Source: Molanna angustata
Lineage: Eukaryota > Arthropoda > Insecta > Trichoptera > Molannidae
DNA: 64,000 bases
Assembly: GCA_963576475.1 (NCBI GenBank)
Contig: OY754982.1
Coordinates: 4,553,201 to 4,617,200 of the forward strand
Reading direction: 5' to 3'
A program made the translations under genes and the position numbers. The notes under the pieces were generated by a model. The model did not search any database. It was not told where the DNA came from and saw nothing but the letters and a program-made list of their open reading frames with translations. Position 1 is the stretch's first letter; every line of letters begins with the position of its first letter. Positions 1 to 64,000 of the stretch are shown in pieces.

Positions 1-815
1 ACTAAAACATACACGATATTCTTTTTGTTGCTGTAAAGTAAGCTTGAGGAGAACATTTCATGTTATGAAGAACATTCAAATATACAACATTCTTTTTGTT
101 GCTGTAAAGTAAGCTTGAGGTGAGAATTTCATGTTATGAAATACATTCAAATACACGACATTCTCTTTGTTGCTGTAAAGTAAGCTTGATGGAGAATTTC
201 ATGTTATGAAGAACATTCAAATACACGACATTATTTTTGTTGCTGTAAAGTAAGCTTGAGGTGAGAATTTCATGTTATGAAATACATTCAAATACACGAC
301 ATTCTCTTTGTTGCTGTAAAGTAAGCTTGATGTGAGAATTTCATGTTATGAAGAACATTCAAATACACGACATTATTTTTGTTGCTGTAAAGTAAGCTTG
401 AGGTGAGAATTCCATGTTATGAAATACATTCAAATACACGACATTCTCTTTGTTGCTGTAAAGTTAGCTTGATGTGAGAATTTCATTTTATGAAGAACAT
501 TCAAATACACGACATTCTCTTTGTTGCTGTAAAGTAAGCTTGATGTGAGAATTTCATGTTATGAAGAACATTCAAATACACGACATTATTTTTGTTGCTG
601 TAAAGTAAGCTTGAGGTGAGAATTTCATGTTATGAAATACATTCAAATACACGACATTCTCTTTGTTGCTGTAAAGTTAGCTTGATGTGAGAATTTCATG
701 TTATGAAGAACATTCAAATACACGACATTATTTTTGTTGCTGTAAAGTAAGCTTGAAGTGAGAATTTCGTGTTATGAAGAACATTCAAATACACAACATT
801 ATTTTTGTGCTACAA
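1..815. repeat. 71-bp satellite array with dimeric higher-order pattern
   Basis: About 11.5 tandem units of 71 bp, running off the left edge of the window. The landmark AAGCTTGA (or TAGCTTGA) recurs at 41, 112, 183, 253, 324, 395, 466, 537, 608, 679 and 750, so spacing is 71 with one 70. Two unit types alternate through most of the array: type A (GAGG, GAAATAC, ATTCTCTTT) and type B (GATG, GAAGAAC, ATTATTTTT), giving a 142-bp higher-order repeat. The last unit decays at about 810-815. Most units carry a HindIII site (AAGCTT). No ORF or RNA function is evident. Confidence 0.97.
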
Positions 816-1664
816 TGTCGGTAACCTTTGATTTCTGATTTCTTCTCGTTTCTGATTCGATTTCGGAGACTTACATCCAACATTTGCCTTTTCATTGCTT
901 GCTGAACGCATTTGATCTTTTGTAAACTTTTGGCAATGAGGGACATATGTAGTTTCTAAGCCGTAAACATAGTAGTATCAAAACATAGACAAATTAAACA
1001 CAGTATCGGAGCAAAAGTGGCCGGTGAATCAAGAGACATTTGTGCTTTCTCTAACAAGCGATGAATGATGATAGTGTTTTGAGCATTCTGACATTTCCTT
1101 TACAAATATGCCGTGCATCGCGCATACCGAATAGATATAAATTGTAATGCTTTCAGCAAGGACATCACGATATGCTGAGGGTTGCAACACTAAAGAATAT
1201 CATCAGTTCCCATGACGGATGGGGTGGGTATAGGTGGAATGCAGAGCAGACATGCGTGGATTAGGGTGAGAGAATTAAGATTGATGGATGACGATGGAAC
1301 TAGTCACCCACTCCCCATTATGTACGACATATATACATAACCCTCGGTGACACACCATCTCAACTGGATACAGAGGAAGATCAATCAACTACTGGCTATC
1401 ACAAATTCCTAAGAAGCTGTGGTCTGATTGCAACCAGCACAAAATTGATTTTAAAGACATTTAACACTTGAGTGCTACAAGAAAATGTCAGAGATCGTTG
1501 GCATACATATTTATTTAATTAATAATACATGTGTACATTAAAAGAACACATTCAAAAAATACACTACTTGTTTCATACAGAAACTTGTTTATATTCTAAG
1601 GCCAAACGCAGTTATTTCATACAGCAAACACATTCAAATACAGAAAATACATAATCTATTGTAA
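816..1664. other. Unassigned intergenic sequence
   Basis: No tandem structure, recognisable transposon protein or RNA gene was seen. The stretch 1200-1400 is somewhat less AT-rich than its surroundings, but its short ORFs resemble nothing I know. Confidence 0.5.
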
Positions 1665-1716
1665 AAATATCATTATTAATGTACATTTAACAAAATGTAC
1701 ATTAATAATGATATTT
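1665..1716. repeat. Perfect 24-bp hairpin
   Basis: Left arm 1665-1688 and right arm 1693-1716 are perfect reverse complements (24 bp) around the 4-nt loop AACA. The arms are AT-rich (core ATTAATGTACATT). The hairpin sits at the 3' edge of a CR1-like LINE fragment, so it may be a small foldback insertion or a tail rearrangement. Confidence 0.9.
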
Positions 1717-1890
1717 ATAATGTGTAGTTTACTGATGAAAGATCGTTCCAAGGGCGTTATAACTTTACTGTTTGCTCTATGAAACATATAAGTTGTTGGT
1801 AATTTTCTGTAGAAGTCAATGTTCTGGTTTCCTCTTATGTCAGGGGACAATTTATTCTACTTTAATGGCTCATTTACACTAAAAGTAATA
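1700..1890 (-). pseudogene. CR1-like LINE ORF2 C-terminal fragment, copy 1
   Basis: On the minus strand the frame reads a degraded end of a non-LTR reverse-transcriptase ORF, with the landmark PDIRGNQNIDFYRKL and then HRANSKVITPLERSFIS. The same segment recurs at 3365-3560 and 28095-28260 with better conservation (DIRGVQSMDTF, FGRLLKTAL). The sequence is truncated at both ends and is a dead copy. Assignment to a CR1/Rex-like clade rests on the style of this C-terminus and is tentative. Confidence 0.6.
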
Positions 1891-2185
1891 CTATGTACGT
1901 TTGTATTAGTTTAATGTACCTACTAATTGATCGTTGTATATAATATATACATTTTTGCCAGCTGGTAAAATCTAAAGTAGGTATCGTATATTTCACAATA
2001 AATTATTAGAATTATGAAAAAAATATAAATATAATTTTAGATTTATATATTTCATATATGATAAAAAAATTTAATATGACATTTAAGAATAAAATCGAAA
2101 ATATAATCACAATACTAATCACGAGAAAAATAAAAGTTATCCTTGTAAATCTAGATATTAACAAAAACATGACAGTTAGTAATAA
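1891..2185. other. AT-rich unassigned sequence
   Basis: Very AT-rich, with no recognisable element. The short ORF starting at 2058 runs from this stretch into a dispersed repeat and is probably fortuitous. Confidence 0.5.
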
Positions 2186-2365
2186 TATTTATATGACATT
2201 TAAAAATCTCAGCAGAGACGTAGTTGGCATATTTTGGGAGAGCCGCAAGATCAAGGTACATACAGGGCTTACGACCTGTCATTGGGTGGTTTACGTAATT
2301 ACTTTATGCGCTTGCCCAAAGTTCACCAATCATGCCTTATTGAGTTCCTTATCAATCTAATTTTT
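2186..2365 (+). repeat. Dispersed repeat family A (copy 1)
   Basis: Carries the family landmarks GACGTAGTTGG, TACAGGGCTTACGACCTGTCA, GGTTTACGT and GCGCTTGC...GTTCACCAAT. Other copies lie at 9985-10310, 10720-10890, 32090-32325, 46735-46812 (minus) and 62105-62280. No protein similarity or terminal inverted repeats were recognised, so the class is open: SINE-like or a non-autonomous DNA element. Confidence 0.75.
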
Positions 2366-3225
2366 GAAAGTCTTGATGTTGAATATTTAAAATTACATTG
2401 ACTCCCGACAGGGAAAACAAGTCTTGTAAGTAAACTATGGGTAACATAATTAAAACGTAAAAAAATATTTAAGCAAACATTAATATACAAAAAATGCAAA
2501 TATGAATTTGTGTGTCTTTTATTCGATCATAATGGAATCTAATCAAGTATTAATAGTCGATAAATTGTAAATAATAATTACGACAGTTAACATCAATTAC
2601 CAAAACAGTTCATTAATTGGAATAGAAATATTCATGATGCACGTTATTTCCTGACACAAAATGTCCGTTAGTGAATCGACATTTTATTTTTAACAACAAA
2701 TCAATAGTTGAGTTATCAATTATCGCGCAATTCGGATTGAATTAATAATTCCAATCCGATCGAGCGAGACAATTTTGTTAAACAAATCAGGAAGCCATGT
2801 TTTATTCCGTTGTCAAACTTTAAATAAATGCTTGCATGAAACAAAGTAATTAAATTATGGACAGGGCTATGGGAATAATTAAGAGATTATCAATAATAAC
2901 AATAAAGGGCTGTCAGTGAAGCCGTCAACACAAATTCAGCTGTTATATAATTCAGTAAAAGATCGGAAGCGTCCAACAACAGCGCGGGAATGGACGAAGG
3001 GCGCCATGTTAGCTGTGAATAATAATTACGGAGCCGAATTGAATATTTGATAGTGTAAAGCGATCAATCATATTTGGCGCCCAGGTGTTGGGGTGTTTAT
3101 GTATGTGAAGTACATAGCATAACACCTCCCACACATTCATACGTCCATATCTTCATACAATGGACTACTTCCACGCCGATGATACATTGTGACCAATCCT
3201 ATACTTAGTGACTTTCCATATCCGT
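2366..3225. other. Unassigned sequence
   Basis: AT-rich to about 2900, then slightly more mixed to 3225. No LINE, SINE, MITE, tRNA or convincing exon was seen. Confidence 0.5.
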
Positions 3226-3228
3226 TGG

Positions 3229-3280
3229 GTGTTTTGACTAGACCTTAGAATACACCAAAGCTGTCAAAGTTTACCTAACA
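3229..3280 (-). repeat. Left member of a distant inverted pair
   Basis: The words GACTAGACCTTAGAATACAC and AGCTGTCAAAGTTTA reappear as reverse complements at about 4465-4530. The spacing of the two blocks differs between members. They bracket about 1.2 kb that contains a CR1-like fragment and other repeats. Confidence 0.6.
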
Positions 3281-3364
3281 ATAAATACAATAAACGGAAT
3301 TAAAATTTACTTGACCATGTAAGCTTCAACAAGCAACGAGCATGTATGGGACGAAGTAAAGGAA

Positions 3365-3785
3365 GCCAGGAATATAATAATAATAATTAAAATTTGTAAC
3401 GCCATTTAGTGATACAAGATCACTACAAGGGCGCTGTAGCTTATTTGTTGGCTCTACGAAACAAGGCAGTCTTGAGTAGTCTACCGAAGGTGTCCATGCT
3501 CTGAACTCCACGTATGTCAAGAAGCAATTTATTCCATTTCAAAGGCCCGTCCACACTTAAACCGTGATCATAGTAAGCCGCCTTATTGACTCTGTCCATT
3601 TCTTTTAAAGAGTTGGTACTGTGATTCAGAAGATATCAGCGTAAGCTGCCTCCATGATGGAACATTCCTTTGGCACAGTTCCTGAATGTAATGTGGAGAC
3701 AAGTCGTTCAGAGCTTTAAACACCATCAGGCATACCTTATAGTCCACTCGTTCTGGATATCTCAACCAGTGCAGTTGCAAGTTTT
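3365..3785 (-). pseudogene. CR1-like LINE reverse-transcriptase C-terminal fragment, copy 2
   Basis: The minus strand first reads LHWLRYPERVDYKV and CLMVFKALNDLSPHYI, a hallmark of the CR1/Rex-like reverse-transcriptase C-terminus. It continues, with disruptions, to KWNKLL, DIRGVQSMDTFGRLLKTAL and SDLVSLNGVT. It ends at a (TAA)n microsatellite at about 3370-3388 that would be the element's 3' tail. Stops and frame changes show it is dead. It is the best of four related fragments (see 1700, 28095 and 59600). Confidence 0.8.
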
Positions 3786-3794
3786 TGCAATAAT

Positions 3795-3875
3795 TGCAAA
3801 AATAGAGGAGTATGGCGCTCGGTTCTCTCTGCTTACCCCGTTATGGACATGGCGTGATGGAATGTAAGTGTATGT
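3795..3875 (+). mobile_element. 3' tail of the recurrent LINE tail family
   Basis: A short fragment with the tail signature of the family seen best at 15944-16400: CGGTTCTCTCTGC, TACCCCGTTA, GGACATGGCGTGATGG. Only the last coding residues and the 3' end remain. Confidence 0.7.
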
Positions 3876-4099
3876 GATTTACGTACACACCGTACCTACT
3901 ATTATTTCGATGTAGTGTTTTATAATTTTCGGTTAGGTTTATTTAGCCTTAAATGATAATAGCAACTCTCGTGAGCGAGTTGTTTTATAAATTCAATTGA
4001 AATTGGTTGCAGGAAAAATGTTGACAAAACCTTTTTCATTTAGGGTTAGGAATACTGTATTCGTTTTCGATCGCATTTTTCAAATAAATTATATTTTTT

Positions 4100-4400
4100 A
4101 ACTAGCTGTGAGGCACCGGCTTAGAATAGTGCTTTCACTCTTTTCTATTATTGTTTTCGAGTGTCCCGTAAGAGCCGGGTAATAGAAAATACAACAGGCA
4201 ACAATAACATCTCATATAGTTCAGCAATGAGGTTCACCACCCATTTTGAATATAGTGCCTTTTTAGGTGAGACGAGACTGGTGTGTGGGTATACACAGAT
4301 ATGTTGTGCTCCCTTTTATACTTAGGGCAATGCACACCCGCACACCTTTCGCTGGTTACCCCACATTGTGGGATATGCCGTGATGGTATGAATGAATGAA
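4100..4400 (+). repeat. Dispersed repeat family B/C (most complete copy)
   Basis: The first part (4104-4190; AGCTGTGAGGCACCGGC, AGAATAGTGCTT, GTAATAGAAAATAC) recurs on the minus strand at 10515-10568 and 31446-31542. The second part (4195-4400; ACAGGCAACAATAACATCTC, GAGACTGGTGTGTGGGT, CCCACATTGTGGGATATGCC) recurs at 29955-30180, 10895-11050 (minus), 9840-9930 (minus) and 39420-39500. It ends in a (GAAT)n tail, as retroposons do. The minus strand can be read as a degraded peptide, but no domain is recognised. Confidence 0.75.
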
Positions 4401-4464
4401 TTAATTATTTACGTAGTTGCATGATTATTATTTTTTATGTTGAAATTTTCGCGATATTTTCACA

Positions 4465-4565
4465 ACATAAACTTTGACAGCTCATCCGATTTTGGTTATG
4501 TGTATTCTAAGGTCTAGTGGTGTTTTGTGAGCTGTGGTGTATTCTGAGGTCTAGTGGTGTTTTGG
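4465..4565 (+). repeat. Right member of the distant inverted pair, with an internal duplication
   Basis: Reverse-complement match to 3229-3280 (CTTTGACAGCT and GTATTCTAAGGTCTAGT). Within it the word TATTCTAAGGTCTAGTGGTG is followed about 40 bp later by a near-copy. Confidence 0.6.
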
Positions 4566-4889
4566 GCTGGGCTGTGTCACGTATAAACACGCACAACATA
4601 AATACGAACGGATCATATTGGACGAGCGGTTTTGAATAGATAGATTTAAAATTGTTTTTTTAGGTCATATGATGGAATCATTGACAACTACATATAAAAG
4701 AATATGATGTAACGCAGCATGTTAAGATCTGGAGACTGAAACGCGGAGCTCGATGTTCGCTTGGTATTGTCAGTTCACGCCAAGTCATCGAGAAAGCAGA
4801 TTATTAGCCAAAATAGAAATTCACAATACCACATGGATTCATTCCAATATTTATTCAAATCATATTCTCCCAATATTCAAGATATGTAT

Positions 4890-5390
4890 TTTATTTTTTA
4901 TCACATCATATTTTACAATGATAACAACAAGTAGATTACTGATGCCCAACTAGGAAACCCTGTACTAAGGTTAGCAGTTAACAACTGTACAATACAAAAA
5001 CAAGTTACAATATACCTATGAATTATAAACATCAAAACACCATAATGTTTGAATTCTTTTTTTCTAACATTTTATTATTGTTACATGTTATAGATTTTCA
5101 AAGCTTTCAATCTCAGCCTCAGTTTAATTTACTACTTTTTTCTGATGTTTTTTCGAAACCGCATACTTTCTGTTTTTGTTTACTCCTTCTTATTTTTTCT
5201 CGTAATATTTTTTTTTGTTATGTTCTGACTTGTGTTTTTTTTTCTCTTTGGATTTGTACCACAATATTTTGCATTATTTAATTTGTATGTGCTATCTGTA
5301 AATGAACTAATGTTTTTACCATATTTGTAATAAAAGTTTGTATGTATATGGTCTGTAGATATGCCAATTTAAATAAAATAAAATAATATA
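4890..5390. repeat. LINE 3'-UTR-like stretch, AT-rich
   Basis: 4893-4990 (AGTAGATTACTGATGCCCAACTAGG, in parts) is repeated at 12645-12740. The rest is T-rich, with an open frame at 5018-5281 that is low-complexity. It ends with AATAAA-type signals and A-rich sequence near 5330-5390. This could be a retroposon 3' end, but no coding part is recognised. Confidence 0.4.
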
Positions 5391-6660
5391 AACACGATCA
5401 AGTACGAGCAGTGCACTATGGCAAATGCGCGTTGAACAATACTCTTTTGGAGTATTAGAGTTATTAAATCGAGTTCGTGTATGCATACCTAGAATAAGAA
5501 AAGTTGGATCATACTTTTTTAATGTAATGAATCAAGATTACTATACGTCGGTAAAAATCATGATTTTTTCATGCTATTAATCGATATTTTAAGCGATATT
5601 CAAACAAGCTAGAGGGAACGTATGCCGCGTGTGTCCAAAATCTTTTATTTCGTGTCATTAGTAACTCGACAATTACCTTCGGTACTCAATTTCTTAATGG
5701 CAAATAGAGTTATTAGAAGTTAGTTAGTTAGAAACAATATAATATTGATTAATGGTTAGAGTAAATTGTATGTAATGGACACGTAGGGTAGGGATGGGGT
5801 TTACATCCAAGAACACACGAGACTATTTATCATAATTAAGTTGGAATTCCATACGAGGTACTAACAGAACTTTTGTGACTCAATTTACAAAATTACGAAA
5901 ATCTTAACGATTGCGTGTTTGGAGTATCTACTTAGCTTAAATTGTGATTAATTTGGAGTAGATAATTTGATATACTGATTTCTTATTTCCTAACTTGAAA
6001 TAACAGCAGACAGCCATTACTTCTTCACTCGATCTTAGACGGTGCGATACGGCTCTTTTTTCTTGAATACATTTCTCAAACCACGAAGCTTTCAGAGCCA
6101 ACAAAACTGCCTTCTTCTAAATCACACATGGCCCTCAATATTACCCTTGCCATAAGGATGACAATCTATACAACATCGTTCATTGTTAATATTTTACCTT
6201 AAAGGCACCGAAAATTTGTCATTTTTGCTGTAGTAAAATTAGTCCCAAGATGGCATATTTGAATATGTCTAATCCATACGTGTGCGAATACTGAAGTCAT
6301 AGACGTTTTAATCACTAACCATAAAATTATCAATGTATCAGCTATCGACAAATGGTAAAATGCTAGCATCCCCACATTTTCCCCCCCAAAAAGCCAATCC
6401 TCACAAAATCCCCGATCGAGTTGAGAATCTCCGCAATTTGGGGTATTCCCCACAAATTGGCAACGCTGAATTCTCGTCTGTTTATTTTCTTTGTTGAAAA
6501 TGCTATATCAAATGAGCGATCAATAAACCTAGTAATTGATCATGGATCCAACATGTGTTTACATATTCATTTACATATTCCAAAATATTACAATACTCCG
6601 GACTCTTTTAAAATCCTTCTGTTTTCATAGTTCTATATTGTTATATTAATCTACATATTT
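5391..6660. other. Unassigned sequence with one short dispersed repeat
   Basis: No gene or known transposon was identified. The block 5834-5880 (GGAATTCCATACGAGGTACT...AGAACTTTTGTGA) recurs in direct orientation at 6896-6945. A short hairpin lies at about 6434-6460. Confidence 0.45.
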
Positions 6661-6842
6661 ATTTATTTAATATTGCTTCTCGGGCAACTGACAGGTACTA
6701 TGTCAAATATTAATATAACACGCACCCAATAACAAGTTGCCACATTTTGGTGACTTACGATATTAATCGTCTCACAGATCCAGATTGAAAACACAATTAA
6801 AAACTGTGTCTCCACCGGGAATCGAACCCGGGACCATATTTC
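6661..6842 (-). mobile_element. SINE family 2 (tRNA-derived), 5'-truncated
   Basis: The minus strand carries the B box GGTTCGATTCCCGG, then GGAGACACAG, the body ATTAATATCGTAAGT and GTGGCAACTTGTTATTGGGT, and the end TTGCCCGAGAAGCAATATTAAA with an (AAAT)n tail. The A-box half of the tRNA head is missing. Full copies are at 7390 and 43397. Confidence 0.9.
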
Positions 6843-7389
6843 ATATTTCGAAGAATGGATGTTTCTCTTAGATAGTCTTGATTGAAAAATAATTATCATA
6901 AATAAGATGGAATTCTATATGAGGTATTAACAGAACTTTTGTGAGAAAAAGGATCTAGGAACATATAAAACCTTATTAATATTTTCAAATTTATCCGTGA
7001 TACAATTCAAAGCGAGATACTTAATACAATCAATATTATCTATGGTTAATAAACCATAGATAGAACTTTGCATATACCTGAAATTTCACTGTATGCAATA
7101 AGTTACTAATTGGTTATACATGGATAGATTGCGAAGAGTTCATTTGGCAGCGCATGGCTGGAGGAGATAGGTTCGTAATATTCGATATCAGAAGCTATTC
7201 AACCAGTCAACTTTCTTGAAAGGATTAAGCTATTATTAATATTCGTGCTCAGGTGCAAGAATATATTAACTTCAAAAGCTTCCAACTTTCATATATAACG
7301 GATGTTATAAACAAACTTATATACATACGCTACATATCTTCAAAGTATGATGAACTCAATTTATATTATATCCTCTTAACAATAACATA
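6843..7389. other. Unassigned sequence with a small hairpin
   Basis: Contains a direct-repeat block (6896-6945, partner at 5834) and a perfect 11-bp hairpin with a 4-nt loop at 7037-7062 (TATCTATGGTT). No coding similarity was seen. Confidence 0.5.
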
Positions 7390-7612
7390 GTCGGCCCTCG
7401 TGGCTCAGTTGGTTGGATATCTGACAGCTGATCCAAGGGTCCCGGGTTCGATTCCCGGTGGAGACACAGTTTTTAAAATTGTGTTTTCAGTCTGGATCTG
7501 TGAGACGATTAATATCGTAAGTCTCCAGAATGTGGCAACTTGTTATTGGGTGCGTGTTAAATAATTATTTGACATAGTACCTGTTAGTTGCCCGAGAAGC
7601 TATATAAAACAT
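7390..7612 (+). mobile_element. SINE family 2, full-length copy
   Basis: The tRNA-like head has an A-box region GTGGCTCAGTTGG and a B box GGTTCGATTCCCGG. It is followed by the family body (TTTTCAGTCTGGATCTG, CCAGAATGTGGCAAC, GTTGCCCGAGAAG). The head would be transcribed by RNA polymerase III. The tRNA isotype is uncertain because the anticodon arm does not fold cleanly. Not a functional tRNA. Confidence 0.93.
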
Positions 7613-7696
7613 AGAGTAAGGATTTTTTATTTTTTTATTCATGCAACTTTTTTCATCCATTTTGTTCCTTTGCCATTTCCGATAAGACTTTATAAG

Positions 7697-8095
7697 GTAC
7701 TAGCGGACCCGACAGACGTTGTCCTGCACGAACATTGACTTGCCTGTTATTAGCTGGTTCGACAAAAAACATAAAAATCCCACATCTATATATCTCTCTC
7801 TCTCTCTCTCTTAAAATATAAAATACCGCATAACCAACATTGCATAATATTATGTCATATCGAAAGCAATATTGCCAGTATTAAAAATGCTACCTATTCC
7901 GAAAATATTTATAACGACTGATATTTTTACCATATTAATGTATAAAATTCCTTTTTGTGAATCTAAACCATTCAGGGATTCACATAAACACACATAAAAA
8001 GTTTCATCAAAATCGGTTTAGCCGTTTAGGAGGAGTTCAGTGACATACACACGTACAGAAGAATATATATATATAAAGATAAGAACCGGACATAA
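7697..8095 (+). repeat. Dispersed repeat of the 'CGACAGACGTTGTCCTG' type
   Basis: Begins at ACTAGCGGACCCGACAGACG and ends at TTTAGGAGGAGTTCAGTGAC, CACGTACAGAAGAATATA and a TATA-rich tail. The combination (AAAATCGGTTTAGCCGTTTA near the end) is one I associate with a very widespread insect genomic repeat. A (TC)n run lies at about 7793-7811. Class not certain. Confidence 0.7.
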
Positions 8096-8316
8096 AGTTA
8101 CCATTTAGTCGTTATTCAATTCAAAATAAAAATAAATCTTTTTTTTTAATTTTTGGAAAAGAGTAAATTTTTGAAAAGCCATACATCGAGAACTAAATAA
8201 CTTATTTTCATTTTTTTTCAAAGTTCTTATTATTCACACTGTGGAATGCCATAGTAAATTATTTATATTGACTTAACTATAAGACACTATAGTTTTACTT
8301 CCACTCAATAAATTAA
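8096..8316. other. AT-rich sequence next to the PLE 3' end
   Basis: No independent element recognised. The part from about 8260 is probably the 3' terminal region of the PLE on the minus strand. Confidence 0.4.
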
Positions 8317-8358
8317 CTATTGTAACGTTTTCGGACTTTCGTCCATCATCAGCAACGT
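8317..8358 (-). ncRNA. Hammerhead ribozyme with canonical core (PLE-associated)
   Basis: Read on the minus strand: helix I 5' strand GUUG, CUGAUGA (8352-8346), one extra U (8345), helix II GGAC-GAAA-GUCC, core GAAA (8332-8329), helix III insert ACGU, then UA with predicted cleavage after 8323, and helix I 3' strand CAAU. All catalytic positions match the hammerhead consensus. Proximal helix I is only 4 bp including a G-U pair. Helix III is a bare palindrome, so activity would be expected mainly as a dimer. It lies just 3' of a PLE endonuclease ORF, the arrangement known for PLE hammerheads. Confidence 0.85.
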
Positions 8359-8383
8359 CGTTACTTAAACTATTATTCAAAGT

Positions 8384-8822
8384 CTATGTTATGCGTTGCG
8401 CGGGAGGGTTTGGCGGAGGGGGGGCGGGGGGGGACTTCAATAGATTCGTGGCAGGGGTGTATTGGTTTTTTGTCAAAAGGCACTGAAGTGGAGAGGTGAT
8501 GGGAGGTCTGTGAATATTTAAAAGATGTATGTTGTGGTTTTCTTTTCCGATTTCGATTTTTTCCAATATGTCCAATTTTCTTCCTTTGTTGCAAATGTGT
8601 ATTGGTTGTGCTTCCCCTCCATTAAATTTGTGTCCTGTATCTCTTATGTGGTCCGCCATTTCGGAATTTAGGCTGAAGTTTTTGGTGGCTTTCACGTGTT
8701 CTTTTATTCGAGCAGATATTTTCCTTCCTGATTGTCCAATATTGAAGGCTTCGCAGCTTCCACATTGAATTTTGTAAACCCCACTTTTGTTTAATTTATC
8801 TATTTTGGATTTGTAAAGTTGT
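8384..8822 (-). pseudogene. Penelope-like element GIY-YIG endonuclease C-terminus
   Basis: An open minus-strand frame of about 145 codons. It begins in KSKIDKLNKSGVYKIQC and continues GSCEAFNIGQSGRKISARIK, matching the GIY-YIG endonuclease of PLEs (GVY ... Y-I-G, here N-I-G). It ends in a proline-rich tail. The reverse-transcriptase part is absent, so this is a 5'-truncated copy. The second signature Tyr is replaced by Asn. The hammerhead at 8317-8358 lies downstream, as in known PLEs. Confidence 0.88.
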
Positions 8823-8843
8823 ATCCAAAATAGATAAATTAAA
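8790..8843. repeat. 21-bp inverted repeat at the PLE truncation point
   Basis: 8790-8810 and 8823-8843 are perfect reverse complements with a 12-nt loop. The left arm lies inside the PLE frame (codons for KIDKL). The right arm is therefore an inverted copy of PLE coding sequence, marking the 5' truncation junction as a snap-back. Confidence 0.85.
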
Positions 8844-9164
8844 TGACAGAGATAAATTACAGGTACAAAGAGAACGTATCTGTGATATTTTTTACAATTT
8901 CCATTTTGAATATAGATTCAGATACAATAAAAATGTCAGTATGGTCATTAAAGTTTTCCATATTTTGTTAAGTGGTATCCTGAATCCTGCATTAGTTGTT
9001 GTCAACGTAACGAAAAAATTCAAGTTTTTGGGCAGCCGATTTGCGAGCACATGTTTTCAAGGGTTGCAAATCTGGATTTGTAATCAAAAATCATTAATAA
9101 TCCATTTAATGAAAGTTCCCCTGCAACATTTGACTGAGATAATTGTATATTTCAATCGTTGAGC
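8844..9164. other. Unassigned sequence
   Basis: No recognisable element. The small ORF at 8941-9162 has no familiar motif. Confidence 0.45.
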
Positions 9165-9240
9165 GTTCTTCATTCATCCTTCCAATGTGGACAAACTATC
9201 TTAGCATGTTCACTTTCATTCTACTGATATAAAAAATCTT
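9165..9240 (-). mobile_element. LINE tail family fragment
   Basis: GAGCGTTCTTCATTCATCCT and the following 50 bp match, on the minus strand, the segment encoding RWFGHM...MNEERL in the copies at 15944 and 21660. Both ends are lost. Confidence 0.65.
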
Positions 9241-9838
9241 TGTCTTAGATTTGCTAGTGTCCTAATTTCTTCCCCTGTCATGCATCGTCCTATTATTATT
9301 ATTCCTAACGATCTTATTTCAATTGCACTTTTTTGTGAGACTTCTGCCATGGTTTTAAAACTTTTATAATTATATCTTGAAGTGTGGTCTATCTATCTTT
9401 TATTTTTCATCGTAATAAATATAATGACATTTACAGGTAAGGCTATTTTTGGTCAAAAATAGTATAGATAGTGTAAAGGCAGGAAGTCGAAGTGGAAAAA
9501 TTGAAATATTGAAGATAATATCTGAAGTGATGCATCATCGTCATATGGACAGGAGGTTAGTTTAAAAGACTCTTGGAAACTCTGAAAGAAGTTCATGCAT
9601 AATATCGTGATCGATTATTTTTCAAGAGAAGAATAATCTTGAAATATTACTGTACCTACGAACTAAACCCAGAAGAGCTTCTGAATAGTTTAATAAAATT
9701 ATAGATAAAAATAGATAATATGTTTCAATAAGTTTTATACATGAACACCATCATACTGTGTTTCTGATGAGGGTAGGCAGATACAATCAAACGCCATATC
9801 ATCATATATCGCTTCATCTAGATACTTTCAATCGTCAC
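9241..9838. other. Unassigned sequence
   Basis: No gene seen. A perfect 9-bp hairpin with a 2-nt loop occurs at 9443-9462. Confidence 0.45.
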
Positions 9839-9839
9839 A

Positions 9840-9930
9840 TTCATTCAATAATTACCATCACTGCATATTCCACAATATGGAGTGGTATCCATTGACAGGT
9901 GTGCGGGTGCCTTATAAAACTAATCAAACC
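9840..9930 (-). repeat. Dispersed repeat family C, partial
   Basis: Reverse-orientation copy of the family end: CATTCATTCAATAA, ACCATCACTGCATAT, CACAATATGGAGTGGTA, GGTGTGCGGGTGCC. Confidence 0.65.
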
Positions 9931-9984
9931 CGGGCGAAGTTCAACTAAATCGATAATTTTTTTTTTTTTTAACAGATTTTTAAT

Positions 9985-10310
9985 TATCTCAATAGAGACG
10001 AAGTTGGAATATTTATTGTAGGAGAACCGGGAAATCAAGGCACCTACAGGGCTTTTGACCTGTCATCGGCTGGTTTACGTGATCACTTTATGCGCTTGCG
10101 CAACGTTCACCAATTATGCCCTTTAATGAGATCCCTATCAATTCAATTTTGAAAGTTCTATATATTGTAATACTGAAATTCTTTTCGCTTGAAAATAAGG
10201 AATTTTTACTACAGCCATCTATGGGTGAAACTATGAACAACAATCTTATTATTTTTATTTATTTTGTTGGAACGCCATCTATTGAGAGAATTGTTTTTTT
10301 GTAAATAATG
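9985..10310 (+). repeat. Dispersed repeat family A, long copy
   Basis: The most complete copy. GACGAAGTTGGAATATT is followed by ACCTACAGGGCTTTTGACCT, GGTTTACGTGATCACTTTAT, TGCGCTTGCGCAACGTTCAC, then GCCATCTATGGGTG and a second GCCATCTATTGAGAG. The repeated GCCATCTAT word near the 3' end is also present in the 10720 and 32090 copies. Confidence 0.8.
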
Positions 10311-10430
10311 AAAGCTACAATTCTTATATCTGAGGTGACAATGCATTTTTCGCATAGAAGTCACCCCTGAATTGCGCCAGACTTATAAGGTCATTTTTGT
10401 CTTATTTACCTACTTGTACCAATGTGTAAG

Positions 10431-10457
10431 TAATCGAATATTTAAAATATTCGATTA
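10431..10457. repeat. Near-perfect 27-bp palindrome
   Basis: Arms of 13 bp (TAATCGAATATTT) around a single A. No flanking element recognised. Confidence 0.8.
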
Positions 10458-10514
10458 AATCGATAAAATTAATTCATAACAATACAAGTACTTATTAAAC
10501 ACCGCATACACCTA

Positions 10515-10568
10515 TTACAATAGAAAAAAAAGAAGCACTATTCGAAGTCGGTGCCTCACAGCATAAAT
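10515..10568 (-). repeat. Dispersed repeat family B, partial
   Basis: Minus-strand match to 4104-4160 (GAAGCACTATTC, GGTGCCTCACAGC). Confidence 0.65.
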
Positions 10569-10719
10569 AGAACTAGGTAGGTTTCTAGTGTGCATTATTT
10601 ATATTTGTATTTATTGTACATACATTAATTCACTTTTTTTAGAAATATTTAATCAAACAAAAATTTTGAGATATAAAATTTTAATAAAATTAGCGTCCGT
10701 ATATTCTTTGACATATTTT

Positions 10720-10890
10720 TAATATCTGAATCAAGACGTAGTTGGAATATTATAGGACAACCAGAAACTCAAGGCATCTACAGGGCTTACGACCTGTCAT
10801 CGGCTGGTTACGTGATTATCTATGAAGTAACGAAGAAACCTTTTTGAAACGCCATCTATTGAGAAATTGTTTTTTTGGTTTTTTGGGTAG
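10720..10890 (+). repeat. Dispersed repeat family A, internally deleted
   Basis: Keeps GACGTAGTTGGAATATTATA and TACAGGGCTTACGACCTGTC, then jumps at ACGTGATTATCTATGAAGTA to the 3' end AAACGCCATCTATTGAGA. Confidence 0.75.
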
Positions 10891-10894
10891 GTAA

Positions 10895-11050
10895 TTCATT
10901 CATTCATACCATCACGGCATATCCTACAATGTGATGTAACCAGCGACACGTGCGCGGGTGTGCATAATCTTATAAAAAAGAACACAACACATGCGTGTAC
11001 ACCCCCACACCAGTCTCGTCTCCCCTAAAAAGGCACTATATTAGTAAAAT
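10895..11050 (-). repeat. Dispersed repeat family C
   Basis: Reverse-orientation copy of 4195-4400: TTCATTCATACCATCACGGC, CAATGTGATGTAACC, GTGCGCGGGTGTGCAT, ACACCAGTCTCGTCTCCCCT. Confidence 0.75.
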
Positions 11051-11077
11051 AGAAGCAGTGTCCGTATATAATTAAGA

Positions 11078-11265
11078 TGGGTCGATGGCAGAGCGCTTAG
11101 CGCGCTGGGCTAGTAATCCAGTGGTCGCGAGTTCGAATCCTGCCTCAACCGATTTCGTTCACCTATAGCACAAGCATTTATGCTTGTGCTATTTTAGAGA
11201 ACGTAGAAAGATGTATATGTACTTGTTTAACAAGGACATTTTCATTTTATTAAAAAAAATAATAA
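11078..11265 (+). mobile_element. SINE family 1 (tRNA-Thr-derived)
   Basis: The tRNA-like head GGTCGATGGCAGAGC carries an A box, an anticodon stem-loop CTAGTAA (anticodon AGU, Thr-like) and a B box GAGTTCGAATCCT. The body contains CACAAGCATTTATGCTTGTG (a hairpin) and GATGTATATGTACTTG, then an A/T-rich tail. Two A-box changes are private to this copy. Retroposed by a LINE; not a working tRNA. Confidence 0.93.
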
Positions 11266-12400
11266 TTTAAGCCAATATGGGGTAGGTACCTACGTCCCAA
11301 ATTCACAACAATATTACGCATTTCATATTATTATGAAGCACATATGTATGTACCTACATACTTGCTACTTTAAAGTTTAACCATAGTTTCAAACCATCAT
11401 AATATAATTCAATTATGCTTTTAATTAACTTAACGATACGAACGATAGATGGCGGAGTGTTCTTGATAATTACAAACTTCATGTATGGATAATTATTCTT
11501 AAAGTATATAGTACCGTCTTTGAATATGTAGGTACTAAATTTTCCTCGAAACAGAAATATAAAACTTGTAATATCGTCAGGGCCGGTTTAATTTATACAG
11601 TTGATCCGAGTGCAAAGGTATCTTGGGCGCCAAATTTGAAAATATAATAATCATCATAAAAAAAACAAGATGCGAATTTAGTGCAATAGTAAGTAGGTAC
11701 TTACTTATATTATGTTCATTTTCAAAACGGAGAACCCTAATTTTAAAAAGTAAATTTACATAAAATAAATTCTAAAGACCCGTCATACCTAATTATTTGC
11801 ATGTTGAAAAGAAAGACCACCTATATTTTGAATAGCCTTTTTTATTGAAAAATTTTTTTTTTTACAGTTTTATAGATGTCGTCAAATCTTTTGACAATTT
11901 TCTACGGAGTGGGGGGCGAGCAAAAAATAAATTGTTTTCTGTGCAGGTCACGTGATTTTTCAAGATTTTTTCCGATATCAATCCTATACTCATCATAGTA
12001 TTATATTAATAATCTCCGTATCCCTGAACTGTAGAGAACTTTAGATCCAACCCTGGGTGTACCTACAATGTATTGTATAATTTTGAAGTTACCGTTTCTT
12101 GCGAGAATTTATAAGCAAAAGGGAAAAAGAAAGATTAACAGAGGAATAAATAATATAAAACACATCTTAAACTGGTGGCTTGATAAAATTACATAATAAA
12201 ACATTCAGAGTAGCGAAAAAGTTTTCATTCCACAATACATTACACAAGTAGTTTCGGAAGAAGAAATTTTAATACATTCGCTACATGTGGCGCTCGGCGC
12301 TTCAAATGTACAATCGCGTTCAGGAATCAAAACGAACCGACACGGCCAAGTTGATAAAATACTTAGCCGTGCGATAGCGCAGAATGGACTCAATTTATTA
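11266..12400. other. Unassigned AT-rich sequence
   Basis: No recognised element, apart from scattered short words such as GTAGGTACCTAC. The minus ORF at 12205-12393 has no recognisable motif. Confidence 0.45.
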
Positions 12401-12404
12401 ATTT

Positions 12405-12560
12405 CACAATACAGCTAGAAGCCTTTGAAAATAAAAATATATATACCTACAAGAGTATTTTTTAAAAAATAATTTTGCAAAAATCGATAATCTTTAAAAT
12501 AAAATAACAATTATTAATGGATTAACAAAACAAAGTCTAAAAACATAGTACATCAAGGAA
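12405..12560. repeat. Dispersed repeat related to 34905-35100
   Basis: Shares GCTAGAAGCCTTT, AAATAAAATAACAATTATTA and AATGGATTAACAAAACAAAG with 34905-35100. Probably the 3' UTR of a LINE on the minus strand; no coding part is attached. Confidence 0.55.
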
Positions 12561-12644
12561 TATTTCACACTTATTTCACTTATACATAAAATCGCATTGT
12601 GTCTCACTTCTGTAAAATTTGTGAACTCTATATTTATTTTTATT

Positions 12645-12740
12645 TATTTCTTATCACAACATATTTACAATGAAAGAAATAAGTAGATTACTGCTGCCCA
12701 ACTAGAAAATTCTGTTCTAGGGCTAGCAGTTTACAATTTT
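12645..12740. repeat. Dispersed repeat related to 4893-4990
   Basis: Shares ATAAGTAGATTACTGCTGCC, CAACTAGAAA and GCTAGCAGTT with the 4893 copy. Likely a LINE 3' UTR remnant. Confidence 0.55.
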
Positions 12741-12766
12741 TAGTGAAAATATAAGCAATTACGAAA

Positions 12767-12903
12767 CAGCCCCCCTAGAGAACGTGTCATTTAGCTCAAG
12801 AAAAGATAACTCAATGTATGGAAGTGACAGTTGCCAGTCACGTGACAACTGTCACTTCCATACATTGAGTTATCTTTTCTTGTTACTTTTCTTGAGGGGG
12901 CTG
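12767..12903. mobile_element. Foldback MITE family A, copy 1
   Basis: 137 bp that is nearly one long hairpin. Outer ends are CAGCCCCC / GGGGGCTG. Inner arms (AGAAAAGATAACTCAATGTA, GGAAGTGACAGTTG) are perfect reverse complements around a short centre with CAGTCACGTGA. The right arm lacks the subterminal CTAAATGACACG block present in the copy at 23592, so this copy is internally deleted. Non-autonomous, with no ORF; superfamily not assigned. Confidence 0.88.
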
Positions 12904-13345
12904 GTGATCGCTCTCTTTTTATTTTGTTATTTGACACTTAAAGGAATGTTTGCACTTTCAAACAAGCAAAATACGCTTGTCCAGAACAGAAAAACAAAAT
13001 GTCAATTAATACAATTTCGCTGAAATTTTTGAGGAATTATCAAGGCGTGTAACATTATAATCACTTTGAATAACGCAATTGCCTTCAAGCTACCTTGAAG
13101 AACTGAGGATGCATCAAGATTTGTTTTGTGAATACGGGTGTGAATCGACAAAAGAATGTCATGTACCTACACAGTGGCAAAGCTAGATATTTTAGGCGCT
13201 CATGAAAAAACTAACAAAGGACCCCATATATTTTTTTAAATAGAAACATTTACACAAAATATCTTATGATACTCTAAAACTCTAAAAATAATAAAAAAAA
13301 ATCTTAAAATATTATTTGTATATTAATTTTGTATATAGATAAAGA
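12904..13345. other. Unassigned sequence
   Basis: Nothing recognised. Confidence 0.45.
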
Positions 13346-13348
13346 TGT

Positions 13349-13508
13349 ATATGTCCTTGTTAAACAAGTACATATACATCTTCCTGCATTACCTAAATAA
13401 AGCATAAATGCTTGTGATATAGGTGAACGAAATTGGTCGAAACAATATTCGAACTCGCGACCACTCGATTACTAGCCAAGCGCGCTAACCGCTCTGCCAT
13501 CGACCCAT
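13349..13508 (-). mobile_element. SINE family 1
   Basis: Reverse copy: body (CAAGTACATATACATCTTCC, AAGCATAAATGCTTGTG), B box TTCGAACTCGCGACC, anticodon arm and A box (AACCGCTCTGCCATCGACC). The TΨC arm is mutated. Confidence 0.9.
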
Positions 13509-13509
13509 C

Positions 13510-14235
13510 TGAATAAATAAATACAAATAAAATCACCGTTTTCAAAATTTCTTCTTTCTTGTTTTGATATTTGCGAAATTTCTAAGTATTTAACGACCTA
13601 CTTGTGAAATATTATTTAATATTAATTGTGTTTGAATTAGGTTTTTGGTCATTTTGTGTTTATAAGTTTGGGAACCTTTTCAGGCTAGGCCTTCATATTT
13701 TGCTGCTAGATAGCTACGCTACTGTTGTACATACTGAAAGAGGAAACGAAATTGCATCGTATATTGGATAAAAAGTCTCGAAAGTTCTCAAGTTGCTCTT
13801 AGCAGCTACAAGATCCAGATCTCCAATAGCATCATGGGTATACTCTTTGGAACGTCAGGATTTCTTAGAAACTGAAGACAACTACAAACCATTACCAAAC
13901 TTGTAGAGGAATTACAATATATAAAATTGAAAGAATTATAGAAAAAAATGCACAAAAACTAATTCATTACAATTACTATCTTGAGTGGGTTCTAGCGGAT
14001 TTCTTCCATGGTGGCAATCTTTGAAGAGTTAACTGCCAGAAGAGGTTTTCTCATTTTGAAGATAATTGAAGCATTATATCTAACTCTACCTTCCCGGGTA
14101 TGATGGCGATGTGAATAGTCTAGAATAATGCGGTGGAAAATATTATAATCCAACGATTGATTTCACATGCTTCTGAAGTCGATCAATTTAACCTTAATGT
14201 ATTTCAGTCTTAATATATCCAATTTTAATATATGC
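13510..14235. other. Unassigned sequence
   Basis: Mixed composition around 13680-14100, with no recognised coding similarity. Confidence 0.4.
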
Positions 14236-14239
14236 GGGT

Positions 14240-14326
14240 CGTGGATGGCAACAAATAGCTGAAGACAGAATGAAATGGAAAATTTCAGAAGAGGCCTTTA
14301 TCCAGCAGTGGAACAAACATGGCTAA
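14240..14326 (+). pseudogene. LINE ORF2 extreme C-terminus
   Basis: 29 codons ending in a stop: RGWQQIAEDRMKWKISEEAF then IQQWNKHG. The pattern 'A-x-D-R-x-x-W ... A-x-x-Q-Q-W' is the usual last segment of a class of insect non-LTR retrotransposon ORF2. A related end (AYIQQWRDG) is at 60353. It is followed by an AAGAAAAAGAAG-rich tail. Confidence 0.8.
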
Positions 14327-14439
14327 GAATAAGAAAAAGAAGATTAAAAATATAAGTACATCACAGCATGAAATAACAATATTGGCTACTATAAGTTTTG
14401 AGTTGTGGTGGTTTCGGCAGATAACAGGTAGAAAATATG

Positions 14440-15135
14440 TAGGAAATTGCTATCCAAACAAGTCAGTCATACTATTTTTTATAGTAGTTTTTCTTGAAAA
14501 ACAAAGTGAGTTAGACGACGATATATACGGACTTAGACTATTCCATAGTCTTACAAATTGTACTTCGAACGACGAGCTGAAAATTTCTGTGTTATGGACA
14601 GGGATGGATAGTCTCGTACGTTCAGCAGATCGGCGTGGAAACCCATGATTGGATAAATAAGTGAATTTGTTTTTAAGGTAGGTACTGAGGTTTGAATTAG
14701 AGAGAATATTGTACAATAGGAACAGAATGTGTGTATTGCGCCAACAAATAAAATTGCGGTACGATGATATATGATCAAATTTTTTCAACCCAAAGATGAA
14801 TCTGATAAATTTATTTTGAAGACGTTCAAGTTTATTGAGATGCACTTCATAATCATCCAAATAGCATACATCGGCATGATCAAGCAATAGAAGAAGTGAT
14901 TGGTATATGTAGAGCTTTTTTTACAACGGAATGGAAGGAGGTTTATGAGTTTATTAAGTGAATGTTGGCCATAGAAAATAGATTGCTGACTTGCGATACT
15001 TGTCCATGCCATGAAATGTCATCATCAATGAAGATTCCAAGATCTTTTACATTAGTTGGTGGAAAAACTCAGACACCTTTTAAAGCTTTTGCTTTATTAA
15101 ACCTAGAATTCATAAAAAAATTCTTTTGTGTGATT
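14440..15135 (-). pseudogene. Jockey/CR1-superfamily LINE reverse-transcriptase C-terminal remnant
   Basis: The minus strand reads, with frame changes: VKDLGIFIDDDISWHGQ (the 'K-x-L-G-V-x-x-D' segment after the RT palm), then DYEVHLNKLERLQNKFIRF, FGLKKFDHIS, RRNTHILFLLYNIL, GFPRRSAERTRLSIPVHNTE and VRLWNSLSPYI. It lacks the catalytic part of the RT. The 28830-28990 fragment (HHGVPLRSAERTT) belongs to the same or a close family. Confidence 0.82.
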
Positions 15136-15382
15136 TTGTGTGAAAATTGATCACATATAGAACAGTGCACGCTATTCAAGTAGGGCCTATTACTATACCT
15201 TATAATTTTAATCTAAATCTTCGTAAATCCAATGACTGTCTAACAAAAGCTTAATGAATCGGTCCCGTGACTTAACCGGTTCATTTTTATCTGAATTTAA
15301 TCATAGCTATGTACCAGTAGGTTGCGTTGCTTAATCTGATTATTAATAATTTTCCAAACAAATTTGGTTTATATTAAATTCT
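15136..15382. other. Unassigned sequence
   Basis: Nothing recognised. Confidence 0.4.
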
Positions 15383-15469
15383 TTGTTAAATCCAATAGCC
15401 GATAGATTTAGGTCCAATCGATTGGTACTAATGTCTGCTACGCTGGTTCCAAAACTTCATTTTGAAAAC

Positions 15470-15700
15470 TTCAAGTTTCATAATAACCCATTAGATATAT
15501 CTCAACAGACACCGTTTAAGAAAATGTCCCAGGATAGACGTAGCTTTGGTAGACCCAGAATACGGTGGCTGGATAGAGAGCAGCGGGACGTGAACACTAT
15601 ATGGCATCATAGATTAAAGAAGTGCATACCAGGAAAAAGGGAGATGGAGAAAGCCAAGGCCCAAACGGGGCTGAAGAGCCAATGATGAATGAATAAATGT
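15470..15700 (+). pseudogene. LINE ORF2 C-terminal fragment
   Basis: The frame ends GRPRIRWLDREQRDVNTI ... GKREMEKAKAQTGLKSQ and a stop. It matches the usual 'GRPRxRWxD...' and 'A-K-A-x-x-G-L' end of insect LINE ORF2 proteins. The frame is continuous from 15383, but only the last 55-60 residues are recognisable. A GAATGAATAAATG tail follows. Confidence 0.75.
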
Positions 15701-15943
15701 GAGTTGACGCAAAAAATTTCCGGGCGTTTTATCGAGTTTCCCTATCAATCCTATTTTTAAGAAGTTGTAGAAATCCTAAAACAACAAGAGATTTGACGGT
15801 TGAAATAACAAAAACCATGCACTTATTTTATCTCTTGTAAAATTGTCTAAAAAAAAAAAATATTTTACTAATATATGTAGTAGTGCTATCTCCACATACT
15901 CGTAGATGCCATCATTAAAAAGCGCAATAAATATGATTTAATT

Positions 15944-16405
15944 TTGAGTTTGCATATATTTTTGTCTTGTACCTACAGAAAGCAATATAAAAGATTAATT
16001 TCCGAATATTCAACAATGAAATCATTAAAATCAGTCAAGAATTTGATACATTTTGATCAACTCAAGAAGAAAGATGTTATTAATATAATGAAAGTGAACG
16101 CATTGAGATGGTTTGGCCACATGGGGAGAATGAATAAGGAACGACTGACTAAGAAAATATACAATGCAGACAGGAATGGAATGAGAGGTCGAAGCCGCCC
16201 AAGAAAGGGATGGTACGTCCATTTGAACGGTATTTTGAAAGACGGAAATGATAGAAGCGTGAACAACAGACGAACATGTATCAGACGACGTATGAATGTT
16301 GACGAGGCGATGTATGTGTGTCAATATAGAAATAATTGCGTTCGGATCTCTCTGCCTACCTCTTGAGGGACATGGCGTGATGGCATGTATGTATGAAATA
16401 GAAAA
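15944..16405 (+). pseudogene. LINE ORF2 C-terminal fragment, best copy of the tail family
   Basis: About 140 open codons with VNALRWFGHMGRMNKERLTK, KIYNADRNGMRGRSRPRKGW, then NGILKDGN, NNRRTCIRR, RMNVDEA and RISLPT before the stop. The 3' end is CTCTCTGCCTACC, GGGACATGGCGTGATGGCAT and an (ATGT)n tail. The GRxRPRK box and C-terminal cysteine region mark a non-LTR retrotransposon; I do not assign the clade. At least ten fragments of this family lie in the window (3795, 9165, 18310, 21660, 24550, 32670, 33060, 54440, 56895, 61755). Confidence 0.87.
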
Positions 16406-16939
16406 AAATAGGCTTGTGCATATACTTTGTTTATTTTGATTATAGACGTTCCAAGTTAGGCCACAAAGCTGAGACTAACGAATAAACATAAATCTTTCCT
16501 TACAATAAATATGTAGAAAGTTGGAGAAACACGGTATGATCGTCTGCGTGTGTATCGCTTATTAAAATCTCGAATCTGTTGGAAAGTTTAATGTGGACCA
16601 TTTACCGGAACAAATTTCAATTTCGATATCTTTGTTCTCTGCATCTTCTTGGGACAATATTAACAGAGCGGAGCGGAGAGAAATGGAGTGGAGGATGTAA
16701 GAGAGGAAATGTGGAGACTTTCTGTAATGGAAACACTGAAAGAGGAGAGTGGACCCGTTACGGAAGGATTGCCAATTTCTTATGAAATTTTACGTTGAGC
16801 TGTCGCAAACGGAATAGAGACAAAATAGTACAGACAAAAAACCCCGAAACGTGATTGTGTACGATTGTGTACTTACATACTTTACTTTTTGTGCGGCTTC
16901 GGCTTTGCTGCGCCTTTGGATGCGTCATCAAATGTTATC
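16406..16939. other. Unassigned sequence
   Basis: Purine-rich around 16660-16770; no recognised element. Confidence 0.4.
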
Positions 16940-17205
16940 CATTAACGTTCTCGTTTCCCGATCGACCAGCCACTTCGCAGCCTCTGGAGTCGCCCGATAG
17001 ATGTCCTCCCAGTCTCCTTCATACCTCCGTATCTGGCACTCCTCTACTAGAAGCAGGATGGTTTGCATGCTTGCACAGTCACGTTCCGGAGAATCCCTTT
17101 TTCCCCATTTCCACGTTTGCTAATTACAGTGTCCTTGTCAAGTACGAATTCTGTTCTGATGTACCCAAACTTTTTGAGGAAGTTTATAAAACCTGGGGCC
17201 CTTTC
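16940..17205 (-). pseudogene. LINE C-terminal Cys-containing fragment
   Basis: The minus strand reads VWVHQNRIRT, then RDCASMQTILLLVEECQIRR, YEGDWEDIYRATPEAAKWLV. This resembles the 'CDC...QT...H/E..C..R' region that ends ORF2 of Jockey/R1-like elements. The open frame on the opposite strand at 16855-17241 is its shadow. Confidence 0.7.
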
Positions 17206-18309
17206 GTTAGGTTCTTGGATAATGTGTTTATTTCATACTGATGATTATGTAATATAAATTAAGTTTTTTTTATATCTGGGGTCACTATTTTTTAGATTTC
17301 ATTTTCATTCGTTTTTTTGCCATTTTATTTATTTCAGATGCCGCACAATCTAATTCACGAACCTAAAATTACCAAACATTTTATCACTCGACAAATTCAG
17401 GGGGTTTTATTACCCACATGTTGATTTTTGTAAAAAAAAAATTATCTTTGATTGAAATTAAACATGCTTAGATGATGGGGACCGAAAATGATAGGATCTT
17501 CTTTCATTTAATGAAATTCCATGTTGACATACATAGACTCATTGTACATATATGTATGTTGAACATAAGAAGATTTATTATCAGTCAGCAATTTCATCCA
17601 ACCGTCCAGAATTTGTAAGAAGAAAAACAATGTAAACGCTATGTTAATAAGGCAATGTTATAATTGCATTAAAAAGAATGAACAAAAAATGAAAAATAAA
17701 AGGAAAGGTAAGAATGAGGAAGTAGATTCAGGTAATTTCATGGAGTGATTGGGCCGCGTGTCCAGGGGTTAGTATAATTATGTACAGAGGTATGACTGTA
17801 GAATAACGAACAATAAACGTTTGAATTAAACATGGCTGACAGAACGATTTACACTTTTGTTAAAAATATATTTGCTACTATTTTAACGCACGATTTTTTC
17901 GAAGGGTCAATTTTGTCCGATGGCTTTTTGTGGTGATTACGTTTTCTCGTTTGGTAATGTTATTTCGCCATTTTTTTCTTAACGCAAATGACAAAACCAG
18001 GATCCAATTTGGTTATTTTGTTAAGTCTATGGGTGTTGTTTGCATGAATTATAAAATAAATATCCTTTCTTATATAACGAAAAAAATTCACATATCCTTG
18101 AGGTTTAGCAAAGGTCGGATACTGAGGTGGAAAATCTTCAATGGGTAACAGATAACTTATGGACAGTATGGTCAACTAATGGTGAACTCAACAATATTTT
18201 GTAATATCAATAAATGTAAAAAAGAAGAAGAAGAAGAATAAATGTTCAAAACAACTTTTGAAGTATTCATATATAATATAAATGATTTTAAGTACTCATA
18301 TATAATATG
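17206..18309. other. Unassigned AT-rich sequence
   Basis: No protein similarity or repeat family was seen. Overlapping short ORFs at 17930-18175 on opposite strands are probably chance. A short (AAG)n run occurs near 18225. Confidence 0.45.
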
Positions 18310-18575
18310 AATACCATAACATACTATCACGCCCTTTCTCTATTTGGGGTAGGCAGAGAGAACCGAACGTCAGATTTCTCTCTCTCGAGATACATTTATC
18401 GCTTCGTTCACGTCCATGCATCATCTCATACACGCTCTTCTGTTATTCTTTCTTCTAACGTCTGCGTCTTTTAAAATTCCACTTATGTGATCGACCAACT
18501 TTTCCTTGGCCGACCTCTACTTTTCTTCTTATTTTATCAGCTTTATATACTTTTTTGGTCAGACGGTCATCACTC
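18310..18575 (-). mobile_element. LINE tail family fragment
   Basis: Minus-strand match to 16110-16400: 3' end (TATCACGCCCTTTCTC, GGGTAGGCAGAGAGAACCG), then codons equivalent to RPRK and KKVYKADK. Inactive. Confidence 0.8.
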
Positions 18576-18930
18576 ATTTATATTTGTGTATATTTTATAT
18601 AAATGAATATCGAACTATTTAGTGAAATTCTTTAATATCATTATGTGTAGATAATAAGTAGGTTATAAAAAACTTTACGTTGAGTTAATTACAAGAAAAT
18701 CCCTGGACTTACCAAAGGTAGCAATGCGACCCGCCATTCATTATACCCAAGACTACAGGGGAGGCCATAAGAGTAAGACCGAATGTACAATATGGTTTTA
18801 ATTATTCATATAGAATTTGAATAATTTTAAGTAATCATGAAATATTTTAGCGCAATTCGTCGCATCATTCTCAACACCTGTTGATAAATCGATGGAAAAA
18901 ATGCGCTACATAATTATTTTAATAGGTATG
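18576..18930. other. Unassigned sequence
   Basis: Nothing recognised. Confidence 0.4.
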
Positions 18931-19345
18931 TATGGTACCTATGTTCTCCTGTATGGCTCAGAAACCTAGACACTGAAGGTACACACGATGAATCGTCTGA
19001 AGGCATATATGAAAAGTGGCTACACAGGAGAATGCTTCGCATACCATGGACTGATTAAGTGAGCAACATAAAGGCTGACAAGAACTAACAGCAGCAGAGA
19101 ACTGCTGCTTAAAATGAGTAAAGATATATGGGTCACATCCTGAGTGGGCCGAAATATTAAGTACTCCAATTGTTGCTGATGGGCAAGATGGAGGGACGGC
19201 GTGGACCAGGCAGAAGGGAGACGTCTTGGCTGCGTAACATCCAAGGATGGACTGAAGCAAGGAGGCCAGATAGCGCAGGACTTGGAGGCTTTTGCTCAAG
19301 TGACTGCCATCGTCGGAAAAGCCCGATATGGCAAATTCAGAAGAA
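18931..19345 (+). pseudogene. RTE/Bov-B-like LINE C-terminal remnant
   Basis: Read across frames: YGSET-TLKVHTMNRLKAYE, KWLHRRMLRIPWTD, ALTRTNSSRELLLKMSKDI, then MEGRRGPGRRETSWLRNIQG and W. The order matches that of the better copy at 42475-43090 (GAEAWTLK, RLEAFEMWIHCRMLRLSWTD). Several stops and shifts make it a pseudogene. The minus-strand ORF over the same bases is a shadow. Confidence 0.82.
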
Positions 19346-19819
19346 GTTATATATGAATATTCGAGACAAATACAAGACTAGTATTATTTAATATTATCAA
19401 AACATCCTCATTTCTTCTGTCAAAAAACAAAACCCTTTTACTTGACGGGGCGTAAAAAATATGACGGTAGGTAAGATGAATATTATGTAAGCCAAAGAAG
19501 AGTGGGGAGGTTGAACCTATTAGTACCTTGGGTATACGTGGCGAATGTCAAAATAACAGAAAGAAAATGGAGCTGAAAAAGGAAAGCAAGGAAATGAGAT
19601 ATTTGTCACATTATTCTTGGCGTCAATCATGGCACGTGTTTCTTGGCTTTTGAATCTCAAAAAAAGAAATATTTAAAGTATCATAATTTATATATTTCAT
19701 ACAGAGATGGCGTAAAAAACATACAAAAACCAAATGACAAACATCACGCTATTATTTCGTCAATCGGATTTCAGTGATTTCAAATGCGATAGAGCGAGAC
19801 AGTTTAACTTTGATTCTCT
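19346..19819. other. Unassigned sequence
   Basis: Nothing recognised. Confidence 0.4.
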
Positions 19820-20000
19820 CCACAGAATATATTACTTACTTACTTTCCGTGTCCGGAACACCATCATATTGGTTGGTGCTCCGGTGGTGGAAGGATTGGC
19901 CGGCATTCTGCCGTTTCCAGGGACGCCCGATTGCTTTTCCGAAGTTAACCGAAACTCAATCTACGTGGAGGCTCCTTCCGTGTCCCCACAGAATATATTA
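19820..20000 (-). mobile_element. Retroposed insert with a 15-bp target-site duplication
   Basis: CCACAGAATATATTA is present at 19820-19834 and again at 19986-20000, enclosing 151 bp that are clearly GC-richer than the flanks. Read on the minus strand the insert ends in (AAGT)n, a typical LINE or SINE tail, so it inserted in minus orientation and recently enough to keep a perfect duplication. I do not recognise the source element. The 102-residue plus ORF across it is not a gene. Confidence 0.85.
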
Positions 20001-20255
20001 TTAGATATCTATGTTCTAAGCATATTCGAATTTGATTCATAGCAAGTTCTATTTGAATATCAAAGTCTGTGTGTAACCATGGAAACCAACAGAATATGTC
20101 AGAAAAATCGAATGTTGTGAAAAATTATGCAATTTTATTATGCCTATAAACTCATTAATAACTAAAAACAGGCTAACATGTCTCATATATCATATTATTA
20201 TTTCATAATCTCATTTATTTCAAAGGTTTTTAATTATATATTTTAACCCATTGTG
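20001..20255. other. Unassigned AT-rich sequence
   Basis: Nothing recognised. Confidence 0.4.
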
Positions 20256-20690
20256 TGGAGAACTATCAAAATTGCGGCGTTGTATGTACGAAACGCTTAC
20301 TTTAAAAACGAGTGGGTTGTGGCCAACGCTAAACTCCTCACTAACAAGTCATTCTATAAATTATTCAAATTTCGTATGGAAAATATTCAGCATTTTCATG
20401 AAATGAGTTTAATAAATTGTTTTTTATTTAAATATTTTATTACAAAAACTTGATAACTCGTCAATGCCATTTTATAAAAGTGATGTGCCTTTTTATCAAT
20501 TTGAAAATAAAAATTTCAAATTTTAAATTTCCTGAGCTTGGGGTCACTTTGAAATATTTGACAGTTAAAAAAATATAGAGTCACCATTCAGATATCCTTC
20601 AAAATCTAATGGGGTCTAAGCGAGTATTAGATATACATATTTGCAAAATTTGAAAAGAATCGAATGAGTACTTTAGTCTATAATCGATAT
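20256..20690 (+). repeat. Dispersed repeat family E, long copy
   Basis: Landmarks AGTGGGTTGTGGCCAACGC, GAAATGAGTTTAATAAATTG, AAATATTTTATTACAAAAAC, CCTGAGCTTGGGGTCACTT, and near the end GCAAAATTTGAAAAGAATCG. Copies at 34625-34895 (plus) and 35180-35425 (minus) share the same order. No protein; class unknown. Confidence 0.75.
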
Positions 20691-21655
20691 AAAGTAAAAT
20701 AAACATGCCGTACATAGCACACAGCACATAGCACACACACACACAGATACATTGTGATGAAACTTTCAGAATACAATCTCAGCATGATACTAGTTGATAA
20801 TTTGCAATGAAAAAAATACCCTTAAAATTGCGAAATCATAACTCCCTACTATATCCCCTTGGGTTAGTGAGGAGTAATAAGGTTAAAATTATACATTAAA
20901 AATAAATTAAAAATTATTATTATACAAAATAATCACCATAAATAAAGTTATACCTGAAAATATATTTTATTCGTGTAAATACGTACTTCTTACTTTTAAG
21001 TTAACAGATATTTGCGTACAAATATCATTTTGTTTTAAATATATCGTTTTGTTTTCCAACAATTATTATTGAGTATTAAAATATTTCTGAATTCTGTGTT
21101 TCCACCTTTTATAACCCGGGTCTTTTTAAGAACCGAATAAATATATTCGTTAGCAGATTGCAAACCCTCCCTAACGTCACGTAGGGCGCTTCTTTGAAAA
21201 AGTAGAACGGATCCAATAGCTGGTGTCTCCTACGAAGCCATGTTTACACGAGTGGGTTGTGGAAACGTTTGATAGAAGACCAAGTCAAGTATGTATAACC
21301 TTAAAAATTATTATAAAGAAATTATTTAGAAAAATAAATAAAAAAATTAATGAATTAAAAAGTTTCCCATTTTATAACTCGGCGTGAAATCAATTACTTA
21401 CTGCCTTAAAAAGCAAAGTTGCCATAAAGAATAAAACTTCCTTCGTAAAGTAATTTTACTATAAGTACCTAACTAAATGCATATTTCATAAAAACCAACG
21501 AATTTATAATGAAAGCAACGATTTTTTTCAACTTAAGAAGTATAATTATGAATAAGTTTATTTTTCAAACGATATTCAATGAATCTGATTACAAGTAAAG
21601 TACTTTAAGAAAAAAAGCTTTTAAAATGACAAAAATATTTTAATGAAAATGTAGA
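20691..21655. other. Unassigned AT-rich sequence
   Basis: Contains a short (AC)n run at about 20720-20745 and otherwise nothing recognisable. Confidence 0.45.
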
Positions 21656-21915
21656 AATATATACATACCACCACGCCATGTTCCTCACGTGGTAGGCAGT
21701 GAGAAACGTAAGTACCACATTTTACTATCTTGACACACGTTCGTCGCCTGGTTTCTTTCAGAATATCGTTCACATGGTTGTGCCATCCTTTTCTTGGGCG
21801 TCCCCGACCTCTTATTCCGTTCCTGTCAGCTTTGTATATTTTCATTGTCAGGCGTTCTTCATTCATTCTTCCCAAGTGGCCGAACTATATAAATGTGTTA
21901 ACTTTCTATATTCTT
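21656..21915 (-). pseudogene. LINE tail family fragment
   Basis: The minus strand reads MGRMNEERLTMKIYKADRNG, IRGRGRPRKGWHNHVNDILK, then RRTCVK. The 3' end CACCACGCCATG lies at about 21668-21680. Truncated in the middle of the RNRRAC region relative to 15944. Confidence 0.85.
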
Positions 21916-21924
21916 TCGGTATAT

Positions 21925-22365
21925 TTTTTTTATTTATTTATTCTTAGAAAACTTTTATATAATAATAATTGGAATCTCACTAGCCCAAAGGCTATCAGTG
22001 AGTTTCCCATACAAAAAGGTCAAGTACATATTACATTCCTTAAGTTACAGTATTAAAATTATAATATGATATACCTACATGTTTTTGATTTAATTACTAC
22101 TTATAAATGTGTCAAATGTTTTTAATTACTTTCTGCAATATTTATTTTATATATATATAGTTTTAACTGAGGATATTTTATTAAGTTTATCCATTCCACT
22201 TGGAAGGGTGTTAAATATTTTCCTTATACTTACTTTCAGTGTCCTTTCACCATAATAGTTTGTCCATCTGGGAATTATCAATTTATTTTGTGCAACTTGT
22301 CTGGAATTATATATATATATATATATTTTTTTACAGGTATTTTTAAATAAAAATATCAATCTAAT
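21925..22365 (-). pseudogene. LINE ORF2 C-terminus plus 3' UTR
   Basis: The minus strand from 22359 reads NSRQVAQNKLIIPRWTNYYG, ERTLKVSIRKIFNTLPSGMD. This matches the 'S-R-Q-A ... P-R ... Y-G ... F-N-x-L-P' end of a group of LINE ORF2 proteins. The remaining sequence to 21925 would be its 3' UTR. A (TA)n run interrupts the frame near 22310-22325. Confidence 0.6.
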
Positions 22366-23590
22366 TATATAACAAGAAATGAAAAAAAAAATTGAATTTT
22401 ATTATTCCAGTAGAGCATCGCCAAATACCATGATAGTAATCTTTTGGTAAAACAATAGCAAATTTGTTAAAAGTTGAATCAAAGTGAATGACCGATTAAG
22501 TTTTGTCATTTCTTCTGGGGGGCATGTAAAACCTTCCATTTAGATATTCGATTTTTATTTTTTATAAATAGAATACTCTTGGATATGGGTTATCATGTAA
22601 CGGGACATACCCCGCAGGTTTGTTTTTAAAATGCAAAAAATCAACATTTTTTGAGTTTCCGATAATTGAAATCACGTATAAAACCATTTTAACGCACGCG
22701 ATAGTTACCCTTACTAACACGTAACTTCATAGTGGATTAGAAGGTTTTAATATATCATGTTTTCAGTCACTACGTTTAGCGTAATATGCCTTTTTAAGGG
22801 GTTTACACAATAATTATACAATATATGAATTATAGCAAACATACCAAGTACATCCATCGTGTTTAGTTATGAAGCCCATTTTAATCCCAAATATGAAACG
22901 TAATCAATTGTCACTCCATTCAAATTTGTTAAAGATTTAAAAAATGCAACGAATAATAATGAAATAATACCATCAATTGACAGATAATCATTGACAGATA
23001 ATATTATCATTGACATTGTATTATACCGACACAAAAAACACCTACATTACCGACCTGTCAAATAAAACGCAGCTGTCTAAATTCTAAATGTAACGTGAAG
23101 GATTCAATAAATGACATTGTACCTACATATTATGATGTGACGTGTTCCAGAGGCGACAAATTGCGGAATATTTTCTGTGGAATTGTATGCACATTGTAAC
23201 GTAAGGTACCTACGTATGTGGATTGTAAATATTTTTGTGTGCATTTTGTGATGAATGTGGAACATGCCTCACAACATGGCGGCAACACTAAAACAAGAAA
23301 ATGACAGCGCTGAGAGCAAATTACATGTTTAATATATCACTGAATAGTCGCATTGTAAAAGCGCATGCAGAGCAATTTTTTCGTGTCATCAGAGCGAAAT
23401 TCGAAGCATGTATTAAACGAGGAATTAACAATGTACAACCGGTTAGAGAAATATGGCGGAACTGTTTTGCACCGTCCAAGACAGAGAGGCTTTATACCAA
23501 GTGATCGTCTACGTCAAGGAGACATAAACCTCCCAATTTCCTCTTTTGACAAAACGTTTTTGTTTAGTTTACGTTCATTCATCGTCTACA
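22366..23590. other. Unassigned sequence
   Basis: Nothing recognised. Around 22985-23015 the word TTGACAGATAAT is locally duplicated. Composition is more balanced at 23140-23520 but without a familiar frame. Confidence 0.45.
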
Positions 23591-23591
23591 A

Positions 23592-23745
23592 CACCCCTAG
23601 ACTACGTGTCATTTAGCTCAAGAAAAGATAAATCAATGTATGGAAGTGAGGGTTGTCACGTGACTGGCACCTGTCACTTCCATACATTGAGTTATCTTTT
23701 CTTGTTTTTTTTCTTGAGCTAAATGACACGTTGTCTAGGAGGGCA
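23592..23745. mobile_element. Foldback MITE family A, copy 2 (more complete)
   Basis: About 154 bp forming one long hairpin. The arms carry ACCCCTAGACTACGTGTCAT, TTAGCTCAAGAAAAGATAAA and TGTATGGAAGTGA, mirrored as GAGCTAAATGACACGTTGTC and TAGGAGGG. The central TGTCACGTGACTGGCA is in the opposite orientation to the centre of the 12767 copy. No ORF of its own. Confidence 0.9.
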
Positions 23746-24246
23746 GATACTTCATTATTTTTTACATGTGTTTTCAAGAAAAATAAATCTATTTTATTCA
23801 TAAATACTATTTTTTCATTACTTAAAAAAAAACTTTTTAAACTTGATATATTAAAACCAAATGTAATATGGCTGAATTCTACTGTGAAAGAGTATTAAAT
23901 ATATCTACAATCGCAACGGAAAACGTTGCTGGTTGCTGGCTGAAATTGCCTGTGAAAAATATATATGAAAGGTTCACAGTTCTTGGTGAACATCCCCGCC
24001 ATGCATGGACTGTGTGGTCACCCCACTCCATTCACGAAATACGAGTTTTCATCATTCCGGTATTGCGATAAAAGGTAGGACGACGATGCTTCCTGTATAC
24101 ACTGAATACTCGGACAAAAATAATGTAAGGATTAGCGTTTTTTTTTAATCGCTGAAGCAGGTATCAACGTTTACAAATTTAATAGAAGAATAAAGCATTT
24201 TTTAAGGTTTATTTTAATTGGAAAAAACACGGGGTCCACATTCATA
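23746..24246. other. Unassigned sequence
   Basis: Nothing recognised. The small ORF at 23868-24071 has no familiar motif. Confidence 0.4.
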
Positions 24247-24281
24247 ATATCGTCTGCTGACAGGAAAAAGTCACTAACTGC
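24247..24281 (-). repeat. 35-bp inverted repeat, left member
   Basis: Perfect reverse complement of 25718-25752 (core CGTCTGCTGACAGGAAAAAG). It is less AT-rich than its surroundings. The interval between the two members is about 1.44 kb and holds LINE and SINE debris. Confidence 0.9.
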
Positions 24282-24549
24282 CTATTTTGGCAAAATTGAG
24301 TTAACTATGCTATCATATTCACCAAAACACACTTTACATCTGGTAAAAAAATTATCTTCATATCAGGTCCCGTTGCGGAGATTTTTCGGAAAAATATTCA
24401 TTATCTGCATTTTTTTTCAATTATGCCGTCTGGAAAAAGTCATTATCATTGTAATGAAGTCTTTTTTTTTTACATATTATTGTATTTAACTACCAACATT
24501 CGAAAATTTTAACACATTAACTAAAACAATAATTTTCGATAAATACATA

Positions 24550-24860
24550 GCATCACATCCTAACTGGGTAGGCAGAGAGAAAAGAACGCCATTGTTTTCT
24601 ATCCCGGATTGCATTAATCGCCTTATTTACATTGATACATCATCTCAACATTTTAGTCTGTTATTCTCATACATCAACCCATGCATGTCCCTAACGGGGT
24701 AGGCAGAGAGAACCAAACACTATATTTTTATATCCTGGAACACATACATCGACTCATCAATATTATAAATCATTATTACAGGTTCATCTTTTTTCAAGTT
24801 TCTTAGATTTCTTTCTTACAGCATTTCGTTCGTATGGTTGAACCAGCATAAATAATATTT
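24550..24860 (-). mobile_element. Two LINE tail family 3' ends in tandem
   Basis: Two successive minus-strand 3' ends: ACTGGGTAGGCAGAGAGAAA at about 24560, and AACGGGGTAGGCAGAGAGAACC at about 24690, in parts. The latter continues to ATTTCGTTCGTATGGTTG, the equivalent of the HxNDIL region. Both are degraded. Confidence 0.7.
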
Positions 24861-24962
24861 ATATTGTAGTGATATACCTACCAGAAAAACTGCATTCCTG
24901 GTACAATATCTCTTAGGTATCAGTAAATACAGGAGAGAGAGAAGGTGTTTGCCTGACACTGT

Positions 24963-25058
24963 TCATTTACAGCATAAGTTTATGCTTAAATTTGGGTATT
25001 ATGAGGATGCATAAATGTACCTACTTGTTAAACGAACATATTCGTTCTTTAAAAAAAA
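24963..25058 (+). mobile_element. SINE family 1, tail only
   Basis: Body words AGCATAAGTTTATGCTTAAA, GGATGCATAAATGTACCTAC, TTGTTAAACGAACATATTC match the SINE 1 3' half. The tRNA head is lost. Confidence 0.6.
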
Positions 25059-25717
25059 ACTATATTTTTACATGTATTGTTGATATTGACGGTATTTAAG
25101 GTTTAGAATTCATAATATGATTTAGAACAAACCCAGGTTTAATATTGGTTAATTCATAAAAAAAATATATAATACAGAAAATAGAAGTTGATCTGTATAT
25201 CTTCTGAAAATGTGAGTAAATACCTAAATTTCTATTAATTTTAAAGTCAAGAAAAAAATTTAGAGGTCCTGGGCACAATAGGTACCTTTCATTTGAAACA
25301 TCTGAAATATTCTTGATATGTAGGTACTAATAAAATTAGAATATTAGAAGAATACAAAAAGTTTGGAAGAAATTGCAAAATGGCAATAAACTCGCCACTT
25401 GTGCAGGTTGCAAAGAAGTGATTAAAATTTGATTTTTTTTATGAAAGCATTATAATGAGTTTTACCACATAGAAATATTACATACAATCTCACACAGTAT
25501 GGCAGATGAACCGTCAGGAAAATCTCATTATATGCAATTTTGTGTTTTTTTCATTCCCTATGAGTTTTTGTCAAATTTGAAAATCAAATATAGTTAGATT
25601 AGGCTACTTTTTATATATGTTGAAAAATTCATAACAATCTATAAACAATTAAAGAAGTTATGAGAGTTAATATTGCCAAAAAACTTTGACAGCCATTATC
25701 TCGAAAACATGTTTGTT
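25059..25717. other. Unassigned AT-rich sequence
   Basis: Nothing recognised. Confidence 0.4.
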
Positions 25718-25752
25718 GCAGTTAGTGACTTTTTCCTGTCAGCAGACGATAT
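25718..25752 (+). repeat. 35-bp inverted repeat, right member
   Basis: See 24247-24281. The flank just left (TTTTGGCAAtATTaACT-like at 25670-25690) also weakly resembles, in inverse, the flank of the left member, so homology may extend beyond 35 bp. Confidence 0.9.
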
Positions 25753-26370
25753 ACATATAACAAGTATAAAAACATACACAAAACGCATGTCATACTATAA
25801 TACAAGTTTAGCGAAAAATGTTTCCGTTTATAAAAAAAACAACTTCATATCGTCTGTGCATCGTCTCATAAAGGCTTTCAAAATATTTTGAATTCTTACA
25901 TTTTCATCCTACAAGATTCCCTTTCTCAATTGAATTCACCTAACCTTAATGATGATAACGACGGTCTTCAACAGACAAATATCATTCAGTGCCAATTTAA
26001 ATATACCTTAGTGAAACTGAAACAAGTTTAGTAAGTGGTTAGTCATTATACGTCGGTGCTGGCGTCCTGGATTCTAATTCCAATTGAGGAGAAATTGATT
26101 TAATGAGGATTAAAGCTCAAAGACAATTTCCATTTCCCAGAATTTTATTTTAGAATGGTCTAGTTAGTTTGACTGCGGATAACCTAGATATTTATAAACC
26201 TCAAACCCCTTCCAACTATGCATTTGGAAATTTCTCTGTTTATTTCCGCCCATTTCTAATATTTTTCCTTTTTCAATATGTAATGTTTTACGTTTACCTA
26301 AACCGAAAGACATTCTTTAGACATAAATATTTGTTTTACGGCGCTGGCCGATTTACTAATGATATTAGAT
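25753..26370. other. Unassigned sequence
   Basis: Nothing recognised. The ORF at 26169-26405 runs into a SINE and is not a gene. Confidence 0.4.
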
Positions 26371-26545
26371 GGGTCGATGGCAGAGCGGTTAGCGCGCTGG
26401 ACTAGTAATCCAGTGATCGCGAGTTCGAATTCTGCCTCGACTGATTTCGTTCACCTATAGCACAAGCATTTATTTGCTTATTTTAGGGAACGTAGGAAGA
26501 TGTATATGTATTTGTTTAACAAGGACATATTCATTTAAAAAAAAA
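26371..26545 (+). mobile_element. SINE family 1, cleanest tRNA head
   Basis: tRNA-like head 26372-26443 with A box TGGCAGAGCGGTTAGCGCG, anticodon arm CTGGA-CTAGTAA-TCCAG (anticodon AGU) and B box GAGTTCGAATTC. The body then has GATTTCGTTCACCTATAGCA and GGAAGATGTATATGTA, with an A-rich end. RNA polymerase III transcription is expected from the family type. Confidence 0.93.
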
Positions 26546-28090
<1,545 letters not shown>

Positions 28091-28094
28091 GTAA

Positions 28095-28375
28095 ATAAAA
28101 TTTATAAAGCGCTGTTTAGTGATACAAGATCACTCCAAGGGCGCTATAGCTTATTTGTTGGCTTTGCAAAACAAGGCAGTATTAAGTAGTCTACCGAAGG
28201 TGTCAATGCTCTGAGTACCACGTATGTCAAGGGTAATTTATTCCGTTTCAAAGGTCGGTTCACACTGAAACCACTATCATACTAAGCAGCCTTATTGTCT
28301 GTGTCCAATTCTTTTAAAGAGTCAGTACTCTGTGATCTAGATGATCTCAGTGTTAGCTGTCTTCCTGATGAAATA
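28095..28375 (-). pseudogene. CR1-like LINE fragment, copy 3
   Basis: Minus-strand homologue of 3365-3640: landmarks GTGATACAAGATCACTCCAA, GGGCGCTATAGCTTATTTGT, ACCACGTATGTCAAGG (codons for the DIRG segment) and TCTTTTAAAGAGTCAGTACT. It begins without the (TAA)n tail and is truncated before the reverse-transcriptase part. Confidence 0.8.
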
Positions 28376-28489
28376 CTCACACAATATGATAGATAAAGAT
28401 GTTAAAATAAACTGTTCTTTATTTCAAAGACTTATTGTATCTTTTGAGAGTACTGGAAAAAGATTTTCAAAATTTTAAATTTAGTCTAG

Positions 28490-28990
28490 TATATTTTATT
28501 TCTTTTATTTTTTAAGCTTCATGTACAATACTGTGTACAATGGCGGGTTTATGGCGGGCGGGCCAAAAGGCAATTTCTTCCAACCAACCAAAGCAACGTG
28601 AGGCCATAGATAGTATAGTGGTAGGTACATGAAATTTATAACAAACGGAAATAAACACGTAACATTATTAAGAGTAAATTCACAGCAACAAAGGAAGGAA
28701 GGAAATAGAGGTTGAGGGAGGGGAGGGAGGATGGATATGGGGTGTCAGTTAAGAATTATTAGACAGGTAAAACAGCTTTAGTGTCTTTTTAAAAAGTTGA
28801 ATCGATTGAGACGTCGTAGTATCATTACTTGAGGTGTTCCATAGCTTTGCTGATTGTACTTCAAAAGAGGACTGAGAAATTCAGTAGAATGAATGGGAAT
28901 AGCTTGTGTGGTACGTTCAGCAGATCGAAGAGGCACACCGTGATGTGACAAGAAAAAAACCTTTTTCTTAAGATATTGTGGTGAATAAGT
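28490..28990 (-). pseudogene. LINE 3' UTR and ORF2 C-terminus
   Basis: 28490-28760 (TGTACAATGGCGGGTTTATG, TCCAACCAACCAAAG, GAGGGAGGATGGATATGG) recurs at 42205-42450 and represents the 3' UTR. Upstream on the minus strand, 28830-28990 reads FLSHHGVPLRSAERTTQAIP, similar to GFPRRSAERTRLSIP of the 14440 LINE. It therefore joins this UTR to the Jockey/CR1-like family of 14440-15135. Confidence 0.75.
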
Positions 28991-29320
28991 GTATGAAGTA
29001 ATAGCTTATGTCAACTCTGTAAATTTATTTAGGTATAACTATTTATTGGTAACAACTTGAAATGCATGACATATATTAGTAGACAAATTGGTGTTGTTTT
29101 ATAGTTACCAAAGAAACTATTATTATTTGATCAGTTGCTTTTGTTACTATCAAAAGCGACTAATTTAAACATGAACATCCGCTATGAATAATCGAAACAT
29201 GCGCCAGACGCCGTTTACATAACATACCAGAGGTCAATAAAAACTTCCGCAATTAAAACACACGCCCATGAAACGGTCGTGCAATTAACATCGGTCTGAA
29301 GTTCTATATTATAAATGTAT
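28991..29320. other. Unassigned sequence
   Basis: Nothing recognised. Confidence 0.4.
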
Positions 29321-29366
29321 GCACCACATCTGATGATGTTATATTGGGACGAAAGCCGCATCGTAG
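29321..29366 (+). ncRNA. Degenerate hammerhead ribozyme
   Basis: CUGAUGA at 29330-29336 is followed by the extra U, a weak helix II (GUU...GAC), GAAA at 29351-29354, the insert GCCGCA and UC (29361-29362), then GUAGAUUAAUAU. The order and spacing align with the intact ribozyme at 52226-52275 (CUGACGAUGU...GAAACGCGUCGAUAAUCUAAUA). Helix I near the core does not pair well and helix III is no longer a clean palindrome, so it is probably inactive. Confidence 0.6.
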
Positions 29367-29559
29367 ATTAATATGAAACAATTAACCACCCCAAAGCAGG
29401 CATTCTCAAACAATAATGTTCGGGTAGATAATGATTTTGTGTGTATGTAGGAATATACAAACTTTTCATCAAGGTAACCAGCGACAGTTTGTGGGTGTAA
29501 TTTATTTATAAAATGAAGAATCGCTGTTGAACCGTTGTGTATTACTGAACATTGTGAGA

Positions 29560-29830
29560 TATTTTTTTATTAAACGAATAATTACAATTAACAAAAATGT
29601 TTTAATTATTCAGGTGTATAAGTTCCATAATATACATTTGATAATAACCCTTTTTATTAAACGAATAATTACAATTAACAAAAATGTTTTAATTATTCAG
29701 GTGTATAAGTTCCATGAAATACATTTGATAATAACCATTTTAATTAAACGAATAATTACAATTTACAAAAATGTTTTAATTATTCAGGTGTATAAGTTAC
29801 ATAATATACATTTGATAATAACCCTTTTTA
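29560..29830. repeat. 87-bp tandem repeat, about three units
   Basis: AACGAATAATTACAATT recurs at 29573, 29660 and 29747, exactly 87 bp apart. Because 87 is divisible by three, the frame 29527-29877 stays open through all units, giving a repeated 29-residue peptide. That frame is most likely fortuitous: the peptide is low-complexity Ile/Asn/Lys. Confidence 0.95.
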
Positions 29831-29920
29831 ATTGTTACAAAATCTCGTATTTAAAAAAGGGAGTATCTATGTCATAAAATATTGAATTACAAAGGTTTGG
29901 AGATTTGTATGAAAACACAT

Positions 29921-29954
29921 TAATAATATACATAAAGGATTATGTATATTATTA
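29921..29954. repeat. 14-bp hairpin
   Basis: TAATAATATACATA and its perfect reverse complement around the 6-nt loop AAGGAT, directly before the family C repeat. Confidence 0.8.
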
Positions 29955-30180
29955 TTGGGTAATCGAAAATACAACAGGCAACAATAACATCTCACATAGT
30001 TCAGCAATGAGGTTCACAACCCATTCTGAATGTTGTGCCTTTTTTGGTGAAACGAGACTGGTGTGTGGGTATACATAGATGTGTTGTTCTCACTTTTATA
30101 AGGCAATGCACACCCGCACACCTTTCGCTGGTTATCCCACATTGTGGGATAGCCGTGATGGTATGAATGAATGAAATAAA
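29955..30180 (+). repeat. Dispersed repeat family C, second long copy
   Basis: Same order as 4180-4400: GGGTAATCGAAAATACAACA, AACATCTCACATAGTTCAGC, ACGAGACTGGTGTGTGGGT, then CACATTGTGGGATAGCC and the (GAAT)n tail. The shared start GGGTAAT overlaps family B at 4180, so B and C are probably parts of one element. Confidence 0.8.
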
Positions 30181-30240
30181 CAAGATTTTTAAATAAATGT
30201 AAAGATAGGTATATAAAAACAAGAATGAAAAAACAAAAAA

Positions 30241-31290
30241 ATGTTACAAGTAAATTCAGTTAGTGTTCTCCATAAAAAAATTATTGATTTTTTTAACCAT
30301 ATTGCAAGTCAATATAGTTAGTCTTTGATTGCTGTCATTGCTGTGTTTTGATTTTAAACATTTGATTCACTAGTACCATACGATAAATAAATAAATAGTT
30401 AGTGTTCCCCATAAAAATGTTCTTGATATTTTTAACCATATTGCAAGTAAATTTAGTTAGTGTTCTCCATAAAAATGTTATTGATATTTTTAAACATATT
30501 GCAAGTAAATTTAGTAAGTGTTCTCCATAATAATGTTATTGATATTTTTAACCATATTGCATGTAAACTTAGTTAGTGTTCTCCATAAAAATGTTATTGA
30601 TATTTTTAACCATATTGCAAGTAAATTTAGTTAGTGTTCTCCATAAAAATGTTTTTGATATTTTTAACTATATTGCAAGTAAATTTAGTTAGTGTTCTCC
30701 ATAATAATGTTATTGATATTTTTAACCATATTGCATGTAAATTTAGTTAGTGTTCTCCATAAAAATGTTATTGATATTTTTAACCATATTGCAAGTAAAT
30801 TTAGTTAGTGTTCTCCATAAAAATGTTTTTGATATTTTTAACTATATTGCAAGTAAATTTAGTTAGTGTTCTCCATAATAATGTTATTGATATTTTTAAC
30901 CATATTGCATGTAAATTTAGTTAGTGTTCTCCATAAAAATGTTATTGATATTTTTAACCATATTGCAAGTAAATTTAGTTAGTGTTCTCCATAAAAATGT
31001 TATTGATATTTTTAACCATATTGCAAGTAAATTTAGTTAGTGTTCTCCATAATAATGTTATTGATATTTTTAACCATATTGCATGTAAATTTAGTTAGTG
31101 TTCTCCATAAAAATGTTATTGATATTTTTAACCATATTGCAAGTAAATTTAGTTAGTGTTCTCCATAAAAATGTTATTGATATTTTTAACCATATTGCAA
31201 GTCAATTTAGTTAGTGTTCTCCATAAAAATGTAATTGATATTTTTAACCATATTGCAAGTAAATTTAGTTAGTGTTCTCCATAAAAATGA
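30241..31290. repeat. 58-bp tandem array with trimeric higher-order pattern
   Basis: GTGTTCTCCATAA recurs at 30403 (a variant) and then every 58 bp from 30461 to 31273, giving 16 regular units. One further unit at 30263 is separated from the array by a unit with about 82 bp of extra sequence. Units marked by ATAATAATG followed by GCATG occur at 30519, 30693, 30867 and 31041, exactly 174 bp apart, defining a three-unit higher-order repeat. The array ends abruptly at about 31290. Confidence 0.97.
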
Positions 31291-31445
31291 GATAAGAATA
31301 AGGACAGAAAAGTATGTAGGTACATACATGATCAGTACAATTGTTTGATTTTATTCTTTAAGATATTATAATTTTATTAAGTAAAGTCTAAGACTCAACG
31401 GGAATTTTTTAAACCATTTAGCACTTTTATACTTGCCTGTAGTAT
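31291..31445. other. Unassigned flank of the array
   Basis: Nothing recognised. Confidence 0.4.
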
Positions 31446-31542
31446 TTCGATTATTCGGCTCTTTTGGACACACGAAAACGACGATAATAGAAAAAGTGGA
31501 AGCACTATTCTAAGCTAGCTCCTCACAGCTAAAAAATATGTA
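31446..31542 (-). repeat. Dispersed repeat family B
   Basis: Minus-strand match to 4104-4190: TATTCGGCTCTTTTGGACAC, AATAGAAAAAGTGGAAGCAC, TATTCTAAGC, CTCACAGCTA. Confidence 0.7.
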
Positions 31543-31925
31543 TACATTTTTCAGTATTGTAAAAAAATATATTCAAACGTCCATTTATTTATTCAGATAG
31601 TTGGAAGTATCTGAAGTAATGCGTCATTTTTAGACAAACCACGATGACAAGGAACGATAATTAGGGTGGGTCCATATTATTTGACGAATTATATTTGACA
31701 GGGAACATTCAATAGTAAAACAGTCATTTCAATTTGTCACTTCAACTGAATATAATTATTTATGAATTAATTATTATTAGAGATCGCGTAGAGGTCTAAA
31801 TTCATATTATTTTTATTTTCTGGCCCGAGAGAATGAAAGAAATATGAAAGTAAACTATCAATCTATGGTTTGACGAAAAGTATTTATTTTTTAATTTAAT
31901 GTACTTTTAACAAATATTTATTAAA
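31543..31925. other. Unassigned AT-rich sequence
   Basis: Nothing recognised. Confidence 0.4.
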
Positions 31926-32065
31926 TTTAGCTTTCTGAACTCTTCCATATAAATTTTAACTATGTCAAATCTCAAACTCCTCCGTGCGCGCAGTATGCTC
32001 AAAGAGGGGTCCGAATTTTTCGTTTCAACACGCATTAATATATAGATTTATCATGATTAATTATA
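31926..32065 (+). repeat. Dispersed repeat family F, single copy
   Basis: TTAGCTTTCTG, CCATATAAATTTTAACTATG, CCGTGCGCGCAGTATGCT, GGTCCGAATTTTTCG and the AT-rich ATATATAGATT match the duplicated unit at 51749-52150. Confidence 0.75.
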
Positions 32066-32089
32066 GAATACAAATGTATGTATATTAGT

Positions 32090-32325
32090 TAAATTTTTCC
32101 ATATTCAATACCACATAATAGATGACCTGTACGTAATCACTTTAAGCGTTTGTGCAATGTTCAAGAGTAAAATTATGCTTTATATTGAGTTTCTCTATCA
32201 ATCTAATTTTTAAAAGTTCTATACATATATATGTTAGACGTAAATGTCTGAGTACCTACTTGAAAATAAGATGTTAACACTTGCGCCATCTATGAAGTAA
32301 CGAAGAAACTTTTGTCTAAAAAATA
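32090..32325 (+). repeat. Dispersed repeat family A
   Basis: 5'-truncated copy: GACCTGTACGTAATCACTTT, AGCGTTTGTGCAATGTTCA, then GCGCCATCTATGAAGTAACG. Confidence 0.7.
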
Positions 32326-32669
32326 TCATTGACTTCCCGCAAATATAAAAATCCAATGAATGTATATATAATATGCTATCATAAAATATTCGATTTAAAA
32401 TGCTTAAATTGCGAATTATCCACTATCACATAAAAGTAAGTACCTACCTACCTATTGGGGAGAAAAAAAGCATTTCACATAAAAATTTCGTCAAATATTA
32501 AATGACACCAAAACCGTACTAATCTGCCAGCCTTTTTGAAACACGTCAAACAGACAACGTAGCAATTCCACAAGCGCGCAGTTTACAGTGTGAAATTTCG
32601 TAAAAGGTATTAAAAAAAATGTTTAATGATGTTACAACGCTGTCCCGCGCTGACATTTCCATGATTGAT
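32326..32669. other. Unassigned sequence
   Basis: Nothing recognised. Confidence 0.4.
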
Positions 32670-32735
32670 ACTGCGGAGGTCGAATTTCTCTGCCTGCCCC
32701 CTCCGGGATGTGAATGATGTCATTCCTGCATCGGA
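32670..32735 (+). mobile_element. LINE tail family, 3' tip
   Basis: AGGTCGAATTTCTCTGCCTG, CCCCCTCCGGGATGTGAATG resembles the TCTCTCTGCCTACC...GGGACATGGCGTGATG tip of the family. Confidence 0.5.
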
Positions 32736-33055
32736 TGCAGTGACATGACAAGCTGTTCTGCACATGGAATTACTGGCGATATTTCCACGAGGGATAGTCA
32801 CAGGGGTAGTTTTTGTTTGGCATAAACCATATTTATGTACAATGTATTTTTTACACTCTCAGTGGTTAATGGGTTAGACCAGACCGCTTGGCAGAGAAGT
32901 GGATTACTTTGACGAAGGTCTCTAGCGCTGATCGGCTTATTTTGTACCCTGGGTATTTGGACTAAACCTTTTGGCATATGCTTCACTGTCATTTTTCTTG
33001 AATTTAAGGATGTCTTCGGAATGGATAGAAATTGTTTTCTCAACAGCGAAAATGT
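32736..33055. other. Unassigned sequence, moderately GC-rich
   Basis: The minus frame 32798-33043 (81 codons) has no motif I recognise. It could be part of a LINE or unrelated. Confidence 0.35.
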
Positions 33056-33059
33056 CTCA

Positions 33060-33265
33060 AGGAATGAAAACTGGAGTTATATCTTGACACGCATGCATCG
33101 CCTCCACATGCGTGCATTGTCTCTAACAAATTCGTCTGATGTTCAAGATTCTTACGTTCTTATCTTTCAGAACATCATTCACATGGAAACAGACTTCTTG
33201 ATGTGTCCTTGTAGCCGGATCATCTCGATGTGTTCACATCTTAGATTTTTTCTGGATGTTCTTAC
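33060..33265 (-). mobile_element. LINE tail family fragment
   Basis: Minus-strand similarity to 16080-16330: TTGACACGCATGCATCGCCT, CTTTCAGAACATCATTCACA, then degraded sequence. Confidence 0.55.
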
Positions 33266-33533
33266 CTTTTACCCTGTCATACATAATCATATTTGTTTTT
33301 CATTATTGAGTCGTATAGTATTAAGTTAATTTCTGTTGCTTCAGCCGTATTTTTCATTTGATCATTTGATTTGCTCTTTAAAATAAAAATCATTTCAAGT
33401 GTATAAACTATTAATTGCAAGTAAAACAATATGTTATTTTGTATAATTAAATATTAATGAAAAAACTTTGCCTCAAATTTATAGATGAAAAGATTAGTTT
33501 TTATAAATGGTTGGATTTTTTTACGAAATCAAA

Positions 33534-33943
33534 CAGGGGGGGGGAAATACAGTCAAACGGTGAAATCAAAACCCTCGTCGTAACTCGTATCATAGATATA
33601 ATTATCTTTTTTTATTTGTAATAAGGCACAGCCACCAATAGAGGTGGATTTGTGCTGTACAATTTAAATCATATATTCAATGTTGAAAAGAAGAGTAAAA
33701 ACAGTATTCCATGAGATCTCAGCGAAAAATGGGATTAAATTATACGATTGCAAAAGAGAAGTTTACATAATATGCAAGCATACATGTACAAGCAATTGAT
33801 TCACTTTCAGCAAATGGTCGAGTGAAAGACTTCCTACATTCAGCTATCATTTGGAGTTCTTTTATATCCTAAGATACTTTAGAACTCCATAAGATAATTA
33901 TATCCACGATTTGTGTTATTATGAGGATTTTGATTCCACCGTT
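33534..33943. mobile_element. Foldback MITE family B split by an insertion
   Basis: The left end 33534-33607 starts CAGGGGGGGG and continues AGTCAAACGGTGAAATCAAA, CTCGTATCATAGATATAATT. The right part 33851-33943 has GGAGTTCTTTTATATCCTAA, AGAACTCCATAAGATAATTA. Together they match 56260-56452. The 243 bp between, starting TTTTTTTATTTG, look like a minus-strand LINE 3' UTR insertion. The far-right terminus is degraded. Confidence 0.75.
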
Positions 33944-34620
33944 TTATTGGAATTTTCACCCTGAGCCGTTTTTAACACTAAACGATTCAATATAACATCT
34001 AAACCTCAATAGGTACGAATAAGTTTAGTAGATATTTCCACATAGAAGAGAGAGAGAGAGAAATCAAGAATCTTGTTCGTTTGGTTGTTGAATTTTTATA
34101 ATTAATTTTTAATATAATTACTCGTGTGAAAATATCGTATTTGTAATTGCATAATCATTTGTTGATTATATTATGAACGAATTAAAAATAAAACAAAAAA
34201 TATAAATATTTCGCAAGCACACACAGCTAGTATTAAATACCAAAATTTGTCTGATAGAATTAAAATAAATCGCCATTGAAATCTAATCACGCAAGAGACC
34301 ATTCTTTGATTTAATTTGGGTTAACTCGTCAAGCATAAATTGAATTATTCCAAATAGACTCGAAGGTAATATTCGACAATTTCGAATCAATGGAAAATAA
34401 TAACTGAAACACTCAATTGAAAATCTGTCGATAAAATTTCAATTTAATTTGGATTGGAATAATACAAAAGGCATATCAATGATTGGTACAATGATGGTAT
34501 GCTTAAATAAAATACAAAATTCTAAAGGGATCCATGGACAATTCAAAGACCGCACAAAATATAAAAAGAGAGTGGTAGATTTCATAGTAGATGCAACTCA
34601 TATTTTGTCAATTAATTACA
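33944..34620. other. Unassigned AT-rich sequence
   Basis: A short (AG)n run lies near 34048-34060; otherwise nothing recognised. Confidence 0.4.
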
Positions 34621-34624
34621 TATA

Positions 34625-34895
34625 CCTAAAAAGTGGGTTGTGGCCAACGCACTACTGCTCATTACAAAGTCACTCCACAAAGTATTCAAATTTTGTATTG
34701 AAAATTTTCAGCATATTCAGGAAATGAGTTTGTTAAATTATTTTTGATTTAAATATTTTATTATGAAAACTTGATAAATTTTCAATGCTATATTTTGTAA
34801 GTGATTTTATGTACAGCGTGTTTATTCTACATTATCGATCATATACCTACTCAAGTACCTACTCATTCGATTCTTTTCAAATTTTGCAAATTTGT
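34625..34895 (+). repeat. Dispersed repeat family E, copy 2
   Basis: AGTGGGTTGTGGCCAACGC, TTCAGCATATTCAGGAAATG, AAATATTTTATTATGAAAAC and CATTCGATTCTTTTCAAATT in the order of 20256-20690. Confidence 0.75.
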
Positions 34896-34904
34896 AAGAA
34901 GGCT

Positions 34905-35100
34905 ATATTTATTTATTTGTTTATACGGCTAGAAGCCTTTTACAATAAAAAATATATACAGTAGTTACAAAAGTATTTGACAAAAAAATTGATGAAATCG
35001 ATGAGCAACAAAATAAAATAACAATTATAATAATAATGGATTCACAAAACAAAGTCAAAAAGTATAATAAATAAAAATCTAGAAATTATATAAATTCACT
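34905..35100 (-). repeat. LINE 3'-UTR-like repeat between two family E copies
   Basis: ATTTATTTATTTGTTTATAC, GGCTAGAAGCCTTTTACAAT and AATAACAATTATAATAATAA; related to 12405-12560 and more weakly to 63360-63640. The (ATTT)n at the left edge is what a minus-strand polyA-type tail would look like. Confidence 0.55.
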
Positions 35101-35179
35101 AGATACTACACAAAATACCGACAGTAAGAATGTAAAAAAAATAAGAATGATTATGATGAATGCATCTCAATTTTAAAAC

Positions 35180-35425
35180 TGTCAAATATTTTAAAGTGAA
35201 CCTAAGCTCAAGTAACTTAAATTTTTATATTTCCATTTTCAAATTGCTTAATGCTCACCAATTTCAAATAATAGCTTTGAAGAATTATCACATTTTCATA
35301 ATAAAATATTTAAATCAAAAATAATATAACAAACTAATTTCACTAAAATGCTGAAAGTTGTCCATACAAAATTTTGGGAAGTGACTTTGTTGTGAGGAGT
35401 ATTAGCGTTGGCTACAACCATTCGT
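35180..35425 (-). repeat. Dispersed repeat family E, inverted copy 3
   Basis: Reverse complement of the family: CCTAAGCTCAAGTAACTT, ATAATAAAATATTTAAATCA, CATACAAAATTTTGGGAAGT, GCGTTGGCTACAACCATTCG. It lies head to head with the plus copy at 34625, making a broken inverted arrangement. Confidence 0.7.
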
Positions 35426-35590
35426 TTTGTTTTTACATGCATACAATTATTGAAATTAAATAGATAAAAATACAAAAATAACATGTACCTCTTACGTACT
35501 ATACCTAATATCAAAATAATACAACAAAAAAGTGTGAATTAGTGTGGGTGCGCGTATGAGAGAAGAGTAATACATGTGTGAGTGAAAGAG
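35426..35590. other. Unassigned sequence
   Basis: Nothing recognised. Confidence 0.4.
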
Positions 35591-35615
35591 ATATCTAGAA
35601 AGAGTGTGAGTGTGT

Positions 35616-35655
<40 letters not shown>

Positions 35656-35670
35656 GTGTGCATGTGTGTG
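35591..35670. repeat. (TG)n microsatellite
   Basis: Interrupted TG run with GAGTG and GGGTG variants at the edges. Confidence 0.95.
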
Positions 35671-35939
35671 TAGACGAACATATATTGACAGATTCATGCT
35701 TTGGGAAGAAAAAGAAAATATATTGCTGAGGGTGGTTGGGAAAAATAAAATTAATCAGTACCTAATTGTTATAATGTCACGATGTTAGATATAAGTTTAT
35801 TTTTGAATGTTATATGTGAATCAAAAAATATGACTTAGTCGGCATTAAGAGTTAAATAAGTTTATCATTAATATATAAATATAAAATTCTGTATTTGCAT
35901 TTACTAAAATGCTTTTAATATTAGCTTTATGTTACTTTG

Positions 35940-36745
35940 TTAGGTTTGAAGAGATTGCATTGTTGCAGTAAAACTGCCTGTGTTAACTTTGTTCGTAAAT
36001 ATCACTATAAATACCTGGGTATACAATATTTTAACAAACTACCTGCCATTATTAAAAAAACACAAAAATTTTATGACTTTAAAAGAAAAATCAAATCTTT
36101 AAAATAACAATAAATTTTTATCTATTCCTTTTTCATATTCACTATGTGTATATGTATGTGTGTGTATGTATGTATGTGTATGTGTGTATGTTTGTATGTG
36201 TATGTATATGTGTGTATGTATGTATATGTATGTATGTGTGTGTATATGTATGTGTGTGTGTATGTATATATGTATATGTGTGTATGTATATATATATGTA
36301 TGTGTATATGTATGTGTGTACATGTGTGTATAAGTATGCGTATATTATATGTGTGTATGTTGTATATGTGTATGTGTGTGTATGTATGTGTATGGGTATA
36401 TGTGTATTTGTATATGTGAATTTTTATTTTTTTCTCCTTTTTGGATAAATTATGGTTTTTATTCTATATTCACTAAAAAAAACAAAAATAAACTTTAATC
36501 ATCTGTATGTATTAGCTGTAAGTTGAACTTGATTTACAATTTATTAAATGATTCTATTATTATAAGTAAAATGTATGTAATATGTTAAATGTAGATATGT
36601 TATTTGCTCCTGTCCCAAGCACAAGTTTTTAACTTTTTTGGGACAGTACCTATTGAAAAAAAAAATTGTATTAATTTAAATATTTGTACTATGTGTATGT
36701 TCATATTATGTTACTCAATAAAAAAAATAAAAAAAAAATAATATT
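35940..36745 (+). pseudogene. LINE ORF2 C-terminus with 3' UTR and polyA signal
   Basis: The frame CVNFVRKYHYKYLGIQYFNK, LPAIIKKTQKFYDFKRKIKS, LK-stop (to about 36105) matches the 'G-I-x-Y-F-N-K-L-P' end of a LINE ORF2. A long 3' UTR with a TG/TA microsatellite follows. Then comes a GTCCCAAG...TTTGGGAC hairpin (about 36612-36649), AATAAA (about 36717) and an A-rich tail. The UTR plus tail suggests a retroposed mRNA-like end. Confidence 0.65.
36140..36420. repeat. Compound (TGTA)n/(TG)n/(TA)n microsatellite
   Basis: About 280 bp of alternating TG and TA steps inside the LINE 3' UTR. The ORFs of Tyr/Val/Cys/Met or His/Thr repeats in this stretch are artefacts. Confidence 0.95.
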
Positions 36746-36749
36746 TTTG

Positions 36750-36949
36750 TGATTGTATATACTACTCAATTTATTACGTATTACTTGTATTTTTTTTTGG
36801 AATTTGAATTATCCTATTGAGAAATGTATTGATGGTGAATTAAATGTAACAAAACGAGACAAAAGAGACACTGCTATCTTGTTCGCACTAATTAAAACAA
36901 TACTTCCATATAAAACAATTAAAAAAAAAACTGGCATAAATATCTGTTT
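36750..36949. other. Unassigned sequence
   Basis: Nothing recognised. Confidence 0.35.
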
Positions 36950-37290
36950 GCTCTCCGCATAGGAATTTCCTATGAGTTTTGTCAAGTGGCGAGTCTTGCT
37001 GTTTTCAACGGCCTCCCAAACTCGTATCGAATCTCATTGGCTTTCCTAACGCGTCGTGGGTTTTGTATAATGGACATTGGCGCTCATCTATGGCGGTCGC
37101 CCCCAAGGGAGGTATACGGGACCCGAAACCGAATTACATTTTTCACCACCGCGGCCCGTCTCGTTGTATGACGAGTGAACTTTTCCCGCCAAAACATGCA
37201 GAATGCATTGTGCAAAGTTAAAGAAGGGTGGGTAGGTACTCTTCTGAAACTGGGAAAAGAAGGGAGGAGCCATTACTGAAACGATATCAA
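36950..37290. other. GC-richer island, identity unknown
   Basis: Stands out from its AT-rich neighbours, with many CpG dinucleotides (for example CACCACCGCGGCCCGTCTCG). Plus frames 36979-37221 and 36986-37171 are open but match nothing I know. It could be a host promoter or first-exon region, or an unrecognised repeat. No splice or TATA evidence decides this. Confidence 0.35.
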
Positions 37291-38344
37291 ATTGTTTAGA
37301 AACTGAGTGCAGATATACGTGGCCCGATTGATTGACTTAGACAATAAAAGGGTAGTTTGAAAACAGGCAATGTTGTAGCAGCGACATGAGAAGTATAAAG
37401 TTTTTGGGACAAGCGACCCCAATCTACTTCAAATCCGATGCATATTTCGAATTATTCGTTAAGAACCTAACTTTGTAACGAAGAATAATGCGATAGGCAG
37501 GTACTTCTTATTCCAAATAGTCGAAGATTTGAATGTACGCAGGCGACACTTAGGTAAGTTTTAAACGAAAATTCGAAATTAGGATCCAATTCGAGTTTAC
37601 AGGGTTTAAATTTTTTTTCGATCCTCTGTACCTACCCCGCGAATGAAAGTGATTGTATGTTGCATTTTGAAATGCTCTATACAAAAGGTCGAACGACACA
37701 ATTAATTTTAATATTTTTGTACAAAATAAAAATGACTATCCTTGATTTAGATTTATGACAAATATTAATTTACTAAAGTTTGAGAAACACACACGACTTC
37801 GTCCAAACACAAAGGTTCTCAATCTTCTTACAAAAGTTTTATGAGATAGTTGACAGCGGGTATAAAGTATCTAGTAAAGAAGCTATAAAATAAGTATCTA
37901 CAGGAGACGAACATACAATGTATGCATCATTGATATAAAAGTAACGGGGGTGAGTGTCAGTCAGGTGAGATTATATTATAGAGACCTGCATACGGAGGGG
38001 TTGGAAGGGGTTGCAAATGGCATAGGGAGGGAACGGTGAACGAAATGACATTGTGTTCGTCGCTGCTGAATCACCCGTTCGTTTTAAGGACTTAAAAAAC
38101 AATACGTTAATTTAAAAAAAAGCGCAAAATGCAATTCAAATATTTGATGACACAGATCGGTAGCCTAATGTGTATTACTTACTATAGATAAAATTCGTGA
38201 AAAAGAGATGTTAAGAATGTATAAATATAATAATTTTACAAAATATAAATAACAGAAAAAACTCATATCTGGGTGTGGAAATCTCGAGCCATAGTGACCG
38301 ACCTATACTCAGAAGTTGGAGAACAGACCAATAAAGCAGACGCT
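37291..38344. other. Unassigned sequence
   Basis: Nothing recognised. Composition is slightly less AT-rich near 37980-38080. Confidence 0.4.
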
Positions 38345-38800
38345 AGTTCAGGGTGTCTCGAAAATATCATCTGGCATAACAAATATATATAAGAACGGAT
38401 AGTAAGGTCAGAATTTATAAGACATGTGTTAGACCAATCATGACATATGCGGTGGAGACAAGAGCCGACACGACCAGAACCAAAAACCTCCTACGAACAT
38501 CGGAAATTAAGGTTTTAAGGGCTATCACAGGGAAGACGCTTAGGGACAGAATTCGCAATGACGACATTAGGCGGACCTGTGAGACCGAGGACATCACACG
38601 ATGGAGTAAAGTTAGAAGATTTTGGAGGGACCATGTCAACAGGATGGATGCATCTCGAATCCCATGGATAGCGGCAAACGAAATCCCACCAGGGCATCGC
38701 CTCCCCGGAAGACCACCGAAGAGGTGGAGGGATAGCTGGACCTCAGCTTCACAGGAATAGCTTTCTCGAAAAAACAGATCTACGATCTAAAATAGGAAGA
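38345..38800 (+). pseudogene. LINE reverse-transcriptase C-terminal fragment (RTE/Jockey-type tail)
   Basis: CLENIIWHNKYI, then after a frameshift near 38395 RTDSKVRIYKTCVRPIMTYA, VETRADTTRTKNLL, then KVLRAITGKTLRDRIRNDDI, RRFWRDHVNRMDA, LPGRPPKRWRDSWTSASQE and a stop at 38760. These are the standard post-RT motifs of insect non-LTR elements (RPIMTYAxETR and GRPPKRW). A GAAGAAGAAGAAAA tail follows. 106 uninterrupted codons suggest moderate age. Confidence 0.9.
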
Positions 38801-38847
38801 AGAAGAAAAAACTTCTGACTCGATTTTATGTTCCATTGCAAATAATT

Positions 38848-39031
38848 TAAGTTAATAAAAAAATCTGGTACAAAATAACTTTGTCTTCCACTTCACATTT
38901 ATAATGGTTAGAACATTTTCGGACTGTACTATTCCTTTACATTTCGAAGTACAGCCCGAAAACGTTCTAACCATTAAACATGTGAAGTGGAAGAAATTAA
39001 GTTATTTTGTACCAGAATTTTTAATAAACTT
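38848..39031. repeat. Long imperfect palindrome, possibly PLE-derived
   Basis: Arms of about 83 bp (38848-38930 and 38947-39031) with few differences, around a 16-nt spacer. Shared arm words are CTGGTACAAAATAACTT, CTTCCACTTCACAT, AATGGTTAGAAC and TTTTCGG. Read outward the right arm contains CCGAAAACGTTCTAACCATT, the same GAAA-ACGU-U string found in the hammerhead at 8317-8358, then GAAGTGGAAG, similar to GAGTGGAAG beyond that hammerhead. No CUGANGA box is present. Confidence 0.8.
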
Positions 39032-39419
39032 AATATAAACGTATTTCCACAAGGTTTCGAAAAGTAATCTGAACGAATAATTTATTACGTGAAATAATCA
39101 ACATGATTTATTTTAATCGATTTAATTACTATTACTATCATGACCTTCATTTACCTCTTTGTCCTTCCTACCCTTTCATCTCCAATCAAAATGCCCTGCA
39201 CACTACTGTATCGATTTATTTGTTATTTTAATTAGTTCTGTATCTTTTTTGTTTCGTTTTTTTATTCTATTTTACTAAATGACAACATATTCATTTGTAT
39301 TTTTTGGTTTGTTGATGATCATGTTATTTTAATTTGTGAATAGATTTGTTGGCGCAAGTTTTTAAAAATTTGTTTTGTGCATATTTATGTGTGGGTATAT
39401 ATGCATGGGTCGTGTTTAT
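39032..39419. other. Unassigned AT-rich sequence
   Basis: Nothing recognised. Confidence 0.4.
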
Positions 39420-39500
39420 TTTAATAATGAAATGTACATTCGTATACCTGTCGCTGGTTACTCCACATTGTAGGATATGTCATTATGGGATGTATATTTA
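39420..39500 (+). repeat. Dispersed repeat family C, 3' end
   Basis: ATACCTGTCGCTGGTTACTC, CACATTGTAGGATATGTCAT, TATGGGATG matches the end of 4100-4400. Confidence 0.6.
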
Positions 39501-40059
39501 TATAGTATGATTAATTTATAAGCTGTGCGATAATTTAAAAGTAAAAACTGATCCTTCGATAAAATATACAAACAGACGGACGAAAGAATGAAACTATCAA
39601 CATTGCCAGGTGTTTTATGGAGTGAGGCCGAAGGTAGTTACGAGGTTATTTAAAATAAAGTAGAATGCGGTTGTTTGTGGTAAGAAATAGAGAGGAATTG
39701 AAAATATAAATCATTCACTATGAATACAAACGACATATTTTCACTACAATACATCAACAACTGCTTTATTTACTTCATGGTTCAGTAAGAAGAGAATAAT
39801 TGTCATTTAAGTTTTTTTTTAAACAATGAATTAGTTTAATAAACCTAACCGAACCTTACCTTAATAAATATAACCCGAAGAAGAGTTAAAAGGTTTCAAT
39901 ATAACAAGCGTTGTTGATGTAGGCTAGTAAGATCCTTTTCATTTGAAAAAATAAAACTCCTCATATAGGTACTAAAACAAAATAATAAAATATGGGAAAA
40001 CACAAAAAATAGGTATACAAACAGTACCCAAAAATAAAAAAAATAAGACATGTTTATCC
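39501..40059. other. Unassigned AT-rich sequence
   Basis: Nothing recognised. Confidence 0.4.
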
Positions 40060-40800
40060 GTATAAAGGATGCCAAGAACGCGAACACCCATAATAACACC
40101 CATAGTTGGAACACCAGGAGGTAGGACAAAGATTGGTAGACTAAGATTGAGATGGGAGTATGACATACATAGGTATGGAGCGATGAGGCATAGCTGCATA
40201 GGGAATGTTTTAGAAGTTGTAGCTCTTTTCATACCCGGAGCGGCTGCTCGTCGGACAAAACAAGAAACTAATATCAAGAATATTTCATACCAATACCACT
40301 AAGAGTCCAACCACAAACGTGGAGGCCCGTCAGTCATGGCGAGGGTATCCCAACCCAACAGTGCTCGGTAACACGTGACTCGACAGCGAGCCTTCACCAC
40401 GCATTGACAGTACTTTCAGTTCTTCGATTTCCACATTAACCACGATGTCGGTTACACCATCTCATCAGCATGGTGAGCTAAGACCGAGCGGGAGCATAGG
40501 TAGTACTCGTTTAGGCGATTTACAGGAACTTCGCCACGTTGATAGTACATTCAGCTCTTCGATTCCCACGACCAGTGAATGATGCAGGCTGGATCCACGC
40601 CGCGTGTGACGAGTCACCGTCGAGCTAGGAATTAAGGCGTCTGCCCTGCTTTTCCATAGGCAAGAATTGAAGGGGGGCACCGACCTTTCGTCCAGAATCC
40701 TTGGATGGGGCTGCGGCCACCCCCAACTTTACTGGCTAGGCCCATGTGGCCACAATCTAGCCGCCTCTAAACACACAGCAGTAGTCATACCTACGTACCC
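40060..40800. other. GC-richer block, possible LINE body or untranslated region
   Basis: 40069-40302 has a plus frame with GTPGGRTKIGRLRLRWEYDI, which resembles the GRPRLRW box of LINE C-termini. The following 40320-40800 is GC-rich and contains two related segments (CAGTACTTTCAGTTCTTCGA at about 40408 and TAGTACATTCAGCTCTTCGA at about 40543). The minus ORF 40465-40680 is unrecognised. The latter part may be a non-LTR element 5' region, but this is inference. Confidence 0.4.
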
Positions 40801-40889
40801 CCTCTCTTTCATGAGCGTTGCTTACGTTTAAACTGTCATTGTAGTATCTACGACGCAGTTGTTAAACCAATAATATCTGAAAATATAGT

Positions 40890-41051
40890 TTTTTTTTAAA
40901 TGAATATGTCCTTGTTAAACAAGTACATATACATCTTCCTACGTTACCTAAAATAAGCATAAATGCTTATGCTATAGGTAAACGAAATCGGTCGAGGCAG
41001 GATTCGAACTCAAGACCACTGGATTACTAACCCAGTGCGCTAACCGCTCTG
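40890..41051 (-). mobile_element. SINE family 1, head slightly truncated
   Basis: Reverse copy with AATATGTCCTTGTTAAACAA, AAGCATAAATGCTTATGCTA, GGTCGAGGCAGGATTCGAAC and AACCGCTCTG. It lacks the first bases of the tRNA head. Confidence 0.92.
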
Positions 41052-41109
41052 AATAGTTTCTGGGAGATAATATAAATGATACTTAAATAATGATGCAGGC
41101 CAAAACTCA

Positions 41110-41275
41110 CCATCAACCGAGCATTTTCTGTAGACCTGCATGATGCTGGCTTAAGCTGGGATGAAGCTGTCCATCTGGCGCAAGATAGAGAGGCTTCGAG
41201 AAATTTCGTGGCGTCCACATGCTCCACACTGAGAGCGACCGTGGATTAAGTAAGTAAATAATGATACCTATAACT
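41110..41275 (+). pseudogene. LINE ORF2 extreme C-terminus
   Basis: In one frame, HDAGLSWDEAVHLAQDREAS, RNFVASTCSTLRATVD and a stop at about 41250, a very typical end of an insect LINE ORF2 ('A-G-L-S-W-x-E-A ... A-x-D-R'). The tail TTAAGTAAGTAAATAATG follows. The minus ORF over it is a shadow. Confidence 0.85.
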
Positions 41276-41300
41276 ACTTATTTTGACGTTTTTTGATATA

Positions 41301-41470
41301 TGTAGATGGCAGAGCGGTTAGCACGCTGGACTAGTAATCCAGAGGTCGCAAGTTCGAATCCCGCCACGACCGATATCGTTCACCTATAGTTCAGGCATTT
41401 ATGCTTAGTTAAGGGAATGTATGACGATATATATGTACTTGTTTCAATAACATATTCATTCTTTTTAATA
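41301..41470 (+). mobile_element. SINE family 1
   Basis: TGGCAGAGCGGTTAGCACGC, CTGGACTAGTAATCCAG, B box AAGTTCGAATCCC, GCATTTATGCTTAGTT and GTACTTGTTTCAATAACATA. The first 6-7 bases of the head are changed. Confidence 0.92.
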
Positions 41471-41639
41471 AGTCAAGAGATCCATCAGGTCTAATGACTT
41501 ATGACTTTCAAACTTAAAAAATAAAATGAATTAAAGTCGAATTTTGAGTTATGCATGATCTCTAGTACATATTATTTCGTAGAAAGTGTTGAAAAATGCA
41601 CTAGTCAATTTTATGAATCGTTAAAATGATATCACTAGA
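41471..41639. other. Unassigned sequence
   Basis: Nothing recognised. Confidence 0.35.
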
Positions 41640-42160
41640 CCATGTCGCGTCGATCCAATTAGATGTCACGTTATTATTAGATCAATATCGGATGTCCGCT
41701 TTTTGCGGCTACCATATCACCCGGCACAGGAGCATATAACATAAAAATAATCCTTTGTTGAAACCGCTTCCGTTCGTGCATCATCGGTGCGGTGCGGTTT
41801 ACCTTGAGCGGTTTCACTGACGAGAAACTGACTGTTCCCTTCTCTGTTACAAAGGCACAATGGGGTGTATCAGGTTTCCATTCAACCAGACCCCGACATT
41901 TAAAACAAAGAGTGGCGGCGGATGATGGATGCGGAAGATTGTGCATAAAAGCTAATGAAGCAACAATAAGGAACTGAGAATCTAATAAAGAAGCGCGCAG
42001 CTTTCAACCGATGAACGGAAACAAGAGAGCTAATTTTTCTTTTGTGCGCTTTGAATGTCGTCTTACAAAACGTGGAAGATCGTTGGCAATATTTTTGTCA
42101 GCCAAAGAGTCGTCGTATTTCGCGAGAGACGATCTAGCATACCTAAAGGAATTAATACTA
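41640..42160. other. GC-richer block, identity unknown
   Basis: CpG-containing sequence (for example GGTGCGGTGCGGTTTACC), with short open frames at 41792-41977 (plus), 42011-42226 (plus) and 41677-41946 (minus). None shows a familiar domain. It could be host single-copy DNA or an unrecognised transposon. Confidence 0.35.
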
Positions 42161-42204
42161 ACTTTTTTTTCAATTCAAATACTTGGGCAGTATAATTACC
42201 GAGA

Positions 42205-42450
42205 ATCTATTTATTTATTTATTTAAAACTTTTTGAGCACATGTGCACAATAGCGGGCTTACAGCCAAATGGCAATATCTTACAACCAACTATTTTCTTT
42301 GTTGAAGTTAATTGTTTTTATGATACGTACCAACAATTTATGTATATGAATAAAATATATAGTGAAAATATAAATACCTACATATAAAACAAAACAATAA
42401 AAAACGGAGGGGAGGGAGGACAAGGATATGATAAGGACACAAATTTAAGT
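42205..42450 (-). mobile_element. LINE 3' UTR related to 28490-28760
   Basis: (ATTT)n at the left edge, then GTGCACAATAGCGGGCTTAC, TCTTACAACCAACT, and further on GGAGGGGAGGGAGGACAAGG and ATATGATAAGGACAC. Same layout as 28490-28760. Confidence 0.65.
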
Positions 42451-42474
42451 ATCATTTGTTTCCTCAGATTTCTT

Positions 42475-43095
42475 TTGAAAGCGGGAAGTGTTAATAAAAC
42501 TCGAATTTGCGATGGGATGTGATTCGAAAGACGAGATAGACCTTGACACTGAAATAAAATGCAGAATAGAAGCGGCCCGATCAGAATTTTACAAAATGAA
42601 AAATCTTTTCCTCGACGACAATATCAACTTAAAGCCGAGACAAAGAATGGTCAAGTGTTATGTGTGGTCAGTGATGTTTTATGGGGCGGAGGCGTGGACT
42701 CTCAAAGTTAATATTATAAACCGGCTTGAAGCATTTGAAATGTGGATCCACTGCAGAATGCTGAGATTATCATGGACTGACATGGTCAGTAGCACTGAGG
42801 TACTACGTAGAGCCAACACCAACAGAGAATTATTCACCAATGTTAAGCTCCGTAAAGTGTCGTTCTTGGGCCAATACCTGAGAGGTGAAAAATATAGCAT
42901 CCTTTAGCTTGTCATGAAGGGGAAGACCGAGGGCCATAGAGGGGCCGGAAAATGGCAACATTCCTGGCTTCGAAACATCCGGGAATGTATCGGTATGAGA
43001 ACTGTGGAGGAGCTGTTTAGCACTGTCCAGGACATGGAGGCTTTCTCTATGGTGGTCGTCAACGTTGGGGTGACCTGACATGACACGAGAAGAAG
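42475..43095 (+). pseudogene. RTE/Bov-B-like LINE C-terminal remnant, best copy
   Basis: 139 open codons with LDTEIKCRIEAARSEFYKMK, LKPRQRMVKCYVWSVMFYGA, EAWTLK, RLEAFEMWIHCRMLRLSWTD, LRRANTNRELFTNVKLRKVS, FLGQYLRGEKYSI. A stop at about 42905 is followed in the same style by MKGKTEGHRGAGKWQHSWLR, NIRECIG and a last stop at about 43079. The 3' tail is GAGAAGAAGAAAAATAAA. The older copy is at 18931. Confidence 0.9.
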
Positions 43096-43121
43096 AAAAA
43101 TAAACTTTTTTTAAAAAGTAT

Positions 43122-43315
43122 ATCGGCCTTCGTGGCTCAGATTGTTAGGTATCTGATCCAAAGGTTCCGGGTTCAATTCCCGGCGGAAACACAGTTTTAA
43201 TGGTATTTTCAGTCTGGATCTGTGAGATGATTAATATCGTAAGTCTTCAGAATGTGGCAACTTGTAATTCGGTGCATGTTAAATAAATTAGTTGCCCGAG
43301 AAGTAATATAAAACG
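43122..43315 (+). mobile_element. SINE family 2
   Basis: TCGGCCTTCGTGGCTCAG head with a short deletion in the D-arm region, B box GGTTCAATTCCCGG, body and TTGCCCGAGAAGTAATATAA end. Confidence 0.92.
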
Positions 43316-43396
43316 AAATAAAGATAAAAAGTAGAAGTTTGATACAAATCGTGAACGTCTAAATATTTAGCAGAAAGAAGAGACATGCCGTAATAT

Positions 43397-43590
43397 GTCG
43401 GCCTTAGTGGCTCAGTTGTTTGGGTATCTGACTGCTGATCCAAAGGTCCCGGGTTCGATTCCCGGTGGAGACACAGTTACTAATTGTGTTTTCGGTCTGG
43501 ATCTGTGAGACGATTAATATTTAAGTCTCCAGAATGTAGCAACTTGTTATTGGGTGTGTGTTAAATTAATATTTGACATAGTACCTGTAA
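43397..43590 (+). mobile_element. SINE family 2, second copy in tandem orientation
   Basis: GTCGGCCTTAGTGGCTCAG, GGTATCTGACTGCTGATCC, B box GGTTCGATTCCCGG and the body to ATTTGACATAGTACCTG. It stops before the GCCCGAGAAG end. 82 bp separate it from the previous copy. Confidence 0.92.
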
Positions 43591-44239
43591 ATAAATACGA
43601 CGATGGTTTTTAAGTATTGATGGTTTTAAGTGAATAAGGGTTATTAATAATGTTAGAGTAGTGAGAATTAAGGCATTGTCGACGTTTTTTTAACATGCCT
43701 TCAAAGAATAGACTTTCGACTACGATTGTAAATTGTTTATATTTTGTAACTACGTACTTGTACGAAATCAGCTGATAAAACATGGATGAAATGTATGTAA
43801 AACCTGGTAGTTCCTATACAGTTCCATGTTTAATCATTAAATTCGATTGGATAATTTCTCATGGTACTCAGGTGTATCCAGTCATGTCTTTCATACAATA
43901 TTCATCCAAACAAATTGTAATGAATATTCCACAATCGAGCTTCCATACCGATGCCCATTAGATCTTCAAATTCGGTTATGATTCAAGGTGAATCCCCGGG
44001 GCAATCACGCAGGCTCTAACCCAGAAACGTTTCGTAATGGACTTATGAATAATACAAATATTGGGTCACACACAACACCTCGACCAGACAATGTCCCGAT
44101 ACAAATACCTAATGCATGATATGAAGTTCTCATCAGCGTTGGAATTATAGCATGATAAAATATTAGGTCGTAAGGATGGAACATCGAACTAGATGATTTC
44201 AAATGCATAAGATAATTCAAAAATAAAGCTTCGGTTGAT
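43591..44239. other. Unassigned sequence
   Basis: Nothing recognised. Confidence 0.4.
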
Positions 44240-44334
44240 ATATTGAAAATTTTCATTTTCGATGGTTGAAACTGTCACTTCGTGATAGAACTCCATAATC
44301 ACGTAGACTTATAATGTTTCTTTTAATGTAGTTT
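44240..44334 (-). mobile_element. Probable PLE 3' terminal segment
   Basis: Lies just 3' (minus strand) of a decayed hammerhead. It shares ATGGAGTTCTATCA with 52324-52337, which also follows a hammerhead, and the general layout with 8260-8316. No coding part is attached. Confidence 0.45.
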
Positions 44335-44380
44335 GCAAACGCGACCGGTATCGTTCAATGCGGAGCATCGTCAAAATGGT
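44335..44380 (-). ncRNA. Degenerate hammerhead ribozyme
   Basis: The minus strand reads UUGACGA (44374-44368), an extra U, helix II GCUC...GAAC with one mismatch, GAUA (44352-44349, expected GAAA), the palindromic insert CCGG, UC (44344-44343) and GCG. Two core positions are changed, so it should be inactive. The architecture and the extra U match the intact copies. Confidence 0.6.
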
Positions 44381-44399
44381 GAACAATATTTATGAAGAC

Positions 44400-45984
44400 C
44401 ATTATTTATAGATTCAAAACGAGGATACAAATAGTAGAGAAGGGGTAATACCAAGAAAAATAGAATACCTAAAGGCAAATAAGTAGGTACAATAAATTAT
44501 AAATGAAGTAAAGGAATGAATATACATGTAAATATTGTATTGAAAGGAAAGCAATTAAGAATAAAAAAATATTCATCTTAGTATATTTAATAATCGCCAA
44601 TTTCTATTTGTACGTTAATCAAAGAAATTTCTTTTTACTCTATCTCTAAAATTTCGAAGTGTCTTTTTTTAAACGGAACCACGCGAGATGTTTTTTAAGG
44701 TTTTAAGGTACAAATACATTGTTGATGGCAAAATTAATTTCCAATAAAAAGTTCAATAAAATATGAAAAAGAATAAACAATGAAGTAAGAACAGAAGTGA
44801 AAGTATTGATAGATATTATCTAATTGCACACATCATTACAACAATCACAAGTCTAAATCAGGACGCAAACTATGAAAGTGAAGGGACATTACTTCCGCAT
44901 CTCCCTCCATTGTGCCGGAGGGAGAAAGATGCAGTGTGCCCAAGACAGTGAGTTGTGGAGGATCAAGAGGACGCCAATGTTCAAGAATGGAAAAGAACAG
45001 GCTGAAGAAGAATCGTTGGAAGAGAAACCTAGGAATTCTATTAAAACAAAATTAAAAACAGTTGACTACGGAGCTAAACCTGCAACAATAATATAATTAG
45101 AGCATAAAGTTTCTTCGGTGGTTTTAGAAACACGCGAAATTGGCGAGAGGCAGTGAGCTGCTCCATTACGGACGATTAGTGTGGTTTGCAACTTTGGGGT
45201 TAGCGTGCCAATTTCCTTAACATTTTACCCGATTTATGAATTTCAATCTCACTTCGTCAACTATTTTGAAAATCAAATTGAGTTAATATTAACGCCAAAT
45301 TGCCACTTTGCGCTGAACAACACACAGACAATGCTTTAAGGGCTATACGGTTGGATAGAATGTGTATAACAAAACTAGATATTTGGGATGTGACATGTTA
45401 GTGTACATATGTAGACGTGCAGATAGAATCAGACGCCATACATTGCAATTTTCAATCCTGGCAAACAATGTATCTATATTATAACTTCTATAGGAAGATG
45501 GTTATTTAATTATTAGATTGATTATGATTAATTAGTTTCAAAGAATATTAATTTATAATAATGAGTATTTGCGTGTCCACAAAGGTATCGGTAAACCTCA
45601 TCTCTCTATATTAGATATACTACAGACAATTGGGGCAACTGATAATTCATATAATAAAAGATAGTACTCCTTCTGACAATTGTATTTATTTAACTTACGG
45701 ATTTACACTGTAGTTTTTTTAATAATTATTATATTCAATTTACACGTAATAAGAATGTAGAGGAGAATCCGCGATACGTCAGGCCACGGCGACTGGAGAA
45801 ATTCCGAATGAATTGCAAAGATGTGGATAACTATTTATAACCTCCGCTTGTGTTGGTAGCAATGACATGGCAGCAGAGATGTGGGGATTTTCCGCCACAC
45901 TTGTATCTCCAAATTCACCTTCTTATACTGAGACTCATATTGTTTTGCCTGTTCTGAGGCAGCACTCTTGAGACATTTAGACAA
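44400..45984. other. Unassigned sequence
   Basis: The frame 44872-45096 (74 codons, ending KTVDYGAKPATII) is Lys/Glu-rich and unrecognised. Everything else is AT-rich, without familiar elements. Confidence 0.4.
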
Positions 45985-46562
45985 AGCTTATAATAATAAT
46001 AATAAAAGTTTTTATTTCAATTCGTGAAGAGGGGGGTGCAATGCTACACAAAACATATTATTTATACATCATACAAAATTATATAAAAAAATAAAAATAT
46101 AAGAATAACACATCAATATTAAAAAAAAAATAACTGTAATAACTTAAGTCACTGCATAACTGATGCCCGTCTTCTGTGAATTGGAGAATCAAGCCGTTTA
46201 CTAGCTGCTCGCACAATGGATCTTTATTCTTGTATTAGCTATCTTATGTCGTCGGAGAGCGGCAAAGCCATGGATCCTGCGCTCTGCAAACATTTGAGAT
46301 GCACTGCTGAATCTGGGTAACCCGAGCTTTATCGTAAAGGCATTGTTGTATTGTACTCTCATTGAATTATACGACTCTTGTGTGTGTCTACACCACAGCT
46401 CACTAATATACAGATTAGTGCAATATGTAATACAGAGATATCTCTTCAAATTGTCACTGCATCTAGTGAACTTCCTCGTTAGCATATTAGACCTTATAGT
46501 AATAGCCCTTCTCTGCCTTTCGATGTCCTTAATATCACTTAAGTCGACACGCTTACATTTTA
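45985..46562 (-). pseudogene. LINE ORF2 C-terminus with (TAA)n 3' tail
   Basis: The minus strand reads RRAITIRSNMLTRKFTRCSD, NLKRYLCITYCTNLYISELW, then NNAFTIKLGLPRFSSASQMF, AERRIHGFAALRRHKI, a common post-RT segment of insect LINEs (R-x-N-x-L-x-R-x-F ... F/Y-C-x-x-x-Y-x-x-x-L-W). The UTR to 45985 ends in (AATAAT)n. The frame above 46562 runs into a SINE and is chimeric. Confidence 0.82.
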
Positions 46563-46564
46563 TT

Positions 46565-46729
46565 AAAAAAAAATAATATGTCCTTGTAACAAGTACATAT
46601 ACATACAGCCTCATACATTCCCTAAACAAAGCATAAATGCTTGTGCTAAATAGGCGAACGAAATAGATTCAAACCCACGACCGCAGGATTACAAATCCAA
46701 CGCGCCAACCGCTCTGCCACCACCCGTCG
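46565..46729 (-). mobile_element. SINE family 1, divergent
   Basis: AATATGTCCTTGTAACAAGT, ACAAAGCATAAATGCTTGTG, B box region TTCAAACCCACGACC and AACCGCTCTGCCACCACCC. The TΨC arm has decayed. Confidence 0.88.
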
Positions 46730-46734
46730 TAATC

Positions 46735-46812
46735 CCTGAATGTGCCTTGAGTTCATGGTTCCTCTATAATATTCCAACTTCGCCTTTATTGAGATATTAA
46801 AAATATTGTCAA
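46735..46812 (-). repeat. Dispersed repeat family A, 5' fragment
   Basis: GTGCCTTGAGTTCATGGTTC, CTCTATAATATTCCAACTTC, GCCTTTATTGAGATATTAAA is the reverse complement of the family start. Confidence 0.7.
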
Positions 46813-49304
46813 AAATAAATTACATGTTCAACAACTATATGTTCCTGTATGTATTTTACTATGGGAAAATAAATATTAATATTATTAAAATAAGCGTGAA
46901 ATTAAACTTATAGTATGTCGTGTAACTATGGATATAAATGAGGTGGGAATTTTTTATCAAGAAAGAAAAATGATCAATTTTCTATTTAAGCCAAAATAAT
47001 AGAAACCAATTAATGTTATGTATACTCATAGAATAATAATAGTAAAGAATACTCTTTAGCCTGCAGTAAACGCGACTGCTTTATGTTGACTAATTTGGTC
47101 AACATTTTGTTACGAGCATTCAGTAATCATTTGGCCGTCTGCGTGGATACGTTCTCCAAATAGGGAAGTTTTTAAATGCTTGCAAAATTATTCACGCAGT
47201 CATAATGAGTAGTACCATACGAACAATGTCTACCAAGCAGAGTCATACATATATTGACACGAGTCGGCCAATAAAACGGCTTCACTTTTTCAGCGAGGTA
47301 TTGTATGAATTGAATTGAATTCTATAGTTTAATTATTCTATGTGTATAGTATAATTATACAACAAAACATTTTTCGGGTATGGAAAAAATGATAGCATAG
47401 ATTTGAGAAAAACATTTTTGCTCCAAGAGTTCAGGTGAATTGGAGAATATTACCGAGAAGATAGAAAAAGCGTATATTCTCCGGAGACATTTAAAAATCC
47501 GACGTGATTGTCCAACTGACATGCGCCTCTCCATTATGCAGTCGGGTGAGCAATAAAAACTGCGACTAGAGAAGAAACTCGGTCATAAATCTGACCAGAA
47601 ATTGCTTCAATTTTCTCTAGACAGCGGGGCGCTATAGAGTAATATTAGCTTCAATCAGAAAAGTCTTTCCCAAATAAAATAAGAAATATTCAACGATTCT
47701 AAATTACATTTATGATTCAATGAACGTTATTCAAATAGTACGATGAAAAATATTCATTTCATGTTCGCAGTTTGTTGATGACTGTTTGTACATAGTTCAT
47801 ATAAGACATTTGATTTGATGATGTTAACGCCAATATTGACGTAATTATTGTTACATGTTTTACATTCAAAAATGTCAAATTAATAATAGACGCAATCATT
47901 GCTTATCCGCACCTATAATTTAGTATTCTTAAGAACGTCATCAAGTCAACATGTAATCCTCGAACTCGCAACTCCTAAACATCAGTAAACTTAACATGCT
48001 CCGTCACACGCATCGTGCAATATAATTAGTATTGGTCAACAAGTGCAACAAGCTTCAACCATATGGAAAAGAAAAGAAGCCAATGGAAAGACAGAAAGTG
48101 CGTATTTTCATTAATTTTTCCTACTGACTTGACAGTGGTTGCAACATATTTAAAAAAAAATTAAATCAAATCTCGAAAATAGAGTCCACTTTAAATTATA
48201 TAACAAAATCATGACAACCGATTTTTATGGTATAAATTCAATAAGTTGACTATTTTAACAAAGCGTCTTAGTTCAGTAAATTTGTCGTTTGAATATTGAG
48301 ATTTTGTTCAAATAGTTCAGTAAATTTGTCGTTTTGTTCAATAAATTGGTCATTAAAATATTGAATATCAATTCATTTGAATAAAACTTGTCATGATTCC
48401 TGTAAAATGTGGCAAATTAATCTATGAGATTGTTTTCAATAAATACATTTTAGGAAAAACCCTACAAACTGTTTATAAGTTTGTGGCGAATCGGGGATTT
48501 TTTGAGTACATCTACATATATGTATGAATGTACATTTTCCTACTATACTGAGTCACCCGATAGGTTTACAGAAAGGTCTCGCATTCTTTATACTCAATCA
48601 ATCCAGTCGACACGTGCCTTCGTCCGAGAAGTGGTGAGGAATCTTCGCAAAGGAATTGGCCCCCAACGGATTCCGGAAAACTTTTTTGCGAATTTGTGAT
48701 CGATCTTGTACTCTCTAACAATCAAAAGGCCTGGGTCCCGAACCCTGAGGGTCACCGCGGCTTGTACTCTGGGGAAATTGAATGCGTATTTTTTCATACG
48801 CCAAATTTTTCTTTGCGTTTTCTATTTTTGCATCCGGATACAAGAGTTCATTGGTAGCTTTGATATCTTTTGTGAAGGCTATAATTGACAATTTAAAAAC
48901 ATAAACAAAGGCGATGCGAGCGATATAAATTATTTTAGAAAAATGTTATTAAACATACGCAATTATTTGTCTTCAAATTATCCAATTTAAACACAAACTA
49001 TTATTAAAGTATTAAATAATACGATGCAGCACATTACCTATACTTCTTATCAACCATATTGATTTCTTAATATTTTATATAATAATAATCGTTTAGCGTA
49101 TTTTAACAATTATTTTATTCAAAATGATGACTTTGAGCATTGACTGAGATCAAAATTGAAGAAAATTTGATTTGACAATAAATACGTTTTATTTTGTTTT
49201 CAAGGCTCTATAGGTTAATTTTCATTTTTTAAAGTCCATCATTTATAACGTTGTAGTACTATAAAATTAAAATGTAAATCATGTCATTAAAAAGATATAG
49301 GTAT
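46813..49304. other. Longest unassigned stretch
   Basis: About 2.5 kb without a recognised element or convincing exon. A degenerate local repeat (TTCAGTAAATTTGTCGTTT) occurs twice at 48274-48335, with a partial third copy near 48340. 48560-48790 is somewhat GC-richer, with overlapping small frames on both strands and no familiar motif. Confidence 0.45.
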
Positions 49305-50743
49305 CACAGAAAAAAACTAGGCCGTTTTATTCTCTTAATTCAAGAGTTTTAATTTTCTCAAGCAATTCAAGAGAATATTGAATTGAGTTAAGAATATTTA
49401 TTTGAATTAAGAAAATCATTTATCTTCAATTTAATAAATATTTTTCTCTAATTATTTTGTTGCTTCAAGAAATTTTTTTTATTCCAAGTAATATAATTAT
49501 CTTGGATTAAGAAAAAACACAAAACATTGATTGAAGAAATAGATTTATTCATTCGAGAAAATATTTTCTCATATCGAGAGTGTTTGTAAAGTAAGTTTGT
49601 ACTAATGTAGTCAATATAATGTTTTTTTTTACAACATTAAGTATGTTTAACCATGTTTTTTTTTAAATTTTATTCTAACATTTTTTTATAGTTTTTAAAT
49701 TTATGTTTACTTTAAAGTATGTAATTTTTACAAACCAATATCCAATCGCTTCATCTTGGACACTGTAGTGTCCACGACGTAAAATATTGTTAAAGCTCTA
49801 CAAAATATAGTCATCCTACTCAAATATGTAAAAACAAACGTTATTACCATATGCTATCCTTTTCTCGGATAGATTATATTCATGTTTTTTCCCCTAGATG
49901 GCGATATGTTTGCTAATAATACGAATATATACGTAATAAATTACGAAATTAAGTGTTATTCATAAGGTTAGCGATACGTTAAAATATATTATGGTTTTCA
50001 AGCAGTTTTCTATTGATATTAAGGAATTCTTCTAATTAAATTGGGCTGACCTCTGCTTACTCAATTGTTGGTGTGAACATTTTAAGTTTTTGCTTATTTA
50101 CAAATATTTCGATTAAAGATAAAACGGATACTGGCATTGTTAACGAGATTCTGTTATGCTTTTTTTTTATCCCTTTATTGTAATTAATCGGAGGATAACT
50201 CTTTTTTAATAGTGCCTTTCAGTTTTTATTTAGTTGTTATTTCAATTGTAAATACCTTAATAATTTATATTTAAAAATAGAGATTTCACATTTTTATTAA
50301 GTTGCACGTTGAGTACGACTTTGTCAAGACATAAAGTGAATGAGCATTATCGTTAATTGTATAAATTGCTTAAAAAAAGTGTTTATAGCTTAAAAGTTTC
50401 GATTTTAAGTGTTATTTTTTGTACAATATGTCATTATGATTAAAATAAACGTAAAACCAAATTATATCATTTTGTTTTTAAAAATTCCATTTCTCCTATG
50501 AATATATAAGTCTTCTTAGATTAATTTAAAAGTTTTCTTGGTTTCATGATATTTATTTCTTTCATGAAGATATAAGTCTTCTTGAATTAAAATGATACAT
50601 TTTGTCAGTTTGAGATATTTATTATCTTGGTCTGAGATAATATGAAATTTCTCAATTTGAGAGAATATTTTTTTTTGTTATATATGAAATTATATTTTCT
50701 TGACTCAAAGCAAATTTCTTTGACTGAAGATTTTTTTTCTGTG
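49305..50743. mobile_element. 1.44-kb AT-rich element with short terminal inverted repeats
   Basis: The ends CACAGAAAAAAA and TTTTTTTTCTGTG are inverted repeats, further bracketed by GGTAT on the left and ATACC on the right. Both subterminal regions carry many loosely repeated words of the type TCAAGAAAAT or TTGAGAAA, pointing inward from each end. The middle (about 49600-50480) is AT-rich with no ORF above 60 codons. This layout suggests a non-autonomous DNA transposon. No clear target-site duplication was found and the superfamily is unknown. Confidence 0.6.
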
Positions 50744-51748
50744 ATGATACCAAATAACGTTAATTTTACATGTAAATACACCATACTCATCAGTAATTTG
50801 AGAAAGGATAGGTAATGCGCATTTATACGAGTAGTCTTTATTCGAAATTATGTTTTTAAAGTATAGAGTTATAAACCATGTAAAGAAGGAATATGTTCAA
50901 CTAAAGAATATATATCTAAACAGTTTTATCACAATACGATATTATAGCGTTGAATAATACCATTTTGAATCATGGGTATATTCCGTATTCCATATGAAGT
51001 CTAGAAATGTATGGATAAAGCCCACAGACAGGGTTACCGAAGTTTCTTTTATTTTTTTTATGACGATTTTTCGTCATTTGATTCCGTATTTTTTTTCGCA
51101 TGTCACAATACTTGAAATATCAACAATTTAAATTTATGGTAAATTTTTCGACCATTTCAAATACTATAATCACTTTGTTTTAACCGCAAGTATGAGTCAT
51201 TTGATACGAACGTTTCGAAGCGACTACTTATTCGTTTGGTCGTATTAAAACTAACTCTCATCAGTAATATGTTGGAGGCGGAAGGAGAGTGTTGGGTTAC
51301 GACAAGAATACAATTTAGGAAACGGGAACATATTAATGAGTTGGCTACTTATTAAAATTTGATCGGTCAAAATCATTTCCCCTATGAGTTCCTCAGTTAC
51401 AATGACTAGTGATCGCCCAGAGGACGAAAATAGACTGTAATTCATGAAAATTTCAAATTTTAAAAGTCATTGGACTTGGACTAGATCTATGATATAAAAA
51501 CATCATGTACCTATTCATCAATGGGAACAAAGTTTTCTTTTCTCATATTGCAAAGTGTAATTGTTAAAGTTCCTATCATTTATATTGTTTCACAGTAGAT
51601 TATGTATTTTTCTTTAACATGTTCCGTATTTGAATTTAAAACAACTATGTTTGACATTGACAGTATGAAAGAAAACAATATATGGTTTGAAGTGACATTT
51701 TTTTTATTTAAATTAATACATATATTTGTAATAGGTACATATAATGCA
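50744..51748. other. Unassigned sequence
   Basis: Nothing recognised. Confidence 0.4.
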
Positions 51749-52150
51749 ATTTTAGCTTTCTGCACCCCTCCTCCATATGAATTTTAACTATGCCAAATGC
51801 CACACTACCCAGTGCGCGCAGTTTGCTTTAAAAGGGTTCCGAAATTTTTGTATCACGTATAAATATATAGATTCTACCTACATATAGGTACATAAACATA
51901 CTATAATGATCTAATTAATCACTCTGCTTATGAAAATGAAAGAAATATACCCTCATTTTAAGTACCGACTTATGAAATGCCAAATGCCACATTCCCCCGT
52001 GCGCGCAGTTTGCTTAAAAAGTGATCCTAAATTTTCGCAATGCGTATAAATATATAGATTCTACCTACATATATACATACTATGATGATCAAATTAATCA
52101 CTCTGCTTAAGCAAATGAAAAAAATATATCCGAATATTAAAAACCTTTTA
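51749..52150 (+). repeat. Dispersed repeat family F, tandemly duplicated (187 bp)
   Basis: ATGCCAAATGCCACA at 51790 and 51977 define two units 187 bp apart. Each holds GTGCGCGCAGTTTGCTT, a CGTATAAATATATAGATTCT block and ATTAATCACTCTGCTTA. The TATAAATA word 45-50 bp after the GC-rich GTGCGCGC could be a promoter-like element. A single copy lies at 31926. The duplication ends only about 65 bp before a hammerhead ribozyme. Confidence 0.85.
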
Positions 52151-52212
52151 ATTTTTTTTCTACATTTCAATATGGTGATCTTCTGATACAAAGTGCAATT
52201 TATCTAGATTAA

Positions 52213-52275
52213 ATTTATCTAGATCATTATTCTGACGATGTGCCTAGCACGAAACGCGTCGATAATCTAATAAAT
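52213..52275 (+). ncRNA. Hammerhead ribozyme, best preserved in the window
   Basis: Helix I: AUUAUU (52226-52231) with GAUAAU (52261-52266), 6 bp, extended distally by AUUUAU-UAG with CUA-AUAAAU across a bulge. Core CUGACGA (52232-52238; position 7 tolerates C), extra U, helix II GUGC-CUA-GCAC, GAAA (52251-52254), helix III insert CGCG (self-complementary) and UC, with predicted cleavage after C52260. Every invariant catalytic residue is present. A one-palindrome helix III predicts poor monomer but good dimer activity, as described for PLE and retrozyme hammerheads. Confidence 0.88.
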
Positions 52276-52400
52276 ACAATAGAACTATTACCAAGTTTTT
52301 TTATATTTTTATAACATATATACAATGGAGTTCTATCAAGAATTGTCGATCGACAAACTAAACTTAGTTATCTAGATTAAAAATTCGTTGAAATATCGAG
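52276..52400 (+). mobile_element. Probable PLE or retrozyme 3' segment after the hammerhead
   Basis: Contains ATGGAGTTCTATCA, shared with the segment behind the decayed hammerhead at 44335. No coding sequence. Confidence 0.4.
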
Positions 52401-53080
52401 CAAATTTTCATCATATAGGTGTATATAACTTAATTTACTTTTTTCAATTCCCGGTATCCCCAGGTTGGTCACGTGCTTCGGTTATAAAGTCTCGTGCGTT
52501 GGTTATAACAATGCAGTAGGTTCTGTTACTGCACTAAAAGTACACACAAGCGCATCCAATACAAATGCAAATGGGGAAATGGAATTGTCGTATTGTTGTC
52601 AACCCATGTCTGTATTATCATCCAACCTCCACCTGCGCGGAGTAGGTACCTACCTTCAGAACAACACACAACAGAACGGGAAGTGAAGAGGATGTTCAGG
52701 AATAATTGAGGAAAACCGTAATATTGACACAAGGGAACTGATCTCTACCACGGTACTCTGTACAACGAATCTGAATTCGTAATTGCTATACCAGGTTCAG
52801 AATCACCGACAAAACTTTACAAACTACGTGAATTTGATGATCTTTTAGACATTGAAGAACTTCGATGGAAAAATAACATCTCTTGGAAGTCCACAGCTAC
52901 TATTTGTTTCTAAAAATACGTGTTTTTGATGACATTTTATGACATCACACAAAGATCACATGTTTTCCCGTAATTTGACAACTGACAAAACATTATGTAT
53001 AGGATGGAATATTTTATTGGTCAGGTACATAGTAATAATTATTCGAAAACAAAGCGATATGTAACTCATTATTTATTTAT
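52401..53080. other. Unassigned sequence
   Basis: Somewhat GC-richer at 52450-52690, with open frames on both strands (52465-52686 plus, 52526-52732 minus) and no recognised domain. Confidence 0.4.
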
Positions 53081-53125
53081 TTATTTATTTAATATTGCTT
53101 CTCGGGCAACAACAGGAACTATTTA
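53081..53125 (-). mobile_element. SINE family 2, 3' tip
   Basis: (ATTT)n then AATATTGCTTCTCGGGCAAC and AACAGGAACTA, the minus-strand end of the SINE. Confidence 0.75.
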
Positions 53126-53416
53126 TTGTTTTAAAGTAATTGTATAAATATCAATTTGGGGTGTGCTATGTACAGGAGATACATACTTTCCTTAATCATT
53201 TTTATGGAAGTCATTTCTGATGTATAAATACTTTGAATTAAAATGTAATACTCGATTTTTGACACTTGAAAAAGAAGCGTTATTTGCTGGAAATTAAATA
53301 CCTCTAAGATTAACCACTTTGAACAAATTATATCAATAAACTTATAGTTTGGGTGTGGGATGAACAGATATTATACATTTAATGATTCGGCGGATATTTT
53401 GTGGTAGTTAATATAA
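53126..53416. other. Unassigned sequence
   Basis: Nothing recognised. Confidence 0.35.
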
Positions 53417-53471
53417 ACCATTTTTGAATTATTAGTTAGCTATAAACCACTTGTTTTTTGAGTCACTTCGC

Positions 53472-53507
53472 GACATGTTTCGGAAGCGCTGTCCTTCCAT
53501 CGACCGG
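53472..53507 (-). ncRNA. Decayed hammerhead motif in the left PLE arm
   Basis: Mirror of 54337-54372 and identical to it as far as read: the core box reads CGGUCGA instead of CUGACGA, followed by an extra U, helix II GGAAG...CUUCC, GAAA, the palindromic insert CAUG and UC. Two invariant bases (U4, A6) are changed, so it should not cleave. Confidence 0.6.
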
Positions 53508-53517
53508 CGTGTCGAGA

Positions 53518-53958
53518 CTAACATATTGAATTTGTGTGAATCTGTCTGTGAAGCGAGGGGGGTGGCGGTTGAGGGTTGGTTGGGTTAGTGGGGGGAGGGG
53601 AGAATTGTGAAGTGTTTTTGTTTTTGATGGGAAATATATTAAGTATTGGAGAGGTGTTATGAAAGGTATGGTTATTTATAAGTTTTATACCGGAATTTAT
53701 GTGTTTATGTATTTCGAGCGTTTCGTAGTTGTTAAGTCGGTATCCTTTATTCTGTGTTTCATGTAATAGTTTTAGTTTGTGGTTATTGAAAGAGTGATTA
53801 GTTTGGATAATGTGGTTAGCAAATTCTGAGAAATTATTGTTGTTTAAGCATCTTCTGTGTTCGTTAATTCTTATATTTAGGTTACGTGATGTCTGTCCTA
53901 TGTAGTGTTCATTACAGTCACCACATGTTATTCTATAAACTCCACATTTTCTTTGTAA
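53518..53958 (-). pseudogene. PLE GIY-YIG endonuclease fragment
   Basis: 147 codons on the minus strand: LQRKCGVYRITCGDCNEHYI, GQTSRNLNIRINEHRRC, then SEFANHIIQTNHSFNNHKLK, LLHETQNKGYRLNNYETLEI and a proline-rich end before the stop at 53518. GVY ... YIGQTSR ... R..EH is the GIY-YIG signature with both tyrosines, and the C-x-D-C pair is typical of PLE. Upstream bases 53959-54055 encode NTLPTSIKAAFYTNNNISRS in another frame, so there is one frameshift. The RT domain is gone. Confidence 0.93.
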
Positions 53959-54336
53959 TTTCTTTTAGTTTTAGAATTTAATAATGATCTACTGATGTTG
54001 TTGTTGGTGTAAAATGCAGCTTTGATACTAGTTGGCAGTGTATTTTTTATTTTTTCAATAACCACAAACTAAAACTATTACATGAAACACAGAATAAAGG
54101 ATACCGACTTAACAACTACGAAACGCTCGAAATACATAAACACATAAATTCCGGTATAAAACTTATAAATAACCATACCTTTCATAACACCTCTCCAATA
54201 CTTAATATATTTCCCATCAAAAACAAAAACACTTCACAATTCTCCCCTCCCCCCACTAACCCAACCAACCCTCAACCGCCACCCCCCTCGCTTCACAGAC
54301 AGATTCACACAAATTCAATATGTTAGTCTCGACACG

Positions 54337-54380
54337 CCGGTCGATGGAAGGACAGCGCTTCCGAAACATGTCGCGAAGTG
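54337..54380 (+). ncRNA. Decayed hammerhead motif in the right PLE arm
   Basis: CGGUCGA (54338-54344), U, GGAAG-GACAGCG-CUUCC (perfect 5-bp helix II), GAAA (54363-54366), CAUG, UC (54371-54372), GCG pairing with the CGC before the core. See the left arm for the mutated core positions. Confidence 0.6.
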
Positions 54381-54439
54381 ACTCAAAAAACAAGTGGTTT
54401 ATAGCTAACTAATAATTCAAAAATGGTAGATATTATACA

Positions 54440-54765
54440 AACCACCACGCCGTTTTTATTAGACGAGAATGTATGATTGAAAGAAATATCGTAAGTAAGA
54501 CGAAAATAAATGCCCTAAGGTGGTTCGGCCACATAGAACATAGAAAGAATGAGTGATGTCCGTCTGACAAAAAAAGTGTACAAGGCTGATAAAAGAGGAA
54601 CGAAAAGTAGAGGTCGGCCAAGAAAAAGTTGGCACGATCACATAAATGGGATTTTGAAAGATGGTGATGTTAGAAGTAAGAATAATAGAAGAGCATGTCA
54701 AGAGGAGTCTGGCGTTCGGTTCTCTCTGCCTACCCCAAATAGGGAAATGGCGTGATGGTATGGTA
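54440..54765 (+). pseudogene. LINE tail family fragment
   Basis: KTKINALRWFGH, then after a shift SDVRLTKKVYKADKRGTKSR, GRPRKSWHDHINGILKDGDV, NNRRACQEESGVRFSLPTPN. The 3' end is AAATGGCGTGATGGTATGG. It starts immediately after the PLE inverted repeat. Confidence 0.87.
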
Positions 54766-54767
54766 TG

Positions 54768-54860
54768 GTACCACGCCGTTTTCCTGTTTCGTGTAGGCAG
54801 AGAGAACTGAACTCTTCATTATTCCATCCAACACGATAGTAATATCTACTATTCTGGGAT
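54768..54860 (-). mobile_element. LINE tail family 3' end in opposite orientation
   Basis: ACCACGCCGTTTTCCTGTTT, CGTGTAGGCAGAGAGAACTG is the minus-strand 3' end of the same family, so it meets the previous copy tail to tail. Confidence 0.75.
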
Positions 54861-56259
54861 ACACTAAGACACAAAGTTTTACCTCATTATATACCTACTA
54901 CACTTCCTTAAAAAGGACTGTTCGCGCCATTTATTTATATTTATATAAATTATCAAAATGCAATACATTCGATGGATTGTGGTGCCTTTGTGTATCGCCT
55001 GAAGATGTAATGCACTAAACTAAGGGCCATTGGCGATCAAGAGGTTTCTACTGGGATTCATCACCACATCCGCGCTCATAACCGCTTCTCATACCGCTGT
55101 CAAAAATAATCCACCTGCCTACTACGTATTGTGACCGTCCAAAATAATAAAACCCGTTAATTCCCGACCGTTAATTCTACAATAACACAGCTTTTAACCG
55201 CTACAACAGCTTCATAATCATCCAAAACGCTCGCTACACTGCAGGAGAAGAGTTCTCTCTGCCTAAGGATCTGCCAGCCTTTAAATGTAGCCTTTAAGAT
55301 GCCTATAATTATCGAACTGCAGTGCATAAAAATCTCATCACAAAACAACTATATCAAATAAGTAACTAAACTATTGAAGAAGCAAATTTCCGTGTTTCCC
55401 TTCCTTGCCATTGTTCCCTCGCCGATGTGTTTGAGAATTGTCACTTAAAGTTAATCGCAATTTTTTTTTGTAACAATAGGTAGTGACAATTAAAAAAAAA
55501 ATAGTACATGTTCAAGATCACCGCGTGTGGATGTTTCGACCAGTGCACAGAAAAGAAACAATTATTGTGAACCGTCAAAATAGGAAGCATCGGTTAGATC
55601 GTTTTTTATACCGTTCACTTATCCTATAACATTGACACCCATCACCTGATGTTTTCTACAACTATTAAACCAGCAAATCCCCGCTACACTTTAGACACAG
55701 AGGTAATCGTGTATCCGGAATCGAAAGAAACATAAAAATGAATAAAAATGATGGTGATTGCGCATAGGAAGAGTTATACACAAACAGTTTTACAATAATA
55801 CAATTTCGTAACTTGTACATACATAATATCTCTTCTGATTCTGAACGTATCCAGTGGTTTTCTCGATCCAATGAACGTTGGCAACAACAATAATACCGTT
55901 ACAGTATGCAGTCGCACAAGACTACTGAATGTGTAAGGATATACATACATACATAAAGTCAAGAAAAACGACAAAAATACTACCGAGCTTTTGTTGCAAG
56001 ATTCCATACTCCGCCATATAGAAATGCTCTTCCACCACGATCGTTTTCTTTGGCGGGAAAATACAAGGTGGAACATGACGATAAAAGAAATCGGAAAAAT
56101 TATTGGATGCAATGGAGAATTGTGCATTCATATCCCAGCAAGGCGTACGGAATATAATATTATCGTAACTTATTTAAGAAAGAAGTATATGAATCATAGT
56201 ATAAGAACATTATCTTCTTCTGCTTCTATAGATCTGAAAGATCTGTTTGGCCGCTCTAT
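54861..56259. other. Unassigned sequence
   Basis: 1.4 kb without a recognised element. Open frames at 55774-56127 (minus, 117 codons) and 55991-56287 (plus, 98 codons) overlap and show no known motif; neither is convincing. Composition is more balanced than average at 55000-55400. Confidence 0.4.
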
Positions 56260-56452
56260 CAGGGGGACAAGTCTGGTCAAGCGGTGAAAATCAACACCAT
56301 CCATTTTTACCCATATCATGGATATAATTATCCATAGTATGGAGTTCTATACTCTCTTAAGATGTTATAGAACTCCGTAAGATAATTAAATCCATGATAT
56401 GGGTAAACAAGTATGGTTTCGATTCCGCCTGTTGACCAGACTTGCCCCCCTG
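56260..56452. mobile_element. Foldback MITE family B, complete copy
   Basis: Terminal inverted repeats CAGGGGGACAAGTCTGGTCA and its mirror ending GACCAGACTTGCCCCCCTG, then further arms (CCATATCATGGATATAATTA; ATTAAATCCATGATATGGGT) and a central palindrome with GGAGTTCTAT / ATAGAACTCC. 193 bp with no ORF of its own. Relatives: 33534-33943 (split) and 62750-62815 (right end). Confidence 0.9.
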
Positions 56453-56894
56453 ATCTATTTGTTTCCGGGGAGGTCGAATACCACCTGTCTCTTCGAGGGT
56501 CTTCTGCCATCGGGGTTCTCATTAGGAACGATACGTGGAAGTCTGCTTTCTGGCATTCTATTTACTCGCTCATTCCAGTAATTTGCGTAGAGTTCGCATG
56601 TCGAGGATTAATGAAGAGCAAAGCTTACCTGAAACAAAAAAAAAATAAATTATAAATAAACAAGTAAAACTTCTAAGAATGCCTAGTAAAGGGAAAGAAA
56701 ACAGCTATGTTCCTTTGAGTAACATAAGACCGAAATATCAGTGCACTTGGAATGATCCTGAATCAATCATTATTAATTTATAGTTAAACAATAATTATCG
56801 TGACAAAGCGTCAGATAGTTGATGCATAGCACATACCCATGAAGGGAATGAACCGCGTTAGCATACGAGGACGAAGCGCCTAGTTAAGAAAAGC
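56453..56894. other. Unassigned sequence
   Basis: 56453-56620 is more balanced in composition and has open frames, but no known motif. Confidence 0.35.
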
Positions 56895-57145
56895 AAGTTA
56901 CGTTACATAACGATATGATAGAATAAAAAGTGAAGACATAAGGATAGAGTGTAATGTAAAGAAGGATATTATTAGTAAAATGAATGTGAACACATTGAAA
57001 GGATGAACGATGAACGACTGACCAAAAAAATATACAAGGGTGTAAGAGATGGAGGGAATAGCAATAGAAAGGGACGGCATGACCACGTGAATGATATTTT
57101 GAAAGAAGGAAACATAGAGCATGTATTAGACGATGCATGGATGTA
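56895..57145 (+). mobile_element. LINE tail family fragment, internally deleted
   Basis: ATGAATGTGAACACATTGAA runs directly into AACGATGAACGACTGACCAA (losing the RWFGHM codons), then KKIYKG, DHVNDILKEGN and a degraded CMRRCMDVN. Minus-strand ORFs here are shadows. Confidence 0.75.
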
Positions 57146-57169
57146 AATTGTTTCTTAAATTCACAAGCC

Positions 57170-58205
57170 ATATAGTTTGCTGATGACACGAAGATTTCTT
57201 CATCTATTAAATCTATTGCTGTTGCAGATTGAATACATATTGTCACGAACATGGTCTTGACTTAAACATTTCAATATGTTTTGTCGTACGATATACCAGA
57301 AATAAAAATGTATTTATATTTGATTATTTAATTAATAATTCAACTTTATGTACCAAACCTGAAAGTAAAGATCTTGGAGTAATACTCGATAGTAAATTGA
57401 TCTTTGACAAGCATATTGACCATATTGTCACCAGTGCATCTTCTATGCTTGGCTTCATAATCCGCGCCTGTAAGCATTTCAGAAATCTCAGCACCTTTAG
57501 AACATTTTATTTCTCGTACGTTCGTAATATTTTTGAATATGCATCTCAGGTGTGGAACCCAGGCTATGCTGTGTATATAAACAGAATTGAAAGCTTTCAA
57601 AACAGAATCTTAAAGTACCTACCTAAAGTTGGGCTTTTTTCGATCTCATATTAATAATGAAGACTCATGTGAGTTCTTTAATTTACAACCATTGGCACGC
57701 CGAAGAAATATAGCGGATGCAGTTCTATTATTCAAAATAGTGAACAATAATATAGATAACTCAGACCTTCTTCGACGACTAAAATTTCACACTCAAACTC
57801 GCAAAAACAGACAATCTAATACTTTTTATCTTCCTCGATGCAATTCAAACTCTAAAAAGCACTTTTTCATTTACAGATCAACAAACTCCTTCAATTCGAT
57901 CTTTAATCAGATTGATATTTTTAACTCAACTGTACAAACGATTAAACAAGTATTGAATACCATTTCACACACTCAACAGATAACTTCATCTCCTTTCAAC
58001 TCCTCATTTTCACCTTATTCTTCCTCCCCATTTCCTCCCAGTCTTCCCTTCTCACCACCCTTCACCAAAGTACATGTTGTAATTGTCAATAGTTTTTAGA
58101 TTAATCAGTGGAATATTTTTAATTGGTCTAATTTTATCTTTCCTTATTTTTTGTTCGTGTTCTCTATGAAAACTGTAAATATTCCCAAATAAAGTAAAAT
58201 AAATA
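57170..58205 (+). pseudogene. Jockey-like LINE reverse-transcriptase remnant
   Basis: Begins at FADDTKI (57178 onward), the catalytic FADD box of the RT palm, then (with a stop near 57234) SKDLGVILDSKLIFDKHIDH, RTFYFSYVRNIFEYASQVWN, PGYAVYINRIESFQNRILKY. A +1 shift near 57640 leads to FFRSHINN, LARRRNIADAVLLFKIVNNN and a Ser/Pro-rich end at 58099. AATAAA-type signals precede the tail near 58187. 5'-truncated at the palm. Confidence 0.92.
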
Positions 58206-58262
58206 AAATCATGAATGCCTACCCCGTTAGGGACATGGCGTGTTGGTATGTAGGTATGTACG
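58206..58262 (+). mobile_element. LINE tail family, 3' tip
   Basis: AATGCCTACCCCGTTAGGGA, CATGGCGTGTTGGTATGTAG, then an (ATGT)n-like tail. Confidence 0.75.
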
Positions 58263-58525
58263 TATCCACCAATACAAAATATAACATAATATATTATGGA
58301 AAGAGAAACAAGTTTATACCAAAGTATTTTGAGTGTTGCGGTTACAATATCTAAAGTTCCTACATCGATAGTTGAGTGAAGTGGAATGGGTGATGCAATA
58401 AAAGTAGATGTTCTACAAGTAAATATAAAAGGGGTAGTCGAGGGGAAAGTTTTACACAGAGGGTCCGGATTTGGTGGATAAAACAACCAGTTTCATATAA
58501 TGCATAATAAAACATTTGAATAGCT
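58263..58525. other. Unassigned sequence
   Basis: The minus ORF 58052-58486 spans this and the LINE end and has no known motif. Confidence 0.35.
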
Positions 58526-58529
58526 TCGT

Positions 58530-59290
58530 AGTTGGCCTTCGTGGTTTAGATACCTGAATCCTCCTGGATCCTCTACACATCATCAATTAACCAATCAATC
58601 CTTTTTTCAGGTCATACATACTCCTTCACTTTGCTCCGACCTGGGCTTCATCCTCGGCGATCTCGAATGATTCAGCACCTCGCCTAACCACATTACACCA
58701 TCGAAGCTTTGGCCTTCCGACCCCACGTCGTACCGGTAATGAAAAAGTATTCTCCTTTTGACACGACCAAACCCTTTGAGCTGATTTTCTTGGATTTTGT
58801 CCGCTTTCTTACGGACGCCAAGGATTCTAAGCACATACTCGTTGCGGATTCTGTCATGTTTTGTATCTTCAGACATCCATCGCAACATCTTCATTTCGGC
58901 AACTTGGATCGCTTGGCTACACATTATATTGGAGGAAATGGTTGAGGGATCGAAAAACAAAGGGCATCTTCGCCGGGAAGATCTAGAAAAGGTGTACCAC
59001 GACATTACGTGTATATAGAGCTAAAGATAATTGCCTAAGACTGAGCGCAGTGGAGGAAGAGGTGCTTTGGTGCCAACAAATGTCTATTGAAACCGAATAA
59101 AAAGAAAAGAGTCAGAGGTTCCGTTTTTGATTACAGATGGAAACACTATTTTTATTGTGTTTCTGGTCTGGATCTATGAGGCAATAAACATCATGTCTCC
59201 AGAATGTAGTAACTCGTTAATGGGGACGGGTTGAATTAATATTTAAAAAATAATGTAGTTTATCCTAGTCGGCCGAGAAGCAATGTAAAA
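58530..59290 (+). mobile_element. SINE family 2 split by an inserted RTE-like LINE
   Basis: The head fragment GTTGGCCTTCGTGGTTTAGA lies at 58531. The rest of the same SINE (AGGTTCCGTTTTTGATTACA, GGAAACACTA, GTTTCTGGTCTGGATCT, CCAGAATGTAGTAACTCG, GGCCGAGAAGCAATGTAAAA) lies at 59115-59290. The bases between hold an RTE-type fragment in minus orientation. The SINE is old (many substitutions). Confidence 0.75.
58600..59030 (-). pseudogene. RTE-like LINE C-terminal fragment nested in a SINE
   Basis: 132 open codons on the minus strand with QAIQVAEMKMLRWMSEDTKH, DRIRNEYVLRILGVRKKADK, IQENQLKGFGRVKRRI. 'E-M-x-M-L-R-W-M ... D-R-I-R-N' is diagnostic of RTE-type ORF2 ends. The usual LRWYGHV is replaced by LKGFGRV. 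Confidence 0.88.
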
Positions 59291-59599
59291 ATTACCTTTT
59301 TAATAAAAATTATCAAGGTTAATCATTAATAATAAGTACAAATTTATCATTAATCGCCGAAACAAGATTGTTAGTAGTTGGCAAATGCCTTCTACGATGA
59401 TAGAATCCTGGGTTTTCTGGGCAGAAAACACTTATATGAAGGAAGACATTACAATATGAAATAAAATGCCTCGGCTCTGCACATTAGATATTTGTATCTA
59501 AATAATGTGAAGGTGCCATCGAAAAGATACCTAACATTAATATCGTCTTACACAATTATTCTTTCAGGAAATTGGATACTCAAATTTAGTGAGCAGACC
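59291..59599. other. Unassigned sequence
   Basis: Nothing recognised. Confidence 0.35.
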
Positions 59600-59740
59600 T
59601 TTGATGGCAATTAATTTATTACCTCTTGACATACGTGGACCTCAGAAGCAGCGAAATTTTAAAATTACTTATCATAAACAATGAATTTCATTATAATATG
59701 GTGAGACAATATCACTCCGAGGGCGCCAAATTAAAATGTT
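59600..59740 (+). pseudogene. CR1-like LINE fragment, copy 4, rearranged
   Basis: The plus strand reads INLLPLDIRGPQKQRNFKIT, the DIRG segment of copies 1-3. The following 59700-59735 (GTGAGACAATATCACTCCGA, GGGCGCC) matches the family 3' end in the opposite orientation, so the copy contains an inversion. Confidence 0.55.
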
Positions 59741-60345
59741 AAAAACCCTTCAAAATTTAAAATTTGTATGACATCACACGGCCATGGTACTATGAAACTA
59801 TGTACAAGAAAAACCGGATACAGTAAAACTATAGCGACCCGATACATGCAAGGGAATAAGGGTGGTTTTTGAGACATATAAGCAAAATCTACTAACACTA
59901 TACTGACTTAATGCGTTTTGTACGCTATTGTTTACAATTATTTGTACAAAGTGAAACGGTTAGTAATGAACAAAAATAACGAGTGACCTATATCATAATA
60001 TGACTAGCGATTTTTGGTTGGTAACTTTTCTGGCTAGTACCGGCCTAAATGCGAAGTTAAATTTTGAAAAATAAAAACTTTTTGTAGTAACCAGTGGAAA
60101 CTATAACTACAACTCTAACTTTAAGTATTTATAACTAAGGCTTAGTCTACAGTGTATGTGCGGTGGCGGTGACCAGGGTTACTGCGGATGCGACTGACTA
60201 GGTGGTAGATGGCTACAATGCATCGCGAGCTGTTGTAGCGATTAGGCCTATTTCAGGTGTCGCATACCATAGACGAGGTTTTTTTTTTATTATTATTATT
60301 TGACAGTCCGAGTTTATGCCACGAAGACCACGAAGTAACAAAGCT
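59741..60345. other. Unassigned sequence
   Basis: Balanced composition at 60150-60260; nothing recognised. Confidence 0.35.
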
Positions 60346-60352
60346 TAAATAG

Positions 60353-60575
60353 CAATGGGCGGGTCATGTTGCCAGACAGGGAATGAACGGATTAGCACCC
60401 AGAATTCTGAAATGGAGAACATGGGATATGAAAAAGGGAATAGGCCGGCGTCAGAAAATGTTGGCCGATGATATTGCCCCCGTCGCTGGAAGGAGACGGG
60501 TCCAAAAAAAGCGCTTAGAAGACGCCTACATCCAACAGTGGAGAGATGGCTGAAGGAAGAAGAAGTCAGTATGAT
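60353..60575 (+). pseudogene. LINE ORF2 C-terminus
   Basis: 67 codons to a stop at 60553: QWAGHVARQGMNGLAPRILK, WRTWDMKKGIGRRQKMLADD, IAPVAGRRRVQKKRLEDAYI, QQWRDG. 'WAGHVAR ... A-Y-I-Q-Q-W' is a standard LINE ORF2 end. A GAAGGAAGAAGAAG tail follows. The minus ORF over it is a shadow. Confidence 0.88.
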
Positions 60576-61040
60576 GCTGATATGGGAGGTATTGAACACA
60601 CCATATGGTGTGCTCAAAATATATAAAAAGAGAAATCATTGGGGAATTGAAACAATGTCCTGAAAATTTCTTCCAGTATAATCTAATGACTGTGTTAACC
60701 TTTGACAATATCACCTTAAATCAACGAACTACAAATAATCACACCTCGTTTTCTGCTTGCAAAAGTACATACACTGAGGCGCAAGACTGATATGGTTTGA
60801 TACATCAGCCTCAGCATCTAAAATAGCTCATTGGATTGGATAGGAACAAAGACCTTATAGATAGGAACGATTGAAAATCACGCAGCTGAGTCGCTCGAAC
60901 ACGTAACGCCAAAGTCTAAGGCATATTATGGCATTACTATGGCTAAAACGTCGGTTACATATGCTTGATATTTAGTTCGGTTGCGCGTCGTCGCAACCGA
61001 ACTAGGTTCTCACTGTGGACAAGGGCTAAGGATGAAAATA
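60576..61040. other. Unassigned sequence
   Basis: Nothing recognised. Confidence 0.35.
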
Positions 61041-61044
61041 CCGG

Positions 61045-61090
61045 CCCAAAGTCAGTGCGATGCCCGCTCTGCTACCACCCCATCTAAAAA
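61045..61090 (-). mobile_element. Possible SINE family 1 head fragment
   Basis: GCGATGCCCGCTCTGCTACC, ACCCCATC resembles the reversed A-box end (GCTCTGCCACCACCC in the 46565 copy). Very short. Confidence 0.35.
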
Positions 61091-61119
61091 TATTAATACA
61101 ACGTTTTTGTTGCGGATGC

Positions 61120-61400
61120 AGATGGCTAAATAGTTAATACTCTTCCTACTTACCTACTCCTTATACCTACTCTTCCTAACTCTTTTATTTTTTATATTTT
61201 AATATTATATGCAGAAAACTGTGTTAAAAATATATTTTTGCAATTGTTTAATAATTTACATACTTTGTTTAAACTATTAAAAAGAACCTTTAAAAGGTTT
61301 ATAACCTGTTACATATAATTATACCTAATTGTAATTTCATATTGTAAACTGTTGGTTCTATAAAATCAATAAAATAAAATAAATAAAAAATAAATGTAAA
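61120..61400 (+). mobile_element. LINE 3' end with polyA signals
   Basis: AT-rich 3'-UTR-like sequence ending TATAAAATCAATAAAATAAA, ATAAATAAAAAATAAATG. Family not identified. Confidence 0.45.
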
Positions 61401-61754
61401 AAAAATACCGATGGTTGATTTTGCTAGCGTGCTCACCGAGTTGGGGTTAGTTGTGGGGTGTGCAATAAAAGTTTATTTTCACCTACTCGATTTGTCTTCC
61501 TCCCTTTCAACTTTTCTTTTGGAATCTGTCACCCTACCCGCTTCTTTGCTAGTATATGTGATGTAAGATAGCCATTCAGTGGTATAAAACTTGTTCAACC
61601 TAGAACGGAATAATTCCAATCGAAATGCCGTGTAATTGATATTGATTAGTTTTGGATTATCAAGGGATTACCCCAACCTATTTTTGCGAATTGAACTTAG
61701 TTACAACTGTCTAACTTATCTGTAATGAAATTTATGTACAATCTGGAGGGTTTT
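61401..61754. other. Unassigned sequence
   Basis: Nothing recognised. Confidence 0.35.
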
Positions 61755-61817
61755 TTTGCCAATTGACAACAATCGAATGAAAGAGAACATATTGAGATGG
61801 TTTGGCCACATGGAATG
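61755..61817 (+). mobile_element. LINE tail family fragment
   Basis: GAATGAAAGAGAACATATTG, AGATGGTTTGGCCACATGGA (codons for LRWFGHM), cut by the SINE that follows. Confidence 0.75.
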
Positions 61818-61975
61818 ATATATTTATTTATTTTTGTATCGCTTATCAAGTACCATATCAGACACTAGTTGGACCCAGTAAAAAGTTGCCACATTCTGGG
61901 ACTAAAGATATTTGGTGTATCGCAAATCTTAAAAACACATTTTTCGGCTCAACCAACTAAGCAACGAAGGTCAAC
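61818..61975 (-). mobile_element. SINE family 2, old copy with deleted B-box region
   Basis: (ATTT)n then AGTTGCCACATTCTGG, GATATTTGGTGTATCGCA, and the reversed head GGCTCAACCAACTAAGCAAC, GAAGGTCAACAT. The TΨC part is missing. Confidence 0.75.
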
Positions 61976-62104
61976 ATTAAATACTCATATATTTAGTTAA
62001 ATTTATAAAATAAAATTTCTCTTTTATACTGATTTAAGCGATTTTTTATGCATGATCCATACCTTTATATTTTGTCGAATTCCTTAACAATATACATAGG
62101 TTTT

Positions 62105-62280
62105 GATATAATAAAAATTATAAAATTAGGGAAAACCGGAAAATCAAAGTACATACAGGGCTTATGACCTGTCATCGGTTGGCTTACGTGATCACTTTCT
62201 GCGCTTGCGCAACGTTCACCAATTATGCCTTTTTTATTGAGTTCCTTCCCGATCCAATTTTTTAAAACTCTATATAATAA
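62105..62280 (+). repeat. Dispersed repeat family A
   Basis: TACATACAGGGCTTATGACC, GGCTTACGTGATCACTTTCT, GCGCTTGCGCAACGTTCACC, CCAATTTTTTAAAACTCTAT. Confidence 0.8.
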
Positions 62281-62660
62281 TAATAATACATTTATTGAGC
62301 AGAAGAAGTTAAGGTACCTACATACAAATACAATATATAAGCAATAAAATAAAATAAATGAAAACAACCTCTCCAACTCAAAAGGACCATGCTCAGCTAT
62401 GTTGCAGGAGGACAAGCCCCCTGCAGCTGATTTTGAGCATGATCCTAATGCTTACATATTTGAATTAAAATTTCATAAATTTCAAAAATGCCCCAAAACT
62501 ATAACGAAACAAAATACCTACATAAATCAAAAACACACTCATATTAAACATACACACATTGATACATATAAACCCACACACACACACACATTCACAAAAA
62601 ATTCTTACATACTTCACACTATGATTGCGAGGCCAGAAGCATCGATCGACATTTCTTCTT
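62276..62660 (-). mobile_element. LINE 3' end with an inverted-repeat UTR
   Basis: Starts with (TAA)n at 62277-62290 like the 45985 LINE tail. 62383-62452 folds back: GGACCATGCTCAG and CTGCAGGAGG pair with CCCCCTGCAG and TGAGCATGATCC. An (AC)n run lies at 62570-62592. No coding part identified. Confidence 0.5.
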
Positions 62661-62749
62661 AAAAATGTGGATTTTTTCCACTGCATTTAGTGGTGGAGGC
62701 AAGTATATTTTATGCACAAATATTATAGTTCTTTGTTTACCCATATATA
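62661..62749. other. Unassigned sequence
   Basis: Nothing recognised. Confidence 0.35.
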
Positions 62750-62815
62750 TGTATGTTTACCATATCATGGATGGTTTTGATTACGACGGTTGACCAAACT
62801 TGCCCCCCCAGGTTA
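62750..62815. mobile_element. Foldback MITE family B, right end
   Basis: ACCATATCATGGATGGTTTT, GATTACGACGGTTGACCAAA, CTTGCCCCCCCAG matches the right terminus of 56260-56452. Confidence 0.85.
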
Positions 62816-63254
62816 ATAAAAGTTTAACTATCCTAACCGAACGAATACAAAGTATGGTATCATGACATCATTATCTAGAATTAAAATCTGAAAATGTCAC
62901 AAAATGTGACATTCAGCATTAATTACAATCTCGGAGGTTCCCTAAGTACATTTTTTTTATAAATGTTAATTAGATTCAATGGAATCTGACGGTTTTTGTT
63001 GAACTAGAAACTAACTTGATTGAGCGGTGTATTATAAAGTCGTAACACGTAAACTTTATCAAGGTACCCCCACAGTCAACCCCTGAAATAATATTATTAG
63101 TACCTATACCATTAATAAGGAGAGAAACTTTGTTGACAAAGATTTCGGAAGATTGAAATTATCAGTAGAAACCATAATGCAGTACCTCTTGAGGGGTAAG
63201 TAAACGGATCTCGCCCAATGTTCTTTTCTTGACGATATTTTAAAGATGCCGTTA
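62816..63254. other. Unassigned sequence
   Basis: Nothing recognised. Confidence 0.35.
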
Positions 63255-63375
63255 CAACTGTGAGACGAATATCACATGTCTCCAGAATGTGGCAACTTGT
63301 TAATGGGTGCGTGTTAAATTAATATTTGACATAGTACCTGTTAGTTGCCCGAGAAATAATATTTATTTATTTATT
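63255..63375 (+). mobile_element. SINE family 2, 3' half
   Basis: TGTGAGACGAATATCAC, CATGTCTCCAGAATGTGGCA, TTAGTTGCCCGAGAAATAAT with an (ATTT)n tail. The tRNA head is absent. Confidence 0.88.
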
Positions 63376-63645
63376 GATTCACGGCTCAAAGCCCTTTACA
63401 AAATTAAATATTACATGACACAGCATAAACAAAAAAAAAACACAATTTATAAACATCTATACATAACAACGGCAGCAGAGGATATATAAAGAAAAATAAA
63501 AACATATAAGAGAGGTAAATTAAACAACAAAGTACATACATTGAAAACCAAAGAATAAATAAATAAAAAAAAACTCAAATAAAAAATACTACATAGCATG
63601 ACTGAATAATATAAACATTACTGACTGAATAATATAAAAATGAAT
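63376..63645 (-). repeat. LINE 3'-UTR-like repeat
   Basis: GATTCACGGCTCAAAGCCCT then A-rich sequence, similar in layout to the CGGCTAGAAGCC segment of 34905-35100. Confidence 0.4.
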
Positions 63646-64000
63646 AGTGTGAACTACCTACATACTTATCCACACTGAATCAGATAATGCTGCCAGATGT
63701 GATTATATATTACATTATTGAATTAAATAAAATGAAAATCAAATGTACAAAAATATATAAAATGTAAAAATATATAAAAATGTAAAATATATATAAAAAT
63801 ATATAAATATGTAAAAATGTAAAAATTTATAAAAATGAAAACAACTGACTACACAATCATTTGGGGGTATGTTTTTGAAAATGTTTTAATAAAGTAAATT
63901 TATATTCATTAAAAGAATTGAAGAATGGGTCAGTCAGATAGCCAAAGTCATCGCCCAATCGATGGATGGAGTGTTGTATAAATAATTAGTGTTGGATGTC
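63646..64000. other. AT-rich end of window
   Basis: 63720-63835 is a cryptic A/T repeat of ATATAAAAATGTAAAA type. The last 100 bp (GGTCAGTCAGATAGCCAAAG) may be the start of a LINE C-terminus on the minus strand, but this cannot be supported here. Confidence 0.4.

Follow-up and report, generated by a model that had tools for sequence, protein, structure and literature searches.

The most probable account of the motif studied here, in our view, is that of a type I-like hammerhead ribozyme of dimer design, belonging to a Penelope-like element (PLE) and carried in a short non-coding retrocopy, whose RNA would start at the first ribozyme nucleotide and whose cutting would not be needed for insertion. 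Comparison of sequences alone establishes the family and its descent from a PLE parent, two fixed 3' ends, the target duplications and the 5' ends that keep an uncut ribozyme. The motif lies in a 64,000-nt stretch of the Molanna angustata genome, which we call the window, and the features of the insertion and its ribozyme are these:

52200-52213: left copy of a 14-bp target-site duplication, TTATCTAGATTAAA (flank comparison)
52214-52224: filler TTTATCTAGAT, a second copy of target sequence (letters; flank comparison)
52225-52367, plus strand: PLE pseudo-LTR retrocopy, 143 bp, non-coding, from the putative RNA +1 (A52226) to the tail end (family alignment)
52226-52266, plus strand: whole hammerhead motif (read from the letters)
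52226-52231, plus strand: hammerhead helix I, 5' strand AUUAUU, and putative RNA 5' end (letters and arm 5' ends)
52232-52238, plus strand: hammerhead core CUGACGA (letters)
52239, plus strand: extra U separating A9 from helix II (present in all 77 arms that span the ribozyme)
52240-52250, plus strand: helix II, GUGC-CUA-GCAC, with GUGC at 52240-52243, GCAC at 52247-52250 and loop CUA (letters, between-family comparison)
52251-52254, plus strand: hammerhead core GAAA (letters)
52255-52258, plus strand: palindromic helix III insert CGCG (letters, fold energies, other families)
52259-52260, plus strand: UC, with the predicted cut after 52260 (letters)
52261-52266, plus strand: helix I, 3' strand GAUAAU (letters, between-family comparison)
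52324-52367, plus strand: 'tail' between two presumed RT start sites, left edge approximate (family alignment; cf. PMC11167929)
within 52324-52367, plus strand: candidate ORF start ATGGAGTTC... (putative)
52368-52381: right copy of the target-site duplication (flank comparison)

The core of the type I layout (CUGANGA, GAAA and UH) is present in the correct order in the window copy and in most arms of its family, which we name the CGCG family, and 55 of the 77 arms combine an intact core and H17 with all 10 pairs. A previous sequence-only reading of this DNA had described the invariant core, a 4-bp helix II and a 6-bp helix I at these coordinates, with the cut after 52260, and the letters agree on every one of these points, the UC at 52259-52260 marking the predicted cut. 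It had overlooked U52239: helix II does not sit directly on A9, and the additional U is found in all 77 arms of the CGCG family. An extra base at the junction of A9 and helix II is tolerated in a viroid hammerhead. The same reading had called the ribozyme intact and extended by a distal helix, but that helix is built from 52214-52224, which is flanking target repeat and not element; it appears because the filler TTTATCTAGAT repeats target sequence beside the duplication, and this filler is absent from L002, L004 and L007.

A large repeat family with a Penelope-like parent

The retrocopy is 92-98% identical to 39 other places among the best 40 scored, and three overlapping queries returned 2473, 1552 and 1892 first-look candidates, the best 40 being scored each time; the CGCG repeat family is large. 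The loci studied number 60 and comprise the window together with L009-L047 and L049-L068, L048, which overlaps L029, being left out of the arm counts and included in the motif scans, and L035 (465 nt) served as a natural reference copy. At about 110-140 on this reference, a stretch common to several long copies runs up to CTTTTGTTACAG, immediately ahead of ACCTAATGG, and resembles a 3' splice site; L043 differs from the other long copies in this region.

The link to a coding element comes from L029, where an open frame for an RT end and a GIY-YIG-like domain is followed by a stop and then, on the same strand, by the pseudo-LTR and ribozyme of this family. The 305-aa piece that it encodes has 63 protein relatives, with PF00078 in 27 of them, PF01541 in 9 and both in 5; those that are named are insect entries, and the piece is 39-43% identical in tblastn to two ORF pieces of the window. 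The piece itself gave no Pfam match to RT or GIY-YIG at E of 1 or less and no PDB relative, and none of the copies recovered was a full-length element combining the ribozyme with an ATG and ORF. Because of the L029 frame, its RT and GIY-YIG relatives and its match to the window pieces, the parent of the 143-bp copy is, on this evidence, a Penelope-like element.

The suggestion that the hammerhead has its home in a mobile element was thus correct, in that it lies in a retrocopy of a PLE family with a target duplication. The further proposal of a non-autonomous carrier holds to the extent that the copy is non-coding, but what carries the ribozyme is a short retrocopy of PLE RNA and not a retrozyme. 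It had also been said that no PLE coding sequence lies next to the ribozyme, which overlooks two pieces of PLE coding sequence in the window, both on the minus strand and both from other PLE families with hammerhead remnants of their own:

53518-53964, minus strand: GIY-YIG piece of another PLE family (PF01541 just above the cut-off)
53988-54326, plus strand: inverted partial copy of the GIY-YIG piece at 53518-53964
53467-53511, minus strand: hammerhead remnant with CAUG palindrome and altered CUGA box (motif scan; model E 0.37)
54333-54377, plus strand: hammerhead remnant of the same family as 53467-53511 (motif scan; model E 0.37)
8384-8917, minus strand: GIY-YIG-like ORF piece of a third PLE family (tblastn, 42% identical to 53518-53964)
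8318-8357, minus strand: hammerhead of the third PLE family, with ACGU palindrome and extra U (motif scan and covariance model)

The piece at 8384-8917 gave no Pfam match, and about 30 nt after its end comes the hammerhead at 8318-8357. In both remnants of the other family the CUGA box reads CGGU. The surrounding region, 53409-54435, contains PLE 3' ends placed head to head, 99.5% identical over 383 bp.

Anatomy of the insertions

When aligned with L035, the arms of the family fall into a tailed class ending near 465 (61 arms) and an untailed class ending near 395-432 (48), with 3 ending otherwise; matches below 50 bits, including weak ones in L023 and L041, were dropped before arms were counted, and unclassified pieces in L015, L030 and L041 were counted as neither tailed nor untailed. 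Arms stand head to head in 46 of the 60 loci, a count in which the partner arm of L030 and an extra piece of L015 are unclassified. Every one of the 45 head-to-head pairs with both ends classified consists of one tailed and one untailed arm, in the two possible orders 23 and 22 times. No tailed-tailed pair was seen among these 45, though the queries could sample them; pairs of two untailed arms could hardly be sampled by queries that included the tail. Target duplications of at least 8 bp flank 35 of the 45 pairs, against 3.9% of mismatched flanks, the duplication count having taken only tailed/untailed pairs, a restriction from which the count of pair classes is free. Direct arms within 250 nt are clear in one of the 60 loci (L034), and two more have such an arrangement with an unclassified piece.

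Pseudo-LTRs with an optional tail, inverted arms and target duplications, the features by which a PLE insertion is recognised, are therefore all present. The simplest reading is that both ends of the target prime, each on a different RT start site. Head-to-head arms might instead arise by self-priming on antisense RNA, as is proposed for the rotifer Penelope in the excerpted text of PMC3846280; this concerns how copies arise rather than what the motif is, and it would suit the fact that both arms usually share subfamily sites. We think it unlikely, however, as every classified pair has two different 3' ends, at 465 and at about 421, and a copy of one arm should be unable to provide the extra tail of the other. 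A further candidate, two unlike RNA templates per insertion, found no support, the arms nearly always sharing three subfamily sites.

5' ends of the copies and the RNA start

The first nucleotide of the ribozyme corresponds to A320 on the L035 reference. Our main sample of 5' ends consists of copies chosen by the sequence downstream of the cut (39 of the best 40, of 1892), and in it 16 of the 30 untailed arms start at reference 316-323, the best 8-nt window clear of 309-330 holding 3 of 30. The tailed arms of the same 39 places are spread more broadly, 27 of 39 starting within 305-350 and 7 of 39 at 316-323, and in this sample no arm starts within 3 nt of the cut. The computed start of the window copy, 314, includes filler that happens to match the reference. 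Over all 60 loci, many of which were chosen by a query favouring longer copies, starts at 316-323 are found in 19 of the 48 untailed arms and in 12 of the 61 tailed ones, and starts at 352-358 in 1 of 48 untailed arms (L015, at the cut) and in none of the 61 tailed arms. TATATAA occurs at reference 289-295, 31 nt above A320, in 32 of the 37 arms that reach there, a conservation that common descent alone may explain; the initiator of the CGCG family, GCATTA, is a poor match to the consensus.

Because the 5' ends pile up at nucleotide 1 and a TATA box lies 31 nt above it, the ribozyme probably starts at RNA +1; the data suggest, at the least, that it sits at or near the RNA start. They also lean towards insertion from uncut RNA: since most sampled copies keep the uncut end, cutting would not be required before insertion. 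The pile-up would be uninformative about the RNA start if this were an ordinary PLE hammerhead at whose fold the RT stalls or jumps, or if the ends were joined through microhomology. Short overlaps or filler are indeed frequent at the junctions, and the ends of the tailed arms scatter across 40 nt within the ribozyme and immediately ahead of it. But an RT would meet the 3' strand of helix I first, so that stalled ends should gather near 355-366 and not at 320, and the untailed peak is sharp (16 of 30 within 8 nt) and at the usual distance from a TATA box; we accordingly give such artefacts a low probability and prefer a transcript that starts at the first ribozyme nucleotide.

Similar starts may exist in other families, for which we compared eight head-to-head junctions chosen for closely spaced ribozymes, a choice under which a wide spread could not be observed; the listed members of the 1733 genome-wide pattern matches described below include 10 close pairs and 13 pairs 0.4-4 kb apart. 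In five CCGG junctions the arms start 11-15 nt above CUGA, at TCAGTT, as read from the printed centres (the script value of 18 for three of them includes mismatches), and in two ACGT1 junctions they start 17-19 nt above CUGA. The ACGT2 junction, L076, matches L021, the only long ACGT2 relative, for 12 nt, short of the initiator of L021 at 19 nt. In the CCGG sequence L031 the A of TCAGTT lies 14 nt above CUGA and GGTTAG stands at +28, and the ACGT1 sequence 8352 has GGACGA at +28 and a poor initiator.

The consensus letters of the initiator, TCAKTY, and of the downstream promoter element (DPE) are general knowledge. Of 12 sequences, 4 (L031, L021, L079, L080) have a perfect TCAKTY no more than 20 nt above CUGA, 1 has one at 21-53 nt above it, and none has one in the 60 nt that begin with CUGA; the upstream parts of L077-L082 may be flanking DNA. 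A DPE was flagged at +28 in 3 of the 12 sequences, from 27 start candidates without a shuffled control, and two of the three have poor initiators. According to the excerpted text of PMC4748587, DPEs are found in insect non-LTR elements at about +28 to +32.

It is conceivable that hammerhead and core promoter are here one object, with transcription starting at the first ribozyme nucleotides under a TATA box or under an initiator and a downstream element, copies made from uncut and presumably capped RNA, and cutting by dimers acting as a switch. In the CGCG family the promoter would be the TATA box at -31; elsewhere the downstream element would lie in helix II or its loop, as with TCAGTT and GGTTA at +28 in the CCGG type and GGACG at +28 in ACGT1. 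We put this forward tentatively, as a possibility that is less probable than not, because the junctions were picked among close pairs and one of them, that of ACGT2, is a misfit. If it were true, the switch would strip the RNA of its 5' end and so decide between translation, use as a template and the processing of tandem read-through.

A model for the life cycle

We propose that the first ribozyme nucleotide would be the start (A+1) of transcripts of CGCG-family PLEs, with TATATAA 31 nt upstream. The PLE protein would cut AT-rich DNA, and reverse transcription would begin at either of two internal positions, some 100 and 145 nt in from the 5' end of the RNA; running off the uncut 5' end, the reverse transcriptase would leave short copies, either single or as two head-to-head arms. 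The ribozyme would cut well only when two copies, on two RNAs or on one tandem read-through RNA, pair through the self-complementary ACGCGU. Such dimer cutting would remove a 35-nt 5' leader, and it would be unnecessary for insertion.

The carrier suggested by the sequence-only reading would correspond to an animal retrozyme, an element with tandem hammerheads and a circular RNA that is non-autonomous and relies on PLEs for its mobility. A non-coding unit of about 143 bp with low GC, a type I-like hammerhead with weak helix III and a large copy number would all suit a retrozyme, but close direct arms are clear in only 1 of 60 loci where head-to-head arms are found in 46, so that tandem repetition is not the rule; the ends of the copies are presumed RT start sites and a putative RNA start, 1 of the 109 classified arms having its end at the cut; and in L029 this sequence is linked to an RT/GIY-YIG coding region. 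A retrozyme is thus a very improbable source of these copies, and we retain the short retrocopy of PLE RNA.

Hammerheads of other families and the identity of the motif

That the palindrome of helix III reflects a design for cutting as dimers, as had been proposed from the window alone, is borne out by other families, where the tetramer varies and is often still palindromic (CGCG, ACGT, CCGG, CTAG, CATG and TCGA). Two hammerhead patterns run over the 995-Mb genome matched at 196 and 1733 places, and the reversed pattern at none. Among the matches listed of the 196 we copied 41 unique strings by eye; the tetramer, which the pattern did not constrain, is palindromic in 27 of these, and of the remaining 14 strings 11 differ from ACGT by a single base. 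A scan allowing any insert found four sequences outside the CGCG family (8352, L021, L031 and L057), all with a palindromic tetramer followed by a cut-site dinucleotide, L031 and L057 having an alternative spacing under which helix I is longer; the scan also picked up CGCG-family copies whose tetramer is mutated. An extra base between A9 and helix II is found in all types seen, either U or, in L031, the CCGG genome matches and L057, G; in L057 an alternative pairing without the extra base is possible. The listed members of the 1733 matches are nearly all of the CCGG type, many of them in head-to-head pairs.

An Rfam covariance search had been named beforehand as a test that could refute the hammerhead, and, taken literally, its outcome went against the motif: Rfam scans of the window returned no hammerhead, and neither did a scan of 20 relatives, whose 76 matches were mostly to microRNA and sRNA models, which we take to be head-to-head palindromes, with some tRNA-like ones. 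We judge the missing match uninformative about the identity of the motif, because this ribozyme is without a closed helix III, which the Rfam hammerhead models expect. A covariance model trained on 11 sequences of other families, with the window's family left out, matches 52227-52265 at 22.8 bits (E about 1.7e-4, a rough value). The hammerhead at 8318-8357 scores above the window motif in this model, its family (L075) being in the training set. The next matches in the window, at 38911-38935 (minus strand) and 9759-9793 (plus strand), are partial or weak, with E about 0.013 and 0.046.

In a test of covariation between families with 13 rows, both partners vary in each of the 5 pairs of helix I, where 67.7% of cells are paired; the corresponding figure for helix II is 92.3%. 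Helix I is the free test, the GG/CC of helix II being fixed by the search pattern in most rows, and the helix III counts are biased, as L077-L082 were picked from families with palindromic tetramers. The structure as a whole has 84.0% of cells paired against 61.2% in shuffles (0 of 500 reaching it) and at most 38.0% when slid. Helices I and II are thus supported by covariation between families. We used only this between-family comparison, and do not take conservation of the ribozyme within the CGCG family as selection, because it reflects recent common descent. In L055 the same helix II position is unpaired in both arms, which suggests one RNA or one source locus for both.

In an energy model without tertiary terms, the monomer prefers a misfold in which GACG pairs with CGUC (-7.6 kcal/mol, against -2.6 for the hammerhead), and the optimum of the dimer lies at -19.9 against -14.1 kcal/mol for the double hammerhead, a preference that counts against the hammerhead fold, though it would also fit a ribozyme in need of a partner or a protein, like that of the Anolis PLE. 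A look-alike produced by chance, for which one might cite the missing Rfam match, a single-strand fold of the motif stretch no better than shuffles (z -0.92) and a loose CUGANGA...GAAA pattern that barely exceeds its shuffles (9 matches against 3.08 expected, 2 of 100 shuffles reaching 9), is hardly credible given reversed controls without matches (both for the genome patterns and for stricter motifs, with 0 in 333,480 nt of reversed sequences in a first motif scan and 0 in a second scan of the same sources), the covariation across families and the covariance-model match. The last two lines of evidence uphold the original identification, and we regard the window motif as a genuine hammerhead, type I-like and of dimer design.

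Relation to known systems

Minimal, dimer-type hammerheads in PLE pseudo-LTRs have been described by Cervera & de la Pena (2014) and by Lunse, Weinberg & Breaker (2017), as related in the excerpts of PMC7761336, PMC6155905 and PMC6466107, the last of which adds that hammerhead dimers need a palindromic stem III loop. The present ribozyme is the same as those published, so far as these excerpts describe them, in lying in a PLE pseudo-LTR with a helix III too short to close alone, and may differ in the additional nucleotide that this family constantly carries after A9, ahead of helix II. In the Poseidon PLE of Anolis carolinensis an optional tail is delimited by two internal RT start sites, both of them 3' of the ribozyme, each target strand is cut and extended by the PLE protein, and cutting by the ribozyme is not needed for insertion in vitro and does not occur without the protein (PMC11167929). 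The CGCG family shares with Poseidon the position of the ribozyme 5' of two RT starts, here presumed, and the optional tail, and by our model also target extension on both strands and insertion without ribozyme cutting. However, the Anolis ORF begins at stem II and is cut 26 bp after the start codon (PMC11167929), whereas in the CGCG family 68 nt separate the cut from the first ATG in the tail downstream of it; and in Anolis no reads began or ended at the cut (PMC11167929), while our placement of the RNA 5' end is argued from the copies.

The satellite hammerheads of newt and axolotl resemble this one in their very weak helix III, palindromic loop and better performance as dimers, but, like the metazoan retrozymes, they form tandem repeats that give rise to circular RNAs, according to the excerpted text of PMC7229834; the CGCG family is dispersed, in single or head-to-head copies, and has a coding PLE parent. 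The nearest parallel that we found to a start site within the ribozyme is Pr77 of the Trypanosoma cruzi element L1Tc, where a promoter with a downstream element, acting in the DNA, and a self-cleaving ribozyme, acting in the RNA, share the first nucleotides of a retrotransposon. As described in the excerpt of PMC4748587, L1Tc is a LINE with an HDV-like ribozyme and its promoter function was tested, in contrast to the CGCG family, where a promoter is inferred. Dimeric PLE hammerheads are thus already known; the pile-up of copy 5' ends at the first ribozyme nucleotide is possibly new, and among the titles and abstract openings listed from one literature collection none places a PLE ribozyme at the transcription start. 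The very many independent retrocopies of this family allow the use of cut or uncut RNA in insertion to be asked from sequence alone, and mapped 5' ends, should they confirm the start site, would give a parallel to the promoter-plus-ribozyme start of the trypanosome L1Tc (excerpt of PMC4748587) in an unrelated ribozyme and retroelement.

The window also contains low-scoring tRNA matches in the Rfam scan at 26372-26443 and 43401-43473, similar to others in L050, L052, L059 and L067 and perhaps representing tRNA-derived SINEs. Two satellite-like arrays lie at 9-808 (71-bp unit, 11.3 copies) and 30396-31289 (58-bp unit, 15.4 copies).
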